From Pseudochrobactrum saccharolyticum (lineage in GTDB: Bacteria > Pseudomonadota > Alphaproteobacteria > Rhizobiales > Rhizobiaceae): a stretch of DNA of 64,000 bases. The stretch lies in assembly GCF_008801715.1 (NCBI RefSeq), contig NZ_VZPG01000004.1:124001-188000 (forward strand), read 5' to 3'. Position 1 is the first letter of the stretch, and each line of letters opens with the position of its first letter. The notes beneath the pieces were generated by a model that saw only the letters and a program-made list of their open reading frames with translations, searched no databases and was not told the origin of the DNA. The position numbers were made by a program, and so were the translations under genes. Of this stretch, positions 1-64,000 are shown one piece after another.

Positions 1-1703
1 TGTTCTATTTTACCGGACGCATTGTTGATATTCTTGACCAGAGTGCAATGGAGCGTAGCTGGCACGGTCTTTATATCAGCGCCGGTTATGAATTGCTGGC
101 CATGGGGTTTATCGTGCTGGTGGTGCGGGTGCTGATGACCGCGCTCAGCTCCTTGCTGGATGACCAGACAATTACGCCCGGATTTTACAATCTGATCCGC
201 TGGCAGGCCAATTCCTATGTGTTGCGTCAGTCCTATGCGTTTTTCCAGAATGATTTTTCAGGCCGTATCGCTACCAAAGTCTGGCAGGCAGGGCAGGCGG
301 CCGGTGATCTGATTACCAGTTTCATTCAGGTTGTCTGGTTTATGATTATTTACAGCATCACAACATTGCTGCTGTTCGGTCAGCTCGACTGGCGGCTTGC
401 GGTACTGGTGGTGGTGTGGATGGTGTTATTCGCGTGGATCGCACGCCTCTATCTGCCGACCATGCGTAAACAGGCCGAGGCCAGTGCTGAGGCCGGTTCG
501 CTGATTAACGGTCGTATCGTCGACAGCTATACCAATATTCAGACCATCAAGCTGAATACGCCGGATATGGATCAGGCCTATCTGCGGTCAGGCTTTGCCA
601 GCTATATCAAGACCATGCTGCCTTTCATGCGCACGCTGACGGGAATGCGCGTTTCCATGACTGCACTTTCCAGCCTGATGATTGTGCTGGTTGCGGCATT
701 CTCGATTGATCTGTGGACCAAAGGTCAGGCGACAGTGGGTGAGGTGGCTTTCACGCTCGGTCTGGTTCTGCGTCTGAATATGCTGCTTGGTCGTTTGATG
801 ATGCAGATGAACGGTATGCTGCGTTCCTATGGTGTGATTGAAAACTCCATGCGGCTGATCTCTGCACCGCTCGGCATGGAAGATAAACGCGATGCCAAGC
901 CGCTGCAAGTGACTTCCGGTGCTATTGATATTGAGCATGTGACTTTCCGTTATAGCTCCGAGAATGAAAACAAGGTGAAGGCCGGTGTGCTGAGTGATAT
1001 CAGCCTTGCCATTCGCGGCGGTGAGCGTGTCGGTCTGATCGGTCACTCCGGTGCCGGTAAAACCACGCTGATAAATCTGATGCTGCGGCTCTATGATGTT
1101 GATACCGGCTCTGTGCGCATTGACGGGCAGGATGTGCGCGATGTGACGCAAAGCTCATTGCGTGCGGCTTTTGCGGTGGTCAGTCAGGAGACGGCACTGC
1201 TGCACCGCTCTTTGCGCGACAATATTATGCTGGCGAAAGCCGATGCATCTGAGGAAGAGCTGCGCTTTGCCGCCAGTCAGGCCGAGGCTGAGGAATTTAT
1301 CGGCGCCTTGGAGGATTACAAAGGTCGTAAAGCCTATGATGCTTTTGTCGGCGAGCGCGGCGTTAAATTGTCTGGCGGACAGCGGCAGAGAATCAGTATT
1401 GCCCGTGCCGTTTTGAAAAATGCGCCGATTCTTATTCTTGATGAGGCCACATCAGCTCTCGATTCAGAGGTCGAGGCAACCATTCAGGAAAATCTGACGC
1501 GGCTGATGGCGGGTAAAACCGTGATCGCTATTGCGCATCGTCTGTCGACAATTGCGCAGCTGGATCGTCTGGTTGTGCTGGATCATGGCCGGATTGCCGA
1601 AAGCGGTACGCATGACGAGCTGATTGCTTCGGGTGGTATTTATGCCGGTTTATGGGCGCGTCAGTCCGGTGGCTTTCTTGGTGAGGCCGATGAGGAAATC
1701 TGA
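1..1703 (+). CDS. ABC exporter, fused permease/ATPase (5' end outside window)
   Basis: The frame is open from the first bases of the window (reading F-Y-F-T-G-R-I-V-D...), so the true start lies upstream and about 566 C-terminal residues are seen. Hydrophobic segments of an exporter-type transmembrane domain occupy roughly bases 60-850. The nucleotide-binding domain follows: Walker A G-H-S-G-A-G-K-T-T at about 1041-1067, signature L-S-G-G-Q at about 1368-1382, Walker B I-L-I-L-D-E at about 1429-1446 and an H-loop histidine in A-H-R-L-S. This is the layout of a half-size exporter that works as a dimer in the inner membrane. The substrate cannot be read from sequence; lipids or drugs are usual for the family. 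The methionine codon at 48 is internal. It precedes petABC but is separated from it by about 580 bases. Confidence 0.9.
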   Translation, partial: FYFTGRIVDILDQSAMERSWHGLYISAGYELLAMGFIVLVVRVLMTALSSLLDDQTITPGFYNLIRWQANSYVLRQSYAFFQNDFSGRIATKVWQAGQAAGDLITSFIQVVWFMIIYSITTLLLFGQLDWRLAVLVVVWMVLFAWIARLYLPTMRKQAEASAEAGSLINGRIVDSYTNIQTIKLNTPDMDQAYLRSGFASYIKTMLPFMRTLTGMRVSMTALSSLMIVLVAAFSIDLWTKGQATVGEVAFTLGLVLRLNMLLGRLMMQMNGMLRSYGVIENSMRLISAPLGMEDKRDAKPLQVTSGAIDIEHVTFRYSSENENKVKAGVLSDISLAIRGGERVGLIGHSGAGKTTLINLMLRLYDVDTGSVRIDGQDVRDVTQSSLRAAFAVVSQETALLHRSLRDNIMLAKADASEEELRFAASQAEAEEFIGALEDYKGRKAYDAFVGERGVKLSGGQRQRISIARAVLKNAPILILDEATSALDSEVEATIQENLTRLMAGKTVIAIAHRLSTIAQLDRLVVLDHGRIAESGTHDELIASGGIYAGLWARQSGGFLGEADEEI

Positions 1704-1707
1704 ATAG

Positions 1708-1725
1708 CGGGGAGAATTCTCCCCG
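1708..1725 (+). terminator. GC-rich palindrome after the ABC gene
   Basis: Perfect 18-base palindrome CGGGGAGAATTCTCCCCG four bases after the ABC-exporter stop. There is no T-run behind it, so it may be an RNA 3'-end stabiliser or a weak terminator. Confidence 0.4.
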
Positions 1726-2284
1726 TGTGAACTTTGCGCGTGATCGGTCAAAACAGAGTTCTTATGCCGGTTGATGACGGAAATGCAGTGTTTTATGACG
1801 TTTTTGTAACTCTTTATGCGGTTGTTGCATCTGCGGCCTGCCGGTTCTTATTTTATATTGCATATCAGTAAACCGGGTTTCCTGACCGGTTCGGGCAGAG
1901 CGCGGTTTTATTTTAAAAACTGTTCGCAGGTAATTTTATACAGGTGCGGAATGGCCGTTTGCCTGTTCTGCCCCGTGTGATTTTGCACGAAATGGTCACA
2001 GGTGCTTTGCCATTGATACGGGTGAGGAAAGCCGTTTTTTGACCATAGTGCGGCCTTCACTTTGCCGGTTTCCATGCCTGCGACATGGTGCCGTAAGTGC
2101 CTCAGATGACTGGACAAGCTTTTTTATCATGCCTAAACCTTGAACAAGGTGGGGGAGTTATGTCCGGTTTGTATCTGTTTTCAGGTCTTACAGCTCTCAG
2201 CACAAAACGTCACATAATTACGGACGAATGTGCTCGCGGACAACAGAGGACAGTTCAACATGCAAGTCAAAAAGGAAGTGGTAC
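1726..2284. other. Intergenic region upstream of petA
   Basis: About 560 bases between the ABC gene and petA, presumably holding the petABC promoter. No -35/-10 pair stands out clearly. A small dyad, CCTTGAACAAGG, lies at about 2138-2149, just before a possible short leader ORF at 2160. Confidence 0.4.
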
Positions 2285-2288
2285 GTGA
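2160..2288 (+). CDS. Possible 42-residue leader ORF overlapping the petA start
   Basis: ATG at 2160 follows AAGGTGGGGGAG, which contains plausible Shine-Dalgarno sequence. The frame runs 42 codons to a TGA at 2286-2288 that overlaps the petA GTG start (2285). The predicted peptide starts [10 protein letters not shown] and has no family I recognise. The arrangement would allow translational coupling to petA, but it could be chance. Codon composition is not persuasive. Confidence 0.25.
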
Positions 2289-2848
2289 GCGCACACGACA
2301 CAGCTGAGCCGACACGGCGTGATTTTCTGTACATAGCGACGGGAATGGCCGGCGTAGTCGGTGCTGCCGGCTTGGCATGGCCATTTATCGACCAGATGCG
2401 GCCGGATGCTTCAACCCTTGCGGCGGCATCCATTGAAGTGGACGTTTCGTCCCTCGCGGAAGGCGGATCGCTGACAGTAAAATGGCGCGGTAAGCCGGTA
2501 TTTATCCGTAACCGTACGGCTAAAGAAATCGAAGATGCCAAAAACACGCCGATGTCTGCATTGAAGGATCCTCTGGCGCGTAATGCCAATCTGGCAGCCG
2601 ACGCACCGGCTTCGGATCTGGAACGCACTGCCGGTGAAGGCAAAGAAAACTGGATCGTCATGATCGGCGTTTGCACCCATCTGGGTTGCGTGCCGCTTGG
2701 TGAAGCCGGTGAATTCGGCGGATGGTTCTGCCCGTGCCACGGTTCGACTTATGATACGGCTGGCCGTATCCGCAGCGGTCCGGCACCGGAAAACATGCAC
2801 ATTCCGGAATTTGCATTCATTTCCGACACCGTCATTAAAGTCGGTTGA
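2285..2848 (+). CDS. petA: Ubiquinol-cytochrome c reductase, Rieske iron-sulfur subunit
   Basis: Rieske [2Fe-2S] subunit of the cytochrome bc1 complex; it passes one electron from ubiquinol to cytochrome c1 on the periplasmic side of the inner membrane. The GTG at 2285 gives 187 residues, a normal length, and is preceded by AAGGAAG. An ATG at 2228 in the same frame would add 19 atypical residues. A twin-arginine segment (R-R-D-F-L) precedes the single N-terminal membrane helix, as expected for Tat-dependent insertion. The two cluster boxes are C130-T-H132-L-G-C135 and C149-P-C151-H152-G-S. First gene of petABC, 20 bases before petB. Confidence 0.96.
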
Positions 2849-2868
2849 GTGGTCTGAGGAGAAATTTT

Positions 2869-4146
2869 ATGAGCGGCGGACACTCTTCATATACGCCAAA
2901 GACCGGTATCGAAAAATGGGTTGACGCAAGGCTGCCTCTGCCGCGCCTCGTCTATGACTCGTTTATTGCTTATCCGGTTCCGCGTAACCTGAACTATATG
3001 TATACATTCGGCGGCATTCTGGCCTTCATGCTGATCGCTCAGCTGTTGACCGGTATTGTGCTGGCTATGCATTATGCAGCATCCACCCAGCTGGCTTTCG
3101 GCTCGGTCGAAAAGATCATGCGTGATGTCAATTCCGGCTGGTTGCTGCGTTATATGCACTCCAATGGTGCATCCTTCTTCTTTATTGCGGTTTACCTGCA
3201 TATCGCCCGCGGTATGTATTACGGTTCCTATAAAGCACCGCGTGAGCTGCTGTGGATCCTCGGCGTGGTCATTTTCCTGCTGATGATGGCAACCGCATTC
3301 ATGGGCTATGTGCTGCCATGGGGACAGATGTCCTTCTGGGGTGCGACCGTTATCACCGGCTTCTTTACGGCGTTTCCGATTATCGGTGAACCGATCCAGC
3401 AGCTGCTGCTTGGCGGTTTTGCCGTGGATAATCCGACACTGAACCGCTTCTTCTCGCTGCACTATCTTCTGCCGTTCATGATTGCCGGTGTTGTTGTGCT
3501 GCACGTATGGGCACTGCATGTGACCGGTCAGACAAACCCGACCGGTATTGAAGTGAAAACGAAGACAGATACACTGCCATTCACACCTTATGCGACAATT
3601 AAAGACGCATTCGGCGCGGTCGTGTTCTTCATCTTCTTCGCCTATTTCGTCTTCTATATGCCGAACTATCTCGGCCATCCGGATAACTATATTGAAGCAA
3701 ATGCGATGGTAACCCCTGCGCATATCGTTCCTGAATGGTACTTCCTGCCGTTCTATGCGATGCTGCGCGCGATTACCTTCAATATCGGCCCGATCGACTC
3801 CAAGCTCGGCGGTGTTCTGGTGATGTTTGGTTCGATTGCTATCCTGTTTGTGCTGCCATGGCTTGATACATCGAAGGTACGTTCGGCGGTTTACCGTCCT
3901 TGGTTCAAGATGTTCTTCTGGGTATTTGTCGCCAATGCGATTTTCCTCGGCTGGCTCGGTTCCCGTCCTGCTGAGGGTGTCTATACTCTGATGGCACAGA
4001 TCGGCACGCTGTATTATTTCGCATTCTTTATCATCATTCTGCCGGTACTCGGTTTGGTTGAAAAGCCGAAGCGTATACCAAACTCCATCACTGAAGCGGT
4101 TCTCGGTTCGGATGATGAAGTTGCAAAAGCAGATGCTAAAGCCTGA
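2869..4146 (+). CDS. petB: Ubiquinol-cytochrome c reductase, cytochrome b subunit
   Basis: Di-haem membrane core of the bc1 complex, carrying the quinol-oxidising and quinone-reducing sites. 425 residues, the usual length, with eight or so membrane helices. Visible landmarks are the haem-ligand regions (H-S-N-G-A-S, Y-L-H-I-A-R-G, H-Y-L-L-P-F and V-V-L-H-V-W-A-L-H) and the Qo-site P-E-W-Y motif. The ATG at 2869 follows AGGAGA. A TTG at 2845 in the same frame overlaps the petA stop but lacks a ribosome site and would add residues not usual for the family. Middle gene of petABC. Confidence 0.97.
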
Positions 4147-4175
4147 TTGCAGCACCAGATAGGAAGAGTACAGTT

Positions 4176-5036
4176 ATGAAAATGTTCTTTACCGGTCTTG
4201 CTGCTTTCGGTCTGGCCACAGCGCTCACACTGGGCGCTGTACAGGCTGAGACTGCGGGCAGTGAAGCAGAACCGGCACATTACCCGATCAAGCATCCGAC
4301 ACAGGAAAGCTGGTCATTCGCAGGGCCTTTCGGCACTTATGACAAGGCACAGTTGCAGCGCGGCCTGAAAATCTACAAGGAAGTCTGCTCCGCCTGTCAT
4401 TCGATGAAACTGGTACCGTTCCGCACGCTGAGCGATCTTGGTTATAATGATGACCAGATCAAAGCTTTTGCTGCGGAATATGAAGTGCAGGACGGCCCGA
4501 ATGCTGATGGTGAAATGTTCACCCGTGCAGCGCGTCCGGGCGATTATTTCCCGTCACCTTTCGCGAATGCGGAAGCCGCGGCCGCTGCCAATAATAATGC
4601 AGTTCCGCCGGATTTCTCGCTGATCGCCAAGGCGCGTGGTGTTGAGCGTGGTTTCCCGACATTTGTGTTTGATATTTTCACACAATATGCGGAAGCGGGT
4701 CCTGATTATATTCACGCCCTGCTGACCAGCTATGATGAGACACCGCCTGCAGGTATGCAAATTCCGGAAGGCACGCATTATAACCCTGCCTTTATTGCCG
4801 GTAAGTCGCTTGCTATGGCCAAGCCACTCAGCGACGGTCAGGTGACTTATGATGACGGTTCGCCGGAAACGGTTGAGCAATATTCGCGCGATATTTCTGC
4901 GTTCCTGATGTGGGCTGCAGAGCCGCATATGGAAGATCGTAAGAAAACCGGTTTCCGCGTTATCGTGTTCCTGCTGTTGCTGGGTGCAATTGTTTACGCA
5001 ACGAAACGTCGTGTTTTTGCGGGTATTAAGCACTAA
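4176..5036 (+). CDS. petC: Ubiquinol-cytochrome c reductase, cytochrome c1
   Basis: Membrane-anchored c-type haem subunit that hands electrons from the Rieske protein to soluble or membrane cytochrome c. 286 residues. A cleavable signal peptide ends near A-V-Q-A-E, the haem-binding motif is C71-S-A-C74-H75, and a C-terminal helix (V-I-V-F-L-L-L-L-G) anchors the protein. AGGAAG precedes the ATG. Last gene of the operon, followed by a terminator. In other alphaproteobacteria a MarR/OmpR-type pair, petP-petR, is linked to bc1 expression; a similar pair lies at 21.9-23.3 kb here. Confidence 0.96.
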   Translation: MKMFFTGLAAFGLATALTLGAVQAETAGSEAEPAHYPIKHPTQESWSFAGPFGTYDKAQLQRGLKIYKEVCSACHSMKLVPFRTLSDLGYNDDQIKAFAAEYEVQDGPNADGEMFTRAARPGDYFPSPFANAEAAAAANNNAVPPDFSLIAKARGVERGFPTFVFDIFTQYAEAGPDYIHALLTSYDETPPAGMQIPEGTHYNPAFIAGKSLAMAKPLSDGQVTYDDGSPETVEQYSRDISAFLMWAAEPHMEDRKKTGFRVIVFLLLLGAIVYATKRRVFAGIKH

Positions 5037-5072
5037 TTGGCTTCACACTGATCGTGTGATCCTATAAATAAG

Positions 5073-5100
5073 AAAAAGGGCGCTTAGGGCGTCCTTTTTT
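5073..5100 (+). terminator. Terminator of petABC
   Basis: Stem AGGGCGC / GCGTCCT (one G-U pair) with an A-run before and six T after. It lies 40 bases past the petC stop. Confidence 0.8.
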
Positions 5101-5239
5101 ATGTGAAGTTTGATCTGTTTTATCTGCTTACTGTGCGTAGCCGGTAAACAGAGCGCTATAACGCCGGATGGCGATTATCTGTCTCAACAGAGGATTGAAC
5201 GGATAGAGCCAACCAGAGAGTTACAAATGAGGATTTGCC

Positions 5240-5785
5240 ATGAATGATGAAACCAAAGAGTTTCTGAAGGCTTCGTTGCGTACAATTCCGGACTATCCGC
5301 GTCCGGGCGTAATGTTTCGCGATGTAACGACACTGATGGGCAATCCTCAGGCTTTCCGCCGTGCGATTGATGAACTGGTATTTCCTTTTGCCGGTGGCAA
5401 AGCTGACAAGATTGCCGGCGTAGAAGCCCGTGGCTTTATTCTCGGTGGCGCAATGGCGCATCAGCTGTCGGCCGGTTTTGTGCCGATCCGCAAAAAAGGC
5501 AAGTTGCCTTATGAGACTGTGCGTATTGCCTATAGTCTGGAATATGGCCTTGATGAAATGGAAATGCATAGCGATGCGATCCATCCTGGTGAACGGGTCA
5601 TCCTCGTTGACGATCTGATCGCAACGGGCGGTACAGCTGTTGCTGCGGTCAATCTGCTGCGTCAGATGAAAGCTGAAATTGTTGCTGCCTGTTTCATTAT
5701 CGATCTGCCTGATCTTGGCGGACGCAAGAAGCTGGAAGAGCTCGGTGTGCAGGTTCGCACCTTGCTGGAATTTGAAGGCGATTAA
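5240..5785 (+). CDS. apt: Adenine phosphoribosyltransferase
   Basis: Purine salvage enzyme in the cytoplasm: adenine + PRPP gives AMP + pyrophosphate. 181 residues, the family length. The PRPP-binding motif [14 protein letters not shown] is near residues 120-135, and the N-terminal region F-R-D-V-T-T-L and the G-V-E-A-R-G-F segment are typical of Apt. ATG at 5240 after GAGG. It is transcribed in the direction of petABC but lies behind a terminator, so it probably has its own promoter in 5101-5239. Confidence 0.96.
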
Positions 5786-5803
5786 GTCTGCTTATCTCTG
5801 AGA

Positions 5804-5913
5804 TGAGAGCATAATTTCTTCAACTTGGATCAGTTTAAGGTAAAAATTATGCTCTCATTTTTAAGTGTTAGAGCGACCTTGTGTAGCGCCCAATAGGGCG
5901 CACGGCGCTCTAA
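5804..5913 (+). repeat. Mosaic palindromic repeat, copy 1 (M2 + M1)
   Basis: Module M2: 14-base inverted repeat TGAGAGCATAATTT (5804-5817) / AAATTATGCTCTCA (5844-5857), with a second inner pairing CTTCAACT / AGTTTAAG. Module M1: TTAGAGCG (5868-5875) / CGCTCTAA (5906-5913) enclosing GCGCCC-AATA-GGGCGC (5886-5901). Copies recur at 19.9, 24.1, 27.9, 34.8, 50.2 and 58.1 kb. The architecture resembles the intergenic mosaic elements of rhizobia (RIME) and Brucella (Bru-RS); that assignment is inference. It sits in the 3' flank of apt. Confidence 0.85.
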
Positions 5914-5914
5914 T

Positions 5915-5948
5915 AAAAAGCCTGCCTGAGCAATCAGGCAGGCTTTTT
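5915..5948. terminator. Bidirectional terminator between apt and the MaoC pair
   Basis: Perfect 15-base stem AAAAAGCCTGCCTGA / TCAGGCAGGCTTTTT closing a GCAA tetraloop. T-runs on both strands serve the convergent apt (+) and MaoC (-) transcripts. Confidence 0.92.
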
Positions 5949-5969
5949 ATATTTCTAATGTGCTTACGA

Positions 5970-6458
5970 TCAGGGCAGCTTCACCAGAGCGGCGCCGTCA
6001 AATTGCATCACGCGCTCACCATGCTGGTTTGTACCTGTGGAGTGGTGACTGAGCATAGACCAGCCCGGTTTCGTCGCCAGCGGGCGAATACCGGTGATCT
6101 GTGCAGTATAAGCGATCACATCACCTGCAAAGACCGGATGCTCCCAGCGCAGATTTTCAAAGCCGGGTGAGGGGCCGAAAACCGGCGGCGTTTCTCCGCG
6201 CTCCATGCAGGTTTTAATTATACCAATCATGGATTGCACATTCAGGCGCATCCAGACCGCAGTGGTGTGCCAGCCTGAGGCGCAGAGGGCGCCAAAGAAA
6301 CTTTCTTTGGCTGCAACCGGATCGGTATGAAAGACTTGCGGGTCATATTTTTCTGCAAAGCGGATAATCTTCGCCTCGGTAAATTCATAAGAGCCGATGG
6401 TAACTGTTTTGCCGATATTCTCTTCAAGAATGGATGGCTTGCTGGTCTTTTCCATCAT
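5970..6458 (-). CDS. MaoC-fold (hot-dog) dehydratase family protein, second of pair
   Basis: 162 residues with the MaoC/hot-dog look: an N-terminal G-K-T-V-T-I-G-S-Y-E segment, then F-A-E-K-Y-D-P-Q-x-F-H, A-S-G-W-H-T-T and a late F-A-G-D-V-I. The D-P-Q-x-F-H segment carries the Asp/His region that acts in hydratases of this fold. Substrate unknown; such proteins hydrate or dehydrate acyl thioesters. Its ATG overlaps the TGA of the gene upstream (T-G-A-T-G at 6460-6456), and AGGAGG lies just before, so the two are translationally coupled. Likely forms a heterodimer or pseudo-dimer with its neighbour. Confidence 0.85.
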   Translation of the reverse strand: MMEKTSKPSILEENIGKTVTIGSYEFTEAKIIRFAEKYDPQVFHTDPVAAKESFFGALCASGWHTTAVWMRLNVQSMIGIIKTCMERGETPPVFGPSPGFENLRWEHPVFAGDVIAYTAQITGIRPLATKPGWSMLSHHSTGTNQHGERVMQFDGAALVKLP

Positions 6459-6919
6459 CACGCCTCCTGAATATTTACGCGCATGAAAATTGAACCCTGT
6501 GCTTCACAAACGGGAATGTCATTCTGATTGGTGATCTTGTGGTTCAGCCGGATGATGCCGAGTGAGGCTTGAGAGCGAGAGATACGCTTTTCCAGCACTG
6601 TTGTGGTTGCGCTGATTGTGTCTCCGGCCAGTACAGGTTTCAGCCATTTGACATATTCCACGCCGGGTGCGCCCTGACTGTCGGAATTGCTGATAAACCG
6701 GTCAGCCATCATGCGCATCAGCATGGCACAGGTATGCCAGCCGGAAGCGGAAAGCCCGCCGAGAATTGACGCTTTGCCTGCCTCTTCGCTCATATGAAAA
6801 GGCTGAGGGTCAAACTCGCTGGCAAAGGCAATGACTTCTTCTGCAGTCACCAGCTTGGAGCCGAGTTGCAGGCTGTCGCCGACGATAAAATCATTATAGG
6901 TGAAATGGGGCTGGCTCAA
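6458..6919 (-). CDS. MaoC-fold (hot-dog) dehydratase family protein, first of pair
   Basis: Paralogue of the following gene, with F-A-S-E-F-D-P-Q-P-F-H, L-S-A-S-G-W-H-T and V-L-A-G-D-T-I in the same order. I place the start at TTG 6919 (153 residues), nine bases after GGAGG. The GTG at 6925 is only three bases from it, and the long upstream extension to 7042 is rich in Arg/Ser/His and unlike the family. Function is probably acyl-CoA hydration; the substrate cannot be told. The pair is followed by the bidirectional terminator shared with apt. Confidence 0.8.
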   Translation of the reverse strand: MSQPHFTYNDFIVGDSLQLGSKLVTAEEVIAFASEFDPQPFHMSEEAGKASILGGLSASGWHTCAMLMRMMADRFISNSDSQGAPGVEYVKWLKPVLAGDTISATTTVLEKRISRSQASLGIIRLNHKITNQNDIPVCEAQGSIFMRVNIQEA

Positions 6920-7048
6920 CGGCACTCTCCTCCGTTTATATGACAAGCTGCCGTGCAATAGTGATATGTGGCTGCTTTGTTTTCGGTGTTGTATCCTATG
7001 ATCTTTTACGTAAACGTCAAATGATGTTTTGTTAAATTGCACAGATAC

Positions 7049-7078
7049 AAAAAAAAGCCCTGCAGAGCAGGGCTTTAA
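7049..7078 (-). terminator. Terminator of ychF
   Basis: Stem AAAGCCCTGC / GCAGGGCTTT with loop AGA. On the minus strand it is followed by a run of T. It lies just past the ychF stop. Confidence 0.9.
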
Positions 7079-7096
7079 ATTCGGTGATATATAAAA

Positions 7097-8200
7097 TCAG
7101 GTGTTGAATTTGAACAGCATCACATCGCCGTCCTGCACCACATATTCCTTGCCTTCATCGCGGGCTTTACCGGCTTCTTTGGCGCCGACTTCACCCTTAA
7201 AGGTAACGTAGTCATTAAACGCGATAGTCTGCGCGCGGATGAAGCCGCGTTCAAAATCAGTATGGATCACACCGGCTGCCTGCGGAGCTTTAGCACCGCG
7301 ATGCACAGTCCATGCACGGGTTTCTTTTGGTCCGGCAGTGAAATAAGTAATCAGATCAAGCAGGCTGTAGCCCGCACGGATCAGACGGTCGAGACCCGGC
7401 TCTTCCAGACCCATTTCACCAAGGAACAGCTGTGCATCTTCATCCGGCAGCTGCGAAACTTCCGCTTCAATCGCTGCGGAAATGATAACAGTTTCCGCAC
7501 CCTGTTCTTTTGCCATTTTGGCGACAGCTTCGGTGTGCTCGTTGCCGTTTGCTGCATCGCTTTCAGCGACATTGCAGACATAAAGCACAGGCTTTGAAGT
7601 CAGCAGGTTCAGGCCTTTGAGGATCAGCAGATCGTCCGGTGCAATGCCTTTCAGCAGCATACGGACAGGCTCACCATTCTGAAGCAGCTTCAGGGATTCT
7701 TCCATCATCGGCAGAACGGTTGTGGCTTCTTTGTCTTTGCCGGTGGCGCGCTTGCGGATCTGCACGATGCGGCGCTCAAGGCTTTCGAGATCGGAGAGCA
7801 TCAGTTCTGTTTCAACAGTCTGCGCATCGGAGACCGGATCAATACGGCCTTCAACATGGGTGATGTCATCATCTTCAAAGCAGCGCAGCACATGAACAAT
7901 CGCATCGACTTCACGGATATTGGCGAGGAACTGGTTGCCCAGACCTTCACCCTTGGAAGCGCCGCGTACCAGACCGGCAATATCAACAAAGTTGATGCGG
8001 GTCGGGATCAGTTCTTTTGAACCGGCAATGTCTGCGATCTGGCGCATACGGCTGTCCGGCACTGCAACTTCACCGGTATTCGGCTCAATGGTGCAGAAAG
8101 GATAGTTTGCAGCCTGTGCGGCAGCTGTTTTGGTCAGTGCGTTGAAGAGGGTGGACTTGCCGACATTTGGCAGGCCAACGATACCGCATTTGAAACCCAT
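7097..8200 (-). CDS. ychF: Redox-regulated ATPase YchF (OLA1 family)
   Basis: 367-residue P-loop protein of the Obg-related YchF family, which binds ribosomes and prefers ATP over GTP; linked to stress responses and translation in other bacteria. Walker A is G-L-P-N-V-G-K-S-T near residues 9-17. The switch/G3 region is D-I-A-G-L-V-R-G-A near residue 75, followed by G-E-G-L-G-N. A C-terminal TGS-like domain is present (G-P-K-E-T-R-A-W-T, then A-G-V-I-H-T-D-F-E-R-G-F-I-R-A). Family length and ends are normal. It follows pth in the same direction, 194 bases apart, as in many Rhizobiales. Confidence 0.96.
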   Translation of the reverse strand: MGFKCGIVGLPNVGKSTLFNALTKTAAAQAANYPFCTIEPNTGEVAVPDSRMRQIADIAGSKELIPTRINFVDIAGLVRGASKGEGLGNQFLANIREVDAIVHVLRCFEDDDITHVEGRIDPVSDAQTVETELMLSDLESLERRIVQIRKRATGKDKEATTVLPMMEESLKLLQNGEPVRMLLKGIAPDDLLILKGLNLLTSKPVLYVCNVAESDAANGNEHTEAVAKMAKEQGAETVIISAAIEAEVSQLPDEDAQLFLGEMGLEEPGLDRLIRAGYSLLDLITYFTAGPKETRAWTVHRGAKAPQAAGVIHTDFERGFIRAQTIAFNDYVTFKGEVGAKEAGKARDEGKEYVVQDGDVMLFKFNT

Positions 8201-8394
8201 GGTAGAACCTTATCCGGTCTGGTGCGAATTTTAAGAACGACCGGCAATGGCGCGGTTCAGCCCTTATCCTTCAGCATGAAACGTAATGAATATTGCCATT
8301 GCCTATGCGCTATGGGGCAAGCACAGGTCAAGGGCAGTGGTGTAAATTGCGGGAAAAAGCCGCTGAAAATTGCAGCTTGCAGCGCGTTTTGTGT

Positions 8395-9135
8395 TTAGTC
8401 GCCCTTTTTGCCGAAGAGTTTGGCCAGCATATCGGCCATAGGGCCGGTTGTCGGAACTTTGGGGGCAATCGTATTATTCTGCCGTGCCTGACGGATATGG
8501 CTCTGGGCTTTGGGTGCAGCTTTTACCGGTGCCTCTGCTTTGGCATCCTGCTTGCCGCCCATGACAAGCGACAGCTTATTCATGAAGCCGTTATCGTCTT
8601 TTTTGACGAGATAGGACAGATTGTCAGCAATGCCGGTAAAGAGCAGATCCAGCCATTCATTGTCGGCTTTGGCAAAATCACCCAGCACATAATGATGCAC
8701 CAGATCTTTCGAACCCGGATGGCCGATGCCAAGGCGCATACGGCGATATTCCTTGGAGTTCAGCAACCCGTGCATATGCTGGTCGATGGACTTGATACCA
8801 TTGTGACCATTGGCACTGCCACCGGCTTTGACCCGCAATTTAGCTGGCGGCAGATCAAGCTCGTCATAGACTACAATGAGATCGCTGATTGCCAGCTTAT
8901 AGAAACGCATCGCTTCGCCGACAGACTGACCGGAAAGGTTCATAAAAGTTTGCGGCTTGAGCAGCAGTACTTTCTCGCCGTCGATCATGCCTTCGGAAAT
9001 CAAACCCTGAAACTTTTTCGACCATGGCGAAAAGCGATGGCGGGCATGAATTTCATCCACGGCCATAAAACCGATATTATGACGATTTCGCGCATATTGC
9101 GCACCGGGATTGCCGAGGCCGGTTATCAGCAGCAT
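8395..9135 (-). CDS. pth: Peptidyl-tRNA hydrolase
   Basis: Releases tRNA from stalled or dropped-off peptidyl-tRNA in the cytoplasm. The N-terminal [13 protein letters not shown] catalytic-His segment, the [10 protein letters not shown] stretch and [11 protein letters not shown] are all present. 246 residues is longer than the E. coli enzyme because of a C-terminal tail of about 50 residues, rich in Lys/Ala/Pro and ending F-G-K-K-G-D; such a tail is seen in other alphaproteobacteria. The rplY-pth-ychF order supports the call. ATG at 9135. Confidence 0.95.
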
Positions 9136-9197
9136 GGTCGTCTCCGAGAGTAAGATATGGCAAGCGTTTTATCAGGCTGTGCTGGTATCACAAACAA

Positions 9198-9227
9198 AAA
9201 CATCTCCGGTTTGCACCGGAGATGTTT
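9198..9227 (-). terminator. Terminator of rplY
   Basis: 13-base perfect stem AAACATCTCCGGT / ACCGGAGATGTTT with loop TTGC, T-rich on the minus strand. It lies between rplY and pth, so pth probably also has its own promoter or is read through. Confidence 0.88.
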
Positions 9228-9256
9228 GATAAATCAGAAGCCTGAAGGCTTGAAAT

Positions 9257-9553
9257 TTATGCTACGCGGATGAAGTCTACGTGCAGAGGCGTGTCTTTAA
9301 CGCGATCCATCTGGTAGTCTTTAGGCTGAACTTTGATGGTCTGGCCGTCAACATCAATGTTGAAAACGGTAGACTTGAAGCCGCCGCCATAGATCAGGTA
9401 GTAAATGGTTTTATAGTCGATAGCGACCGAAATAGCAGGCTGCTTGTCACCGTAGATGACTGCTGGAATCTGACCGTTGTCGCGAAGTGCACGGGAGGAC
9501 CCCTTACCAGCCCGTTCGCGTTTTACGGCCTTGAGAGTTTTAACTTCGCTCAT
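9257..9553 (-). CDS. rplY: 50S ribosomal protein L25, short form
   Basis: Binds 5S rRNA in the large subunit. 98 residues covering only the N-terminal L25 domain: [10 protein letters not shown], then the [10 protein letters not shown] turn and the Y-Q-M-D-R-V...H-V-D-F-I-R-V end. Rhizobial and Brucella L25 proteins are, as far as I know, usually the longer CTC type of about 200 residues with a second beta-domain. Here a TAA follows the first domain and no remnant of the second is visible before the terminator at 9198. The ATG at 9553 fits family starts. Confidence 0.93.
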
Positions 9554-9701
9554 GGCTTTTCCTTATCAAGTAATTTGGAGTGTTCCGCAAAATCAGGTGA
9601 GATTCCGAAACATGATATATCCGCGAAATACGCAGCAAAAACAGCGATGATGCGGGCATATCATTCCGCGTTGCCTCCAAGGGTGTCTACGCGGATGCGC
9701 T

Positions 9702-9730
9702 CTCATAAGCGATAAAACCTGTGAGTGCAA
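9702..9730 (-). promoter_or_regulatory. Candidate rplY promoter
   Basis: On the minus strand TTGCAC (9730-9725), a 17-base spacer, then TATGAG (9707-9702). A start near 9695 would leave a leader of about 140 bases. Found by eye only. Confidence 0.4.
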
Positions 9731-9926
9731 GTTTTTGTGCACAAGACTGGCATTTTTGCCCCTTATAGTGCCTGTCGCTGTGTATTCAGACGCAGCCGTG
9801 CTAAATGCGCGCGCTTCGTGGCTTGGTGTTATGATACATAGCTGATAGACAAGTTCCATATCCCGAATCTTATTTTATCACACCCGTTCATCAGGGTGTT
9901 TTTTCACGTGTATTTCAGGAGGTCAT

Positions 9927-11441
9927 ATGAAGGTCGGCATCGACATGGGAGCCACAACGAACGGCACCGCGGCTATGCTCGATCTCGAAGAGCTTCTGGC
10001 CACACGTCTGCTGGTTCAGGGTAATTCCGGTTCCGGTAAATCCTATCTGCTGCGCCGCTTGCTGGAGCAGAGCGCACCGTGGGTGCAGCAGTGCATCATT
10101 GATCCTGAAGGTGATTTTGTCACGCTGGCCGATGTTTACGGCCATGTGGTGGTTGATGCCGCGCGTACCGAGGCTGAACTGACCCGTATTGCCCAGCGTA
10201 TCCGCCAGCACCGTGTGTCTGTGGTGGTTAATCTCGAAGGTCTGGATATTGACCAACAGATGAAAGCCGCTGCGGCATTTCTCAATGGCATGTTCGATGC
10301 TGACCGTGATTACTGGTATCCGATGCTGGTGGTTGTCGACGAGGCGCAGCTTTTTGCACCTTCTGTCGGTGGTGAGGTTTCGGATGAGGCGCGTAAAATC
10401 TCGCTGAGCGCCATGACCAACCTGATGTGCCGTGGCCGTAAGCGCGGACTGGCCGGTGTCATTGCCACGCAGCGTCTGGCAAAGCTTGCCAAGAACGTGG
10501 CGGCTGAAGCCTCCAACTTTCTGATGGGGCGTACCTTTCTTGATATTGATATGGCGCGTGCGGCCGATCTGCTGGGTATGGATCGCCGTCAGGCAGAACA
10601 GTTCCGTGATTTGCAGCGCGGCCATTTTGTGGCGTTGGGGCCTGCCTTGTCGCGCCGTCCGCTGCCGGTGAAAATCGGCAAGGTGGAAACTTCTGCGCGC
10701 TCATCCAGCCCGAAACTGATGCCATTGCCGGATTCTCCGGTTGATGCGGCTGATCTGATTTTTACGCCAAGTGCGGCTGAAGCGAAGATGATTGTGCGTC
10801 GTCCGCCGCCGCCGCCACCACCGCCGCGCCCGATTGCAGAAATTCTGGAGCAGGTTGTGAAAGCCAAGCCGGAAGCCGAAGTGCCGGATGAACCGCTGTT
10901 TCCGGGCTTGGTGGAAGCCGAGCGTGAAGAGCTGCTGGATAAGGTGATGACCGAGATCATCGAAGATCCGGAAGCCGCTTATCGCACTGTGGCAGTACTG
11001 TATCAGGATTTTCTGGTGCGCTGCCGTATTCACCGTGTGCCGGGTGAGCCGTTGGCGTTACCGGCATTCCGTCGTCGTCTTGCTGTGGCACAGGCCAGCG
11101 GCGGGGATGAGCTGATTGATGATGAGAAGTGGCAGACTGCACTGCAATTGTCAGAAAGCCTGACCGATGATGTGCAGGGTGTATTCCTGATTGTGGCGCA
11201 GGCTGCGGTCAAAGGGGCGCCATGTCCGTCTGACGCCACGCTGGCGCGTGCCTATGGTAGCCACTCCACCAGCCGCGCCCGTCGTCTGCTGACTTATTTT
11301 GAAGAGCGCGGCCTGCTGGTTGTACGAAATGACTTCAAGGGCATGCGTATTGTTGCATTTCCCGATATGGGTTGTGAAACCGCAGCCGGTGATCCGAACG
11401 GGCCGGATGAAAGCGCGGACAGCGCCGAGGCTGCAGAATAA
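9927..11441 (+). CDS. HerA/DUF87-like P-loop ATPase
   Basis: 504 residues. Walker A G-N-S-G-S-G-K-S-Y is near residues 32-40 and Walker B M-L-V-V-V-D-E-A-Q near 132-140. A R-G-R-K-R-G-L segment and I-A-T-Q-R-L follow, as in the HerA/FtsK-like superfamily of DNA-translocating ATPases. The middle has a polyproline stretch (eight prolines at about 292-299), and the C-terminal part contains an H-T-H-like region ending Y-F-E-E-R-G-L-L-V-V-R. It starts after a textbook AGGAGGT. It is probably a DNA-associated ATPase, but no NurA partner is next to it and its task is unknown. Its stop abuts the stop of the convergent GST gene with no spacer. Confidence 0.85.
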   Translation: MKVGIDMGATTNGTAAMLDLEELLATRLLVQGNSGSGKSYLLRRLLEQSAPWVQQCIIDPEGDFVTLADVYGHVVVDAARTEAELTRIAQRIRQHRVSVVVNLEGLDIDQQMKAAAAFLNGMFDADRDYWYPMLVVVDEAQLFAPSVGGEVSDEARKISLSAMTNLMCRGRKRGLAGVIATQRLAKLAKNVAAEASNFLMGRTFLDIDMARAADLLGMDRRQAEQFRDLQRGHFVALGPALSRRPLPVKIGKVETSARSSSPKLMPLPDSPVDAADLIFTPSAAEAKMIVRRPPPPPPPPRPIAEILEQVVKAKPEAEVPDEPLFPGLVEAEREELLDKVMTEIIEDPEAAYRTVAVLYQDFLVRCRIHRVPGEPLALPAFRRRLAVAQASGGDELIDDEKWQTALQLSESLTDDVQGVFLIVAQAAVKGAPCPSDATLARAYGSHSTSRARRLLTYFEERGLLVVRNDFKGMRIVAFPDMGCETAAGDPNGPDESADSAEAAE

Positions 11442-12062
11442 TCAGGCTTTCATTTTCGCCATATCGGCATCATCGAGCGCTGTTGCCCGTTGCAGGGCAG
11501 GGCGCTCCAGCAGTCTCTGGCTGTATGCGATAAAGCTCGGGCGTTTTTCAATTGTATTGAACCCCAGTCCGAAATTCACTTGCGCACCGACATAGACATC
11601 GGCTGCGGTAAAGCGGTCGCCGGTGATGTAAGGCGTTTCTGACAGCGCCTGATCCAGCACATCCATAACGGTTTCATAGGAGCCGTATCCGATAAACCGG
11701 CCTTGTTCTTCTGTCGGATTAAAGCCGCTGGCATGGTTGCTGACAGCCGCTTCCACAGGTCCTGCGCCGAAAAACAGCCAGCGATAATATTTTGCCCGCT
11801 CGTCTGCGGTTGGTGCGAGTTTAGCATCCGGAAAAACATCGGCGAGATAGGCGATGATCGCAGCTGTTTCGGTGATGATGTGATCGTTATGCTGCAATGC
11901 CGGTACTTTACCCATCGGATTGATCGACCGGTATTCCGCATCTTTCATAACCGGACCGAAAGGGACGATCTGTGTAGTGTAGTGAGAGCCGGTTTCTTCC
12001 AGCATCCAGCGGGCAATACGTCCGCGCGACATCGGATTCGTATAGAGTATGGGATCTGACAT
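11442..12062 (-). CDS. Glutathione S-transferase family protein
   Basis: 206 residues. N-terminal thioredoxin-like domain with L-Y-T-N-P-M-S-R-G-R, the G-K-V-P-A-L turn (cis-Pro) and E-T-A-A-I. The all-helical domain ends with F-T-A-A-D-V-Y-V-G. Cytoplasmic; glutathione conjugation or glutathione-dependent reduction is likely, with the substrate unknown. The start at 12062 follows GGAGGA; an earlier ATG at 12134 would add 24 residues without a ribosome site. It ends exactly where the ATPase gene on the other strand ends. Confidence 0.9.
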   Translation of the reverse strand: MSDPILYTNPMSRGRIARWMLEETGSHYTTQIVPFGPVMKDAEYRSINPMGKVPALQHNDHIITETAAIIAYLADVFPDAKLAPTADERAKYYRWLFFGAGPVEAAVSNHASGFNPTEEQGRFIGYGSYETVMDVLDQALSETPYITGDRFTAADVYVGAQVNFGLGFNTIEKRPSFIAYSQRLLERPALQRATALDDADMAKMKA

Positions 12063-12118
12063 GATGCATTCTCCTCCGTTTGAGAGAAAGAATGCACTGT
12101 CTTTGTGAAGAAGAAAAC

Positions 12119-12148
12119 AAAAAAGCCGGATCAATGATCCGGCTTTTT
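12119..12148 (-). terminator. Terminator of prs
   Basis: AAAAAGCCGGA / TCCGGCTTTTT stem around TCAATGA, with T-runs on both strands. It is placed 23 bases after the prs stop and also lies upstream of the GST start. Confidence 0.9.
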
Positions 12149-12170
12149 CAATTCAGATAACCAGCAGTTT

Positions 12171-13103
12171 TTAATCAAACAGGCTGGATACGGATTCTTC
12201 CGCAGCGGTACGGGCAATCGCTTCACCGATCAGACCGGAGATCGACAGAACGCGGATATTGTGTGCCTGATCAATTGCAGCGGTTGGCTGGATGGAATCG
12301 GTGATAACCAGCTCTTTCAGCTTGGAATTGGTGATACGGGCAATCGCGCCGCCGGAGAGAACACCATGGGTGATATAGGCGGTAACGCTGGTTGCGCCTT
12401 TGGCTAGCAGGGCTTCAGCCGCATTGCAAAGTGTGCCGCCGGAATCAACGATATCGTCGAACAGCAGGCAGTCTTTGCCGGTCACATCACCGATGACGTT
12501 CATAACTTCCGATTCACCCGGACGGTCACGGCGCTTGTCAACGATTGCCAGCTGCGCATCAATGCGCTTCGCCAGCGAGCGGGCGCGTACCACACCGCCA
12601 ACGTCAGGCGAAACCACCATCACATTGGATGTATCGTAATTGGCTTTAACATCGCGGGCGATAACCGGAACAGCATAGAGATTGTCGGTCGGGATATCGA
12701 AGAAGCCCTGAATCTGACCGGCATGAAGATCAAGGGTCAGAACACGGTTTGCACCGGCTTCAGTGATAAGATTGGCAACCAGCTTGGCGGAAATCGGTGT
12801 GCGCGGGCCTGGTTTACGATCCTGACGGGCATAGCCGTAATAAGGCAGCACTGCAGTGATGCGGCGTGCTGAAGAACGACGGAATGCATCGATCATGATC
12901 AGCAGTTCCATCAGGTGGTCATTGGTCGGATAAGAGGTGGACTGCAGAACGAAAACGTCCTCACCACGCACATTTTCCTGAATTTCCACGAAGATTTCCT
13001 GATCGGCAAAACGCTTTACAACGGCTTTGCCGAGCGGAATATTCAGATGTTTTGCGACGGATTCTGCTAGGACACGATTGGAGTTGCCCGCGAAAAGTTT
13101 CAT
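12171..13103 (-). CDS. prs: Ribose-phosphate pyrophosphokinase
   Basis: Makes PRPP from ribose 5-phosphate and ATP; feeds purine, pyrimidine, histidine, tryptophan and NAD synthesis, and the apt reaction in this window. 310 residues, the class I length. Visible signatures are [10 protein letters not shown], the [10 protein letters not shown] flexible-loop region and the PRPP motif D-D-I-V-D-S-G-G-T near residues 214-222. ATG at 13103. It stands alone between a terminator and a roughly 400-base upstream gap. Confidence 0.96.
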
Positions 13104-13499
13104 GCTTTTTTGCCTCTGGCGCTGGTTTGCCTAGCGCATAAACCTTGAATGCATTTTGCATTGGTCATGCGCGGATTCCCTGTATCCGGGTTTGATTGTG
13201 AGAGTTCAGGGTCTGCAACCCGTCCGTCTCATAGAATTTCAACTTCAGCAGCTATGCATCATTTCTTCATACAACACTGGCTGGATGAGCGGCCTTTTAC
13301 AAAGCTTGGCCAGTATTGCAAGGGTACAAAAGCCGCAGGGCAGCATTAATGCCCCGATATTTCACAAAAGCTGCATTTTCATGCTCTCTATAGGCCAAAA
13401 AGACACGTTTGTGTGAAGTTTCTGAGAACAGGCTTAACATGACCGGCAGGATCAGGTGAAACTGAGTCTCACCTGATGTTTAATCGCGATTGAAGCTGT
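13104..13499. other. Gap upstream of prs
   Basis: About 400 bases with no convincing gene. A hairpin ATCAGGTGA / TCACCTGAT at about 13452-13479 lies past the end of the lipoprotein gene. It lacks a clear T-run on the minus strand and may be a 3'-end structure. The prs promoter should lie here. Confidence 0.5.
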
Positions 13500-14120
13500 T
13501 TACGGAGCGTTGGCCGAGACCCAGCGGAAATAGTCTGCCAGCGTATCATCGGCAATTTTGCCCATCACAGTCGCAGGAACAGACGACCAGCCGTTTTTGC
13601 CGGAGACTTTCTCCTGACCTTGCAGGCGATGGACGCGATTGCCCTGCTTATCCATAACATCCCAGACATAAAGCACAGAAGTCTGATTATTCTCGGTGAG
13701 GTTGGACAGATAGCCTTTGAGAATATAATCGGCTTCGGTTTCCATATTCGAGGCGAGAGTGATGGATTGTGTTTTTATGATTGTGTCAAAACGCAATGAG
13801 AGCGGTGTCACAATCTCCAGCGGTGCGCCGATGATCGGTGCAATATAGAGTTTGTAATTACGCACCTTGGCCATATTCAAAGGTGCCTGAGCAGCCTGTG
13901 CGGGCTGACCAAAATCAGAGGTCAGCGGGGCAAACGCCGCGCTTTTCTCACTGGTCGTCTGCGAGGAGCAACCAGCCAGCAGAAGGGCTGATACCAGCAA
14001 CGGTAATGTTGCGGAAGACTTAAAAAGCAACGGTACTGTTGCGGAGGATTTAAAAGGCAACGGCAGTGTTGCTTTCCGTTTAAATGAAGCATCAACAGAG
14101 GCAGATAAAGTAACCGGCAT
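13500..14120 (-). CDS. Lipoprotein of unknown function with repeat-extended signal peptide
   Basis: 206 residues. The hydrophobic stretch ends in a lipobox L-L-L-A-G-C-S-S near residues 46-53, so the mature protein would be about 155 residues anchored to a membrane in the periplasm. Before the lipobox the signal region contains near-repeats of ten residues (F-K-S-S-A-T-V-P-L-L, F-K-S-S-A-T-L-P-L-L) encoded by 30-base tandem repeats. The mature part has no motif I recognise; it holds a Y-I-L-K-G-Y-L segment and ends F-R-W-V-S. Last gene of the lgt operon, 15 bases after the M24-fold gene. Confidence 0.8.
   Translation of the reverse strand: MPVTLSASVDASFKRKATLPLPFKSSATVPLLFKSSATLPLLVSALLLAGCSSQTTSEKSAAFAPLTSDFGQPAQAAQAPLNMAKVRNYKLYIAPIIGAPLEIVTPLSLRFDTIIKTQSITLASNMETEADYILKGYLSNLTENNQTSVLYVWDVMDKQGNRVHRLQGQEKVSGKNGWSSVPATVMGKIADDTLADYFRWVSANAP
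13997..14086 (-). repeat. 30-base tandem repeat inside the lipoprotein signal sequence
   Basis: Three adjoining 30-base units beginning GCAACGGTAA, GCAACGGTAC and GCAACGGCAG on the plus strand. The first two are nearly identical and the third diverges in its second half. Being a multiple of three, copies can be gained or lost without a frameshift. Confidence 0.85.
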
Positions 14121-14135
14121 CGGCTTCAGTTCCTG

Positions 14136-15287
14136 TTAAATAATCACCAGATCAAGACTGCTTTTCGACAGGCTTTCGGCAGGGCCGTTGGTGGTCAGAT
14201 AGGTCTGGCCTAAAGTCATGGCCGTATTGGTTTCAGAATCCATAATAATCATATGGGCAAACAGCGTCATATCCGGCTCGATGCGCTCGGCATTGCCCGC
14301 ATAGAACATCTGCGGATCCATCCATGACGGTGTGAAGCGTGCACCAACAGAATAGCCGCAGGCATTGAGGCGGTGCCGCGTCAGGGAATGCGCTTCCAGT
14401 GCTTTGGCATGGGCTTCAAAAACATCGCCGAATGTCGAAGCAGGGGTGAGGGCGGCTTCCACAGCCATCAGGGCTTCATGTGCAGCCTGATACAGTTCCT
14501 CATGACGCTTGGTGGCTTTGCCGGTCAGTACTGTGCGCATCATCGGCGCATGGTAATGGCGGTAGACACCGGACCATTCCAGCGTGAGCTGGTCGTTTTT
14601 ATACATTTGCCTGCGGCCGGATTTGTAGCGGCAGAGCAGGGCATCAGGGCCGGAGCCGATAATATATTCATTGGCCGGAAAATCGCCGTCGCCGAGGAAG
14701 TTTGCTTCCATCATCGCGGCAAGAATATTCGCCTCATTGGCATTGCTGCGTACCTGCTCCAGCGCCGCATCATAAATGGCATCGCTCAAGGCTGCAGCCT
14801 TGCGGGCATAATCGGCTTCTGCAGGGCTTTTCAGCAGGCGCAGGCGATCAACCATGCCGGAAGCATCAATCACCTTGGCAAAGCTGTTCAGCTGCTCATC
14901 CAGTTTGCGGCCATTGGCGGCGGTCAGCCCGTGGGTCTGATATTCAACGCCGATGCGGGCACCAAGCAGATCCATATCATTGAGCAGATTGCGCAGATCA
15001 ACCGCAGGATTGGCGTTTTCGCGATCTGTCCATTGCACGATATGTTCAATCGTAGAAGTGTGGCGCGCCTGACGCAGATCAGCGGAGCGCGTCATCAGCA
15101 CCATGCTGCCGTCCTGCTTGACGACCAGACACTGGAAAAAACAAAAGCCGAAAGTGTCATAGCCGGTCAGCCAATACATGCTTTCCTGAGAGAACAGCAG
15201 CAATGCATCAAGCTTGTTCTCAGCCATGCAGAGCATCAGCCGGTCACGGCGTGCCGCAAATTCTTCCGGTGCAAAGTGAAGTGCCAT
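14136..15287 (-). CDS. M24 (pita-bread fold) hydrolase lacking the usual metal ligands
   Basis: 383 residues from ATG 15287, which follows GGAGATAA. The N-terminal creatinase-like domain has S-M-Y-W-L-T-G-Y-D, and the C-terminal pita-bread domain includes H-Y-H-A-P-M-M-R-T. Where aminopeptidase P has D-x-G, S-D-x-x-R-T and G-H-G-x-G, this protein reads E-W-S-G, A-P-M-M-R-T and C-G-Y-S-V-G. The dinuclear metal site therefore seems absent, as in creatinase and probably ectoine-hydrolase-type members. It may hydrolyse an amide or cyclic amidine; the substrate is unknown. Fourth gene of the lgt operon. Confidence 0.85.
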   Translation of the reverse strand: MALHFAPEEFAARRDRLMLCMAENKLDALLLFSQESMYWLTGYDTFGFCFFQCLVVKQDGSMVLMTRSADLRQARHTSTIEHIVQWTDRENANPAVDLRNLLNDMDLLGARIGVEYQTHGLTAANGRKLDEQLNSFAKVIDASGMVDRLRLLKSPAEADYARKAAALSDAIYDAALEQVRSNANEANILAAMMEANFLGDGDFPANEYIIGSGPDALLCRYKSGRRQMYKNDQLTLEWSGVYRHYHAPMMRTVLTGKATKRHEELYQAAHEALMAVEAALTPASTFGDVFEAHAKALEAHSLTRHRLNACGYSVGARFTPSWMDPQMFYAGNAERIEPDMTLFAHMIIMDSETNTAMTLGQTYLTTNGPAESLSKSSLDLVII

Positions 15288-15377
15288 AATTATCTCCGCA
15301 TTGAACAAACGACCGTGCCGGTTACCGCTCTGCGAGCAGTCCGGCAGGATCATGCATGTTTTCAGAACCGGAAGCGC

Positions 15378-16148
15378 TTACTTCCGGATGGCAATAGCGG
15401 CGATCTGGCGTCCGTAATCCGGTTCCTTGCGATGGGTGGTGCGGCGATAAGAGAAAAACCGCGCTTCATCGGCATAGGTGCAGAGATCAAGAGACGCTGT
15501 CTGGATACCGCAGGCTGACAGACGATCAACGATAAAGCTCCAAAGATCAAACATTTTACGCGCCGGATCGCTTGAAGGGCGGAAATATTGTTCATAACTT
15601 TGATCGCGGGCAGTGAATTCCGCAACGAATTCAGCCCCCACTTCATAATTGTCCTGACCGATGCAGGGCCCCAGAACTGCGCGGATTTTTGACCGTTCCG
15701 CGCCCAGATTGACCATAGCTTCCACGGTGTTTTCCAGAACACCGGCAAGCGCACCACGCCAGCCCGCATGAGCGGAGCCGATAATGCCCGCTTCCGGCTC
15801 ACAAAACAGCACGGGGCCGCAATCGGCGCTCAATGCACCCAGAATCAGTCCCGGCACATTGGTCACCATCGCATCCGCCTGCGGGCGTGGCGAAGGCAGG
15901 GCTTCGGTGATAGTCAGAACGGTTGGTGAATGCACCTGATAGAGAGTTTGCAGATCTTCCGGCTGGAGGTCGAAATAGGCTGCTACGCGACGGCGGTTTT
16001 CTGCAACAGCATCAGGATCATCTTTAGAACCTGCGCCGACATTGAGGCTGTCATAAATGCCGGAAGATACGCCGCCGAGACGGGTGAAAAAACCATGCAC
16101 AATACGGTCATTGGTTTCGAGTAAAGGAGAGCGGATCGGATCAGGCAT
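15378..16148 (-). CDS. pgeF: Peptidoglycan editing factor PgeF (YfiH/laccase-domain family)
   Basis: 256 residues. In E. coli this family removes wrongly incorporated amino acids (L-Ser for L-Ala) from UDP-MurNAc precursors; older annotation calls it multicopper polyphenol oxidase. The metal-site residues of the family are visible: H in Q-V-H-S-P, C in A-D-C-G-P-V, and H in S-A-H-A-G-W-R-G, followed by G-P-C-I-G. The ATG at 16148 lies 34 bases after the methyltransferase stop, consistent with one operon with lgt. Confidence 0.93.
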   Translation of the reverse strand: MPDPIRSPLLETNDRIVHGFFTRLGGVSSGIYDSLNVGAGSKDDPDAVAENRRRVAAYFDLQPEDLQTLYQVHSPTVLTITEALPSPRPQADAMVTNVPGLILGALSADCGPVLFCEPEAGIIGSAHAGWRGALAGVLENTVEAMVNLGAERSKIRAVLGPCIGQDNYEVGAEFVAEFTARDQSYEQYFRPSSDPARKMFDLWSFIVDRLSACGIQTASLDLCTYADEARFFSYRRTTHRKEPDYGRQIAAIAIRK

Positions 16149-16182
16149 ATTGGTTATGATAGTCTCTCTGGAAAATGAAATA

Positions 16183-17283
16183 TCAGATTGTTTTCAGGTC
16201 GGGATAAGTGACGCTTAAGACTTTAAACAGGCTGCCCATCTGGTTTGGCGCAGCCAGCCGCTCCACATCATCACGGATTTGCTCCTGCACGCTGGCAGAT
16301 TTACCGGCACCAAGTTGACCGGCACGGCTGAGCAGTCCCATTCTCAGCAGAAAATCGCCCTGTTCTTCAGCTTTTATCGTACAGCCGAGGGCGGAAGCAA
16401 TTTGTGCGAGAGCGGCAAAATCCACATGGGTAGTAATATCGGCCTGACCGGGAGCGGCAAAAACATCCTGATAGGCATGCTGATAGAGCGCCTGCAAAGT
16501 GTCGCCGAAACCGGCTTCATGAGAGCCATAGTCAATCAACAGCGCCGCGCCTTTGTGCTTGCGGATATGTTCGCTGATCTGCTGCATCAGCGCAGAACGT
16601 GCCGGTGAGGCCTCGAAAATTGTACCTTCCGGTGCTGTTTCATGGCCTTGAGGCAGAATGGCAGGATCAATGCCGCCGGTTCCGGTGGTAAAGCAGAGTT
16701 CCGGTGCTGCCTCATTGCAGGTCGCTACCATGCGCTCAACAAAGCGACCCTCATGTTTGACATATTGATGATCCGGCAGCGCGTCGAACAATTCATTGGC
16801 GACGAGGATCAGCGTATTTTGCGGGATTTCCCCGAAGTTTTTATACCAAGATATATGGGGCGCGGCACCCTCAAGCTTTTTCTTTTGCACGCCTGTCAGC
16901 CGGTCGCTGGTTTCCACCATCGCAATATGGGCGGTGCGCAGCAGGTCCGGTGCCAGTTTGCCAGCCGCGCGCAGCAGATCGCTCATCAATGTGCCGCGAC
17001 CACCGCCAATTTCGCAAATGGTGCAGTTTTCCGGTTTGCCCAGAGCTTCCCAATGGCTGACGACCCAGATGCCGACCAGTTCACCAAACATCTGGCTGAC
17101 TTCCGGCGCGGTGACGAAGTCACCTTTCGCCCCGAACGGCTCACGGGTCATGTAATAGCCGCCGTCATGATCGGCGAGGCAGAAAGCCATATAATCTGCC
17201 ACGCTGATCGGCCCGCCATTGGTAATTAAGCGGATCAGACGCTGTTTCAGCTTGTCTGCGGCGGGGATTGTCGTTTCTGCCAT
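16183..17283 (-). CDS. SAM-dependent methyltransferase, MidA/NDUFAF7 family (DUF185)
   Basis: 366 residues. The glycine-rich SAM-binding motif is E-I-G-G-G-R-G-T near residues 91-98. The family hallmarks D-Y-M-x-x-C-L, G-D-F-V-T-A-P-E-V-S-Q-M-F-G-E and N-E-L-F-D-A-L-P are present. The mitochondrial relative NDUFAF7 dimethylates an arginine of complex I subunit NDUFS2; the bacterial role is presumed similar but not shown. The start lies three bases after the lgt stop, so the two are cotranslated. Confidence 0.92.
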   Translation of the reverse strand: MAETTIPAADKLKQRLIRLITNGGPISVADYMAFCLADHDGGYYMTREPFGAKGDFVTAPEVSQMFGELVGIWVVSHWEALGKPENCTICEIGGGRGTLMSDLLRAAGKLAPDLLRTAHIAMVETSDRLTGVQKKKLEGAAPHISWYKNFGEIPQNTLILVANELFDALPDHQYVKHEGRFVERMVATCNEAAPELCFTTGTGGIDPAILPQGHETAPEGTIFEASPARSALMQQISEHIRKHKGAALLIDYGSHEAGFGDTLQALYQHAYQDVFAAPGQADITTHVDFAALAQIASALGCTIKAEEQGDFLLRMGLLSRAGQLGAGKSASVQEQIRDDVERLAAPNQMGSLFKVLSVTYPDLKTI

Positions 17284-17286
17284 TGT

Positions 17287-18129
17287 TTATGCCTTTGCCG
17301 CAGCGCGGTTGCCACGCCACATTGCCCAGACACCAAGCAGCACCATCGGCACGGACAGAACCATGCCCATGGTCATCCAACCACCGACGAGATAGCCGAG
17401 CTGTGCGTCTGGCTCGCGGAAAAATTCTACCAGAATACGGGATAAACCATAACCGGCGACAAAGGCACCGGCGATGAAACCCGGAGCTTTGAGCTTGTTG
17501 CCCTTCCAGATCAGCAGAGCCAGCACGAAGAACAATACAAAACCTTCGAGTGCTGCTTCATAAAGCTGGCTCGGGTGGCGTGGCAGCGGCCCGCCATTCG
17601 GGAAATAGACCGCCCATGAAACATCGCTGACACGACCCCATAGTTCGGAATTGATGAAATTGGCAATACGCACGACGCCGAGGCCGATCGGCACACCGGC
17701 GGCGATAGTATCGAACATGCTCCAGACAGGAATGCCGCGCTTGCGGGCAAACAGGATCATCGCAACGGTCGTGCCGAGAATACCACCGTGGAAAGACATG
17801 CCGCCGTCCCAGACAGCCGGTATTTCCAGCGGATTGCTGATATAGAAACCGAAATTATAAAACAGCACATAGCCGAGACGGCCGCCGATCACGACCCCAA
17901 GCGCTGCCCAGAGTACAAAATCGTCCAGCGCCAGCGGATCCATCGGCGCATTATTATTCGGCCACAGACGCGCTGTGTTTACGAGTTTCTTGCCATACCA
18001 CCATGCAAACAGAATGCCGATGACATAGCCGATACCATACCAGTGCACGGAGAGCGGCCCTATGGAAAACAGCACAGGATCAATATTCGGGAAGGGCAGT
18101 GCAGCCATCATGATCTGCGGTTCGGTCAT
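17287..18129 (-). CDS. lgt: Prolipoprotein diacylglyceryl transferase
   Basis: Inner-membrane enzyme that attaches diacylglycerol from phosphatidylglycerol to the lipobox cysteine, the first step of lipoprotein maturation. 280 residues with about seven membrane helices. The signature region reads [11 protein letters not shown] followed by [10 protein letters not shown], and later [13 protein letters not shown] and [18 protein letters not shown] precedes the ATG. First gene of a five-gene minus-strand operon whose last gene encodes a lipoprotein, a likely substrate. Confidence 0.96.
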
Positions 18130-18254
18130 TCTTCACTCCGTTATGGCTGCGTCTGCTATTATGTGTTCAGCACTGGTTGATGCTGTTGTTAATGAGGCAT
18201 AGCGAATTTTTGTTCAGGATAAAAGTCCGTTGCTTTTATGGCTTTATTCGGGTT

Positions 18255-18330
18255 CCAGTGGTCTGATACCGACATTTGCATCCCGTGGATGTAGATGCTG
18301 AGCAAATGTCGGTATTGAAATGACCACTGG
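18255..18330. repeat. Large imperfect palindrome A upstream of lgt
   Basis: Outer arms CCAGTGGTC (18255-18263) / GACCACTGG (18322-18330) and inner arms TACCGACATTTGC (18267-18279) / GCAAATGTCGGTA (18302-18314), around a 22-base loop. No coding capacity. Palindrome B at 18344-18419 shares arm motifs. Confidence 0.88.
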
Positions 18331-18343
18331 CAATTATATGAAA

Positions 18344-18419
18344 CGAGTGGATTTTCGAATTTGACGTTTGAAACAACATTGGTGTCGGTCGGTGACAAAC
18401 GTCAAATTCAATCCACTCG
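18344..18419. repeat. Large imperfect palindrome B upstream of lgt
   Basis: Arms CGAGTGGATT (18344-18353) + GAATTTGACGTTTG (18357-18370) pair with CAAACGTCAAATTC (18396-18409) + AATCCACTCG (18410-18419): 24 paired bases, one 3-base bulge, 25-base loop. It shares outer GTGG/CCAC and inner GACRTTTG/CAAAYGTC with palindrome A, so the two look like diverged copies of one element 13 bases apart. Confidence 0.88.
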
Positions 18420-18542
18420 CCTTAAGCCGAACTTAAATGTCTTACAAAGTAAGGCTGTTTAAGTCTTGCATACGATATAATGCGGGCTTATCTCAGAAGC
18501 AGAAATTATTTCCGCCTGTGGCGGCTAAAAAGAGGTGATCCA

Positions 18543-18836
18543 ATGAGTAATGCAACCGGTAAAGTTCTTGATGAACTCGCAAAACTCGTCACTGATGCTG
18601 CGGGTGCCGCGCAGGGCGTGCGTCGTGAAGTCGAGACAGCAATGCGCTCTCAGGGTGAAAAGCTGCTTAACACTTTGGATGTTGTGCAGCGTGAAGATTT
18701 TGAAGCCATGCGTGAAATGGCCGTTAAAACCCGTACCGAAAACAGTGCCCTGACGGTCAAAATTGCCGAGCTCGAAGAGCGTATTGCTAAAATCGAAGCA
18801 GCACTGGCAGAAAAACCAGCGAAAAAAGGCGCTTAA
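18543..18836 (+). CDS. ubiK: Ubiquinone biosynthesis accessory factor UbiK family (BMFP)
   Basis: 97 residues from ATG 18543 after AGAGGTGATCC; a GTG-like upstream extension to 18480 has no support. The N-terminal amphipathic part precedes Q-R-E-D-F-E-A-M-R-E-M, and the C-terminal half is a strong coiled coil (E-N-S-A-L-T-V-K-I-A-E-L-E-E-R-I-A-K-I-E-A-A-L) ending in Lys-rich sequence. Members bind membranes and UbiJ and help aerobic ubiquinone synthesis. It stands alone. Confidence 0.85.
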   Translation: MSNATGKVLDELAKLVTDAAGAAQGVRREVETAMRSQGEKLLNTLDVVQREDFEAMREMAVKTRTENSALTVKIAELEERIAKIEAALAEKPAKKGA

Positions 18837-19298
18837 GGTCTAAAAATCTCAAAGATTTTTTAACTTTTTATTCACAGGGGCGAATGCCTAAAAGCCCTTA
18901 TTCCAGAATCGGTTACAGCGGCGCCCACTCGGGCGCCGTTTGTTCTTTCCACATGGTTTCTTAGAGTTTTGACAAAAAGGACTGGTACTCTGACTCAGCA
19001 TCAATAGACTGAAAACACTGCATGATTCGTAATTGAGTCATGAAGCATGGCAGAAGCGGGGAGCGGCAGGACAATAAGTTCAGCCGCACAGATCCGGTTG
19101 ATGCGTCAGTGTAACAGTCATGTGTTTGCGCGTGTGTTGGAGGCGGGGTTGCAGCGTTTGGCAACATTTGTCTCGGCCTATTAACCAGTGTGTCTTTTTT
19201 GTGGCGATTGCTGCGGGGGATACATTCCGGCTGCGTGTTTATGACAGCCGGAATCCGGGTTTTACTCTTGCGGGTAAGCCCAAAAACAGGGAACGAAC
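18837..19298. other. Gap between ubiK and the YbjN-domain gene
   Basis: Holds the ubiK terminator at 18919-18948 and about 350 further bases with no gene or repeat I can support. Confidence 0.5.
18919..18948 (+). terminator. Terminator downstream of ubiK
   Basis: CGGCGCCC-ACTC-GGGCGCCG followed by TTTGTTCTTT, about 80 bases beyond the ubiK stop. Confidence 0.8.
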
Positions 19299-19799
19299 AT
19301 GAACCTTCTTGAGCTCGATATCGCTCGCGATGCACATCCGGTGGATGTCATTGAACAGGTTGCGCATGCCAATGACTGGGCTTTTGACCGTACCGGTGAC
19401 GATGAGATTGCAGTTTCTGTTGTCGGTAACTGGACAGATTATCACCTTTCATTCTCGTGGATGGAAGAGTTTGAAGCGCTGCATCTGGCCTGCGCCTTTG
19501 ATGTAAAGGTGAGTGAGCCGCGCGTGAATGAAGTCATGCGTCTGCTCTCTCTGATTAATGAGCAGCTGCTTATGGGGCATTTTGATCTGTGGCGTCAGGA
19601 AGGGGCGATTATGTATCGCCAGTCCCTGTTGCTGGCGGGCGGCGCTAAGCCAACCAGTCGTCAGGTCGAAGTATTGCTGGCCAGCGCGCTGGAAGCCTGT
19701 GAATGCTATTATCAGGCTTTCCAGTTTGTAGTCTGGTCGGGTGTGCCGGCAAAAGAAGCTTTGCAGGGCGTGCTGTTTGAAACAGTCGGCCGGGCTTAA
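19299..19799 (+). CDS. YbjN domain-containing protein
   Basis: 166 residues, acidic, soluble, no signal peptide. The beta-rich N-terminal part (N-D-W-A-F-D-R-T-G-D-D-E-I-A-V-S-V-V-G-N-W) followed by helices with F-D-V-K-V-S and a G-H-F-D-L-W...M-Y-R-Q-S-L-L-L pattern fits the YbjN/CesT-like fold common in alphaproteobacteria. Such proteins are thought to be chaperone-like; the role here is unknown. AGGGAACGAAC precedes the ATG. Confidence 0.82.
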   Translation: MNLLELDIARDAHPVDVIEQVAHANDWAFDRTGDDEIAVSVVGNWTDYHLSFSWMEEFEALHLACAFDVKVSEPRVNEVMRLLSLINEQLLMGHFDLWRQEGAIMYRQSLLLAGGAKPTSRQVEVLLASALEACECYYQAFQFVVWSGVPAKEALQGVLFETVGRA

Positions 19800-19869
19800 G
19801 GTGATAAAACAAACGCTGCCTGTTTAGAATGGCAGCGGCAGAGCGGTTTACGTCCCGATTGGATCACAG

Positions 19870-20098
19870 TGCTCGCTCTAGATTCTTTAATTTGCCGCAT
19901 TATCACGGGCGTCAAGTTTATCCAACTTGACTGTGAAATGCTCTAGAGCGCCGTGTGCCAGACTTGGCACACAAAACTCGCTCTAACACTTTAAAATTAG
20001 AGCATAATTTTGTCTTAAACTGATCTAAGTTTAAGGAATTATGCTCCAGAGCATGTCGCGGAAAAGCGGCTACCGGTTTTCCGATAGTGACATGCGTA
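19870..20098. repeat. Mosaic palindromic repeat, copy 2 (M3 + inverted M1 + M2 + M4)
   Basis: The richest copy. M3 at about 19874-19946 (begins CGCTCTAG, ends GCTCTAG) is clearly homologous to 58148-58219. M1 is inverted at about 19943-19986, with the GTGTGCCA / TGGCACAC inner stem. M2 is at 19999-20047. M4 at about 20049-20098 reads GCATGTC...GACATGC around GGAAAAGCGG / CCGGTTTTCC, a pattern widespread in rhizobial intergenic repeats. Modules abut or share their TAGAGC ends. Confidence 0.85.
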
Positions 20099-20171
20099 AA
20101 ACTTGGAGACAGAGCGGGCGCAGTGGATAAAATTACACGCGACACGCTTTACAAGTATGGGCGGGGGTGTC

Positions 20172-20519
20172 GTGTCTGAGCAGCAGGAAATCAGTTTTGC
20201 GGATTTTGAAAAAGTCGATATCCGCACCGGTACGATTATTGAAGCGGAAGTTTTCGCCAAAGCCCGCAAGCCTGCTTATAAGCTGAAAATTGATTTCGGC
20301 GATGTGATCGGTATTAAAAAATCATCCGCACAGATTACTGTTCATTATACGCCGGAAACGCTGGTCGGCCGTCAGGTTCTGGCCGTTGTCAATTTCCCGC
20401 CGCGCCAGATCGGTCCGTTTATGTCTGAAGTATTGACGCTCGGATTTGCCGATGAAAATGGCGATATTGTCTTGGCGGCAACAGAGCGGAATGTGCCGAA
20501 CGGGCAGAAGCTGATCTAG
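20172..20519 (+). CDS. csaA: tRNA-binding (OB-fold) protein, CsaA family
   Basis: 115 residues from GTG 20172. It contains a single EMAP/Trbp111-like OB-fold: [11 protein letters not shown], then [11 protein letters not shown], then [15 protein letters not shown] and a final [12 protein letters not shown]. CsaA of Bacillus has been described as a secretion-associated chaperone; the fold binds tRNA. The extra 23 upstream codons lie against repeat DNA and are unlike the family. Convergent with the kinase gene at 20566. Confidence 0.88.
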
Positions 20520-20565
20520 TCTTATACCGCGTTACGCTGTCTTATCTAAACTGCTTGAGAATGCA

Positions 20566-21900
20566 TCAGGCAGGAATACTGACAATGGCACGCAGGCCGC
20601 CTTTCGGGCTGCTGTCCAGTGTGATATCGCCGCCGTGATTGCGAGCGATGTCGCGGGCAATCGCTAAGCCCAGACCAGTGCCGCCTGCATCCTGATTGCG
20701 GGCTTCATCCAGACGGACAAAGGGTTTGAAAACTTCTTCCCGCTTGTCTTCCGGTATACCAACGCCGTCATCATCGACAACAATGGTCAACCAGTCATTC
20801 TCATGGGTTGCCGTTAAATGCACGGATTGCGCATAGCGGAAAGCATTGCCGACGAGATTGCTGACCAGTCGTGTGAACGCATTCGGGCGGACGTGAATAT
20901 TGCTGTTGCCGTGTATCTCGGCGGAGAAGTCGCGATTGCGCAGCCGCGCTTCTTCTTCCAGTTTTGTGATGAGGATTTGCAGATCCAGAACGCCTTGCTC
21001 TTCACTGCCTTCACCGCGTGCAAAAGCCAGATAGCCTTCCAGCATATTCTGCATGTCGGTAATATCCTGATTGAGCGGCACCGTATCAATCTTGCTGCCT
21101 GCAATGGCCAGCTGCAATTTAAAGCGCGTGAGAATGGTGCGCAGATCGTGGCTCACGCCGCTGAGCATGGCTGTACGCTGTTCAATCTGCCGTTCAATGC
21201 GTTCGCGCATCTGGATGAAGGCAATGCCCGCCTTGCGCACTTCTTCAGCACCATGGGGACGGAAGCCGACAGGCATGGGCTGGCCTTTACCGAAACTTTC
21301 CGCCGCTTCTGACAATTGCTGGATCGGTTTGATCTGATTGCGTAGGAAGGCAATCGCAATCGTGAGCAAGACCAGAGCCGTACCGATCATCCATGTAAGG
21401 AAGATCAGCGTATTGGATGCATAGGCCTGACTGCGCTTGGCAAAAACACGTAAGACTTTGTCATCCAGCTGAATACGGATTTCTACCAAGTCAGAATCCC
21501 CGACCGTATCAATCCAGAACGGGCGATTGATCTGGCGGGTGATTTCCTCATTGAGAAAATAATCAAGAATAGAGAAAAACGGTTTCGGCCCCGGCGGCGG
21601 CAGCGGCGAGGACGGCAGAACAGATACGTTGAGATCCAGCCGCTGTTGCGCAATGCGGATAATATTCGCGTAATCGGGTTCCTGCGGATAGGTTTCCAGA
21701 ATATCAATAATAGCAGAAATATCGCGCACGACCGCAGTGGACAGACGCTCTGTCACCATCTGCCAGTGCCGTTCCATAAAAACGAAGGCAATAACCGACT
21801 GCAACAGCACCATCGGAGCGATGATGATGATGAGCGAGCGCGCATAAAGCCGCTTGGGCATACGCAATGCCAGCCAGTCGGAAAACCTTTTCCAGAGCAA
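20566..21900 (-). CDS. Sensor histidine kinase, EnvZ-like
   Basis: 444 residues. Membrane helices near 22-42 and 163-186 flank a periplasmic domain that includes a Pro-rich stretch; a HAMP region (I-K-P-I-Q-Q-L) follows. The phospho-acceptor is H251 in S-G-V-S-H-D-L-R-T-I-L-T-R, with Ile where most kinases have Pro (R-T-P-L). The ATPase domain has N-A-F-R-Y, D-D-G-V-G-I-P and G-G-T-G-L-G-L-A-I. The start is probably TTG 21900, eight bases after AGGAGAG; the next ATG would lose conserved N-terminal residues. It follows the petR-like regulator by 50 bases and is its presumed partner. Confidence 0.9.
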   Translation of the reverse strand: MLWKRFSDWLALRMPKRLYARSLIIIIAPMVLLQSVIAFVFMERHWQMVTERLSTAVVRDISAIIDILETYPQEPDYANIIRIAQQRLDLNVSVLPSSPLPPPGPKPFFSILDYFLNEEITRQINRPFWIDTVGDSDLVEIRIQLDDKVLRVFAKRSQAYASNTLIFLTWMIGTALVLLTIAIAFLRNQIKPIQQLSEAAESFGKGQPMPVGFRPHGAEEVRKAGIAFIQMRERIERQIEQRTAMLSGVSHDLRTILTRFKLQLAIAGSKIDTVPLNQDITDMQNMLEGYLAFARGEGSEEQGVLDLQILITKLEEEARLRNRDFSAEIHGNSNIHVRPNAFTRLVSNLVGNAFRYAQSVHLTATHENDWLTIVVDDDGVGIPEDKREEVFKPFVRLDEARNQDAGGTGLGLAIARDIARNHGGDITLDSSPKGGLRAIVSIPA

Positions 21901-21950
21901 CTGCTATTCTCTCCTGTCCGTCAGGATTATGTTATTGGCGACGAGCGCTT

Positions 21951-22658
21951 TTATTGCTCAATGCTCAGCTTGTAGCCGATACCGCGCACTGTTTGCAGCC
22001 AGATCGGATTTGCAGGATCGACTTCAATCTTGCGGCGCAGACGGTTGATCTGCACATCGATTGTTCTTTCTCCGACTTCCCCGTCCTGACCTGTCAGTTC
22101 ATGGCGCGGCACTGTCTCACCGGCGCGTTCAGCGAAGATCGTCATAATATCCTGTTCACGATCCGTCAGTTTGATAACTTCACCGCCCTGTTTGAGTTCC
22201 TTGCGCGGAATAGAAAAAGTGTAAGGACCGAAAACAATCTGCTCAATAATATGCTGTGTCGGCTGCGCACCGCGGCGCAGAATATTATTGATGCGCAGTG
22301 TCAGTTCACGCGGATCAAACGGCTTGGAGAGATAATCATCGGCGCCGGCTTCGAGGCCGCTGATACGGCTGTCAGTTTCTGAAAGCGCGGTAAGCATCAG
22401 AATGGGCACATTCTTTTGTTCACGCAGGGAGCGGGTCAGCTCCACACCGCTTTCGCCCGGCATCATGACATCGAGAATAATGAGATCGAAATCAATGCCT
22501 TCGAGCTTGCGGCGGGCTTCCTGCGCATTGGCTGCCATTGTGACACGGTAACCGGTGGTGCTCAGATATTGCGAGAGCAGGCTGCGGATACGGGTATCAT
22601 CATCAACCACCAGCAGGTGCGGGGCATCGTCGGACAGAATTGTGTCTTCGCTGGTCAT
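21951..22658 (-). CDS. petR: OmpR-family response regulator, PetR-like
   Basis: 235 residues: receiver domain with acidic pocket D19/D20, phospho-acceptor D63 (I-I-L-D-V-M-M-P-G) and K112, then a winged-helix OmpR DNA-binding domain (L-T-D-R-E-Q-D-I...T-V-R-G-I-G-Y). In Rhodobacter a MarR-like PetP and an OmpR-like PetR are encoded next to petABC. Here the same MarR-OmpR order occurs, followed by a kinase, 17 kb from petABC. The PetR name is by this family and context match, not shown experimentally. Confidence 0.87.
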   Translation of the reverse strand: MTSEDTILSDDAPHLLVVDDDTRIRSLLSQYLSTTGYRVTMAANAQEARRKLEGIDFDLIILDVMMPGESGVELTRSLREQKNVPILMLTALSETDSRISGLEAGADDYLSKPFDPRELTLRINNILRRGAQPTQHIIEQIVFGPYTFSIPRKELKQGGEVIKLTDREQDIMTIFAERAGETVPRHELTGQDGEVGERTIDVQINRLRRKIEVDPANPIWLQTVRGIGYKLSIEQ

Positions 22659-22797
22659 TGGTTTACCCTTTCAGTACAGAGCTTTTCCTGCCTCAGGCGA
22701 GGCGTGTATTCAGCTTGTTATCTCGGCTTCTGCAGTCTGTTTATCTGTGTGCACGGCCTTCGGATATACACACTATGTGAATGAAGGCTGTTTATAT

Positions 22798-23319
22798 TTA
22801 CCGGCTGAGCGGCAGGCTGTCGATCTGATCGCGCTGGTCGCTGTTGACCATGGCTTTCAGGAAATTCTGGATAATTTGTTTTTCCGTAACATTGCTTTCA
22901 GCCAGAGCCGCGGCAATGCGGTTTGACTGTGGTTGTGTCAGCGAAAGAATAAGCTCGCGGCCGGAAACAGTCGGATATAATTCCCGCTGGCGGCGGTCTG
23001 TTTCACCGGTTAGCTGGATAATATGGCCGTTATCGACCAGTTGTTTCAGAACGCGGGCAAGGCTCTGCTTGGTGATTTTCAAAACATCCAGCAGTTCCGC
23101 AACACTCATGCCGGGCTTGCGGTTGACGAAATATAACACACGGTGATGCGCGCGGCCGAAGCCCATGGTTTCAAGCTGCTTATCGGGATCAGCTGTAAAA
23201 TCGCGATAGGAAAAGAACAGAAGTTCAATGATGCCCAGATCGTTGACCTCATCTTCTGAGAGGGCGGCACGAATAGTAGTATCATTGTGATTGAAACGCA
23301 CGTCCGGTCTCCGGTTCAT
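22798..23319 (-). CDS. petP: MarR-family regulator, PetP-like
   Basis: 173 residues with a MarR winged helix. The recognition region is S-V-A-E-L-L-D-V-L-K-I-T-K-Q-S-L-A-R-V-L-K-Q-L and the wing is T-G-E-T-D-R-R-Q-R-E-L-Y-P-T. The G-F-G-R-A-H-H-R-V-L-Y-F segment precedes it. First gene of the MarR - response regulator - kinase set; the 139-base gap to petR may hold a second promoter. The petP symbol rests on this arrangement. Confidence 0.82.
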   Translation of the reverse strand: MNRRPDVRFNHNDTTIRAALSEDEVNDLGIIELLFFSYRDFTADPDKQLETMGFGRAHHRVLYFVNRKPGMSVAELLDVLKITKQSLARVLKQLVDNGHIIQLTGETDRRQRELYPTVSGRELILSLTQPQSNRIAAALAESNVTEKQIIQNFLKAMVNSDQRDQIDSLPLSR

Positions 23320-23629
23320 TCATATTTCAGCCTGCTAGTTCTATCAGCCTGTTTGCTATGCGGATAGATTATCTGCATCTTACTTTCCATTATCTGCTTT
23401 AGAAACAACCATGGCAATATTTTGCGGCGCAACATGCTGCATTTTCACACTATCTGCCGTTTAAATCTGATTCTGTGTGAAACTGTATGATTGCGGGCAG
23501 CGCCGAGGGATGAAACATGCTGAATTTATCAGGTAATAATTATAAGAATTGACAGTCTCCTTTTTCTTGTCATCATCAAGATGTCAAGGCGTTCTACTTT
23601 GATGTTTAACATTAATTGGGGTGACAATT
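23320..23629. promoter_or_regulatory. Divergent promoter region of petP and the small membrane protein gene
   Basis: 310 bases. A 9-base dyad CTTGTCATC / GATGTCAAG (one mismatch) at 23566-23588 lies about 40 bases before the ATG at 23630 and could be an operator. TTGACA at 23549-23554 is a possible -35. Nothing else is clear. Confidence 0.4.
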
Positions 23630-23911
23630 ATGGATGCCATTATTCCTATTCTTGTACAGTTAGTCGCCGGTGCTGTCGGCGGCAATCTGGCCGGCGCAGT
23701 TAAGAATCTCAGCCTTGGAACAACAGGCAATACAGTTGCCGGTGGTATCGGCGGTCTGATCCTCGGTCAGCTTCTGCCAATGCTGGCCGGTGGCGGTGTC
23801 GATTCTGCATTGAGCGGTATTGTCGGACAGCTGATCGGCGGCGGTGCCGGTGGTGCCGTTCTGACAGCCGTGATCGGTCTGATTAAAAACAGCATGGCTA
23901 ATAAAGCCTGA
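23630..23911 (+). CDS. Small glycine-rich membrane protein
   Basis: 93 residues, strongly hydrophobic and rich in Gly/Ala/Leu, with repeated G-x-x-x-G and L-V/A-G-G steps (A-G-A-V-G-G-N-L-A-G, G-G-I-G-G-L-I-L-G-Q-L-L, G-G-G-A-G-G). It looks like glycine-zipper helices. No signal peptide. The ATG at 23630 follows GGGGTGACAATT. I do not recognise the family beyond similar small rhizobial proteins of unknown role. Confidence 0.75.
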   Translation: MDAIIPILVQLVAGAVGGNLAGAVKNLSLGTTGNTVAGGIGGLILGQLLPMLAGGGVDSALSGIVGQLIGGGAGGAVLTAVIGLIKNSMANKA

Positions 23912-23940
23912 CCGTAAAAACTCAGGATTAATTACTTTAT

Positions 23941-23970
23941 GACCGGCAGGGTATGATATCATGCCGGTCT
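23941..23970 (+). terminator. Hairpin after the small membrane protein gene
   Basis: GACCGGCA / TGCCGGTC, 8-base stem, with an AT-rich loop. There is only a short T stretch behind it, so it is a probable terminator or 3' stabiliser. Confidence 0.55.
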
Positions 23971-24035
23971 TATGAATATGTTTTTTCTTCAGGCGGTGCG
24001 CGATGCGCTGCTTTTTTGATTTATCCGGCCTATAT

Positions 24036-24061
24036 AAAGGACAGCTACGGCTGTCCTTTTT
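24036..24061 (+). terminator. Second, orphan terminator
   Basis: AAAGGACAGC-TACG-GCTGTCCTTTTT, a strong intrinsic terminator about 70 bases past the previous hairpin, with no gene between. It is either a back-up terminator or the end of a small RNA. Confidence 0.8.
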
Positions 24062-24124
24062 GTTTGCACCAGAGTGTGCCGCGCTTAATTATACGCATGG
24101 CACTTACTCTGGATCCTTCTGTGG

Positions 24125-24229
24125 CGCATGTTCGCGGGAGCTCAGATGAAACCATCTGAGCCAGACATGTGCGAATTTTAAAGTGTTAGAGCGTCCTTTG
24201 TGTGCCAGATCTGGCACATGGCGCTCTAG
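24125..24229 (+). repeat. Mosaic palindromic repeat, copy 3 (M4-like + M1)
   Basis: M4-like hairpin at about 24125-24173: outer CGCATGT / ACATGTGCG and a perfect inner GCTCAGATG-AAAC-CATCTGAGC. M1 at 24186-24229: TTAGAGCG / CGCTCTAG around the perfect palindrome TGTGCCAGATCTGGCACA (24201-24218). It lies just upstream of the metallo-hydrolase gene. Confidence 0.83.
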
Positions 24230-24276
24230 GCAAAACGAAAACCGGTCAGAGCACGCAAACTATAATCGGGTGATAA

Positions 24277-24918
24277 ATGAGCAAGCTTCAGGCAATCATA
24301 GTGGCAGTCACGCCTTTTCGGCAGAATTGCACAATCCTGTTCGATAAGGACAGTAAAAAAGGCGTTGTTGTTGATCCGGGCGGTGATGTTGATGTGCTGA
24401 AAGAAGTGATCGAGAACAATCAGCTGAAGATCGAAGAGATCTGGATCACCCACGGTCATGTCGATCATATCGGTGCTGCTGCTGATCTGCGTGATGCATT
24501 GCAGGTGCCGATCATCGGCTCTCAGGAAGAGGATGCGTTTCTCTACGACAATGTGGAAGCCTCGGCGACCAAATTCGGTCTGGGAGAGGGCTTCCGCAAT
24601 TTTCAGCCGGATCGCTGGCTGAAAGAAGGTGATGTTTTACAGGTTGCCGGTGAGAATTTTGAAGTCCTGCATTGTCCGGGACACTCACCTGGGCATGTGG
24701 TTTTCATCAATAAAGCCATGCATTTTGCAATTGTCGGTGATGTCTTGTTCAACGGATCCGTGGGCCGTACGGATTTGCCGGGCGGAGATCATGATACATT
24801 GATCCGCTCCATCAAGGAGAAGTTGCTGCCGCTTGGTGATGAATTCAGCTTTATCTGCGGTCATGGTGCAGGCAGCCGCTTTGGCGATGAGCGCAGAGGC
24901 AATCCGTTTCTGGTGTGA
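24277..24918 (+). CDS. Metallo-beta-lactamase-fold hydrolase, GloB-like
   Basis: 213 residues. The zinc motif is T-H-G-H-V-D-H-I-G near residues 58-66, then H-C-P-G-H-S-P-G-H near 128-136, G-D-V-L-F near 149 and a C-terminal C-G-H-G. This is the YcbL/glyoxalase II-like branch: cytoplasmic thioester hydrolase, lactoylglutathione being a possible substrate. The final part is a little short of the canonical G-P-x-T-T ending and reads C-G-H-G-A-G-S-R-F-G-D-E-R. Convergent with the BA14K gene. Confidence 0.9.
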   Translation: MSKLQAIIVAVTPFRQNCTILFDKDSKKGVVVDPGGDVDVLKEVIENNQLKIEEIWITHGHVDHIGAAADLRDALQVPIIGSQEEDAFLYDNVEASATKFGLGEGFRNFQPDRWLKEGDVLQVAGENFEVLHCPGHSPGHVVFINKAMHFAIVGDVLFNGSVGRTDLPGGDHDTLIRSIKEKLLPLGDEFSFICGHGAGSRFGDERRGNPFLV

Positions 24919-24950
24919 ATGAGTTGCCACGGGCACCCAAAACTCTCATA

Positions 24951-24981
24951 AAAAAACCGCCGGAGTGACCGGCGGTTTTTT
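24951..24981. terminator. Bidirectional terminator
   Basis: AAAAAACCGCCGG-AGTGA-CCGGCGGTTTTTT, between the convergent hydrolase (+) and BA14K (-) genes. Confidence 0.92.
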
Positions 24982-24994
24982 CATCTGAACGGGA

Positions 24995-25489
24995 TCAGTT
25001 TGCGACGCAGAAGTGATCCTGACCATCATAGCCACGGAATGTACCGGACTGGGCATTAAAGGAGCGGTATTTCTGGGAGCACCAGTTATACCATTCGCGT
25101 GTCCATGGCTGGTAAGAGCCACGATAGTCGCGGCCATAATTTCCGCGTGCCGGCTGGGCAGGGTAGAAAGTCTGCGGTGGCGGTGCATTGTAAATCGGTT
25201 CACGATAAACAGGCTGCGGTTGCGGCTGCGACATGGCACCGGCGATAATCGCACCGGCTGCAAGGCCAAGCACGCCTGCGGCTATGGCATTGTTGCGATC
25301 ACGGCGGCGGTCGCGGCGATCCCAGTCTCTGTCACGATTGCGCCAGCCATTATCATGATTCCAGCCACCATTGTTCCAGCCCCCGTGGCGGCGTCCCCAG
25401 TCATCAGCGGATGCAACTGAAAGATTGCCGGCTATCGTGGCAATGGAGAGGCCTGCGATCAGAGCGGTCTTGGTCAACTTATTCATCAT
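24995..25489 (-). CDS. BA14K family secreted protein
   Basis: 164 residues. A signal peptide ends near V-A-S-A-D-D. A region rich in W, G, R and D with repeats of D-R-R-D-R-R follows, then a short Ala/Gly helix (A-A-G-V-L-G-L-A-A-G-A-I-I-A-G), then the C-terminal BA14K signature W-Y-N-W-C-S-Q-K-Y-R-S-F...G-T-F-R-G-Y-D-G...H-F-C. The namesake is an immunoreactive 14-kDa protein of Brucella abortus described as lectin-like. Two cysteines probably form a disulfide. AAGGAGG precedes the ATG. Confidence 0.9.
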   Translation of the reverse strand: MMNKLTKTALIAGLSIATIAGNLSVASADDWGRRHGGWNNGGWNHDNGWRNRDRDWDRRDRRRDRNNAIAAGVLGLAAGAIIAGAMSQPQPQPVYREPIYNAPPPQTFYPAQPARGNYGRDYRGSYQPWTREWYNWCSQKYRSFNAQSGTFRGYDGQDHFCVAN

Positions 25490-25913
25490 AATCTGTGCCT
25501 CCTTACGAAGCTATACGCATTCGATAATGCCGGTTTTGGTCTTCTCTCAGCAGCAACTTTATGTGCTGTGATAAGATGATGACCAATCATTAGAGCAGGG
25601 CATATGAATGCTTGCTGAACAGAAAATAGGGGGAATGTTCAGCTTTTTAAATATCTCCGTATGTCACGATTAATGACAAGCAGCGTGGATTTGAAAACAT
25701 GGCTTCATGCGCTTTGAGAGCGTGGGGACACATTGCTTAAACGGAAGCGGGCTTCAGCTGTAAGACATTCATGAAAACAAAGGGATAGGAGACTCTCTAA
25801 TGAAAGGATCAATCCCGTAATGCTCTGCGTGCTGGTTTGAGCCGTCTTTTTTGGTTTTCAGACTGTATCAGAAAGTGAACAGCGAGCGCTCACAGGAGCC
25901 GCTCTGCAGATAA
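25490..25913. other. Gap upstream of the BA14K gene
   Basis: About 420 bases, no gene seen. Presumably contains the BA14K promoter on the minus strand. Confidence 0.45.
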
Positions 25914-25940
25914 TAAAAAACCCCGGCGTAACCGGGGTTT
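25914..25940 (-). terminator. Terminator of the cold-shock gene
   Basis: ACCCCGG-CGTAA-CCGGGGT stem; on the minus strand it is followed by TTTTTTATTA. It lies 77 bases past the stop. Confidence 0.88.
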
Positions 25941-26016
25941 CTGGATAAAGCACTGCTTGCAATCTGACTTCTGTGAGAATGTCACGCAGAAATCATATAT
26001 AGGCAGTTGGTGCTTT

Positions 26017-26232
26017 TTACTCGGTAATGCTGATGTCTACAGCTTTAGGGCCTTTGCCGCGACGATCCGGTTCAGTTTCGAAAGAAACTTTCTGATTGTC
26101 AGCGAGGTTTGTGAGGCCGGAAGCCTGAACAGCAGAGATATGTACGAAAATATCTGGTCCGCCATTATCCGGTTTGATAAAGCCAAAGCCTTTTTCACCA
26201 TTAAAGAATTTGACTACGCCGGTTTGTGCCAT
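26017..26232 (-). CDS. cspA: Cold-shock domain protein
   Basis: 71 residues, a single cold-shock OB-fold that binds single-stranded RNA/DNA. RNP1 K-G-F-G-F-I near residues 14-19 and RNP2 I-F-V-H-I-S near 28-33 are present. ATG at 26232 after AAGGAAC. A long AT-rich stretch upstream suggests an extended leader as in other cold-shock mRNAs. A second csp gene is at 43397-43606. Confidence 0.95.
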
Positions 26233-26858
26233 GGGATACGTTCCTTTTCCTTGGCGCCGTCTTGGCCTTTCAGCCGCAACGGAATTTTTCGAACCGCTAT
26301 GCGCACCACACGCCCAGCGGTAGGGGTATGCAGGCAGTTATCGAAATCAGGAAAGGAGCCGATCATTGTCAGTTGCCTGACCCGGAGCTTATAGCGGTTC
26401 CGGCGCGCCGTTCTTCCAGTCTTCCATTGTTCGCCAAATGCCCGAACATTTGAAGACTGATCTATAGAGAGGTATTTGGCAAGCAAATTTTTGTTATGAC
26501 GCTGTTTTTTCTTTGCCAAGATGGGCTATAATAAAAAATAAATAGTCATAAATACAAAGATACTTCACTAAAAAGAAATTCAAGATGACTTAAGTTTTAT
26601 TTAGTTTTGAAAATTGTTGTATAATAACTGAATTATGTAGTTCTTTATGGTTGGAAGAAGTCGGATCACTTAAAAAATCGCATATTTTGAGAAAAAAATA
26701 CACGAAAAGGCTGCTTTCGATTTTAAAGAGCGTTGTTTTCACTGCTGAAATTGAACAATTGCTGGCATTCCGGTTGTGTATTCGGGTTGTCGCTTATTCC
26801 GGAAAGTGATGCAGCCCCGTGTATTTCACTTTCATTGTCGCCAAAGGCTCTGAAAGTT
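26233..26858. other. Gap with long AT-rich tract between cspA and the transglycosylase gene
   Basis: About 625 bases. 26510-26720 is much richer in A/T than the surroundings. It should contain the cspA promoter and leader (minus strand) and the 3' flank of the transglycosylase gene. I see no convincing ORF. Confidence 0.5.
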
Positions 26859-27782
26859 TCAGCGGTTTCTGCGAATGATGCACGAGCCACCACTGATTCT
26901 GATGGTCTGGCAGAGATTATCCGCTGTCTGACGGCTGTTCGCACCGAGGCGGGCGACATAGATTCCTCTTCTGCCGATCGGGCTGCGCACACGCGATATA
27001 TAGATTTCCCGACCGGCGAACAGTTTCGGATTCTGTTTGCGCAAACGGTTCCATTGCGCGCTGACAACACTTTGACGGAAATTCCCTGCCACCTGAACCG
27101 CCCATGGAAACGGATTAAGCTGTGCCATAGAGATTGAGCGGGATTTGATGACGGGCAGGAGCTGGCAGGCTTGCTGAAAGGGCAGTTTATCATCCAGCGG
27201 CGTGTCAGTCAGCTCTTGTCCGGTACTGAAATGATCCACGCTTTTGCCGGTAATGGAGAGAACATAATTTTCTGTCTCCAGCGGCAGAAAACCGCCATTC
27301 TTCATCCAGTTGGACAGGCGTGTCGGCCCTGCATTATAGGCGGCTGCTGCCAGCCCCCAATTGCCGAAACTGCCATGCAGATCTTTCAAAAACGATGCCG
27401 AGGCGGGCAGAGCCAGTTCAATATTAAAAGCATCGGTCAGGCCGCGTTCTTTGGCTGTGTAAGGCATGAATTGCGCAATACCCTGCGCACCGACAGGGCT
27501 GACAGCCAGATGGTCAAAGCGGCTTTCTTTCCAGATCAAGCGGGCAAAGAAATTCGGTGGGATGCCATGTTTTTCAGCCGATCCAGCGATCAGGCGGCAG
27601 ATTTGCGCAACATCCGGCGCAGGTTTCGCAGCGGCGTCAGACTTCTCGCTCTGTTTTTTCTTCGTTACGGGAGGAGCGGATTCGGTTGGTTTTTCCTGCT
27701 GCTCCTGTGCAAAGGCAACAGGCAGACCAGAGACCGGAACAGACAGCATGAGTGCAGTAAATAATCCGGCCGGAAGGCGCAT
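26859..27782 (-). CDS. Lytic transglycosylase with C-terminal SPOR-like domain
   Basis: 307 residues. A signal peptide ends near A-F-A-Q. A charged linker follows, then an SLT domain: catalytic Glu E86 in W-K-E-S-R-F-D, the S-P-V-G-A-Q-G-I-A-Q-F-M-P motif, and A-A-A-Y-N-A-G-P. The last 75 residues (W-A-V-Q-V-A-G-N-F...Y-V-A-R-L-G) have the look of a SPOR peptidoglycan-binding domain. It cleaves glycan strands in the periplasm, and SPOR would target it to denuded septal glycan. ATG at 27782. Confidence 0.92.
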   Translation of the reverse strand: MRLPAGLFTALMLSVPVSGLPVAFAQEQQEKPTESAPPVTKKKQSEKSDAAAKPAPDVAQICRLIAGSAEKHGIPPNFFARLIWKESRFDHLAVSPVGAQGIAQFMPYTAKERGLTDAFNIELALPASASFLKDLHGSFGNWGLAAAAYNAGPTRLSNWMKNGGFLPLETENYVLSITGKSVDHFSTGQELTDTPLDDKLPFQQACQLLPVIKSRSISMAQLNPFPWAVQVAGNFRQSVVSAQWNRLRKQNPKLFAGREIYISRVRSPIGRRGIYVARLGANSRQTADNLCQTIRISGGSCIIRRNR

Positions 27783-27845
27783 AGGCTGATCCTGTCAGAA
27801 TATGTCGCAAAAGTCCTGCGCGGGTTTTGAGACATATGTTAATGC

Positions 27846-27951
27846 CAGAGCATAATTTCTTAAACTTGAATGAGTTTAAAGTGAAATTATACTGCAAATA
27901 TAAAGTGTTAGAGCGATTTTTGTGCGCCAGAATGGGTGCGCGACGCTCTAA
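27846..27951 (+). repeat. Mosaic palindromic repeat, copy 4 (M2 + M1)
   Basis: M2 at about 27847-27894 (AGAGCATAATTT...AAATTATACT, with inner TTAAACTT / AGTTTAAA). M1 at 27908-27951 (TTAGAGCG / CGCTCTAA with inner GTGCGCC...GGTGCGC). Same order and orientation as copies 1, 5 and 6. Confidence 0.82.
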
Positions 27952-27987
27952 AAAATGGAAAACGCACATCGCTTTCATGCGTTTTCC
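27951..27987 (-). terminator. Terminator of uvrB
   Basis: GGAAAACGCA / TGCGTTTTCC, 10-base stem. On the minus strand the T-run ATTTTTT follows and overlaps the edge of repeat copy 4. Confidence 0.85.
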
Positions 27988-28021
27988 GTCTTGTGCTGTC
28001 AATACAGGCAAGAAGCAGACG

Positions 28022-30763
28022 CTATTTGCCGGGACGTCCGGTCTTGCCGGAGCGGCGGGTTTTACGCTTTACATCCACCGGATCTTCATAGGAGCCTGCA
28101 CCGGCACGATGCCGTCTGACCGGAGCCGGATCGTCGTCGCTCTGCGGGCCGAGCGGTTTCGCCATATCTGTTCCGGGTCCCATATTGTCGAGCGACGGTT
28201 TTTTAAACAGTGATGGCGACGGTGATGTTCTGCCACCTCTGGACGGTCGTTCAAGGGACAGCTCCGCTTCACGCGCCAGCGGATCATCGGCAATAGCCAG
28301 CTCTTTTTCTCGCAGACGTTTGATTTCGTCACGCAGTCTTGCAGCCGTTTCAAAGTCGAGATCGGCCGCGGCGTCACGCATCTTCTTCTCAAGATGTTCA
28401 AGATGCGCGCCGAGATTATTGCCGACCATGCCGCCTTGTTCGGCAAAGCCGCTGATATCCGCGCGCACATGATCCCGCTCATAAACGGAATTGAGAATAT
28501 CCGAGATATTCTTGCGCACCGATGCCGGTGTAATGCCGTGTTCGGTATTATAGGCGACCTGCTTCTCACGGCGGCGGCTGGTTTCCTCCATCGCGCGTTG
28601 CATAGAGCCGGTGATCGTATCCGCATAAAGAATAACGCGGCCATCGACATTTCGCGCTGCACGGCCGATTGTCTGCACCAGTGAGGTTTCCGAACGCAGG
28701 AAACCTTCTTTATCCGCATCGAGAATAGCGACAAAGCCGCATTCAGGAATGTCCAGACCTTCGCGCAGCAAGTTGATCCCGATCAGCACATCAAATGCAC
28801 CAAGGCGCAGGTCGCGGATAATCTCGATACGCTCCAGCGTATCAATATCCGAGTGCATATAGCGGACGCGTACGCCCTGTTCATGCAGATATTCTGTCAG
28901 GTCCTCGGCCATACGCTTGGTCAGCACTGTGACCAGAGAGCGGTAGCCGTTCTTTGCTGTTTCACGAATTTCTCCCAGCACATCATCGACCTGCGAGCGG
29001 GCTGGGCGCACTTCAACCGGTGGATCAATCAGGCCGGTCGGGCGGATCAGCTGTTCAGCAAATACACCGCCGGATTGCTCCATTTCCCACTTGCCCGGCG
29101 TTGCCGATACCGCAATGGTTTGCGGGCGCATGGCATCCCATTCTTCAAAGCGCAGCGGGCGGTTGTCCATGCAGGATGGCAGGCGGAATCCGTATTCCGC
29201 GAGCGTTGCTTTACGACGGAAGTCGCCGCGATACATGCCGCCGATCTGCGGAACGGTAACGTGGCTTTCATCAATGAAAACCAGAGCATTATCAGGAATA
29301 TATTCAAACAAAGTCGGCGGCGGCTCACCCGGTTGGCGGCCGGTGAGATAACGCGAATAGTTTTCAATACCGGCGCAGGAGCCGGTTGCCTCAAGCATTT
29401 CCAGATCAAAGGTTGTGCGCTGTTCAAGGCGCTGGGCTTCGAGCAGGCGTCCGGCATTGTTCAGCTCTACAAGGCGGTGCTTCAGCTCTTCCTTGATGGA
29501 TTTGATCGCCTGATTAAGGGTCGGACGCGGCGTTACATAGTGCGAATTCGCATAGATTTTTACGGATTTGAGATCGCCGGTTTTCTGACCGGTCAGCGGG
29601 TCGAATTCGGTGATGGTTTCAATCTCGTCACCAAAGAGCGAGATACGCCATGCACGGTCTTCCAAGTGAGCAGGGAAGAGTTCAATCGTATCGCCGCGCA
29701 CACGGAAGGAACCGCGCACGAAATTGATATCCTGCCGCTTATATTGTTGTGCAACGAGATCGGCGAGCAACTGGCGCTGATCGAGACGGTCGCCGATGGT
29801 CATTTTAAAGGTCATCGCCGTATAGGTTTCGACGGAACCGATACCGTAAATACAGGAGACCGAGGCGACGATAATCACATCATCGCGTTCCAGCAGTGAG
29901 CGGGTTGCGGAGTGGCGCATCCGGTCGATTTCTTCATTGATCGAGGATTCTTTCTCAATGAAGGTATCGGAGCGCGGCACATAGGCTTCCGGCTGATAAT
30001 AGTCATAATAGGAAACGAAATATTCGACCGCATTATTCGGGAAAAAGCTTTTGAACTCGCCGTATAGCTGAGCGGCCAGTGTTTTATTCGGTGCGAGGAT
30101 CAGAGCAGGGCGCTGTGTGCGCTCAATAATATTGGCAACGGTAAAGGTTTTACCCGAACCGGTCACACCGAGCAGTACCTGTGTCTGATCGCTGTTTTCA
30201 ATACCTTCTACCAGATCGGCAATGGCTGTCGGCTGGTCACCTGAAGGAGTATATTCGGTTTCCATTTTAATCTGGATGCCGCCCTCGGATTTGGCAGGGC
30301 GCTCCGGCCGGTGCGGTGTCCAGAGTTTACCGTTTTTGAACAGCGGATTGCCGGATTCAATCAAAGCAGACAGAGCTTCCACGGTTGCGGTGGCACCGCT
30401 GGAAGGCATATTGGCTGCATCTTCCATGGTGATATCCATGCCGGAGACAGGATTAAGACCTGCCGCGACGCGTTCTTTCAGCGTGGCTGCCTTGGCGCGA
30501 GATGAAGGTGCTTTTTTCGCTTCTGTCTTTTTTGCTGCCGTTTTTTTAGCGACTGGTGCGGAAGGCATGGCTTCCGGCTGTTCAGCCATTTCACTGATCA
30601 TCCGCGACCAGTCTCCGACCGAAGAGGAGAGCGGAATGCCTGAAAATTCTGCCTGAGGCGCTTCGCCGAAACCTGAGCTATGAGGTGTTTCACCGAAACC
30701 AGCGTCCTGTTGCTGCTTGTTCAAATCAGCAGGGGGCTGTGATGACTTATCTTTTTTGGACAT
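28022..30763 (-). CDS. uvrB: Excinuclease ABC subunit B
   Basis: Damage-recognition helicase-like subunit of nucleotide excision repair; works with UvrA and UvrC. 913 residues, against about 670 in E. coli: an N-terminal low-complexity extension of about 165 residues and a basic C-terminal tail of about 70 account for the excess, as in other Rhizobiales. Walker A G-V-T-G-S-G-K-T is at 199-206, and the [10 protein letters not shown] beta-hairpin and D-E-S-H are present. The C-terminal UVR motif ([12 protein letters not shown]) contacts UvrC. A LexA-like repeat overlaps its likely promoter. Confidence 0.96.
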
Positions 30764-30873
30764 GTCAGAACTCTCTCGGCAAGCAGAAGCGAAGGGCAGA
30801 TGATGGATACAGCCAGTCTGTAGCCCGATCAGAATAAAGCGGGTCGTCAGACATTAGCGAATATAGGCATATA

Positions 30874-30902
30874 AGTATAGAACGAAAAGGGTACGTTTTC
30901 AT
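30874..30902 (-). promoter_or_regulatory. Candidate uvrB promoter with LexA-like box
   Basis: On the minus strand ATGAAA (30902-30897), a 17-base spacer, then TATACT (30879-30874). The spacer contains GTAC-N7-GTTC (30894-30880), one base off the alphaproteobacterial SOS direct repeat GTTC-N7-GTTC. A start near 30867 leaves a leader of about 100 bases. Confidence 0.5.
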
Positions 30903-30926
30903 TCTGGCTGATAATTATCAGAAATA

Positions 30927-30960
30927 AAAAAACGCCGCAGAAAATCTCTGCGGCGTTTTT
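30927..30960 (-). terminator. Terminator of the SH3-domain gene
   Basis: AACGCCGCAGA / TCTGCGGCGTT stem with T7 behind it on the minus strand. Confidence 0.9.
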
Positions 30961-30973
30961 AGAGGCTCAGTGA

Positions 30974-31525
30974 TTACTGGCCGTGCGGACCGTCACCGCC
31001 GCGACGCGGACGGTTCCAGTGCGGGCGTCCAGGACGGTTGCCGTTTTCCCAGCCCGGGCGACCGGGACGGTATCCATCCCAGCCCGGACGATAATTCGGC
31101 CGGTAATGCGGTCTGTAATATGGGCGGTGCGGGCGATAATATGGACGATCCCAGCGGTCATACCTGTCATTGTTGATGGCCGAGCCGATAACCACACCGG
31201 CAATCAGCGGAATGCCGATGGCGGCAGCTGTGTTGCCGAAATTATTATTACTGTAGTTACCGGATGATCCTTCGCGCACTGCGAGATAACGTGAAGATGC
31301 CCAGCCCGAGCGCCCTGCGTAATTGACCCGACACCAGCCATAGCCGCTGGTGCAGCCGTTCACATCAACGCGTGCACCGTTCGGAATAGAGCCGAGCGTA
31401 CGATAATTCGTGCCGGGGCCGGTACGCAGATTAAGATTGGTTGTTACAATCGCATTCGCAGCCTGTGCGGCTGTGGCGGAGAATAAAGCAAGGGCAATAA
31501 TTGCCGATTTGATACCAAGTTTCAT
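30974..31525 (-). CDS. Secreted SH3b-domain protein with Tyr/Arg/Pro/His-rich tail
   Basis: 183 residues. A signal peptide ends near A-A-Q-A-A-N. A bacterial SH3 domain follows (L-N-L-R-T-G-P-G-T-N-Y, G-S-I-P-N-G-A-R-V, G-W-C-R-V-N-Y-A-G-R-S-G-W-A-S-S-R-Y-L). Then come a short hydrophobic helix (A-A-I-G-I-P-L-I-A-G-V-V-I-G-S) and a C-terminal tail built from Y-R-P-H/N, G-R-P-G and N-R-P repeats. Probably associated with the cell wall. No enzyme domain seen. Similar small proteins are common in Brucellaceae. Confidence 0.88.
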   Translation of the reverse strand: MKLGIKSAIIALALFSATAAQAANAIVTTNLNLRTGPGTNYRTLGSIPNGARVDVNGCTSGYGWCRVNYAGRSGWASSRYLAVREGSSGNYSNNNFGNTAAAIGIPLIAGVVIGSAINNDRYDRWDRPYYRPHRPYYRPHYRPNYRPGWDGYRPGRPGWENGNRPGRPHWNRPRRGGDGPHGQ

Positions 31526-31883
31526 TTTTCGGTCTCCCCGTGATGAATTGTCTGTTTTTGCAGCAGAACAATCTGCGCGCTTTTCATGTCAGAGGCTTTC
31601 TGAGCACAGAGCATCAAAGGGCGCCATGAATTATAAACGAATAAGCACCTGTTCCGGTTCCGTCATACATCCATTCGGAATATGGACGGACGGATAGCGG
31701 AGCTTTTTCGTTTGTCAGAATCTATACGGAATTATGTGAATGCAGCCTGAATGCTTACCGGCTCAATATAGGCTTTTATTGATAGGGATAAAATCAATAT
31801 TGCAAAATGTGGTTACTGCAGAAAACAGATTTTACACCACCCCCGAAGTCAAAACAGGTCGGGGATGGTGTGAGAGCTTGACA
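31526..31883. other. Gap upstream of the SH3-domain gene
   Basis: About 360 bases with the terminator of the downstream lipoprotein gene at 31831-31872. Otherwise no feature I can support. Confidence 0.5.
31831..31872 (-). terminator. Terminator of the lipoprotein hydrolase gene
   Basis: ACACCACCCCCGA / TCGGGGATGGTGT, 13-base stem with one mismatch. AAAAT follows on the minus strand. Lacks a long T-run. Confidence 0.55.
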
Positions 31884-33059
31884 CTATTGCTGAAAACCTG
31901 TGGCAGCCGCAGTTAAAATACGTCCCGGCAGATAGATAACCATAGAAGCGGCACCGGTAATCACATTTGTACCATCGGCCAATATGGCCTGACCGGATGT
32001 CTGACCTTCGCCTTTCAAAGTATTGAAGGAAAGGCTGCCGTCACTAACCAGTGCCATCAGCGTTGGCGAAGAGGCAAAGACACTGTGATCTCCGCCGTCA
32101 ACCGTGCTGGCATCCAGCACGGCAATGCCATATTTCTGCAGTGTTTCAATGCTGGAGCCGTCGCCGACGCGGGAGTGTCCGCCGGTAATGCGGCCTGAAA
32201 TATTCAGCGCGCTGTCATTGCGCGAAACCAGAACGGCCATAGGAGGCAGAGGCTTCACATCTTTGACCTGCTTTTCAAACACATCCAGATCAATATCAGG
32301 GGCGGCCAGCAGAACATTGGTCAGACGGTTCAGTGCAGTCCGTTCTTCATTGAGTGCCAATGTGCGCAGGGCTTCCATGGTGACGAAACTGCCCATGGAG
32401 TGCCCAACCAGCAAAATCCGTTTGGCTTTGGTCTTTGATGCCAGTTTCAGCAATTCTGCCAGACCGTCGCGCGCAAAATTGGCGCTGTCGCGGTCATAAA
32501 CATAAAGGCCGAGCGAGGCCGCAGACGGCCATGCATAATGCACGGTCACGGATTTTAACCCGTAATCATGGGTAAACTGGGCAGCGCGGAACGTGCTGTC
32601 CGCAAAATTATTGTTATAGCCATGCACAAAGATCAGCAGTTCCTGATCTTTTGCCGAGTGCTGATCCAGAGCCTGATTCAGCTGATTGACGAAAATCTGG
32701 CTGTTATCAAAAGGCTGGAAGCTGACTGCTGCGAAATGCTTGGCCGGATCCGGCTTATAGCCGGTCTTTTCCACAACGCCTTTCACATGGGATTTCGGGA
32801 TGCCGATATCAACGCGTGAAAAATTCAGCTTGTCTGAACGTTTCGCATTGTAAGGCATTGAAAAATCATCGCTGCGCTGACGGCTTGTGGCTACATAAAC
32901 AGGGACGACGGAAGCTGGCTGAGCCGGTTTGATGATGGCAGCATTGGCCGCAGCTACAGAAGCCGGATTGGAATTGGGGCCGTGCCAGAGTACCGCGCGG
33001 GAGCCGGTGCAGCCGCTGATAATGATGGAAACGAATGCCAGAAACAAAATACGAGTCAT
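31884..33059 (-). CDS. Lipoprotein alpha/beta-hydrolase (DUF900 family)
   Basis: 391 residues from ATG 33059, which follows AAGGATAGAGCAGCGA; a TTG at 33080 is less likely. The lipobox I-I-S-G-C is near residue 16, so the protein is membrane-anchored in the periplasm. The DUF900 alpha/beta-hydrolase domain has the F-V-H-G-Y-N-N-N oxyanion region, nucleophile elbow G-H-S-M-G-S, an acidic residue in the A-P-D-I-D region, and a late G-G-D-H-S-V segment with the probable catalytic His. Substrate unknown; esterase or lipase activity is likely. Confidence 0.88.
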   Translation of the reverse strand: MTRILFLAFVSIIISGCTGSRAVLWHGPNSNPASVAAANAAIIKPAQPASVVPVYVATSRQRSDDFSMPYNAKRSDKLNFSRVDIGIPKSHVKGVVEKTGYKPDPAKHFAAVSFQPFDNSQIFVNQLNQALDQHSAKDQELLIFVHGYNNNFADSTFRAAQFTHDYGLKSVTVHYAWPSAASLGLYVYDRDSANFARDGLAELLKLASKTKAKRILLVGHSMGSFVTMEALRTLALNEERTALNRLTNVLLAAPDIDLDVFEKQVKDVKPLPPMAVLVSRNDSALNISGRITGGHSRVGDGSSIETLQKYGIAVLDASTVDGGDHSVFASSPTLMALVSDGSLSFNTLKGEGQTSGQAILADGTNVITGAASMVIYLPGRILTAAATGFQQ

Positions 33060-33180
33060 TCGCTGCTCTATCCTTGCCAAGCCTGTTACTGTTCAACCAA
33101 GCGGAACATCTTCCGTGTACGTAACCGGATGTTCAGTGTTTTTAAAAGCAGTAATTAGCAAGTCTGGCAATCTGTAAAAC

Positions 33181-33209
33181 TAAACCGCACAGATAAATCC
33201 GGCGGTTTA
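33181..33209 (-). terminator. Weak hairpin after the DMT gene
   Basis: TAAACCGC / GCGGTTTA with a 13-base loop, then GTTTTA on the minus strand. Confidence 0.45.
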
Positions 33210-33252
33210 ACGCGCTGTCGTGTCTTTTAAACCATAGCTGTAACGGCTTGCC

Positions 33253-34179
33253 TTACAGGTTTTCTGCCGGAATCTCTGAAAGACTTGTCTTGCCGGTTGC
33301 CGGTTTTTTGAAGCGCAGACGGGGTACAATTTCGACCATCAGCATGGACAGGAAAATCAGCGCACAACCGGCAAGGCCGATGAATGGCAGACGTTCGCCA
33401 AGCAGAATTGCGCCGAACAGGGCTGCGAATAAAGCTTCGGAAGACAGGAAAATAGCTGCCTGCGGTGCGCTGGTGTAACGGGTGCCGATGGCTTGCAATG
33501 TAAACGCCACGCCGGATGAGAACATGCCGGTGAACAGAATTTCCGGCGCTGCGGCCTGAATGGTCTGCCATTCGATCTGTTCAAAAATCGCAGCGCAAAC
33601 AATGCCGGCAAATGCAACGACCGCGAACTGAACGCAGGCCATGGTGACCGGTCTGCCGATGCGCAATGCATAGCGGGCAATGAACAGTCCCTGCAAAGCC
33701 CAGAAAAATGCACCGGCAATCATCAGCCAGTCGCCCTGACTGAAACCGTCAAGCGAACCGCCGGACAGCATGAATATGCCTGTAAGGCTGAGCACGGCGC
33801 AGATCCAGACGACCGGATGCGGCCATTGGGAAAATAAAATCACGCCTAAAATCGGCACCAGCACAACATAAAGACCAGTGAGAAAACCTGCATTGGTGAC
33901 GGAAGTGGTGAGCAGGCCGGTTTGCTGCAGAACCATACCGGAAAACAACATGCTGCCGAGAATCATGAAGGCTTTATGATCGGAAAAGGAAAGCGGTTTG
34001 GATGCGCGTCCGGCTTCCATAAAGGCAAAAGGCGCAACTGTTGCAGTGGCCACGATAAAGCGCAGGCCGATAAAGGTCAGCGGGCCGATATTTTCCATGG
34101 CGGTTGACTGGGCAACAAAGCCAAGACCCCAGATCAGGCCGGCAAAAAGAAGCAATAAATTAGCGCGTGACTGGGTCAT
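33253..34179 (-). CDS. DMT-superfamily (EamA) transporter
   Basis: 308 residues with ten predicted membrane helices and two EamA repeats, the first beginning L-L-L-F-A-G-L-I-W-G-L-G-F and the second G-A-F-F-W-A-L-Q-G-L-F. Members export amino acids, nucleobases or other small metabolites, or import nucleotide sugars; the substrate cannot be inferred. ATG at 34179. It stands alone and is divergent from the region upstream of greA. Confidence 0.9.
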   Translation of the reverse strand: MTQSRANLLLLFAGLIWGLGFVAQSTAMENIGPLTFIGLRFIVATATVAPFAFMEAGRASKPLSFSDHKAFMILGSMLFSGMVLQQTGLLTTSVTNAGFLTGLYVVLVPILGVILFSQWPHPVVWICAVLSLTGIFMLSGGSLDGFSQGDWLMIAGAFFWALQGLFIARYALRIGRPVTMACVQFAVVAFAGIVCAAIFEQIEWQTIQAAAPEILFTGMFSSGVAFTLQAIGTRYTSAPQAAIFLSSEALFAALFGAILLGERLPFIGLAGCALIFLSMLMVEIVPRLRFKKPATGKTSLSEIPAENL

Positions 34180-34600
34180 GATATGCCTGCGGAATGCAAT
34201 AAACGTGGATCGTTACAGTTCAGATCATGTTTGTCTTGCGGAAGACGGAACTGTCCGGCAGGCCGGAACTGCTTTTCTCTGTATGATACGCGACAGAGCT
34301 GAGGGCAAACCGGATCTGAGCAGGCTGAGACTATGTGCTGAACCGCGGTCACTATGCTGTATTATTGCAGGAAAGCAAGCCGGATTTCAGCATAATATAT
34401 GATGTTACAACGTATATCCGAAATGATTCTCACGCTGTCAGCTGTAGTTTTTTTGAAATTTTCGGACTTATAATACTTTATACTGAAGTCTTATATATTG
34501 TTTCAGCGTTTTCATGCTGTTGTGTTCATGTAAAAGCTGTCACAGGTTTTCAGTAAAAAAGATCTGTTTTTTTAAAAAAATGTTTCAGAAAAGCTTGGCG

Positions 34601-34625
34601 CGGGGCGGGCAGGCCCCGAGTTTTT
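34601..34625 (+). terminator. Orphan intrinsic terminator 1
   Basis: CGGGGC-GGGCAG-GCCCCG followed by AGTTTTT. Confidence 0.75.
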
Positions 34626-34707
34626 CACAAGTTTTTTGGCGATGCTTTTTGCTCTTTCTTTTTGTTTGCAAAGCTGGCACGATAACTGAAACAGATGATG
34701 AATGATG

Positions 34708-34747
34708 AACGGTTCCGAAGCACCGCTTCGGTGACCGTTTTATTTTT
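34708..34747 (+). terminator. Orphan intrinsic terminator 2
   Basis: Two-part stem: outer AACGGT / ACCGTT and inner CCGAAGC-ACC-GCTTCGG, followed by TTATTTTT. Confidence 0.85.
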
Positions 34748-34775
34748 GAGTCTCGGGGGTGTTCTCCGGCTGCTG

Positions 34776-34878
34776 CAGAATAATTCCTTAAGCCTGAAAC
34801 AGCTTAAGGTAAAATTACGCTGTAAATATAAATGTTAGAGCAACCTTTGTGCGGCCAGCAGGGCGCATGGTGCTCTGC
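34776..34878 (+). repeat. Mosaic palindromic repeat, copy 5 (M2 + M1, degenerate)
   Basis: M2 at about 34776-34821 keeps CTTAAGC...GCTTAAG inner pairing but its outer arms are eroded. M1 at 34835-34877 reads TTAGAGCA...TGCTCTG with inner GTGCGG...GGGCGC. The most decayed of the M2+M1 copies. It lies 110 bases upstream of greA. Confidence 0.72.
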
Positions 34879-34987
34879 TAGCCGGAAGATAGTCTCATTT
34901 TTTGTTTCTGCATTTTCGTGGTTTTATGACTGCGGAGTGCTTTAGCGCGATTGAAGACCGCGCATCAGGCATGAGAAAGGACAGGGC

Positions 34988-35461
34988 ATGGAAAAGTTCC
35001 CTATGACACAGGCTGGCTTCGATCAGCTGAAAGAGGAACTGCGCTGGCGTCAGCAGGAAGAGCGTCCGCGCATTATCGAGGCGATTTCGGAAGCGCGCGC
35101 GCACGGCGATCTTTCTGAAAATGCCGAATATCATGCAGCCAAAGAAGCACAGAGCCTCAATGAAGGCCGTATCGGTGAAGTTGAAGACTTTATCGCCCGT
35201 GCTGAAGTGATCGATATTTCAAAGCTGACAGGCACGACCATCAAATTCGGCGCGACTGTTACGCTCATTGATGAAGACACCGAAGAAGAGCGCATTTATC
35301 AGATTGTCGGTGATCAGGAAGCGGATGTTAAAAAAGGCCGCATTTCTATCTCGTCACCGATTGCGCGTGCCTTGATCGGTAAAAGCGCAGGCGATACTGT
35401 GGAATTCAATGCACCGGGCGGCGCCCGTTCCTATGAAATCCTTGGTATGAGATTTATTTAA
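34988..35461 (+). CDS. greA: Transcription elongation factor GreA
   Basis: Binds the secondary channel of RNA polymerase and stimulates cleavage of backtracked transcripts. 157 residues. The N-terminal coiled coil carries the tip motif [13 protein letters not shown] with the acidic residues needed for cleavage. The C-terminal domain includes G-A-T-V-T-L-I and ends [21 protein letters not shown] precedes the ATG. Its stop is three bases before the glycosyltransferase start. Confidence 0.97.
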
Positions 35462-35464
35462 CCA

Positions 35465-36544
35465 GTGCGCGTATCCCTTTCTGACACTGATATTCTGGCT
35501 CCGAATTTTAAAAAGCGTCTCTCCGGCGTCACCTCGACGATTGTCCAGCTGGTGCCGGTGCAACGCAAAATGGGGATCAGGATTGCAGCTGTCGGGCGGG
35601 GATTGCCGGATGATCTTCCGCATGTGAATTTGCGTGACCTTGCCGGATTATGGCGCAGGCCTGCGTCCGGCAAAAAATTCCGCATCTGGCATGCCCGCCG
35701 CAATGTTGAAATGCTGGCCGGTATTGTGATGCGCGATGTGCTGCGGATGAAGCTGAAGGTGATTTTTACCTCGGCTTCACAGCGCCATCATAAGAAATTC
35801 ACCAAATGGCTGATCCGTCGTATGGACGGTGTTCTGGCAACCAGTGGCCGCACGGCGAGCTATCTGGAAGTACCTAATACTGTCAGCATGCATGGTATTG
35901 ATCTGGAACAGTTCCGCCCGCCGCAAAGCGCGCAGGATCGTTTCGCGGCAACCGGTCTGCCCGGAAAATATGCTATTGGCTGTTTTGGCCGTGTGCGGCA
36001 TCAGAAAGGCACAGACCTTTTTGTCGATGCGATGATTGAGCTGTTGCCGCGCTATCCTGACTGGACGGCCGTGGTGGCAGGGCGTGCTACAGCTGAGCAT
36101 GTTGGCTTTGAAAAAGAACTGCAGGAAAAGGTCAGAAAAGCGGGGCTGGCTGACCGGATTATTTTTCTGGGTGAGGTGCCGTTTGTCAGTGCCGATCCTG
36201 CGGGCGACAGTATCAGTGCATGGTATCGCCGTCTGGATGTCTATGTTGCGCCGTCCCGTACAGAAGGTTTTGGCCTGACGCCGCTTGAAGCCATGGCTTC
36301 ACAAACCGCAGTCGTGACCAGCGATGCCGGTGCCTATCCGGAAATCGTGATTGAAGGTGAAACCGGTTATGTTGTGCCGTCCGGTGCGACTATGGCGCCT
36401 GCGATTGAAAATTATCTGCGTGATCCCGCACTTGCCGCACAACATGCGGAAAAAGGCTTGCAGCGTGTGCGCGAGTTTTTCCCGCTGGAACGCGAAGCGA
36501 AAACAATCGGTGATTTCTACCAACGGATTTTCGAGCAGACATAA
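35465..36544 (+). CDS. wadC: LPS core mannosyltransferase, LpcC/WadC family (GT4)
   Basis: 359 residues. GT4 glycosyltransferase with N-terminal A-P-N-F-K-K-R-L-S-G-V-T-S-T, the R-H-Q-K-G-T-D loop, and the C-terminal nucleotide-sugar site S-R-T-E-G-F-G-L-T-P-L-E-A-M (E-x7-E type). In Brucella the related WadC adds mannose to the LPS core side branch; rhizobial LpcC adds core mannose. It acts at the cytoplasmic face of the inner membrane. GTG start at 35465, three bases after the greA stop and without a clear ribosome site, so translation is probably coupled to greA. The WadC name is by family and neighbourhood. Confidence 0.8.
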   Translation: MRVSLSDTDILAPNFKKRLSGVTSTIVQLVPVQRKMGIRIAAVGRGLPDDLPHVNLRDLAGLWRRPASGKKFRIWHARRNVEMLAGIVMRDVLRMKLKVIFTSASQRHHKKFTKWLIRRMDGVLATSGRTASYLEVPNTVSMHGIDLEQFRPPQSAQDRFAATGLPGKYAIGCFGRVRHQKGTDLFVDAMIELLPRYPDWTAVVAGRATAEHVGFEKELQEKVRKAGLADRIIFLGEVPFVSADPAGDSISAWYRRLDVYVAPSRTEGFGLTPLEAMASQTAVVTSDAGAYPEIVIEGETGYVVPSGATMAPAIENYLRDPALAAQHAEKGLQRVREFFPLEREAKTIGDFYQRIFEQT

Positions 36545-36545
36545 A

Positions 36546-36574
36546 TAAAGCCGGTTTTCACCGGCTTTTTCATT
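36546..36574. terminator. Bidirectional terminator between wadC and lrp
   Basis: AAAGCCGGT-TTTC-ACCGGCTTTTT between convergent genes. Confidence 0.88.
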
Positions 36575-36592
36575 TTCTGAGATGTGTCGCTT

Positions 36593-37063
36593 TTAAATTG
36601 CGATCAGAACTTCGTCTTTGACCGGCTTGATGGTCAGTGCTGTGCGCACGGAATCCACATTCGGCGTCGCGGTCAGTTCTTCAATCACAAAAGTCTGGAA
36701 CGCGTTGAGATTTGGTGCAACGCAATGCAGCAGAAAATCGGATTCACCGGACACCATCCATGCGCGGCGCACCAGCGACCAGGATTTGGTTTTCTCGGCA
36801 AAGGCTTTCAATTCGCCATCGGACTGGTGTTTCAGGCCGACTGAGCAGAAAGCCACCAGATCCTGACCGACAGCTTCACCTTTAATGATCGCCTGATAGC
36901 CCTGAATGATGCCGCTTTCTTCAAGCTTGCGCACACGGCGCAGACATGGCGGTGCCGAGATGCCGACGCGTTCCGCCAGCTCGACATTTGTCATCCGCCC
37001 GTCATTTTGCAGTTCCCGCAGAATTTTCCAGTCAATATCATCAAGATCAACCTTAATCGGCAT
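36593..37063 (-). CDS. Lrp/AsnC-family transcriptional regulator
   Basis: 156 residues from ATG 37063, six bases after GGAG; 27 further upstream codons have no ribosome site and an odd composition. N-terminal helix-turn-helix: D-L-D-D-I-D-W-K-I-L-R-E-L-Q-N-D-G-R...L-A-E-R-V-G-I-S-A-P-P-C-L-R-R-V-R-K-L-E. The C-terminal RAM domain (D-F-L-L-H-C-V-A-P) binds amino acids. Close in pattern to global Lrp. It is near trkH and trxB, but no target is evident from position. Confidence 0.93.
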   Translation of the reverse strand: MPIKVDLDDIDWKILRELQNDGRMTNVELAERVGISAPPCLRRVRKLEESGIIQGYQAIIKGEAVGQDLVAFCSVGLKHQSDGELKAFAEKTKSWSLVRRAWMVSGESDFLLHCVAPNLNAFQTFVIEELTATPNVDSVRTALTIKPVKDEVLIAI

Positions 37064-37316
37064 AGGAACTCCGTAAGAGGGTGGCAATAAAAGGGCTGTG
37101 AACTGCCGGAGGCAGAATGGAAGTCTCAGAAGTGCATAAAGCAATTATATAACAACAATGCAAGGCTCAGTGCCTGTGACGGGCTTTCCAAGAATTGCTT
37201 TAGAGTCATTGCATTATATCATGAATGAAACAATGAGAATGGTTAATTGAAATTATCAACCATTCTGCATCATTTTCTTTTCCGGAACCGGATCAGTTTT
37301 TCGTGATTGTCACTGT

Positions 37317-38723
37317 TCAGCGTACCCAAAAGGCACGGGTGAACAGAATGACCACAGTAATCAGCTCCAGACGTCCGGCGAGCATCAGATAGCTCAGCAC
37401 CCAGAGCGCATTGTCATTGATGGTGGAGAAGTTGCCTGCAGGGCCGATGGTTTCGCCAAGGCCGGGGCCGACATTGGAGAGGGCGGTAAGCGCGCCGGTA
37501 AAGGCGGAGACAAAATCCAGCCCGAAGATGGACAATGCCATCGTGCCCAGCACCAGCGAGGCAAAATACAGAAACAGATAGAGCAGGGCGCTCTGGGCAA
37601 TATCCGGTGTGATTTCCGATGAGCCGTAGCGGGCTTTGACGACGGCGTGAGGCATGACCAGACGGGTGAGGCTGGCTTGTGTGGTGCGCCACAAAATGAT
37701 GATGCGGTTGATTTTCATGCCGCCGGAAGTGGAGCCGGCACAGCCGCCGATAAAGGAGGCAAGAAAGAATACACCGACAGCCGCAGGGCCCCAAAGTGTG
37801 TAATCTTCCATTGCAAAACCGGTGGTGGTGATAACGGAAATGAAATGGAAGCCTGCGGTCAGCAAAGCAGTGCCGAAAGGCATATCGGAGCTGATGCGCA
37901 GCATCACTGCCAGCCCGAATGTGAAAATAAGGATCAACGACAGGAATAGTTTAACCTGCGGATCAAGCAGATTGGGCATTTGCTGCGGAATGACAGCTTT
38001 GATGAAAAGAATGAACGGCAGGGAGCCGAGCGTCATAAAGACCATAGCCACAATCAGGATGGCTTTATTACCGTCAAAAAAGCCGAAAGAACTGTCATGA
38101 GTCGAATAACCGGCCGTGGAGATCGTGGTCAGCCCGTGATTGATGGCATCAAACATGCCCATTCCGGCGGCAAAATATGCAACAATACATAGGATAGTCA
38201 GGCCGCAATAAGCGACAATGATGCCGATCGCCAGCTGATTGACCCGTGGCAGGATTTTCTCGGACTTGTCCGAAGATTCCATATGGAAAAGCTGGACGCC
38301 GCCGATGCGCAGAGACGGCAGCAGCAACAGCGCCAAACCGATAAACCCGATACCGCCGATCCAGCACAGCAATGAGCGCCAGATCAGAATGCCGCGCGGC
38401 ATCTGGTCGAGACCGGTCAGTGCTGTAGAGCCGGTGGCGGTAATGCCAGATGTGGATTCAAACAGGGCTGTCGCAAAGCTGATCGGCAAATGGGAGAAGT
38501 AAAACGGAATTGAGCCGAGCAGGGCTGCCGTTACCCAGAGCGAGACAGTGAGCAGAAAGCCGAGACGCGGCGAAAAGCGGATATGACTGTTTTGCGTGGA
38601 GAGAAAGACCAGTGACGATACAACGGCGGTAAACAGGGAAGAACGGATGAAAATCAGCCAGTCCGGTGTGCCGTCGCGCAGGTCAAACATTGCAGGAAAC
38701 AGCATAGCGACGGCCATCATCAT
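37317..38723 (-). CDS. trkH: Potassium uptake protein TrkH (start uncertain)
   Basis: Membrane pore subunit of the Trk potassium system; partners with cytoplasmic TrkA, not in this window. 468 residues from ATG 38723. Four selectivity-filter regions are visible (S-G-I-T-A-T-G-S-T-A, I-S-T-A-G-Y-S-T, V-I-T-T-T-G-F-A, L-S-N-V-G-P-G-L), as is G-G-C-A-G-S-T-S-G-G-M-K. The frame is open upstream to a TAA about 90 bases away and encodes I-I-F-R-F-V-S-N-I-C-A-R-L-G, which matches the first helix of TrkH, but it contains no ATG, GTG or TTG. Either an ATA/ATC start at 38762/38765 (after GAGAGGG) or an internal ATG is used. Confidence 0.92.
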   Translation of the reverse strand: MMMAVAMLFPAMFDLRDGTPDWLIFIRSSLFTAVVSSLVFLSTQNSHIRFSPRLGFLLTVSLWVTAALLGSIPFYFSHLPISFATALFESTSGITATGSTALTGLDQMPRGILIWRSLLCWIGGIGFIGLALLLLPSLRIGGVQLFHMESSDKSEKILPRVNQLAIGIIVAYCGLTILCIVAYFAAGMGMFDAINHGLTTISTAGYSTHDSSFGFFDGNKAILIVAMVFMTLGSLPFILFIKAVIPQQMPNLLDPQVKLFLSLILIFTFGLAVMLRISSDMPFGTALLTAGFHFISVITTTGFAMEDYTLWGPAAVGVFFLASFIGGCAGSTSGGMKINRIIILWRTTQASLTRLVMPHAVVKARYGSSEITPDIAQSALLYLFLYFASLVLGTMALSIFGLDFVSAFTGALTALSNVGPGLGETIGPAGNFSTINDNALWVLSYLMLAGRLELITVVILFTRAFWVR

Positions 38724-39095
38724 GCCTAAACGCGCGCAAATATTACTAACGAAGCGAAATATGATCCTGCCCTCTCGGCTGTAATAACTCTTCCCGTCAG
38801 CAGGACTGCCTGTTTATGCGTAAAGCAGCACGGGTTTGGTAACTCTATAGGAAAACTATAGGAATCTAGCAAAATTTTTATGCATTTCCTATGGGGGGGC
38901 AGACACAAAAGCCGATTTGTGACTTCTCAGAAACACAAGCGCGTTTTTCTGACCGATGGATAAACTTGCCTGTGATTAAGCCCCGCTTCAGCTTGTAATC
39001 GGAGACTGCGAAACCTAGTTTCACACTATCTGGGTGCAATACGGATTTCATTCTGTAATGCGCGGCAATGAAGTTACGCGGAAAGAGAAAAGTCT
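38724..39095. other. Divergent region between trkH and trxB
   Basis: Contains the open extension of trkH (to about 38812) and presumably both promoters. No clear operator found. Confidence 0.45.
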
Positions 39096-40055
39096 ATGAC
39101 ACAGCGCCATGTTCCTGTCCTTATTATCGGTTCAGGACCTGCCGGTTATACGGCAGCTATTTATGCGGCTCGTGCCATGCTGAAACCGGTTATCATCACC
39201 GGTCTGGAGCAGGGCGGTCAGCTGATGATTACCACCGATGTTGAAAATTATCCGGGCTATGCAGAAACCGTGCAGGGGCCGTGGATGATGGAGCAAATGG
39301 CCAAGCAGGCTGAAAATGTCGGCGCTGAAATTGTCTATGATCTGGTATCGGAAGTTGATCTGTCGAAGCGTCCGTTCACGGCGAAAACCGACAGCGGTGC
39401 GGTGTTTACAAGTGATGTTGTGATTATCGCAACCGGTGCGCAGGCCAAATGGCTTGGTCTTGAAAGCGAGCAGCATTTCATGGGTGGCGGTGTGTCTGCC
39501 TGTGCAACCTGTGATGGTTTCTTCTATCGCGGCAAGGATGTGATTGTTGTCGGCGGCGGTAATACTGCTGTCGAAGAAGCGCTGTATCTTTCGCATATCG
39601 CTCAATCCGTCACTGTTGTGCATCGCCGTGACAGTTTCCGTGCCGAGAAAATTCTTCAGGAACGTCTGCTGAAGCGCGAAAATGTAAAAATCATCTGGAA
39701 TCATGCGGTTGAGGAAATCACCGGTAATCCTGCCAATCCGCCGATGGGGCCGGTTGTAACCGGCGCAAGGCTCAAAGATACGGTGAGCGGTGCGATTACC
39801 GAGGTGAAAACTGATGGTGTGTTTGTCGCAATCGGTCACGCACCGGCGGTGTCATTGTTCAAAGATCAGCTGAAGATGAAGGATAGCGGTTATTTGTGGA
39901 CTGCACCGGATTCAACCGCGACAAGCATTGAAGGTGTATTTGCTGCCGGTGACGTGACGGATGATATTTTCCGTCAGGCTGTAACTGCGGCAGGTATGGG
40001 CTGTATGGCTGCGCTTGAAGCTGAACGCTGGCTGGCAGCACAACCGGAAGCCTGA
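39096..40055 (+). CDS. trxB: Thioredoxin reductase
   Basis: NADPH-dependent flavoenzyme that reduces thioredoxin in the cytoplasm. 319 residues. FAD-binding G-S-G-P-A-G-Y near residues 12-18, redox-active C136-A-T-C139-D, NADPH-binding V-G-G-G-N-T-A, and the C-terminal F-A-A-G-D-V motif. ATG at 39096 after GGAAAGAG. Followed by its own terminator and then the vtlR/lsrB-type regulator, a pairing typical of Rhizobiales and meaningful because LsrB of Sinorhizobium is redox-related. Confidence 0.97.
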   Translation: MTQRHVPVLIIGSGPAGYTAAIYAARAMLKPVIITGLEQGGQLMITTDVENYPGYAETVQGPWMMEQMAKQAENVGAEIVYDLVSEVDLSKRPFTAKTDSGAVFTSDVVIIATGAQAKWLGLESEQHFMGGGVSACATCDGFFYRGKDVIVVGGGNTAVEEALYLSHIAQSVTVVHRRDSFRAEKILQERLLKRENVKIIWNHAVEEITGNPANPPMGPVVTGARLKDTVSGAITEVKTDGVFVAIGHAPAVSLFKDQLKMKDSGYLWTAPDSTATSIEGVFAAGDVTDDIFRQAVTAAGMGCMAALEAERWLAAQPEA

Positions 40056-40104
40056 GTGGTAAAGCTCGTGGTTTAAACAACCGGCACCTGATAATTCTGC
40101 ACTG

Positions 40105-40155
40105 CAGAGCGGTTTTGAATGACCCTGAATCGTAAAACCGCTCTGTTTCTTTGTT
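40105..40155 (+). terminator. Terminator of trxB
   Basis: Perfect 12-base stem CAGAGCGGTTTT / AAAACCGCTCTG followed by TTTCTTTGTTTC. Confidence 0.85.
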
Positions 40156-40395
40156 TCGGCTACATTTTCTTTGCAAAACCGGTTTTCGTTTTTGTTGAAA
40201 ATGCTCTGGCTCTTTAAAGTTGCCACAAAATTTAGTTCTTTGTCTTGTGGCAGTTATAAGCTGATTCTGATTTACTGTCGGACATCGGCGAGAAGTTGAA
40301 ATGGGAAGTGCATAGCGGATGAACCGCATTGTGCCGGAGGATGAAAAGCAATGTCCGTTGCTATAAAGGCGGGCATTGCATGAAAAGGGGATAGT

Positions 40396-41301
40396 GTGGT
40401 GGCACCACTTGACTGGGATAAGCTACGCATTTTTCATGCCGCTGCTGAGGCCGGCTCGTTTACCCACGCGGCGCAGACATTGCATTTGTCGCAATCTGCG
40501 ATCTCGCGTCAGGTCAGCGCGCTTGAGCAGGATGTCGGTGTGGCGCTGTTCTATCGTCATGCGCGTGGCCTTATTCTGACTGAACAGGGCGAAGTTTTGT
40601 ATCGCACAGCACATGATGTGCTGATGAAGCTGGAAAATGTCCGCTCCAAACTCAATGAAAACCGTGAAAAGCCTTCCGGTCGCCTGCGTGTGACGACAAC
40701 GGTCGGGCTTGGTTCCGGCTGGCTGATCGAGCGGATGGAAGAATTTGCCGATCTCTATCCGGATGTGCAGGTGCAGCTCATTCTCGATGATGAAGAGCTT
40801 GATCTGACTATGCGTCATGCGGATTGTGCTTTGCGTTTGCGCCAGCCGCAGCAGCCGGATCTCATCCAGCGCCGCATGTTTACCGTGCATATGCATGTTT
40901 ATGCATCTGAAGGCTATATTGCCAAATATGGCAAGCTCAATGCTATTGAAGAGCTGGATGAGCATCGCATTGTAACCTTTGGTGAATCTGCGCCGTCCTA
41001 TCTGATGGGGCTGAACTGGCTGGAAACAGCAGGCCGCACTGATGGCGGTGCGCGCATTCCGACCTTGCAGGTCAATAATCTGCTTTCCATCCGCCGCGCG
41101 GTTCTCAGCGGTGTCGGGATCGGGGTTCTGCCGGATTACATGGTCGATAAAACATCAGGGCTGGTGCGTTTGTTGCCGGCTTTGGGAGAGATTCCTTCCT
41201 TCGATACATTCTTCTGTTATCCGGAAGCGTTGAAAAATGCGGCCAAGCTGCATGTTTTCCGCGATTTCATTTTCTCCAAAGCGAGAAACTGGTCCTTCTG
41301 A
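40396..41301 (+). CDS. vtlR: LysR-family regulator, VtlR/LsrB type
   Basis: 301 residues. Helix-turn-helix L-D-W-D-K-L-R-I-F-H-A-A-A-E-A-G-S-F-T-H-A-A-Q-T... and S-Q-S-A-I-S-R-Q-V-S-A-L-E are at the N-terminus; the substrate domain follows. Cysteines are C144 and C274. Two GTG codons are in tandem at 40396 and 40399, after AAGGGG. In Brucella VtlR is a virulence regulator acting on AbcR2 and small genes; LsrB of Sinorhizobium acts in LPS and oxidative-stress control. Location next to trxB and directly before an AbcR-like RNA (41469-41581) supports the assignment. Confidence 0.85.
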   Translation: MVAPLDWDKLRIFHAAAEAGSFTHAAQTLHLSQSAISRQVSALEQDVGVALFYRHARGLILTEQGEVLYRTAHDVLMKLENVRSKLNENREKPSGRLRVTTTVGLGSGWLIERMEEFADLYPDVQVQLILDDEELDLTMRHADCALRLRQPQQPDLIQRRMFTVHMHVYASEGYIAKYGKLNAIEELDEHRIVTFGESAPSYLMGLNWLETAGRTDGGARIPTLQVNNLLSIRRAVLSGVGIGVLPDYMVDKTSGLVRLLPALGEIPSFDTFFCYPEALKNAAKLHVFRDFIFSKARNWSF

Positions 41302-41320
41302 AACAGACCAATTGACGCTA

Positions 41321-41350
41321 AAAAGAGCCGGTTTTACCGGCTTTTTTGTT
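41321..41350 (+). terminator. Terminator of vtlR
   Basis: AGCCGG-TTTTA-CCGGCT followed by T6. It precedes the sRNA promoter. Confidence 0.88.
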
Positions 41351-41433
41351 GTTTAATGCCCATCTGTGCAGAAAAACCGGTTTCAAGATGCTGAGCTATC
41401 TGAAAATGCATGGCTGCTTTGCAATATCGGGCG

Positions 41434-41462
41434 TTGTGAAGTCAGGCTTAAAGGAGCATATA
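41434..41462 (+). promoter_or_regulatory. Promoter of the AbcR-like RNA
   Basis: TTGTGA (41434-41439), a 17-base spacer, then CATATA (41457-41462). Predicted start about 41469. A VtlR site would be expected just upstream. Confidence 0.65.
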
Positions 41463-41468
41463 CAACTC

Positions 41469-41581
41469 ATCTTAGTGATGCGTCTCCTCCTCCCATTGCG
41501 CATCCTAAGTGTTCCCCTCTGAAGGCTTGTCCATATGACGCCTTCAAAATTCCAAGCCGGGCTTATGTCCGGCTTTTTTTT
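41469..41581 (+). ncRNA. abcR: AbcR-family small RNA (abcR-like)
   Basis: About 113 bases, with 5' end estimated from the promoter. Stem 1: CTTAG + GATGCG pairs with CGCATC + CTAAG and exposes a loop containing CTCCTCCTCCCA, an anti-Shine-Dalgarno sequence. An unpaired GTTCCCCTC follows as a second C-rich site. Stem 2 is GAAGGC / GCCTTC, with inner GTC / GAC. The terminator is AGCCGG-GCTTATGT-CCGGCT + T8. Length, three-hairpin order and two C-rich modules match AbcR RNAs of Rhizobiales, which repress ABC-transporter mRNAs through Hfq. In Sinorhizobium, and I believe other relatives, abcR lies beside lsrB/vtlR. Confidence 0.82.
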
Positions 41582-41663
41582 GTCCAAATTTCAGGGCGAC
41601 AAAAGCCATCCCTTTTTCCGTATTCTATGTGACCCTGCTTATGCAGGCAGAGTTTTGTGCGCA

Positions 41664-41697
41664 ATAAAAAAGCCCCGAACAATATGTTCGGGGCTTC
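41664..41697 (-). terminator. Terminator of the aminotransferase gene
   Basis: AGCCCCGAACA-ATA-TGTTCGGGGCT with T6 following on the minus strand. Confidence 0.9.
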
Positions 41698-41718
41698 AGA
41701 TACTTTATGCGTTTCGTA

Positions 41719-43280
<1,562 letters not shown>

Positions 43281-43306
43281 GAAAAGGCGGGAAAACCCGC
43301 CTTTTA
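43281..43306 (-). terminator. Terminator of the second cold-shock gene
   Basis: AAAAGGCGGG-AAAA-CCCGCCTTTT, T-rich on the minus strand. Confidence 0.85.
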
Positions 43307-43396
43307 TTCGATCCCAGATTGTCAGTCAGTGTGACCTCAACGCCCTGTATCTCAACCCTGAGCCGCATGAAATGCAGCTCTTAACCTTATCGCAAA

Positions 43397-43606
43397 TTAC
43401 ATTGCAACGAGGTTGTCGGCAGATGAACGACCAGAGCGGCGGTCCTGCACGATTTCATAGGTGACTTTCTGGCCTTCATCGAGCTGAGCCAAGCCAGCGC
43501 GCTGTACAGCGGAGATATGAACGAACACGTCTGTGCCGCCCTGATCAGGCTGAATAAAACCGAAACCCTTGGTCGTGTTGAACCACTTAACTGTTCCCGT
43601 AGCCAT
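43397..43606 (-). CDS. Cold-shock domain protein (CspA-like, second copy)
   Basis: 69 residues from ATG 43606, preceded by AAGGAA; an earlier start at 43627 adds seven atypical residues. RNP1 K-G-F-G-F-I and RNP2 V-F-V-H-I-S are present. N-terminus [10 protein letters not shown] is the classical CspA form, whereas the copy at 26017-26232 starts [10 protein letters not shown]. Single-stranded nucleic-acid chaperone; whether it is cold-induced cannot be seen. Confidence 0.95.
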
Positions 43607-43942
43607 GGGAAATTCCTTCAAGTTCATAGTAAATTCAGGTTCGCCTTGCGACGTTCCCGGTGGATCGAAGTTGTTGATGGAAGATCATGAGAAGCAAGGC
43701 GTTGCCGTGCGGGCCGCAAAATCACTCGACCGAAAATTCGATGAACTCAACATATGCGACATTTTTGACCAATACAAGGCGGCTTCTCAGGAAATCGCAC
43801 ATGGACGGAGAATAAATCTCCGGCAAACCTTTACAACGCGCGAGAATATTTCTGCAAATTGCCGCTCTCCGAAAAGTATCTCTGTAGAGTTCAATGCAGG
43901 GGAGCGATGTATCCGGAGCAGGAATTACAGTGCTGAAAACAC
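43607..43942. other. Leader/promoter region of the second cold-shock gene
   Basis: About 335 bases upstream of the csp gene (minus strand). Probably includes a long leader typical of cold-shock mRNAs. No ORF supported. Confidence 0.45.
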
Positions 43943-43970
43943 AAAAGGCAGCCTTATAAGGCTGCCTTTT
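43943..43970. terminator. Terminator of carB
   Basis: Perfect 28-base palindrome AAAAGGCAGCC-TTATAA-GGCTGCCTTTT, 21 bases past the carB stop. Confidence 0.85.
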
Positions 43971-43991
43971 GCTTGATCGTTTATGTGCTTA

Positions 43992-46900
43992 TCAGGCTTT
44001 CTTGAAGTAATCCTGCAATGGACGAACTTCCAGTGATCCGGCCTTGAGCGCGGCAATCGCTTCAGAAACCGCCTCTGCACCAGCCAGTGTGGTGTAATAT
44101 GGCAGTTTGTGCATCAGGGTCGCACGGCGGATCGACTTGCTGTCGGAAACCGCGCTGACGCTGTCTGTGGTGTTGAAGACAATATGCACCTGACGGTTGC
44201 GGATGGCGTCTTCAATATGCGGACGGCCTTCCAGAACCTTGTTGACCTTGGTGGCTTCGATGCCCTGTTCAGCCAGATAGCGCTGTGTGCCACCGGTTGC
44301 CAGAACTTTAAAGCCGAGGTCTGCCAGACGCTTAACAGGCGCTACGATGCGTGCTTTGTCTTCATCGCGGACGGAGACAAATACTGTACCGTCGCGTGGC
44401 AGATCAACGCCTGCGCCGAGCTGTGATTTTGCAAAGGCCAGTGCATAGTCATAGTCGAGACCCATGACTTCACCGGTCGAACGCATTTCAGGTCCGAGCA
44501 GGGTGTCTACACCCGGGAAGCGGGCGAACGGGAACACGGCTTCCTTCACCGCGATGTGGCGCTGTGCTTTCACATCAGGCTTGCCGCCATAGGCAGCCAG
44601 TGCCTGTTCGAGGCTTTCACCGGCCATAATGCGTGCTGCAACCTTGGCAATCGGTGTGCCGTTGGTTTTAGCCACGAAAGGCACGGTACGCGATGCACGC
44701 GGATTGACCTCAAGCACATAGACCACATTGTCTTTGATCGCATATTGCACGTTCATCAGACCGCCGACATTGAGCGCCTTGGCCATGGCAATGGTCTGGC
44801 GTTCGAGTTCAGCAACGATTTCATCGCTCAGAGTGTGAACCGGCAGGGAGCAGGCTGAGTCACCGGAGTGAATACCGGCTTCTTCAATATGTTCCATGAT
44901 ACCGGCAACATAAGCGTCTTTGCCGTCGCAGAGACAGTCCACATCCACTTCGATAGCATCGGTCAGATAGGTATCAAACAGCAGCGGGTTTTTGCCCAGC
45001 AGTGTGTTGATCTGGCCGGTTTTATCATTCGGATATTTGGCTTTAATATCTTCGGTCACCAGTTCAGGCACAGTTTCCAGCAGATATTTCTGCAGCATAC
45101 GCTCATCATGAATGATCTGCATGGCGCGGCCACCCAGAACATAAGACGGGCGAACCACCAGCGGGAAGCCGAGATCAGCAGCGATCAGGCGAGCCTGTTC
45201 AACGGAATAGGCAATGCCGTTTTTCGGCTGGTTGAGGCCGAGCTTGATCAGCAGCTTCTGGAAGCGGTCACGGTCTTCCGCCAGATCGATCGCATCCGGT
45301 GAGGTGCCGAGGATTGGAATATTGGCTTTTTCCAGTGCATTGGCGAGTTTCAGCGGGGTCTGACCACCGAACTGTACGATCACGCCGTGCAGAGTGCCTT
45401 TTTCCTGCTCTTTGCGCAGAATTTCGATCACATCTTCATCGGTCAGCGGTTCGAAATACAGACGGTCTGACGTGTCATAGTCCGTGGAAACCGTTTCCGG
45501 ATTACAGTTGATCATGATCGCTTCATAACCGGCATCGCTCAGCGCGAAAGCCGCATGGCAGCAGCAATAATCGAACTCGATACCCTGACCGATACGGTTA
45601 GGACCACCGCCGAGGATCACAACTTTTTTGCGCTCGGATACATCCGCTTCACAGGCTTCAACACCTGCAAACGGCGTTTCATAGGTCGAATACATATAAG
45701 CCGTTGGTGAAGAGAATTCCGCAGCGCAGGTATCAATGCGCTTGAAAATCGGATGCACGCTCAGTTCTGCACGATGTTTGGCAACATCCTTGGCATCTTT
45801 GCGTATCAGGCTTGCAAGGCGGCTGTCTGAGAAGCCCATGGCTTTCAGATAGCGCATATTTTCCGCATCCTGCGGCAGACCATGTTCACGGACACGATCT
45901 TCAGTCGCAACGATCTCGGCCATCTGCTCAAGGAACCAAGGATCGATCTTGCAGGCTGCATGAATTTCATCAAGCGGCATGCCGAGACGCATGGCCTGTG
46001 CAACCATACGCAGACGATCCGGTGTCGGTGTGCCGATAGCTGCGCGGATTGCGCCTTTTTCATCGCCGTCTTCAATATTCGGGATTGCGATTTCATCCAG
46101 ACCGGTCAGGCCTGTTTCCAAACCGCGCAGAGCTTTCTGTAAGGATTCCTGGAAGGTACGGCCGATAGCCATCACTTCACCGACCGATTTCATCGCGGTG
46201 GTCAGGACATTGTTGGCGCCCGGGAATTTCTCAAAAGCGAAACGCGGGATTTTGGTAACAACATAGTCAATGCTTGGTTCAAACGAAGCCGGTGTTGCAC
46301 CGCCGGTAATATCGTTTTCCAGCTCGTCCATGGTGTAGCCGACAGCCAGTTTGGCGGCGACTTTAGCAATCGGGAAGCCGGTTGCCTTGGAGGCCAGTGC
46401 TGACGAGCGGGACACGCGCGGGTTCATTTCAATAACGATCAGGCGGCCGTTTTCAGGATTAACCGCGAACTGTACGTTCGAGCCGCCGGTTTCAACGCCG
46501 ATTTCACGCAGCACTGCGATCGAAGCATCGCGCATGATCTGATATTCTTTATCAGTCAGCGTCAGGGCAGGGGCAACAGTGATACTGTCACCGGTGTGAA
46601 CGCCCATCGGGTCGATATTTTCGATCGAGCAGATGATGATGCAGTTGTCCGCTTTGTCGCGCACAACTTCCATTTCATATTCTTTCCAGCCGAGCACGGA
46701 TTCTTCAATCAGTACTTCGGTGGTTGGCGATGCATCGAGACCGCCTTCTACGATTTCAAAAAATTCCGAGCGATTATAGGCAATGCCGCCGCCGGTGCCG
46801 CCGAGTGTAAAGCTCGGGCGGATAATGGCAGGCAGACCAACATGATCGAGCGCCTGTGCTGCCAGACCCATAGCATGGGTCATGTAGCGCTGCTTGCGGT

Positions 46901-47483
46901 CAGTTTCGCCGAGCTGCCATTCGGTTTCCAGCTTGTCGAGTGCTTTGTCGAGATCGTCGCCGGAGAGCTTGGCTTTCAGCTCTTCACGTTTGATCTTATG
47001 GGCTTTGCGGTCTTCGTCTTTAACGTCCGTGGCATTGGCCAGCATGGACTTTGGTGTCTCAAGGCCGATTTTAGCCATGGCTTCGCGGAACAATGCGCGG
47101 TCTTCGGCTTTATCAATGGCTTTGGCATCAGCGCCGATCATTTCCACATTGTAGCGGTCGAGAACACCCATGCGCTTCAGCGACAGCGCGGTGTTCAGTG
47201 CAGTCTGGCCGCCCATGGTTGGCAGCAGCGCATCAGGGCGCTCTTTGGCGATGATCTTGGCAACAACTTCCGGTGTGATCGGCTCAATATATGTAGCATC
47301 CGCCAGATCAGGATCTGTCATGATCGTGGCCGGATTGGAATTCACCAGAATGATCCGGTACCCTTCTTCTTTCAGGGCTTTACAGGCCTGTGTGCCTGAA
47401 TAGTCAAATTCACATGCCTGACCGATAACAATTGGTCCCGCTCCGATAATCAGAATCGATTTGATGTCTGTGCGTTTTGGCAT
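43992..47483 (-). CDS. carB: Carbamoyl-phosphate synthase large subunit
   Basis: Makes carbamoyl phosphate from bicarbonate, ATP and ammonia delivered by CarA; feeds pyrimidine and arginine synthesis. 1163 residues, about 90 more than E. coli. Part of the excess is a charged insert after the K-S-M-L-A-N segment (near residues 155-205: D-E-D-R-K-A-H-K...W-Q-L-G-E-T-D-R), which I believe is common in alphaproteobacteria. Two ATP-grasp halves ([10 protein letters not shown] and G-G-R-A-M-Q-I) and a C-terminal MGS-like allosteric domain are present. ATG at 47483. Confidence 0.97.
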
Positions 47484-47805
47484 GGTCTCATCCTGTGTTT
47501 AGCGCTTATTCGGCTCTGCGACAAAAGCCCGAACGGTATGACCGTCGGGTTCAGAGGCTATATGATGCGTCTGGGCTAAGCGTGTCTTATAGGTAATCAA
47601 TTTGCGGAAAGTAACCCCTTAAATACGTTATTTGGGAGAAAATATGCGTTTATAACAATTCTTATTGAAATTTGACCGGTTGTCAGCCTGTTTTGAAATG
47701 TCCTGTGTTTTATCTTTGCTAAATAGACCGCGGGCAGAGTAGCGGGCAGAGCATTTCCGTTTTATTATAGCTGCCAAAGAATTATGTAAAATAAGGAGAG
47801 CGCTG
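47484..47805. other. Divergent region between carB and the zinc peptidase gene
   Basis: About 320 bases, presumably both promoters. The stretch 47590-47770 is AT-rich. No operator recognised. Confidence 0.45.
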
Positions 47806-48717
47806 ATGCGCTGGCAAGGTCGCGAAGAGAGTGACAATGTTGAGGATCGCCGTGGGAATGGCGGAGGTGGTCTGAGAGGTGGTGGCGGACTCGGCGGGCC
47901 GGGTTTCCGTGTTGTGCGCGGCGGCGGGCTTTCCGGCATTCTTATTCTGGGTGTTATGGCACTTGTTTTGTGGATGGCCGGTATTAATCCGCTGCCTATC
48001 CTGTTCGGTGACGGTTCCATCCAGAGCACACAGACATCCGGCGGCTCTTCCAATATTGGTGCTTCCACGCCGCGCGCCGATGATGAAGCGGCCAGTTTCA
48101 GTCGTGTTGTCTTGAAAGAAACAGAAGAAGTCTGGAGCGGTATTTTCCAGTCTGCCGGTCAGACCTATAAAAAGCCGGTTCTGGTGTTGTTTGACGGTCA
48201 GGTAAGATCCGCCTGCGGTTTTGCTTCTGCTGCCTCGGGACCTTTCTACTGCCCGGGCGACCAGAAAGTTTATATCGATCTGAGTTTCTACCGTGAACTG
48301 GACAAGCGTTTCGGCGCTTCCGGTGATTTTGCCCATGCCTATGTGCTGTCGCATGAAGTTGGTCATCATGTGCAGAACCTTCTCGGTATTCTGCCGAAAT
48401 TTAACCAGATGCGTCAAAGCATGAGTGAAGCGCAGTCCAATGCCATGTCCGTGCGCGTGGAATTGCAGGCCGATTGCTTTGCCGGTGTCTGGGGTAAATT
48501 CACCGAGCAGAAAGGCCTGCTGGAGCAGGGTGATCTCGAAGAAGCTCTGAACGCTGCCCATCAGATCGGTGACGATACTTTGCAGAAGCGTTCGCAGGGC
48601 TATGTCGTGCCGGAAAGCTTCAATCACGGTACCTCTGAACAGCGTGCCAAATGGTTCAAGCGCGGCTTCGATACGGGACGGGTTGATGCCTGTGATACTT
48701 TCAACAACCCCATTTAA
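47806..48717 (+). CDS. ypfJ: Neutral zinc metallopeptidase, YpfJ/KPN_02809 family
   Basis: 303 residues. A glycine-rich cytoplasmic N-terminus (G-G-G-G-L-R-G-G-G-G-L-G-G), one membrane helix near 43-60, then a periplasmic zincin-like domain. The metal site is H183-E-V-G-H187-H, and the downstream E-L-Q-A-D-C segment supplies the third ligand. Two further cysteines lie at the P-F-Y-C-P and D-A-C-D segments. Role unknown; membrane-associated proteolysis is likely. AAGGAGAGCGCTG precedes the ATG. The gene lies on the opposite strand between carB and carA. Confidence 0.92.
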   Translation: MRWQGREESDNVEDRRGNGGGGLRGGGGLGGPGFRVVRGGGLSGILILGVMALVLWMAGINPLPILFGDGSIQSTQTSGGSSNIGASTPRADDEAASFSRVVLKETEEVWSGIFQSAGQTYKKPVLVLFDGQVRSACGFASAASGPFYCPGDQKVYIDLSFYRELDKRFGASGDFAHAYVLSHEVGHHVQNLLGILPKFNQMRQSMSEAQSNAMSVRVELQADCFAGVWGKFTEQKGLLEQGDLEEALNAAHQIGDDTLQKRSQGYVVPESFNHGTSEQRAKWFKRGFDTGRVDACDTFNNPI

Positions 48718-48718
48718 T

Positions 48719-48840
48719 ATATTCGGGTGCTGACGGTCTGCAAATAGCGCCTTCCTGTGCTTCCGGTACTCACGTACTATAGTACGCTCCGTTCCGGTTC
48801 TCGTAAGACACTATTTTCGCCACGTCATCATCCCGAATAT
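48719..48840. repeat. 122-base imperfect palindrome
   Basis: Outer arms ATATTCGGG (48719-48727) / CCCGAATAT (48832-48840), then TGACG / CGTCA, AAATAG / CTATTTT and CCGG / CCGG pairings. The exact centre is CGTACTATAGTACG (48773-48786). It begins one base after the ypfJ stop. It differs from modules M1-M4 and could be another dispersed repeat or a non-autonomous mobile element. Confidence 0.82.
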
Positions 48841-48880
48841 GACCTCGCGCTTGATAGAAAAATCAAACTACGAGTATAGA

Positions 48881-48909
48881 AAAAGGCCGGTGAAAATCAC
48901 CGGCCTTTT
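48881..48909. terminator. Bidirectional terminator between ypfJ and carA
   Basis: AAAAGGCCGGTGA-AAA-TCACCGGCCTTTT. Confidence 0.9.
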
Positions 48910-48957
48910 ATTTTGTCTATGAATATTTATCTCAGGCCGCATCGCGTCCTTTTAAGC

Positions 48958-50178
48958 TCAGGCCGCTTCGCGTTCCGGCAGAGGTTCCTGACCCTTGCGT
49001 GCGCGGATCAGGTTGATAAAGCGGCGGAACAGGTAGAACGAGTCTTCAGGACCCGGAGAAGCTTCCGGATGGTGCTGTACTGAGAAGACCGGCTTGCCGA
49101 TAATCCGCAATCCGCAATTTGTACCGTCAAACAGCGAGATGTGAGTTTCTTCCACGCCTGAAGGCAGGCTGTCCGCATCCACTGCAAAGCCGTGGTTCAT
49201 CGATACGATTTCAACTTTACCGGTTGTGTGATCTTTCACCGGATGGTTGCCGCCGTGATGACCCTGATGCATCTTCACTGTCTTGCCACCTGTTGCCAGT
49301 GCCAGCATCTGGTGGCCGAGGCAGATACCAAACAGCGGAATGTCGGTTTCAATCAGTTTTTTAATGGTTGGCACTGCATATTCACCGGTAGCCGCCGGAT
49401 CGCCAGGGCCGTTGGACAGGAATACGCCGTCCGGATTGTGCGCCAGAATATCTTCAGCGCTTGCTGTAGCCGGAACAACCGTTACCTTGCCGCCGAGATC
49501 TGCAAACAGACGAAGAATGTTACGTTTGATACCATAGTCAACTGCAACGACATGGAACTGTTCTTCTGTCTGGCTGCCATAGCCTTCATTCCAGACCCAT
49601 GACTTTTCTGTCCATACGGAAGACTGGCCGGAAGTAACATCTTTAGCGAGGTCGAGGTCTACGAGACCAGCCCATGCTGCCGCGCGTTTTTTCAGAGCCG
49701 GAATGTCGAAATTGCCGCTCGGATCGTGAGCGATCACGGCATTGGCTGCGCCTTTTTCACGGATCAGGGCGGTCAGTGCGCGTGTATCAACATTGCTGAG
49801 GCCGATAATGCCGTGCTGCTTCAGCCATTTGTCGAAATCCTGAGTGGCGCGGTAGTTTGAAGGGGCAGTAATATCAGCCTTAATGATTGTGCCGACTGCG
49901 CCGGAGCGGCTGGCCGGATTAAGGCGCTCGCTGTCTTCTTCATTGGTGCCGACATTGCCGATATGTGGGAATGTGAAAGTCACGATCTGGCCTGCATAGG
50001 ACGGATCGGTCAGAACTTCCTGATAACCGGTGAGGGAGGTGTTGAAGCAGACTTCCGCTTCAATCGCGCCGACTGCGCCGACACCTTTGCCTTCGATCAC
50101 TGTGCCGTCCGCCAAAACAAGAACAGCTGTTGGCTTGGAAGTCGTCCAGGGTGCGGTTTTGTGTGTGGTTTCGGTCAT
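48958..50178 (-). CDS. carA: Carbamoyl-phosphate synthase small subunit
   Basis: Glutaminase subunit that passes ammonia to CarB. 406 residues from ATG 50178, seven bases after AGGAG. N-terminal CPSase_sm domain (C-F-N-T-S-L-T-G-Y-Q-E-V), then a class I glutamine amidotransferase domain with the nucleophile in F-G-I-C-L-G-H-Q and the His/Glu pair in V-Q-H-H-P-E-A-S-P-G-P-E-D. Upstream lies repeat copy 6. It is separated from carB by about 1.5 kb and by a gene on the other strand, so the subunits are not cotranscribed. Confidence 0.97.
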   Translation of the reverse strand: MTETTHKTAPWTTSKPTAVLVLADGTVIEGKGVGAVGAIEAEVCFNTSLTGYQEVLTDPSYAGQIVTFTFPHIGNVGTNEEDSERLNPASRSGAVGTIIKADITAPSNYRATQDFDKWLKQHGIIGLSNVDTRALTALIREKGAANAVIAHDPSGNFDIPALKKRAAAWAGLVDLDLAKDVTSGQSSVWTEKSWVWNEGYGSQTEEQFHVVAVDYGIKRNILRLFADLGGKVTVVPATASAEDILAHNPDGVFLSNGPGDPAATGEYAVPTIKKLIETDIPLFGICLGHQMLALATGGKTVKMHQGHHGGNHPVKDHTTGKVEIVSMNHGFAVDADSLPSGVEETHISLFDGTNCGLRIIGKPVFSVQHHPEASPGPEDSFYLFRRFINLIRARKGQEPLPEREAA

Positions 50179-50212
50179 TGAGGCACTCCTGATCAAAATT
50201 GCGCGCTGTGCT

Positions 50213-50320
50213 GTTAGAGCATAACACCTTAAACTTGCATCAGTTTAAGGATAAATTATGCTCCAATTTTTAAGTGTTAGAGCGAGTTTTGTGCGCCCAA
50301 CAGGGCGCCCGGCGCTCTAA
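50213..50320 (+). repeat. Mosaic palindromic repeat, copy 6 (M2 + M1)
   Basis: M2 at about 50214-50264: TTAGAGCATAA...ATTATGCTCCAA with inner CTTAAACTTG / CAGTTTAAG. M1 at 50277-50320: TTAGAGCG / CGCTCTAA around GCGCCC-AACA-GGGCGC. Well preserved. It lies between the carA start and the yqeY promoter region. Confidence 0.85.
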
Positions 50321-50897
50321 GTATGTCGCGTCCGTAACCGGCTTTGTGGTCGGCCATCTGAACGGCAACTATGTGTTATATGTGCAGATGCAACCCGGTA
50401 TGATAAACACCAGATGTGCAAAAACGCGCCGGATACAATGAGCTCCGTCGCGAGAATGAAAAAAATCTTCTGCTAAGATTAATAATGTAAAGAAATCTTG
50501 CCCTGCGGTCAATTGCTGTGACGGATATTTTCGCGGGAAAAGCGGCGGCCAGTACGCGGTCAGTACTTTGGGCTTATCAAGACAGCCAGAAAAAGCTGGT
50601 TTCTGCTTGCATAATGCGGAGGCATAATGAGGTTGCGCGAAGAAAATAAGCTGATGGTTTTGCCAAGACTGCAAATTGCGCTATAAGGCCTTTGATTTGC
50701 TTATTCCGGCCAGCTTTATTGCATTCAGGAGCGTATCGCCTTTATTCTGTTTTGTGCGCACGCTCTGATTTCTGTAAAATTTGCATCATGCGCGTGTTTA
50801 TAAAAAGACAACTGACCGCGCCTTGCTCTGACCGGATTTTATAAATTTAACAGGCCGGATACGAATATATAATGCTGTCCTGCCAAGGAGATAAGAA
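50321..50897. other. Gap between repeat copy 6 and yqeY
   Basis: About 580 bases. It presumably carries the yqeY promoter; I found no reliable ORF, repeat or terminator. Confidence 0.45.
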
Positions 50898-51353
50898 ATG
50901 CTGCGTCAGGAAATTTCGCAAGCTCTGACAACGGCTATGAAAGCCCATGAAAAAATGCGTGCTTCAACGCTGCGCCTGATTATGGCTGCTCTGAAGGATC
51001 GCGACATTGCCAATCGCGGTGCAGGCAAAGACCCTGTATCGGATGATGAAATTCTGGCAATTCTTGCCAAGATGATCAAGCAGCGTGAAGAATCTGCCAA
51101 AATGTACGAAGAAGGCAATCGTATTGAACTGGCTGAAAATGAACGCGCTGAAATCGAGATCATCAGAGAATTTCTGCCTCAGCAGTTGAGCGATGAAGAA
51201 ATCCGCGCCAACAGCGCCGCTGCCATTGCCGAAGTCGGTGCGGAAGGCCTGCGCGATATGGGTAAGGTAATGGCGGTTCTTAAAGAACGTTATACCGGCC
51301 AGATGGATTTCGCTAAGGCCAGCGGTGTGCTGAAAGAACTGCTCGGTAGCTGA
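50898..51353 (+). CDS. yqeY: GatB/YqeY domain-containing protein
   Basis: 151 residues. Helical YqeY domain: M-R-A-S-T-L-R-L-I-M-A-A-L-K near the N-terminus, I-L-A-K-M-I-K-Q-R-E-E-S, E-I-E-I-I-R-E-F-L-P-Q-Q-L and a C-terminal G-K-V-M-A-V-L-K...G-V-L-K-E-L. It resembles the tRNA-binding tail of GatB, so a role around tRNA-dependent amidation is guessed in the literature but not settled. AAGGAGATAAGAA precedes the ATG. In many alphaproteobacteria it lies near carA and dnaG, as here. Confidence 0.93.
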   Translation: MLRQEISQALTTAMKAHEKMRASTLRLIMAALKDRDIANRGAGKDPVSDDEILAILAKMIKQREESAKMYEEGNRIELAENERAEIEIIREFLPQQLSDEEIRANSAAAIAEVGAEGLRDMGKVMAVLKERYTGQMDFAKASGVLKELLGS

Positions 51354-51374
51354 TCCTGAATAATTGAGAAAAAC

Positions 51375-51404
51375 AAAAAGCCCGCGATCAACGCGGGCTT
51401 TTTT
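51375..51404. terminator. Bidirectional terminator
   Basis: AAAAAGCCCGCG-ATCAA-CGCGGGCTTTTTT, between convergent yqeY and the Na/Pi cotransporter gene. Confidence 0.92.
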
Positions 51405-51407
51405 GTG

Positions 51408-53084
51408 TCAGCTTTCCGTCACTGTTTTCAGGCGGGTGCCGCCGAGCATGCCTTTTTCTTCCAGTACCGGATAGGCCATTGAAGCCAGCAGCGAGTTGAT
51501 CTGCTTGAGATCGCGGATCGTATCCAGATGGATCGAACTGGTCTCGACACTGCGCACAGTTCCTTCACGCAGGCGCTGGAAATGCATTTCGCTGGTGCGT
51601 TTCTCCATATCGCGCAGATGGTCTTTTTCATGCACGAGCTGGCGCGCCGTATAGCTGTCACGCGATACCAATACGTTGAAGGCCAGATGCGCATTGGAAA
51701 CGACCATGGCGTGGAATTCGGTCAGTTCATCCCAGCCTTCTTCTGTGAACTCCAGCTTACGATCCATCTTCTTCTGCACATGGGCAAGCATATTGCGCAC
51801 AATAATATCGCCGACCTGTTCCAGTTTAACGCAGGCACCGAGTAGTTCCTGCGTGCGCAGAGCTTCATCTTCGCTCAGGTTTTTGGTCGCCAGTTTCGCC
51901 AGATAGAGCTTGATGGCGGCATGACGGGCATCCAGACGGTCATCCAGTTTTGCCAGTTCATTAATGCCGACCTGATCCGGTTTTTCATAAAGATCCATAA
52001 TCCGGCGCAGCATCACGTCAACGGTTTCGCAGGTGCGCACAACTTCACGCGTTGCATTACCGAGGGCAAGTGGCGGGGAGTTGATGACGCTCATATCCAG
52101 CGCGCTGATTTCCTGCGTGAATACAGTTTCTGCCGGTGCTTCCGGTTTGGCTTTAAGATTGACCAGTGCTTCCGTAGCGCGCAGCACAAGTCCTGACAGC
52201 GGAATACCTGCAATCAGAATAATCGTATTGAACAGGATATGCGCATTCACAACCTGACTGACCGGATCGGAGCCGAGAAACTCGACCGGAGGCTTAAAGG
52301 ACAGAAACAGGATCAGGATAACGAGAGAGCCTGCGCCGCGCATCAGCAGATTGCCGAGCGGTACCACGCGGGTTTCCGGCGGGGCATTGCGTGTGAGCAG
52401 GGGGGCGATGATAGAAGAGCCAAGATTGACGCCAAGCACCATTACCACAGCCAGATCCGGCTGAATGAGGCCGCGTGAGGCGAAAGACGTGAGTAAGATG
52501 ATTGCGGCAATTGATGAATGGAACAGCCATGTCATCAGCGCTGCAAGCAGATAAGTGGTGACCGGATCGCTCGCCAGATAATTGACAATCACCGGCAGCA
52601 GCTGACTGTCGCGCAATGGCGTTGTCGCTTCACCTGTGAGTTCAAGCGAGAGAATAAGCAGGCCGATACCGACCAGAATCTTACCATTCTGCCGCCAGAA
52701 CAAACGCTCGGAAGACATGGAAATGAATGTGCCTGCCACAAGCGCCAAAGGCACCAGCAAAGTCAGGTCATAGCTCAGGATTTTAACGACAAGGGCAGAG
52801 CCGAGCTCGCCGCCGCGCACGGCCATAAGTCCGGCCACACCGCTGACAAAGCCTGCGCCGACAAAAGAGCCGACCAGCAAAGTGACGGCCGTGGAGCTTT
52901 GTAGGGATACAGCCAGCAAAACACCGAAGCTGACCGCCAGAAGCGGTTTTTGCATATATTTGCGCAGTCGTCGGCGTAACCGGTCGCCATAGGCGCTTTC
53001 AACGCCTGCCCGAACCATACGGGTTGCCCATAAGAGCAACGCGACTGCCCCTGCAAGATGCAGGAGGACGACTGAACCATTCAA
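51408..53084 (-). CDS. Na+/Pi-cotransporter family protein with PhoU-like tail
   Basis: 558 residues. The N-terminal 320 or so hold two inverted PNaS repeats with the Q-S-S-T-A-V-T-L-L-V-G-S-F and H-S-S-I-A-A-I-I-L-L-T-S-F signatures; the rest is a helical PhoU-like cytoplasmic domain. Members take up phosphate with sodium, or control phosphate flux. TTG start at 53084, eight bases after AAGGA; the overlapping ATG at 53080 is in another frame. A Pho box lies 236 bases upstream (53320-53337), so induction under phosphate starvation is likely. No phosphate regulator is adjacent. Confidence 0.9.
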   Translation of the reverse strand: MNGSVVLLHLAGAVALLLWATRMVRAGVESAYGDRLRRRLRKYMQKPLLAVSFGVLLAVSLQSSTAVTLLVGSFVGAGFVSGVAGLMAVRGGELGSALVVKILSYDLTLLVPLALVAGTFISMSSERLFWRQNGKILVGIGLLILSLELTGEATTPLRDSQLLPVIVNYLASDPVTTYLLAALMTWLFHSSIAAIILLTSFASRGLIQPDLAVVMVLGVNLGSSIIAPLLTRNAPPETRVVPLGNLLMRGAGSLVILILFLSFKPPVEFLGSDPVSQVVNAHILFNTIILIAGIPLSGLVLRATEALVNLKAKPEAPAETVFTQEISALDMSVINSPPLALGNATREVVRTCETVDVMLRRIMDLYEKPDQVGINELAKLDDRLDARHAAIKLYLAKLATKNLSEDEALRTQELLGACVKLEQVGDIIVRNMLAHVQKKMDRKLEFTEEGWDELTEFHAMVVSNAHLAFNVLVSRDSYTARQLVHEKDHLRDMEKRTSEMHFQRLREGTVRSVETSSIHLDTIRDLKQINSLLASMAYPVLEEKGMLGGTRLKTVTES

Positions 53085-53613
53085 ATGCGTATTCCTTTTT
53101 TATTACCGGATGATTAGCTCATCCTTTGTGGTTCCCCGGATTGTCTCCGGATGCTCCGTTCCTGTTCGCGCATACACAACATTGCTGCAGTGATTTGGCG
53201 GAATGATCAGGACGGATAAAATGCAGTGCGAAAATCATGCACTGGCTAATCAATCTAGGCACATTATGCTTAATTTGGAAGAGGGATTTTACCTCTAACA
53301 GATGGTATTTAAAGTTTTTATGACAAATTTATGACAGTTAGCCGACTAAATCAAAATCCTGCATTTTCAGGTACTGAAGGATAATATTGCTGTCCCGTTG
53401 TATAAGATGATAAGCGATAATTATGACAACTGTGCTACCCGCTTATAGGAGAGGCTGCACTTGCACAGGAACCGGCATGTGAGTATCGGGGAAAGATGCG
53501 TTGTTGAGGCGTGTTTTTCTGTATTCCGTGCTATTAAGGTGAGGGGACAAGTCTGATGTCCCCCGAAGCCAGTATTGTTCTGGCAAGAGAACTGAGAGAG
53601 AATTTAAAGGCGC
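53085..53613. other. Divergent region between the Na/Pi cotransporter gene and dnaG
   Basis: About 530 bases. It contains the Pho box described separately. The dnaG promoter must lie nearer 53614 but no clear pair stands out. No gene supported. Confidence 0.5.
53320..53337 (-). promoter_or_regulatory. Pho box (PhoB site) of the Na/Pi cotransporter gene
   Basis: On the minus strand CTGTCAT-AAAT-TTGTCAT: two 7-base direct repeats with a 4-base spacer, one base off the consensus CTGTCAT-N4-CTGTCAT. About nine bases downstream is TTAAATA, well placed as a -10, matching PhoB-activated promoters where the box replaces the -35. The leader would be roughly 215 bases. Confidence 0.78.
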
Positions 53614-55587
53614 ATGCGTTTCCCCCCGTCCTTCCTTGATGAAATCCGCGACCGCGTTCCGATATCGTCTGTGATCGGGACACGCGTGAGTTTTGATCGC
53701 AAGAAAACCAATGCGTCCAAGGGGGATTTCTGGGCGTGCTGTCCTTTTCATGGTGAAAAAAGCCCGAGCTTTCACTGTGAGGATCGCAAAGGCCGCTATC
53801 ATTGTTTCGGCTGTGGTGTGACGGGCGATCATTTCCGTTTTCTTACAGAACTCGAAGGTTTGAACTTTCCCGAGGCTGTCGCACGGATCGCCGATATGGC
53901 CGGTGTTCCGATGCCGGTTATGGATGCCGAACAGCAGAGACGCGAGGAAAAGCGCGGCACGCTCTATGATGTGATGGAACTGGCCGCAGCATTTTTTGAA
54001 GATCAGTTGCAGGCATCCGTTGGTGCCAAAGCGCGTTCTTATTTGCGCGACCGTGGCTTAAATGCGCAGACGCAGGCCGAGTTCCGTATCGGTTATGCGC
54101 CGGAGGGGCGCAATATTCTCAAGGAATATCTGGCCTCAAAAGGCGCAACCCGTGAGCAGATTGAAGCCTGCGGCATGGTTGTGCATGGTGAAGGCATTGC
54201 GGTGTCTTATGACCGTTTCCGCGACCGCATTATGTTTCCGATTACCGACAGCCGCAATCGCGTAATCGCCTTTGGCGGACGTGCAATGTCACCGGATGCA
54301 CCTGCGAAATATCTCAACTCACCGGAAACCGAACTATTTCATAAAGGTCGCGTGCTCTACAATATGGTACACGCGCGCCGTGCCTGTCAGGCGCAAAATG
54401 GCGAAGAAGCCAAACCGGTCATTGCCGTTGAAGGCTATATGGATGTGATCGCACTGGCTCAGGCAGGTTTCAACGAGGTGGTGGCGCCGCTTGGCACGGC
54501 ACTGACCGAGGAGCAGATGGCTTTGCTCTGGCGGATCAGCCCTGAGCCGGTTTTGTGCTTTGACGGCGATCAGGCCGGTCTTCGTGCTGCCTATCGTGCG
54601 GTGGATACCGGTTTGCCGAATTTGCAACCGGGCAAATCGCTGGCTTTTGCTCTGTTGCCTGAGGGTAAAGACCCCGACGATCTGGTCAAGGAGCAGGGTG
54701 CTTCCGCATTTCGTGTCGTGTTGCAGGATGCCAAACCGCTGGCTGAAATGCTGTGGATGCGGGAAACTGCGGGCGGGAATTTTGAAACGCCGGAGCGCCG
54801 TGCTGAACTTGATGCACGGATGCGCACCCATGTGGCGCGCATCAAGGACGAAAGCGTCAAACATTATTACAGCCAGCATATGCGCGAGAAATCGCAGAGC
54901 TTCTTCGGTCCTAAATGGGGGCGGCAGAATGCCGGTAAGCAGGCCGGTGGCTTCGGCGGCAAGGGTAATTTTCAGCCGCAGCGCGGTAAAGGTAGCGGTT
55001 TCGGTGGTGGCTTTGGCAATGCGGCCTCAACCAAGGCTTCTGACAGTCTGACCCGTTCCGCGATTGTGAAGGGCGGTTCATCCGCACCAAGTCTGCGCGA
55101 GGCGACGATCGTTCTGACGCTGATTAATCATCCGGCACTGATCGATGAGAATTTTGAGGTTGTAGCTACACTGGAACTGACCCATGCGGGGCTGACGGCG
55201 CTTCATGCCGCGGTTCTGGATGTGATGGCCAGCCATCTTGCCGAAGACGGTAAGATGATGCGTAAAATCCTCAATGAAAACGGTTTTTCAGAATTGCTGG
55301 ATGAGCTGGAGCTGGTGGTGCGCCGTGCGCGTCTGTGGCCTGCAACGCTGCTGGCAGCCGAAGATGATGCCCGCGAAGCCCTCAAACAGGCGATGCACTT
55401 GCATCTGCGCGCACGGACACTACATAAGGAACTAAGAGCCGTAGAAGAGGCTCTTTCCACTGAAGCGTCAGCCGAGGTTTTTGCGCGTTTGATTGATATT
55501 CAGAGCGAAATTCGCAAGGCCGATGCAACCGAAGCGCTTATTGAAGGTTTCGGTCAGTCTTCAGGACGCCCGCCCGGCGGTTTCTGA
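53614..55587 (+). CDS. dnaG: DNA primase
   Basis: Synthesises RNA primers at the replication fork. 657 residues. The zinc-binding domain has C43-P-F-H46 and C64-F-G-C67 ligands; the TOPRIM core includes A-V-E-G-Y-M-D-V and F-D-G-D-Q-A-G; the C-terminal part is the helicase-binding domain. A Gly/Lys/Gln-rich linker near residues 440-475 (K-Q-A-G-G-F-G-G-K-G) separates core and tail. ATG at 53614. It precedes rpoD as in the macromolecular-synthesis operon, but rpsU is absent and a 460-base gap intervenes. Confidence 0.97.
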   Translation: MRFPPSFLDEIRDRVPISSVIGTRVSFDRKKTNASKGDFWACCPFHGEKSPSFHCEDRKGRYHCFGCGVTGDHFRFLTELEGLNFPEAVARIADMAGVPMPVMDAEQQRREEKRGTLYDVMELAAAFFEDQLQASVGAKARSYLRDRGLNAQTQAEFRIGYAPEGRNILKEYLASKGATREQIEACGMVVHGEGIAVSYDRFRDRIMFPITDSRNRVIAFGGRAMSPDAPAKYLNSPETELFHKGRVLYNMVHARRACQAQNGEEAKPVIAVEGYMDVIALAQAGFNEVVAPLGTALTEEQMALLWRISPEPVLCFDGDQAGLRAAYRAVDTGLPNLQPGKSLAFALLPEGKDPDDLVKEQGASAFRVVLQDAKPLAEMLWMRETAGGNFETPERRAELDARMRTHVARIKDESVKHYYSQHMREKSQSFFGPKWGRQNAGKQAGGFGGKGNFQPQRGKGSGFGGGFGNAASTKASDSLTRSAIVKGGSSAPSLREATIVLTLINHPALIDENFEVVATLELTHAGLTALHAAVLDVMASHLAEDGKMMRKILNENGFSELLDELELVVRRARLWPATLLAAEDDAREALKQAMHLHLRARTLHKELRAVEEALSTEASAEVFARLIDIQSEIRKADATEALIEGFGQSSGRPPGGF

Positions 55588-56046
55588 GGATAAACAGATA
55601 CGTGAATAAGGTCGCCAAACAGAGATAATTTGAACAAAAACTGCTCAGAACTGCATTGTTCGGTGCTTAACCGGCGTCACTCTGTCGCGAATCTGCATAA
55701 ATGATTCGCTTTTTCCATGCGAATCATATGAGTCGCATTCTTTAATTGTATCGGTGAGAGCTCGTTCGTCGCTGAAAGGCGATAATACACAGCATCTGAA
55801 CAATGTCATTACCGGAGTTTATGGCCGGTATGAGGTCAATACGGGGCTGAGAAAGCTCTGTAAATATGAAATTTGCAAACCGTTGTTTTAATTGCCGCAG
55901 CCGGTAATCAGCACGGTTAATCCGGTTTTAACGCGAAAGCGCTATTGCCGATACTATCGATAGTCACGGGGCATAACGCGAATCGTTTGTTTTGTTGTTC
56001 ATTCTGCCCGATGGACAAAACAAACCGATCGTCTGGAGATAAATAT
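55588..56046. other. Gap between dnaG and rpoD
   Basis: 460 bases with the dnaG hairpin at 55687-55714 and a second imperfect palindrome GCGAATC-ATAT-GAGTCGC at about 55719-55736. The rpoD promoter should lie downstream of these. Confidence 0.5.
55687..55714 (+). terminator. Probable terminator of dnaG
   Basis: GCGAATC / GATTCGC, 7-base stem with a 9-base loop, followed by T5. Confidence 0.6.
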
Positions 56047-58068
56047 ATGGCAACGAAGGCAAAGGAAAACGAAGAAGCTGAAGTCGAGCGCGATGGCGCG
56101 ACCGATGGGCCGCTTCTCGACCTTTCGGACGACGCTGTCAAGAAGATGATTAAGCTCGCCAAGAAGCGTGGCTATGTCACGATGGACGAGCTGAATGCCG
56201 TGCTGCCTTCTGAGGAAGTCACATCCGAGCAGATCGAAGATACAATGTCGATGTTGTCCGATATGGGCATCAATGTTGTTGAAGATGACGAGCAGGATGC
56301 CGACGCAGAAGAGCGCGACGATGACAGCGAAGAAAGCGGCGGTGATCTGGTAGAAGCCGGCGGTACCGCGCTGGCGACAACGACCACCAAAAAAGAGCCG
56401 ACAGACCGTACCGATGATCCGGTGCGTATGTATCTGCGCGAAATGGGTTCGGTTGAACTGTTGTCGCGTGAAGGTGAAATCGCGATTGCCAAGCGTATTG
56501 AAGCTGGCCGCGAAACTATGATTGCAGGGCTTTGCGAAAGCCCGCTGACATTTCAGGCTCTGATTATCTGGCGTGAAGCACTGAACGACCAGCAGATTTT
56601 GCTGCGCGAAATCATTGATCTTGAAACCACTTATGCGGGTCCTGAAGCAAAACAGGCGCCGGTGATCGAGCGTGTGGAAGAACAGCCTGCGCGCGGTGAT
56701 GACAAGGGTGGCCGTCGTTCACGCGATGACGATGATATCACCAATGTCGGCGGTGAAATTCAGGAAGAATATGACGAGGATGAAGATGATGAGGCCAATC
56801 TGTCGCTTGCTGCGATGGAAGCCGAATTGCGTCCTCAGGTCATGGAAACCCTCGATCTGATCGCTGATACCTATAAGAAACTGCGCAAATTGCAGGATCA
56901 GCAGGTTGAAGGCCGTCTGGCTGCTGCCGGTGAATTGTCGACCTCGCAGGAGCGCCGCTACAAGGAACTGAAAGATCAGCTGATCAAAGCAGTTAAGTCG
57001 CTGTCGCTGAACCAGAATCGTATTGAATCGCTGGTTGAGCAGCTCTACGACATTAACAAGCGTCTCGTTCAGAACGAAGGCAAGCTGTTACGTCTTGCGG
57101 AATCTTTCGGCGTGCGCCGTGAAGAATTCCTCAAAGAATATCAGGGCAATGAACTTGACCCGAACTGGACTGACCGTCTTGCAACCCTGACAGCCCGCGG
57201 CTGGAAGGACTTTGTTGCCAAGGAAAAACGCGGCATTGATAATCTGCGTTCGGAAATTCAGAATCTGGCCACTGAAACCGCGATTTCGATCGGTGAATTC
57301 CGCCGCATCGTTAATCAGGTGCAGAAGGGCGAGCGCGAAGCAACCATTGCCAAGAAGGAAATGGTTGAAGCAAACCTGCGTCTCGTGATTTCGATTGCCA
57401 AGAAATATACCAACCGTGGTTTGCAGTTCCTTGATCTTATTCAGGAAGGCAATATCGGCCTGATGAAGGCGGTTGATAAGTTCGAATATCGCCGTGGTTA
57501 TAAGTTCTCGACCTATGCGACATGGTGGATCAGACAGGCGATTACCCGTTCTATCGCGGATCAGGCACGTACCATCCGTATTCCGGTGCATATGATCGAA
57601 ACGATCAACAAGATCGTTCGTACCTCGCGCCAGATGCTGCATGAAATCGGCCGTGAACCGACACCGGAAGAACTGGCTGAAAAGCTGGCTATGCCTTTGG
57701 AAAAAGTGCGTAAAGTGCTGAAAATCGCCAAGGAGCCGATCTCCCTTGAAACGCCGGTGGGTGATGAAGAAGATTCACATCTGGGCGACTTCATTGAAGA
57801 TAAGAATGCGCTGCTGCCGATTGATGCAGCCATTCAGGCAAACCTGCGTGATACCACAACCCGCGTTCTGGCATCGCTGACCCCACGTGAAGAACGTGTT
57901 CTGCGTATGCGTTTTGGTATCGGTATGAACACCGACCACACGCTGGAAGAAGTTGGTCAGCAGTTCTCGGTTACCCGTGAGCGTATCCGTCAGATCGAGG
58001 CGAAAGCACTGCGTAAGCTCAAGCATCCGAGCCGCTCGCGCAAGCTGCGCTCGTTCCTGGATAGCTAA
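56047..58068 (+). CDS. rpoD: RNA polymerase primary sigma factor RpoD
   Basis: Housekeeping sigma-70. 673 residues from ATG 56047, six bases after GGAG; the open frame upstream to 55945 has no ribosome site. Regions in order: sigma-1.1 (L-I-K...[10 protein letters not shown]), region 1.2 ([11 protein letters not shown]), a long acidic non-conserved insert with coiled-coil character, region 2 ([20 protein letters not shown] and [12 protein letters not shown]), region 3 and region 4 ([17 protein letters not shown]). The polymerase subunits are not in this window. Confidence 0.98.
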
Positions 58069-58110
58069 AAAGCACAAGAAAGTGTCGTCATCCCTGTGGT
58101 GGCGGCATTT

Positions 58111-58220
58111 TTTAGAGCGTGTCGTGTTTAATACTAGCCGCTGCGCTCGCTCTAAATTCTTTTAACTGTCGCATTGTCGCGGACGTTAAATGATCCCATT
58201 TAACTGCGAAATGCTCTAGG
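58111..58220 (+). repeat. Mosaic palindromic repeat, copy 7 (M1-like + M3)
   Basis: TTTAGAGCG (58111-58119) / CGCTCTAAA (58148-58156) form an M1-like frame with a different interior. M3 runs 58148-58219 with inner CGTTAAATG / CATTTAACT-type pairing and ends GCTCTAG. M3 is clearly homologous to 19874-19946. The right end lies ten bases before the hlyU-like ATG. Confidence 0.82.
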
Positions 58221-58227
58221 GGATAGA

Positions 58228-58521
58228 ATGTCTTTTCTTAAACGCCTTTTCGGTTTTGGTTCTTCTGAGGCCGCAGACAGCAAGGCTCAGGCTGAGCCGG
58301 TCAGCAGTGAGCATAAGGGCTTCATCATTCTGGCAACGCCATTTGCCGAAGCCGGACAGTTTCAGACCTGCGGCTTGATCCGTAAGGAAATCGCTGGCGA
58401 GATGAAAGAACATAAATTCATCCGCGCAGATCGTTTCGCAACCATGGATGATGCGGTAAATATTACCCTCATCAAAGCCCGCCAGATTATTGATGAGCAG
58501 GGCGACAATTTATTTCGTTAA
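58228..58521 (+). CDS. HlyU-family protein
   Basis: 97 residues: M-S-F-L-K-R-L-F-G-F-G start, then E-H-K-G-F-I-I-L-A-T-P-F-A-E-A-G-Q-F-Q-T-C-G, K-E-I-A-G-E-M-K-E-H-K-F-I-R-A-D and I-I-D-E-Q-G-D. This is the HlyU-like (PF10115) family, named after a Vibrio haemolysin activator of a different type. In alphaproteobacteria its role is unknown and the activator label is doubtful. The ribosome site AGGGGAT follows directly on repeat copy 7. Confidence 0.88.
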   Translation: MSFLKRLFGFGSSEAADSKAQAEPVSSEHKGFIILATPFAEAGQFQTCGLIRKEIAGEMKEHKFIRADRFATMDDAVNITLIKARQIIDEQGDNLFR

Positions 58522-58545
58522 ACCGAGGCGAAATTGACGAGACAT

Positions 58546-58572
58546 AAGGCCCGGTTTACCGGGCCTTTTATT
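58546..58572 (+). terminator. Terminator of the hlyU-like gene
   Basis: AAGGCCCGG-TTTA-CCGGGCCTT then TTATTTT. Confidence 0.9.
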
Positions 58573-58634
58573 TTGAAATTGATTTATCCGGCCGCAGTAA
58601 GTTTGCTAAAATGCTGCGGGAAGGTGAGGGCGTT

Positions 58635-59081
58635 ATGAAGAAACCATTCTGGCAAACCAAAACATTGCGTGAGTTGAACAAGCAGGAGTGGGAAAGCCTT
58701 TGTGATGGCTGCGGCCAGTGCTGCCTGCATAAATTGCAGGATGACGATACAGACGAGATTTACGGCACCAGTGTTGCCTGTACTTTGCTGGACGGCACAA
58801 GCTGTCAGTGCTCGGATTATCCGAACCGCAGAAAAACTGTGCCGGATTGCGTATTCCTGACACCGGAAATCATTGAGACCGTGCGCTGGTTGCCGGAGAC
58901 CTGCGGCTATCGCCGTGTGTCTGAGGGCAGGGATCTGGAGTGGTGGCATCCGCTTGTTTCCGGCTCCAAAGAAACAGTGCATGAGGCCGGTATTTCCGTG
59001 CGTGGCAAGATCACTGCTTATGATCATGATCTACCGGATGAAGAGGCATATCTGAAACATATGACCGGTCACATTGCCTGA
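58635..59081 (+). CDS. YcgN family cysteine-cluster protein (UPF0260)
   Basis: 148 residues from ATG 58635, after GAGGG. The clustered cysteines C-D-G-C-G-Q-C-C are near residues 23-30, with further cysteines in [12 protein letters not shown] and V-P-D-C-V-F, the UPF0260/YkgJ-like pattern thought to bind zinc or an iron-sulfur centre. F-W-Q-T-K-T-L and W-W-H-P-L-V are also typical. Function is unknown. It stands alone behind a terminator. Confidence 0.92.
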
Positions 59082-59193
59082 TAAAAAGTGATCAGATGAA
59101 CTGCAAATGAATGATTGATTGCTGCTGCATTCAGAAATAGCCTGCTAAATATTGGATATCGCAACAAGCAAAGAATTATCCAAGGAGGACAAT

Positions 59194-59559
59194 ATGTCGG
59201 GTTTCTCAATGAAGGCAGCAATTGTTTCCGGCCTGATTGGTCTTGCCGGTGTTTTCTCGGCGGGTGCATCGGCACAGGCCGCATCGCCTGCAGTATCGCT
59301 CACCATCAGCGGTGTGGCGGCAACCGGTGCGCCGGTGGTGCAGGTGAACCATCGTCATGGCCATTATAATCGTCCGCAATATCGTCCGAACCGTTATGCC
59401 TGCACACCGCGCAATGCGGTCTCCAAAGCATCGCGTATGGGCATTCGCGGGATGCGTGTGCATAGCAACCGCTCAACGATCCGCGTCTCCGGTTATCGTC
59501 ATGGCCGTCCGGTGAGCGTGCTCTTCGGTAAAGCGCGTGGTTGCCCGATCTTGCGTTAA
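59194..59559 (+). CDS. Small secreted basic protein of unknown function
   Basis: 121 residues from ATG 59194 after the strong AAGGAGGACAAT. A signal peptide ends near A-S-A-Q-A-A. The mature part is basic: an H/Y/R/P-rich stretch (N-H-R-H-G-H-Y-N-R-P-Q-Y-R-P-N-R-Y), then A-C-T-P-R-N-A-V-S-K-A-S-R-M-G-I-R-G-M-R-V and a C-terminal G-K-A-R-G-C-P. The two cysteines may pair. I know similar hypothetical proteins in Rhizobiales but no function. Confidence 0.8.
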   Translation: MSGFSMKAAIVSGLIGLAGVFSAGASAQAASPAVSLTISGVAATGAPVVQVNHRHGHYNRPQYRPNRYACTPRNAVSKASRMGIRGMRVHSNRSTIRVSGYRHGRPVSVLFGKARGCPILR

Positions 59560-59591
59560 TCCGGCATTGACTGGTTGAATTGATTTCCTGT

Positions 59592-59630
59592 CAGGCTGTG
59601 AATCGAACAGATTCGCAGCCTGATTTTTTT
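59592..59630 (+). terminator. Terminator of the small secreted protein gene
   Basis: CAGGCTGTGAATC-GAACA-GATTCGCAGCCTG (one G-U pair) followed by AT7. Confidence 0.92.
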
Positions 59631-59769
59631 ATGCGGATAAGAAGACGGCTTTTGTCGCTAAAATTATGGAAATATCTTGTTTTACAGAATGATATGCTGT
59701 GCCGTCGTCAATATCCGGTATGTCTTTAAACACTGATTGATAATGTTTTGGCTGATAAGCGAGTTAGTC

Positions 59770-59798
59770 TTGCGATCATGTTTCGATTCAGGTAGATC
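59770..59798 (+). promoter_or_regulatory. Candidate tRNA promoter
   Basis: TTGCGA (59770-59775), 17 bases, TAGATC (59793-59798). It would start transcription a few bases before the tRNA. The -10 is poor. Confidence 0.4.
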
Positions 59799-59808
59799 GG
59801 GATTGCGT

Positions 59809-59885
59809 GGGCCTGTAGCTCAATTGGTCAGAGCCGGCGGCTCATAACCGCTTGGTTGGGGGTTCGAGTCCCTCCGGGCCCACCA
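59809..59885 (+). tRNA. tRNA with CAT anticodon, probably tRNA-Ile2
   Basis: 77 bases including encoded CCA. Acceptor stem GGGCCTG / CGGGCCC (one T-G pair), D-stem GCTC / GAGC, anticodon stem GGCGG / CCGCT around loop CTCATAA, T-arm GGGGG-TTCGAGT-CCCTC. CAT could be Met or Ile2. The anticodon-stem and variable segment C-G-C-T-T-G-G-T matches E. coli ileX rather than elongator Met, so I favour Ile2, whose C34 is changed to lysidine by TilS. Confidence 0.9.
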
Positions 59886-59909
59886 TCCTCACTTGGATTT
59901 GTTAGGTTA

Positions 59910-60185
59910 TTATATGCGCATTATTGCCAGCGCAAAGCTGGTGATTGTTGCTGCGGCTAAAATCCAGTTGGTCACTGTGATTGTGAGTTCCTGCTTCTGG
60001 AGCAATCTTAAAATAATCCAGACCACAGCCCATGTTACGGCAGTGCCGATAAATATGGTTCCGGTGAAGCTGATTAGTATTTCAGAGACATCTGTTCCCG
60101 AAACAATCTTCCCCAGAGCTTTGCTGCTTCCGTGCAGCAAAGCCAATATTATAAGAGTTGCAGCCGAGTTCATAACTGGTTTCAT
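59910..60185 (-). CDS. Small membrane protein of unknown function
   Basis: 91 residues with three hydrophobic segments (S-A-A-T-L-I-I-L-A-L-L-H, I-L-I-S-F-T-G-T-I-F-I-G-T-A-V-T-W-A-V-V-W-I-I and W-I-L-A-A-A-T-I-T-S-F-A-L). No family recognised. The ribosome site is weak. It follows the 60201-60452 gene by 15 bases, so the two may be an operon placed convergent to the tRNA. Confidence 0.6.
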   Translation of the reverse strand: MKPVMNSAATLIILALLHGSSKALGKIVSGTDVSEILISFTGTIFIGTAVTWAVVWIILRLLQKQELTITVTNWILAAATITSFALAIMRI

Positions 60186-60200
60186 GGAGACGGCTTTTGC

Positions 60201-60452
60201 TTAAAGCGTGTCGTCCTCATTTTCATCATCATCGTCGGATTCAACAATATCCCATAGAAAGGCGCGCAAGCGTTCCTCAATGCTTTTTCTTGAAGCGCCG
60301 GATGCTTCCATGTCGCGCTTAATTTTGAAGAAGCGGTCTTTGTCGGTAGGGGAAAGATATTTTGTTGCGGATTCTAGGTTTGATAATTCACTGGCCATAA
60401 ATGTCGGATGCTTCTTAAATGGTGAAAAGGACGGAAGTGCGTAGTTTAACAT
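60201..60452 (-). CDS. Small acidic-tailed protein of unknown function
   Basis: 83 residues from ATG 60452, or 65 from ATG 60398; neither start has a clear ribosome site. Charged helical body (L-S-P-T-D-K-D-R-F-F-K-I-K-R-D-M-E-A-S-G, E-E-R-L-R-A-F-L-W-D-I-V) ending in an acidic run (E-S-D-D-D-D-E-N-E-D-D). No family recognised. Pairs with the membrane protein gene behind it. Confidence 0.6.
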   Translation of the reverse strand: MLNYALPSFSPFKKHPTFMASELSNLESATKYLSPTDKDRFFKIKRDMEASGASRKSIEERLRAFLWDIVESDDDDENEDDTL

Positions 60453-60522
60453 CTTGGTGTTTAAAAACAGTAAGATATTATCTCTGCTCTGTGCAGATCA
60501 TTTTTTGATGTGGTGAGTAGCT

Positions 60523-60882
60523 ATGACTTATGACGAATATAATGCCTTTTGCAGCAGCTTGCCGGCAACAACTTATGTTGTTCAATGGGGTGGTTCACAT
60601 GTCTGGAAAGTCGGCGGCAAGGTTTTTGTCATTGGCGGCTGGCATAATGATCAGCCGAGTTTCAGTTTTAAAGTCAGTCATATTGCATTTGAAATGCTGC
60701 AGGAGCAGCCGGGGTTGCGCCCTGCGCCATATCTTGCCTCGCGCGGCATGAAGTGGATACAGCATTATGCGGAGCCGGGTCTCAGTGACGATGAGCTGAA
60801 GGATTATATCCTGCAATCCTACCATCTTGTTGCGCAGGGACTGTCAAAGAAAAAGCAAAAAGAACTCGGCTTGCTGATATAG
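60523..60882 (+). CDS. MmcQ/YjbR family DNA-binding-like protein
   Basis: 119 residues. MmcQ/YjbR fold: Y-D-E-Y-N-A-F-C-S-S-L-P-A-T-T, then V-Q-W-G-G-S-H-V-W-K-V-G-G-K-V-F, F-K-V-S, P-A-P-Y-L-A-S-R-G-M-K-W-I-Q and a C-terminal helix Y-H-L-V-A-Q-G-L-S-K-K. The fold resembles CyaY and DNA-binding proteins. Function unknown. The start codon follows GGTGAGTAGCT. Confidence 0.9.
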   Translation: MTYDEYNAFCSSLPATTYVVQWGGSHVWKVGGKVFVIGGWHNDQPSFSFKVSHIAFEMLQEQPGLRPAPYLASRGMKWIQHYAEPGLSDDELKDYILQSYHLVAQGLSKKKQKELGLLI

Positions 60883-60911
60883 GCCTTGTGTTCGGGAAAT
60901 TTGCGCTGATC

Positions 60912-61283
60912 TTACCGCAGAGACCTTTTCATAATCAGTGGCTCATTGGATCTTGGCGCGGTGTAATTCATGACCACCCGTATTGTTCTGGATTTAACAT
61001 CGGTTTTATTGGCGCAATCCAGAAGTGCCTGTTGTGCACTGAGAGCAAAGACTTTGCCCGCTTCCCGCACAGGGCGATATTCGACAGTGATGATCTCCAA
61101 TAACTCACCTTCCGCATTATAAGTGACTTCAAAAATGGCTGATGCTTTTTGATAGTCAATTTTCTCCGGCAATTTCCAGCATTTACCTGCCATTTCGGCA
61201 ATCACTTCGCCGATAGGGGCGGCATGAAGTGAAGACGGAAACAGGCTGCAAGCCAGAAGAATTGCGAAACAGGACTTATTCAT
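60912..61283 (-). CDS. Periplasmic protein resembling the TolA C-terminal domain
   Basis: 123 residues. A signal peptide ends near L-H-A-A-P. The mature part has A-G-K-C-W-K-L-P...A-I-F-E-V-T-Y-N-A-E-G-E-L and A-L-L-D-C-A-N-K, the two-cysteine pattern of the TolA C-terminal domain, but without TolA's membrane helix and long linker. A free-standing domain of this type could bind Tol-Pal or colicin-like partners; this is inference. Full tolA is not in this window. Confidence 0.65.
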   Translation of the reverse strand: MNKSCFAILLACSLFPSSLHAAPIGEVIAEMAGKCWKLPEKIDYQKASAIFEVTYNAEGELLEIITVEYRPVREAGKVFALSAQQALLDCANKTDVKSRTIRVVMNYTAPRSNEPLIMKRSLR

Positions 61284-61467
61284 ATCTCTCCCGATACATC
61301 ATAGTGCTGATGTATAGATAAGCATAAACCATGCCGTGGGGTAGGTGCGGGGGATTATAATATGGGTATGGTGATAAAGAATACGGGCTGACCACCGGCA
61401 GGGAATTGCAAGACCTTTTGTGACGGCGTTTTTGCTGCCGGTTTGAGTTGGCTGTTCAGAAATAAAA

Positions 61468-61492
61468 AAAGCCCCGCAATGCGGGGCTTTCT
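61468..61492 (-). terminator. Terminator of the porin gene
   Basis: AAAGCCCCGC-AAT-GCGGGGCTTT with T7 following on the minus strand. Confidence 0.92.
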
Positions 61493-61512
61493 TTTTAGTT
61501 CGCAAGTATGGG

Positions 61513-62199
61513 TTAGAACTTGTAGTTCACACCAACGCGTACTGTGTGGAACGGAGCCTTAACTTCACCGAAGCGAACGCCGTTTACATCATCCAGTTTC
61601 AGCTTGCCGAGGTCGGTGTAGAGGTATTCGGTCTTCAGAGTTACGTTGTTTGTAACAGCGTATTCTGCACCGGCACCTACAGTGTAACCAACTTTAGTGT
61701 CGGACTGGGAGAAGCTGTTTACGCCATCAAAAGCAGAAGCTTTGATTTTACCGTAAGCAACACCACCTGTTGCGTAAACCATGAAGCGGTCAACCGGTGT
61801 GTAACCGAGACGAACGCGGGTTGTACCGAACCAGTTGATTTTGGCTTCTGCACCGTATGTGGTCGCGCCGTAAGTTACTTCAGCGTCGGATTTCAGGTTG
61901 CCGCCCTGGAAGTCAGTTTCGATACCAACGATGGTCTGGTCGAACTGCCAGTTGTAACCGGCCTGAATACCGCCGAGGAAGCCGCTTGCATTGTCTTTAG
62001 CGGATACTGCGAAGTTGTCGTAACCGTTGAACTTGTTCTTGCCGCCTGCATAACCGGCGTTAAGACCGATATAGCCGCCTGTCCAGGAGAAAGTGTCAGC
62101 TACAACAGCAGGAGCTGGTTCGTTGTAAACGATAGCATCAGCTGCGAAAGCGCTTGTGGAGGAGAGAAGCAGAGCAGCTGCCAGAGTTGTATATTTCAT
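61513..62199 (-). CDS. Outer-membrane beta-barrel protein, Omp25/Omp31 family
   Basis: 228 residues. The signal peptide ends at A-F-A-A-D. Then comes F-S-W-T-G-G-Y-I-G-L-N-A-G-Y-A-G-G-K, strikingly like Brucella Omp31, followed by alternating strands (G-G-I-Q-A-G-Y-N-W-Q, R-V-R-L-G-Y, Y-A-T-G-G-V-A-Y-G) and the terminal F-H-T-V-R-V-G-V-N-Y-K-F, whose last Phe is the BAM signal. Eight-stranded barrel likely. AAGGAGTTCATCAC precedes the ATG. In Brucella such proteins are major surface antigens; which paralogue this is cannot be told. Confidence 0.92.
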   Translation of the reverse strand: MKYTTLAAALLLSSTSAFAADAIVYNEPAPAVVADTFSWTGGYIGLNAGYAGGKNKFNGYDNFAVSAKDNASGFLGGIQAGYNWQFDQTIVGIETDFQGGNLKSDAEVTYGATTYGAEAKINWFGTTRVRLGYTPVDRFMVYATGGVAYGKIKASAFDGVNSFSQSDTKVGYTVGAGAEYAVTNNVTLKTEYLYTDLGKLKLDDVNGVRFGEVKAPFHTVRVGVNYKF

Positions 62200-62378
62200 G
62201 TGATGAACTCCTTTTAGATTTCGTTAGAAACATAAAATATAGCCTCGGAAATGTCTGTCACAAATATGCAACAGCAAGTTCTTATCGACTTGAAGTAAAT
62301 GTGATCGCATTGACACTTTTCCGCCATAATGTAAGTGTGCGCGCCGCTCACGAAAACGTATGATTTGTCACGTGAATA

Positions 62379-63560
62379 TTATGCGGCCTGACCTGCGCTG
62401 TGGCCCGATGCCCATGCCCATTGGAAGTTAAATCCGCCAAGCCAGCCGGTTACATCCACACATTCTCCAATGAAATAAAGACCTTGTACCTTTTTGGATT
62501 CCATCGTCTTTGAGTCGAGCTCATCGGTGCTGATACCGCCGAGTGTAACTTCTGCCGTGCGATATCCTTCGGAACCTGCCGGTTTGATATGCCAATCCTG
62601 AATTGCGGTAACGAGATTTGTTAAGATCTTGTCGGACAAATCAGCCAGAGGCTTGTTCAATTGTGTCTTTTCCGTGAAAAACTGGGCTAAACGGCGGGGT
62701 AGCTTTTCTGCAAGGACCGTCTGGACAGATTGTTTGCCATTCGTTTTTCGTGCATTTTTTAACAATGCGAGGAAGTCAAAGTCCGGTTCAATGGTCAAAA
62801 CGACCTCATCGCCCTCGCGCCAATAGGATGAAATCTGCAGAATCGCAGGGCCGCTCATACCCCGATGGGTGAAAAGCAGTGCTTCGCGGAATCGGGTTTT
62901 GCCATGTTTAAGTTCGGCATCGACGGCTATCCCTGAAAGCGGGCTGAGCTGTTCCAGCAGATTGGGTTCCAGCGTCAAAGGTACAAGACCGGGGCGGGGT
63001 TCAATCAGGCTGTGCCCAAACTGACCGGCAATCGTGTAAGCAAAACCCGTGGCGCCCATTTTCGGGATGGATTTGCCGCCGGTGGCAATGATCAGCGATT
63101 GCGCTTCGATTTTGCCATAGCTCGTCGTAACTATAAAACCGTCTGTGGTTTTGCTGATGTCCGAAACTGTGGTGTTGAGGTCAAGCCGCACATTGGCCTG
63201 TTGCATTTCCGTGCGCAGCATATTGATGATGTCTTTGGCGCTATGGTCACAGAACAGCTGCCCCAATGTTTTTTCATGCCAGCTGATGTCGTAACTATCG
63301 ACCATGGCGATGAAATCCTGCGGCGTGAAGCGTGCCAGTGCGGATTTGCAAAAATGCGGATTGGCGGACAGATAGTTTTTTGCCGTTGCATGAATATTGG
63401 TGAAGTTGCAGCGGCCGCCGCCGGAAATGCGGATTTTGTCACCAGGGGATTTCGCATGGTCAATCAGTACGACGGAGCGACCCCGCTGGCCGGCACGGAT
63501 TGCACACATCATTCCGGCTGCGCCTGCACCGATAATTACAACGTCTTTTTTCTCAATCAC
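62379..63560 (-). CDS. HI0933/YhiN-family flavoprotein
   Basis: 393 residues. FAD-binding G-A-G-A-A-G near residues 11-16, S-G-G-G-R-C-N-F-T-N (family hallmark), I-A-T-G-G-K-S-I-P-K-M-G-A-T-G, and a C-terminal G-E-C-V-D-V-T-G-W-L-G-G-F-N-F-Q-W-A-W-A-S-G. NAD(P)/FAD-dependent oxidoreductase of unknown substrate. The start is taken as GTG 63560; there is no strong ribosome site. Confidence 0.9.
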   Translation of the reverse strand: MIEKKDVVIIGAGAAGMMCAIRAGQRGRSVVLIDHAKSPGDKIRISGGGRCNFTNIHATAKNYLSANPHFCKSALARFTPQDFIAMVDSYDISWHEKTLGQLFCDHSAKDIINMLRTEMQQANVRLDLNTTVSDISKTTDGFIVTTSYGKIEAQSLIIATGGKSIPKMGATGFAYTIAGQFGHSLIEPRPGLVPLTLEPNLLEQLSPLSGIAVDAELKHGKTRFREALLFTHRGMSGPAILQISSYWREGDEVVLTIEPDFDFLALLKNARKTNGKQSVQTVLAEKLPRRLAQFFTEKTQLNKPLADLSDKILTNLVTAIQDWHIKPAGSEGYRTAEVTLGGISTDELDSKTMESKKVQGLYFIGECVDVTGWLGGFNFQWAWASGHSAGQAA

Positions 63561-63616
63561 GGTGAGGCTTTCTGTTCCGGAAAACGGGTAGGAGGATAAA
63601 GGCGTCTATATAAAGC

Positions 63617-63645
63617 AAAAAAGGCAGCCGTCGAGCGCTGCCTTG
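63617..63645 (-). terminator. Terminator of the nicotinamidase gene
   Basis: AAGGCAGC-CGTCGAGC-GCTGCCTT with T6 following on the minus strand. Confidence 0.82.
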
Positions 63646-63668
63646 TTGATTGCGGGGAGAATGCAGTT

Positions 63669-64000
63669 TTAACGGAACGCTACGCCCGCATTGCGCATCT
63701 GGCTCATCATGGTTTGCAGCGAGCCGCCAATATCAATCGCGCGGCTTAAATCCGGTAATACGGTGACTTTGAAACCTTGTGCTGCCGCATCCAGTGCTGA
63801 ATAGGCCACACAGAAATCGGTAGCGAGACCTGCGAGTGTTACATGTTTAATGCCGCGTTCGCGCAAATAGCCGCCAAGACCGGTCGGGGTCATGTGGTCA
63901 TTTTCGAAGAAAGCGGAATAGCTGTCGATAGCTTTACGATAGCCTTTGCGGATCACCAGCTCGGCTTTTGTCCATTGCAGGTCTTTATGAAACTCCGCGC
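63669..64000 (-). CDS. pncA: Nicotinamidase/isochorismatase-family protein (5' end outside window)
   Basis: The C-terminal 110 or so residues; the frame is still open at the window edge. It contains W-T-K-A-E-L-V-I-R-K-G-Y, Y-S-A-F-F-E-N-D, G-L-G-G-Y-L-R-E-R-G-I and the catalytic-Cys segment G-L-A-T-D-F-C-V-A-Y-S-A-L-D-A. This pattern fits PncA, which deamidates nicotinamide to nicotinate in NAD salvage and also activates pyrazinamide in some bacteria. The catalytic Asp and zinc site would be upstream. Confidence 0.88.
   Translation of the reverse strand, partial: AEFHKDLQWTKAELVIRKGYRKAIDSYSAFFENDHMTPTGLGGYLRERGIKHVTLAGLATDFCVAYSALDAAAQGFKVTVLPDLSRAIDIGGSLQTMMSQMRNAGVAFR

What the first reader, a model, noticed from the sequence alone, without database searches (positions are those of the whole stretch)
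41434..41581. Complete AbcR-type small RNA gene beside vtlR/lsrB
Read directly: promoter TTGTGA-17-CATATA; a stem-loop (CTTAG/CTAAG plus GATGCG/CGCATC) whose loop presents CTCCTCCTCCCA; an unpaired GTTCCCCTC; a second hairpin GAAGGC/GCCTTC; a terminator with T8. AbcR RNAs of Rhizobiales have this three-hairpin plan and two anti-Shine-Dalgarno modules, and abcR lies next to lsrB in Sinorhizobium. Only one copy is seen here, while relatives often carry two, so the other copy should be elsewhere. The loop has an extended CTCCTCCTCCC, which may broaden or shift targets.
Basis: partly seen in the sequence, partly recalled or inferred. Interest (0 to 1): 0.8.

Follow-up and report, generated by a model that had tools for sequence, protein, structure and literature searches.

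The report
AbcR small RNA beside vtlR gene
This is a complete gene for a known kind of small regulatory RNA (AbcR) that sits beside the gene of its likely activator in a bacterium related to Brucella; it is expected to damp the production of nutrient transporters, and it is an ordinary member of its family.

Summary
Window 41469-41580 (+) matches Rfam ar15 (RF02345, the AbcR family) at 59.9 bits against a cut-off of 40, full length. It folds into the three hairpins described (z -7.24), with CUCCUCCUCCCA in the first loop and GUUCCCCUC open between hairpins 1 and 2. A VtlR/LsrB-type site, TGCATGGCTGCTTTG (41407-41421), matches 14 of 15 bases of the Brucella motif and is the best match in the 64 kb; it lies at -61..-49 from the expected start, as published for S. 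meliloti PabcR1. Upstream are trxB and a VtlR-like LysR gene. The host is Pseudochrobactrum or very near it. The predicted second copy exists elsewhere (G000:C3:422869-422971, 40.5 bits), without a VtlR box. The 'extended' loop occurs in the linked copy of all 7 genomes of the genus searched and in 29 of 52 relatives' linked copies; its exact 12-base complement occurs only inside sRNA genes here. Most likely function: VtlR-activated, anti-Shine-Dalgarno repression of transporter mRNAs, inferred from relatives; my target test was inconclusive. A new member of a known kind. By-product: a recurrent, possibly RpoH-type promoter on the unlinked copy.

The parts
39096..40055 (+). trxB, thioredoxin-disulfide reductase
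   Evidence: NCBIfam TIGR01292 400.6 bits, cut-off 343.45
40396..41301 (+). vtlR/lsrB, LysR-type regulator, 301 aa, cysteines at 144 and 274
   Evidence: Pfam HTH_1 and LysR_substrate; 97-98% identical to loci named Pseudochrobactrum, 84-86% to loci named Brucella or Ochrobactrum; cysteines. No NCBIfam model reached its cut-off among the 25 shown of 56
41321..41347 (+). terminator-like hairpin after vtlR
41407..41421 (+). VtlR/LsrB-type binding site TGCATGGCTGCTTTG (GCAT-N3-TG-N3-T at 41408-41420)
   Evidence: 14/15 to the Brucella motif quoted in a passage of PMC12595884, best of both strands of the window; consensus GCAT-N3-TG-N3-T from a passage of PMC7486931
41434..41439 (+). -35 element TTGTGA
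   Evidence: TTG-N20-CATA in 51 of 52 relatives' linked copies
41457..41462 (+). -10 element CATATA
41469..41581 (+). AbcR-type (ar15) small RNA; start inferred, end in the T-run
   Evidence: Rfam RF02345 at 41469-41580, 59.9 bits; fold
41471..41509 (+). stem-loop 1
   Evidence: fold; covariation
41484..41495 (+). M1/aSD1 in the loop, CUCCUCCUCCCA
   Evidence: M1 = CUCCCA in PMC5461406 (passage), aSD1 = CUCCUCCC in PMC8844928 (passage)
41511..41519 (+). M2/aSD2, GUUCCCCUC, unpaired
   Evidence: M2 = GUUCCC, aSD2 = UUCCCCUC
41520..41546 (+). stem-loop 2
41554..41581 (+). Rho-independent terminator, stem 41554-41575 and T8 (41574-41581)
41719..42927 (-). aminotransferase (aspartate transaminase type), convergent with the sRNA
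   Evidence: Pfam Aminotran_1_2; best NCBIfam PRK06107, 566.8 bits, below its cut-off of 617

Best explanation
The feature is the vtlR-linked AbcR (ar15) small RNA of a Pseudochrobactrum-like Brucellaceae bacterium, the counterpart of Brucella AbcR2 and of rhizobial AbcR1. VtlR/LsrB binds the site at 41407-41421 and activates the promoter just upstream of 41469 (inferred from the site, its spacing and work on relatives). The RNA of about 113 nt presents two C-rich anti-Shine-Dalgarno segments, one in the loop of hairpin 1 and one between hairpins 1 and 2 (shown by fold). These pair with ribosome-binding sites of mRNAs, mostly for ABC-type and other transport or metabolic proteins, block translation and promote decay (inferred from Brucella and Sinorhizobium work). 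VtlR has two cysteines, at 144 and 274, close to the positions C144 and C273 of the Agrobacterium protein, which suggests redox state as the input (inferred; no alignment was made). A second, unlinked AbcR copy with a different promoter gives a separate input to an overlapping target set (inferred).
For: Rfam ar15 59.9 bits, full length; no other family over its own cut-off at the locus. Fold z -7.24. Stem 1 covariation in 18 distinct sequences: 96.7% of cells paired, 6 of 12 pairs with two-sided changes, covariation score 0.359 reached by 0 of 500 shuffles, 0.029-0.089 when slid. Among 121 distinct copies selected for exact M2 and CTCCC letters, M1 is in a hairpin loop in 116, and M1 looped plus M2 open in 85; with shuffled flanks 54 and 12 of 363. 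VtlR-type site 14/15; the exact box stands at the expected place in 7 of 7 linked copies of the genus, 50 of 52 linked copies found inside 80 vtlR loci, and 18 of 20 linked copies of further genomes (the sets overlap). VtlR relationship. Mechanism in relatives: passages of PMC5461406, PMC8844928, PMC7486931. Exact 9-base complements of M2 outside the two AbcR genes: 7 sites, 3 of them 0-6 nt before an ATG, the genes being an ABC ATPase with TOBE domain, a sorbitol PTS component and an SBP_bac_5 protein.
Against: No transcript data. The target test with 8-base complements was inconclusive: ABC-transport components were 7 of 17 (M2) and 2 of 6 (M1) of the sites at gene starts, but 4 of 16 for the M2 complement read backwards (that control still shares AGGGGA with it; no significance test was computed). 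The sigma-70 consensus scan found no promoter. In minimum-energy folds M2 is not open in 33 of 121 copies. Two covariation measures are weaker: the number of pairs with two-sided changes was reached by 16 of 500 shuffles and the number of further pair types by 102 of 500. In the wider family the exact VtlR box is found in only 11 of 23 copies that have vtlR in the fetched stretch, and in 7 of 13 copies that do not, so box and linkage do not always go together.
Confidence: 0.95

Rival explanations
1. It is an ar14/NfeR1-type RNA, which also carries CUCCUCCC loops.
For: ar14 also aligns here, 24.5 bits; this genome has two ar14 genes over the cut-off among the loci scanned.
Against: 24.5 bits against a cut-off of 58.8, while ar15 scores 59.9 against 40. 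Here CUCCC stands in one hairpin loop only; NfeR1 has three identical aSD motifs (PMC8844928 passage). The trxB-vtlR neighbourhood is that of AbcR (PMC7486931 passage).
Confidence: 0.02
2. The locus is a decayed, untranscribed AbcR copy, the other copy being the working one.
For: A vtlR-linked copy can diverge: at the vtlR locus of 5 of 11 Bartonella genomes lacking an over-threshold match it scores only 24.8-29.8 bits.
Against: Box, promoter element, stem pairing, M1, M2 and T8 are all in place here; 7 of 7 genomes of the genus keep box, promoter element and loop; this copy scores higher than the unlinked one (59.9 against 40.5).
Confidence: 0.02
3. It is only the 3' end of a longer vtlR transcript, not an independent sRNA.
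For: Same strand, expected start 167 nt after the vtlR stop codon.
Against: A terminator-like hairpin with T-run follows vtlR at 41321-41347; the sRNA has its own conserved promoter element and VtlR-type site; ar15 copies also exist away from vtlR.
Confidence: 0.03

Closest known systems
Brucella abortus/melitensis AbcR2 (VtlR-activated, near vtlR)
   Same: Motifs M1 CUCCCA and M2 GUUCCC, VtlR motif, position after trxB-vtlR (passages of PMC5461406 and PMC12595884; Brucella/Ochrobactrum genomes)
   Different: Here directly after vtlR; in B. melitensis one hypothetical gene lies between and abcR2 is antisense to a second. In the Brucella/Ochrobactrum linked copies examined the loop is mostly UUUCCUCCUCCCA.
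Sinorhizobium meliloti AbcR1 (ar15)
   Same: aSD1 CUCCUCCC in the 5' hairpin loop, aSD2 UUCCCCUC between hairpins, LsrB site at -61..-49 (PMC8844928 passages)
   Different: In S. meliloti AbcR1 and AbcR2 lie in tandem; here the two copies are on different contigs.
Agrobacterium tumefaciens AbcR1
   Same: VtlR-dependent, downstream of trxB and vtlR (PMC7486931 passages)
   Different: Tandem abcR1-abcR2 followed by an ArsR gene there; a single copy followed by a convergent aminotransferase gene here.
NfeR1/ar14
   Same: CUCCUCCC anti-Shine-Dalgarno loops
   Different: Different Rfam family and plan; ar14 scores 24.5 here against 58.8 needed.

Membership tests
AbcR / ar15 (RF02345) | Score above the family's gathering threshold, full length | tested here: met
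   59.9 against 40 bits, model positions 1-112 of 112
AbcR / ar15 (RF02345) | Three hairpins, the last a Rho-independent terminator | tested here: met
   Fold z -7.24; terminator; stem 1 covariation
AbcR / ar15 (RF02345) | M1 (CUCCCA) single-stranded in the first hairpin | tested here: met
   Loop 41484-41497; motif from a passage of PMC5461406
AbcR / ar15 (RF02345) | M2 (GUUCCC) single-stranded between hairpins 1 and 2 | tested here: met
   41511-41516 unpaired
AbcR / ar15 (RF02345) | One copy next to vtlR/lsrB with a VtlR/LsrB-type site in its promoter | tested here: met
   binding itself untested
AbcR / ar15 (RF02345) | A sibling copy in the same genome | tested here: met
   G000:C3:422869-422971, 40.5 bits, just over the cut-off
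AbcR / ar15 (RF02345) | Represses ABC-transporter mRNAs by base pairing at ribosome-binding sites | tested here: inconclusive
   Complementary sites at transporter gene starts exist, but the backwards control gave 4 of 16 against 7 of 17 and 2 of 6
AbcR / ar15 (RF02345) | Expressed as a discrete RNA of roughly 110-120 nt; Hfq association | not testable with these tools
   No RNA data; that Hfq belongs to the definition is recalled
NfeR1 / ar14 (RF02344) | Score above the gathering threshold | tested here: not met
   24.5 against 58.8 bits

The most novel reading that the evidence does not exclude
In the Brucellaceae and near relatives the two AbcR siblings form a conserved two-input device. 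The vtlR-linked copy is switched by the thiol-bearing regulator VtlR, and one unlinked copy by a heat-shock-type (RpoH1) sigma factor through a TTGAA-N17-(C/A)CATAT element. This would name the regulator of Brucella AbcR1 that PMC5461406 called 'yet-to-be-described' in 2017.
Probability: 0.45. Interest if true: 0.4.

Novelty: new member of a known kind. Interest (0 to 1): 0.2.

Why it matters
It extends a well-studied sRNA circuit to Pseudochrobactrum; no paper of the library held both 'Pseudochrobactrum' and 'AbcR'. It offers a relative outside the listed genus in which the circuit could be studied. The comparison of linked and unlinked copies gives a testable hypothesis for how the two siblings are wired differently.

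Tried and rejected
Extended loop as a new specificity: rejected as unsupported. The 7 linked copies of the genus have it and their 7 unlinked copies do not. The exact 12-base complement stands at 4 of the 14 TGGGAGGAG sites of the genome: the gene itself and three places in two ar14 genes. G-U pairing was not considered.

Target prediction by exact complements: suggestive with 9 bases, inconclusive with 8 bases against the backwards control. No significance test was computed.

Counting the VtlR box genome-wide: 855 exact matches of the loose GCAT-N3-TG-N3-T consensus (207 for the pattern read backwards), so the consensus alone is weak; the 15-base motif and the spacing were used besides.

A clean rule 'linked = VtlR box, unlinked = TTGAA element' was rejected for the wider family. 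In the same-family and same-order copies outside the genus, the box is in 11 of 23 copies with vtlR in the stretch and in 7 of 13 without it, and the TTGAA element in 3 of 23 and 1 of 13. Two of the three are the second copies of tandem pairs (L005, L012), which would fit the S. meliloti AbcR2 precedent; the third (L007) is a first copy.

MAFFT alignment A1 of 25 diverse copies misaligned stem 1 and its automatic consensus fold was wrong there; model R1 built on it was not used. A narrower alignment A2, 22 sequences chosen for similar stem length, was used for covariation; that choice favours alignable sequences.

A first architecture count (all three features in 70 of 124) started 3 nt further upstream and let M2 pair with the leader in several copies; it was repeated from the expected start.

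The unlinked copy per genome counted was chosen. Of the 50 matches in the 20 genomes, 20 are linked and 20 are the chosen unlinked copies. The other 10 (L134, L135, L136, L156, L193, L195-L198 and one sub-threshold match not fetched) were left out. Eight of these were examined and lack the TTGAA element; L136 among them carries an exact VtlR box although it is unlinked.

Full report
What is there. A scan of the whole window against Rfam gives two matches over threshold: a tRNA at 59809-59882 and ar15 (RF02345) at 41469-41580, plus strand, 59.9 bits against a cut-off of 40, full length. A permissive scan of 41300-41800 lists 43 matches; only ar15 passes its own cut-off, and ar14 reaches 24.5 of the 58.8 bits it needs. 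The RNA 41469-41581 folds at -41.2 kcal/mol, against -19.7 (sd 2.97) for 200 shuffles, into hairpin 1 (41471-41509), hairpin 2 (41520-41546) and the terminator (41554-41575 plus T-run). CUCCUCCUCCCAUU is the first loop, and GUUCCCCUC lies unpaired between hairpins 1 and 2.

Surroundings. Upstream lie trxB (39096-40055) and a 301-aa LysR-type regulator (40396-41301) with HTH_1 and LysR_substrate domains. Downstream and convergent is an aminotransferase gene (41719-42927). The regulator is 97-98% identical to proteins of three contigs named Pseudochrobactrum and of one titled Bacillus subtilis, 99% to two without a genus name, and 84-86% to those named Brucella or Ochrobactrum. The host is therefore Pseudochrobactrum or very near it. 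What I call 'the genus' below is the seven genomes that the genome search groups as one genus (G000-G006). Passages of PMC7486931 and PMC12595884 describe the trxB-vtlR-abcR neighbourhood in Agrobacterium and Brucella. The regulator has two cysteines, 144 and 274. Passages of PMC11975290 name C144 and C273 of the Agrobacterium protein as the conserved pair, reversibly modified, and say that the B. abortus protein has two cysteines. That the window's pair senses redox state is inference; the proteins were not aligned here.

Control site. A passage of PMC7486931 gives the VtlR box GCAT-N3-TG-N3-T, a passage of PMC8844928 places it at -61 to -49 of PabcR1, and a passage of PMC12595884 quotes CAATGCAGCCATGCA as the reported VtlR-binding motif. 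The reverse complement of the latter matches 41407-41421 at 14 of 15 bases, the best score on both strands of the 64 kb. With the box at 41408-41420, the -61 spacing puts the start at 41469, the first base of the Rfam match. The second-best match in the window (13/15, at 24708) lies inside an ORF of 213 codons.

Comparison. Of 80 named vtlR loci with up to 3 kb flanks, 52 hold an AbcR copy with exact M2 letters inside the flank. Of these 52, 50 have the exact box at the expected distance, 42 match the 15-base motif in at least 12 places, and 51 have TTG-N20-CATA. The 28 without one are 15 named Brucella, Ochrobactrum or Rhizobiales bacterium, 11 Bartonella, one Tokpelaia and one Aliihoeflea. 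Nine of those 15 were searched as whole genomes and have a copy about 5.5 kb from vtlR by coordinates; six were not searched. The Aliihoeflea genome has a match of 56.4 bits. Among 61 genomes around the window's own, 35 have a match at E <= 0.01 and 26 one over the cut-off; all 7 of the genus have two. In the wider family the picture is looser: the exact box is in 11 of 23 copies with vtlR in the stretch and in 7 of 13 without.

Structure in relatives. On 18 distinct sequences chosen for similar stem length, stem 1 has 96.7% of cells paired, 6 of 12 pairs with two-sided changes and a covariation score of 0.359, against 0.177 in shuffles (0 of 500 as high) and at most 0.089 when slid. The count of two-sided pairs is reached by 16 of 500 shuffles and that of further pair types by 102 of 500. 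Among 121 distinct copies, selected for exact M2 and CTCCC, M1 sits in a hairpin loop in 116, M2 is open in 88, and both hold in 85; with shuffled flanks 54 of 363 have M1 looped and 12 of 363 both.

The second copy. The window's genome holds a second ar15 match at C3:422869-422971, 40.5 bits, just over the cut-off. It folds likewise (z -5.97) and lies upstream of an extracellular solute-binding protein gene (SBP_bac_8). It has no VtlR box. In 7 of 7 genomes of the genus and in 20 of 20 further genomes one unlinked copy carries TTGAA-N17-(C/A)CATAT and no box, whereas none of the 7, 20 or 52 linked copies carries that element (the linked sets overlap; the unlinked copies were chosen after the pattern had been seen). 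Outside this group 3 of 23 linked copies do carry it. A passage of PMC8844928 gives CTTGAA-N16-CCTATAT for RpoH1, which drives S. meliloti AbcR2, and PMC5461406 calls the regulator of Brucella AbcR1 'yet-to-be-described' (passage). The strict form TTGAA-N17-CCATAT occurs four times in this genome, against once for the pattern read backwards. One is this copy; one lies 60 nt before the first ATG of an Hsp20 gene; one lies before a small ORF that was not scanned; one is inside a long open frame of the other strand. The two promoter classes share TTG-N20-CATA, and some linked copies, L075 for instance, also begin TTGAA. The RpoH reading is therefore a hypothesis. The library holds three papers with AbcR1, RpoH1 and Brucella, of which I saw passages of one.

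Targets. Exact 9-base complements of M2 number 9 in the genome: 2 are the AbcR genes, and 3 of the other 7 lie 0-6 nt before an ATG. The genes are an ABC ATPase with a TOBE domain, a sorbitol PTS component and an SBP_bac_5 protein. Of the 14 sites TGGGAGGAG complementary to M1, one is the gene itself, five are in two ar14 genes, one lies 3 nt before the ATG of a Peripla_BP_4 protein, and one lies 7 nt before a TTG that opens a LacI-type regulator. With 8-base complements at gene starts, ABC-transport components are 7 of 17 for M2 and 2 of 6 for M1, but 4 of 16 for the backwards control. This agrees with the known function and does not prove it.

The longer loop. CUCCUCCUCCCA is present in 7 of 7 linked and 0 of 7 unlinked copies of the genus, in 29 of the 52 linked copies, and in 4 of 20 linked copies of the Brucella-centred set. 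It is a lineage variant; nothing here suggests a new target class.

Verdict. A complete AbcR gene: observation confirmed, interpretation supported, a new member of a known kind, low surprise. The mechanism (VtlR-activated anti-Shine-Dalgarno repression of transport mRNAs) is inferred from relatives and anatomy; transcription, VtlR binding and repression are untested here. Of PMC5461406, PMC7486931, PMC8844928, PMC12595884, PMC10746234 and PMC11975290 I saw passages and the start of the abstract; every other paper was seen only in search listings. 'Haemotropic' and 'bee-gut' for Bartonella, used among the things noticed, are recalled.

Noticed in passing
L053 (G000:C3:66494-69601), ar14 at 1334-1455 minus strand: An ar14/NfeR1 RNA (75.1 bits) lies directly 3' of a DUF1127 gene on the same strand, and a VtlR-type box (GCATAGCTGCGTT, read on the other strand) lies about 83 nt before the DUF1127 start. 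VtlR may drive a unit of DUF1127 protein plus anti-Shine-Dalgarno RNA; in Brucella VtlR positively regulates three DUF1127 genes (passage), and LsrB binds the NfeR1 promoter in S. meliloti (passage).
   Followed up: partly
L169-L173 (Bartonella genomes, vtlR loci): In 5 of 11 Bartonella genomes without an over-threshold match (haemotropic species, recalled) a divergent AbcR-like sequence stands at the vtlR locus at 24.8-29.8 bits, with M1 reduced to CCUCCCA and M2 changed to GUUCCCUUA; in the other six nothing above 18.8 bits was reported. B. choladocola, B. apihabitans, B. apis (bee-gut, recalled) and B. tamiae have matches over the cut-off.
   Followed up: partly
L002, L034-L039, L044, L150, L153, L157-L163, L180-L182, L184-L188, L190, L191, L194: These unlinked AbcR copies share TTGAA-N17-(C/A)CATAT at a fixed distance from M2 and have no VtlR box at the usual place.
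   Followed up: partly
L193, L195-L198: A further class of ar15 copies whose first stem begins GTCGAC, with neither a VtlR box nor the TTGAA-N17-(C/A)CATAT element, in four of the 20 genomes.
   Followed up: no
L136: An unlinked ar15 copy that nevertheless carries an exact VtlR box.
   Followed up: no
L190, M2 region: The unlinked copy of the genome reached through the Brucella oryzae locus has a shorter M2, GTTCCCTC.
   Followed up: no
L058: A contig titled Bacillus subtilis SK6B4 encodes a VtlR 97% identical to the window's; the record is probably mislabelled or contaminated.
   Followed up: no
window 41669-41697, minus strand: Strong terminator-like hairpin (13 pairs) after the convergent aminotransferase gene.
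   Followed up: no
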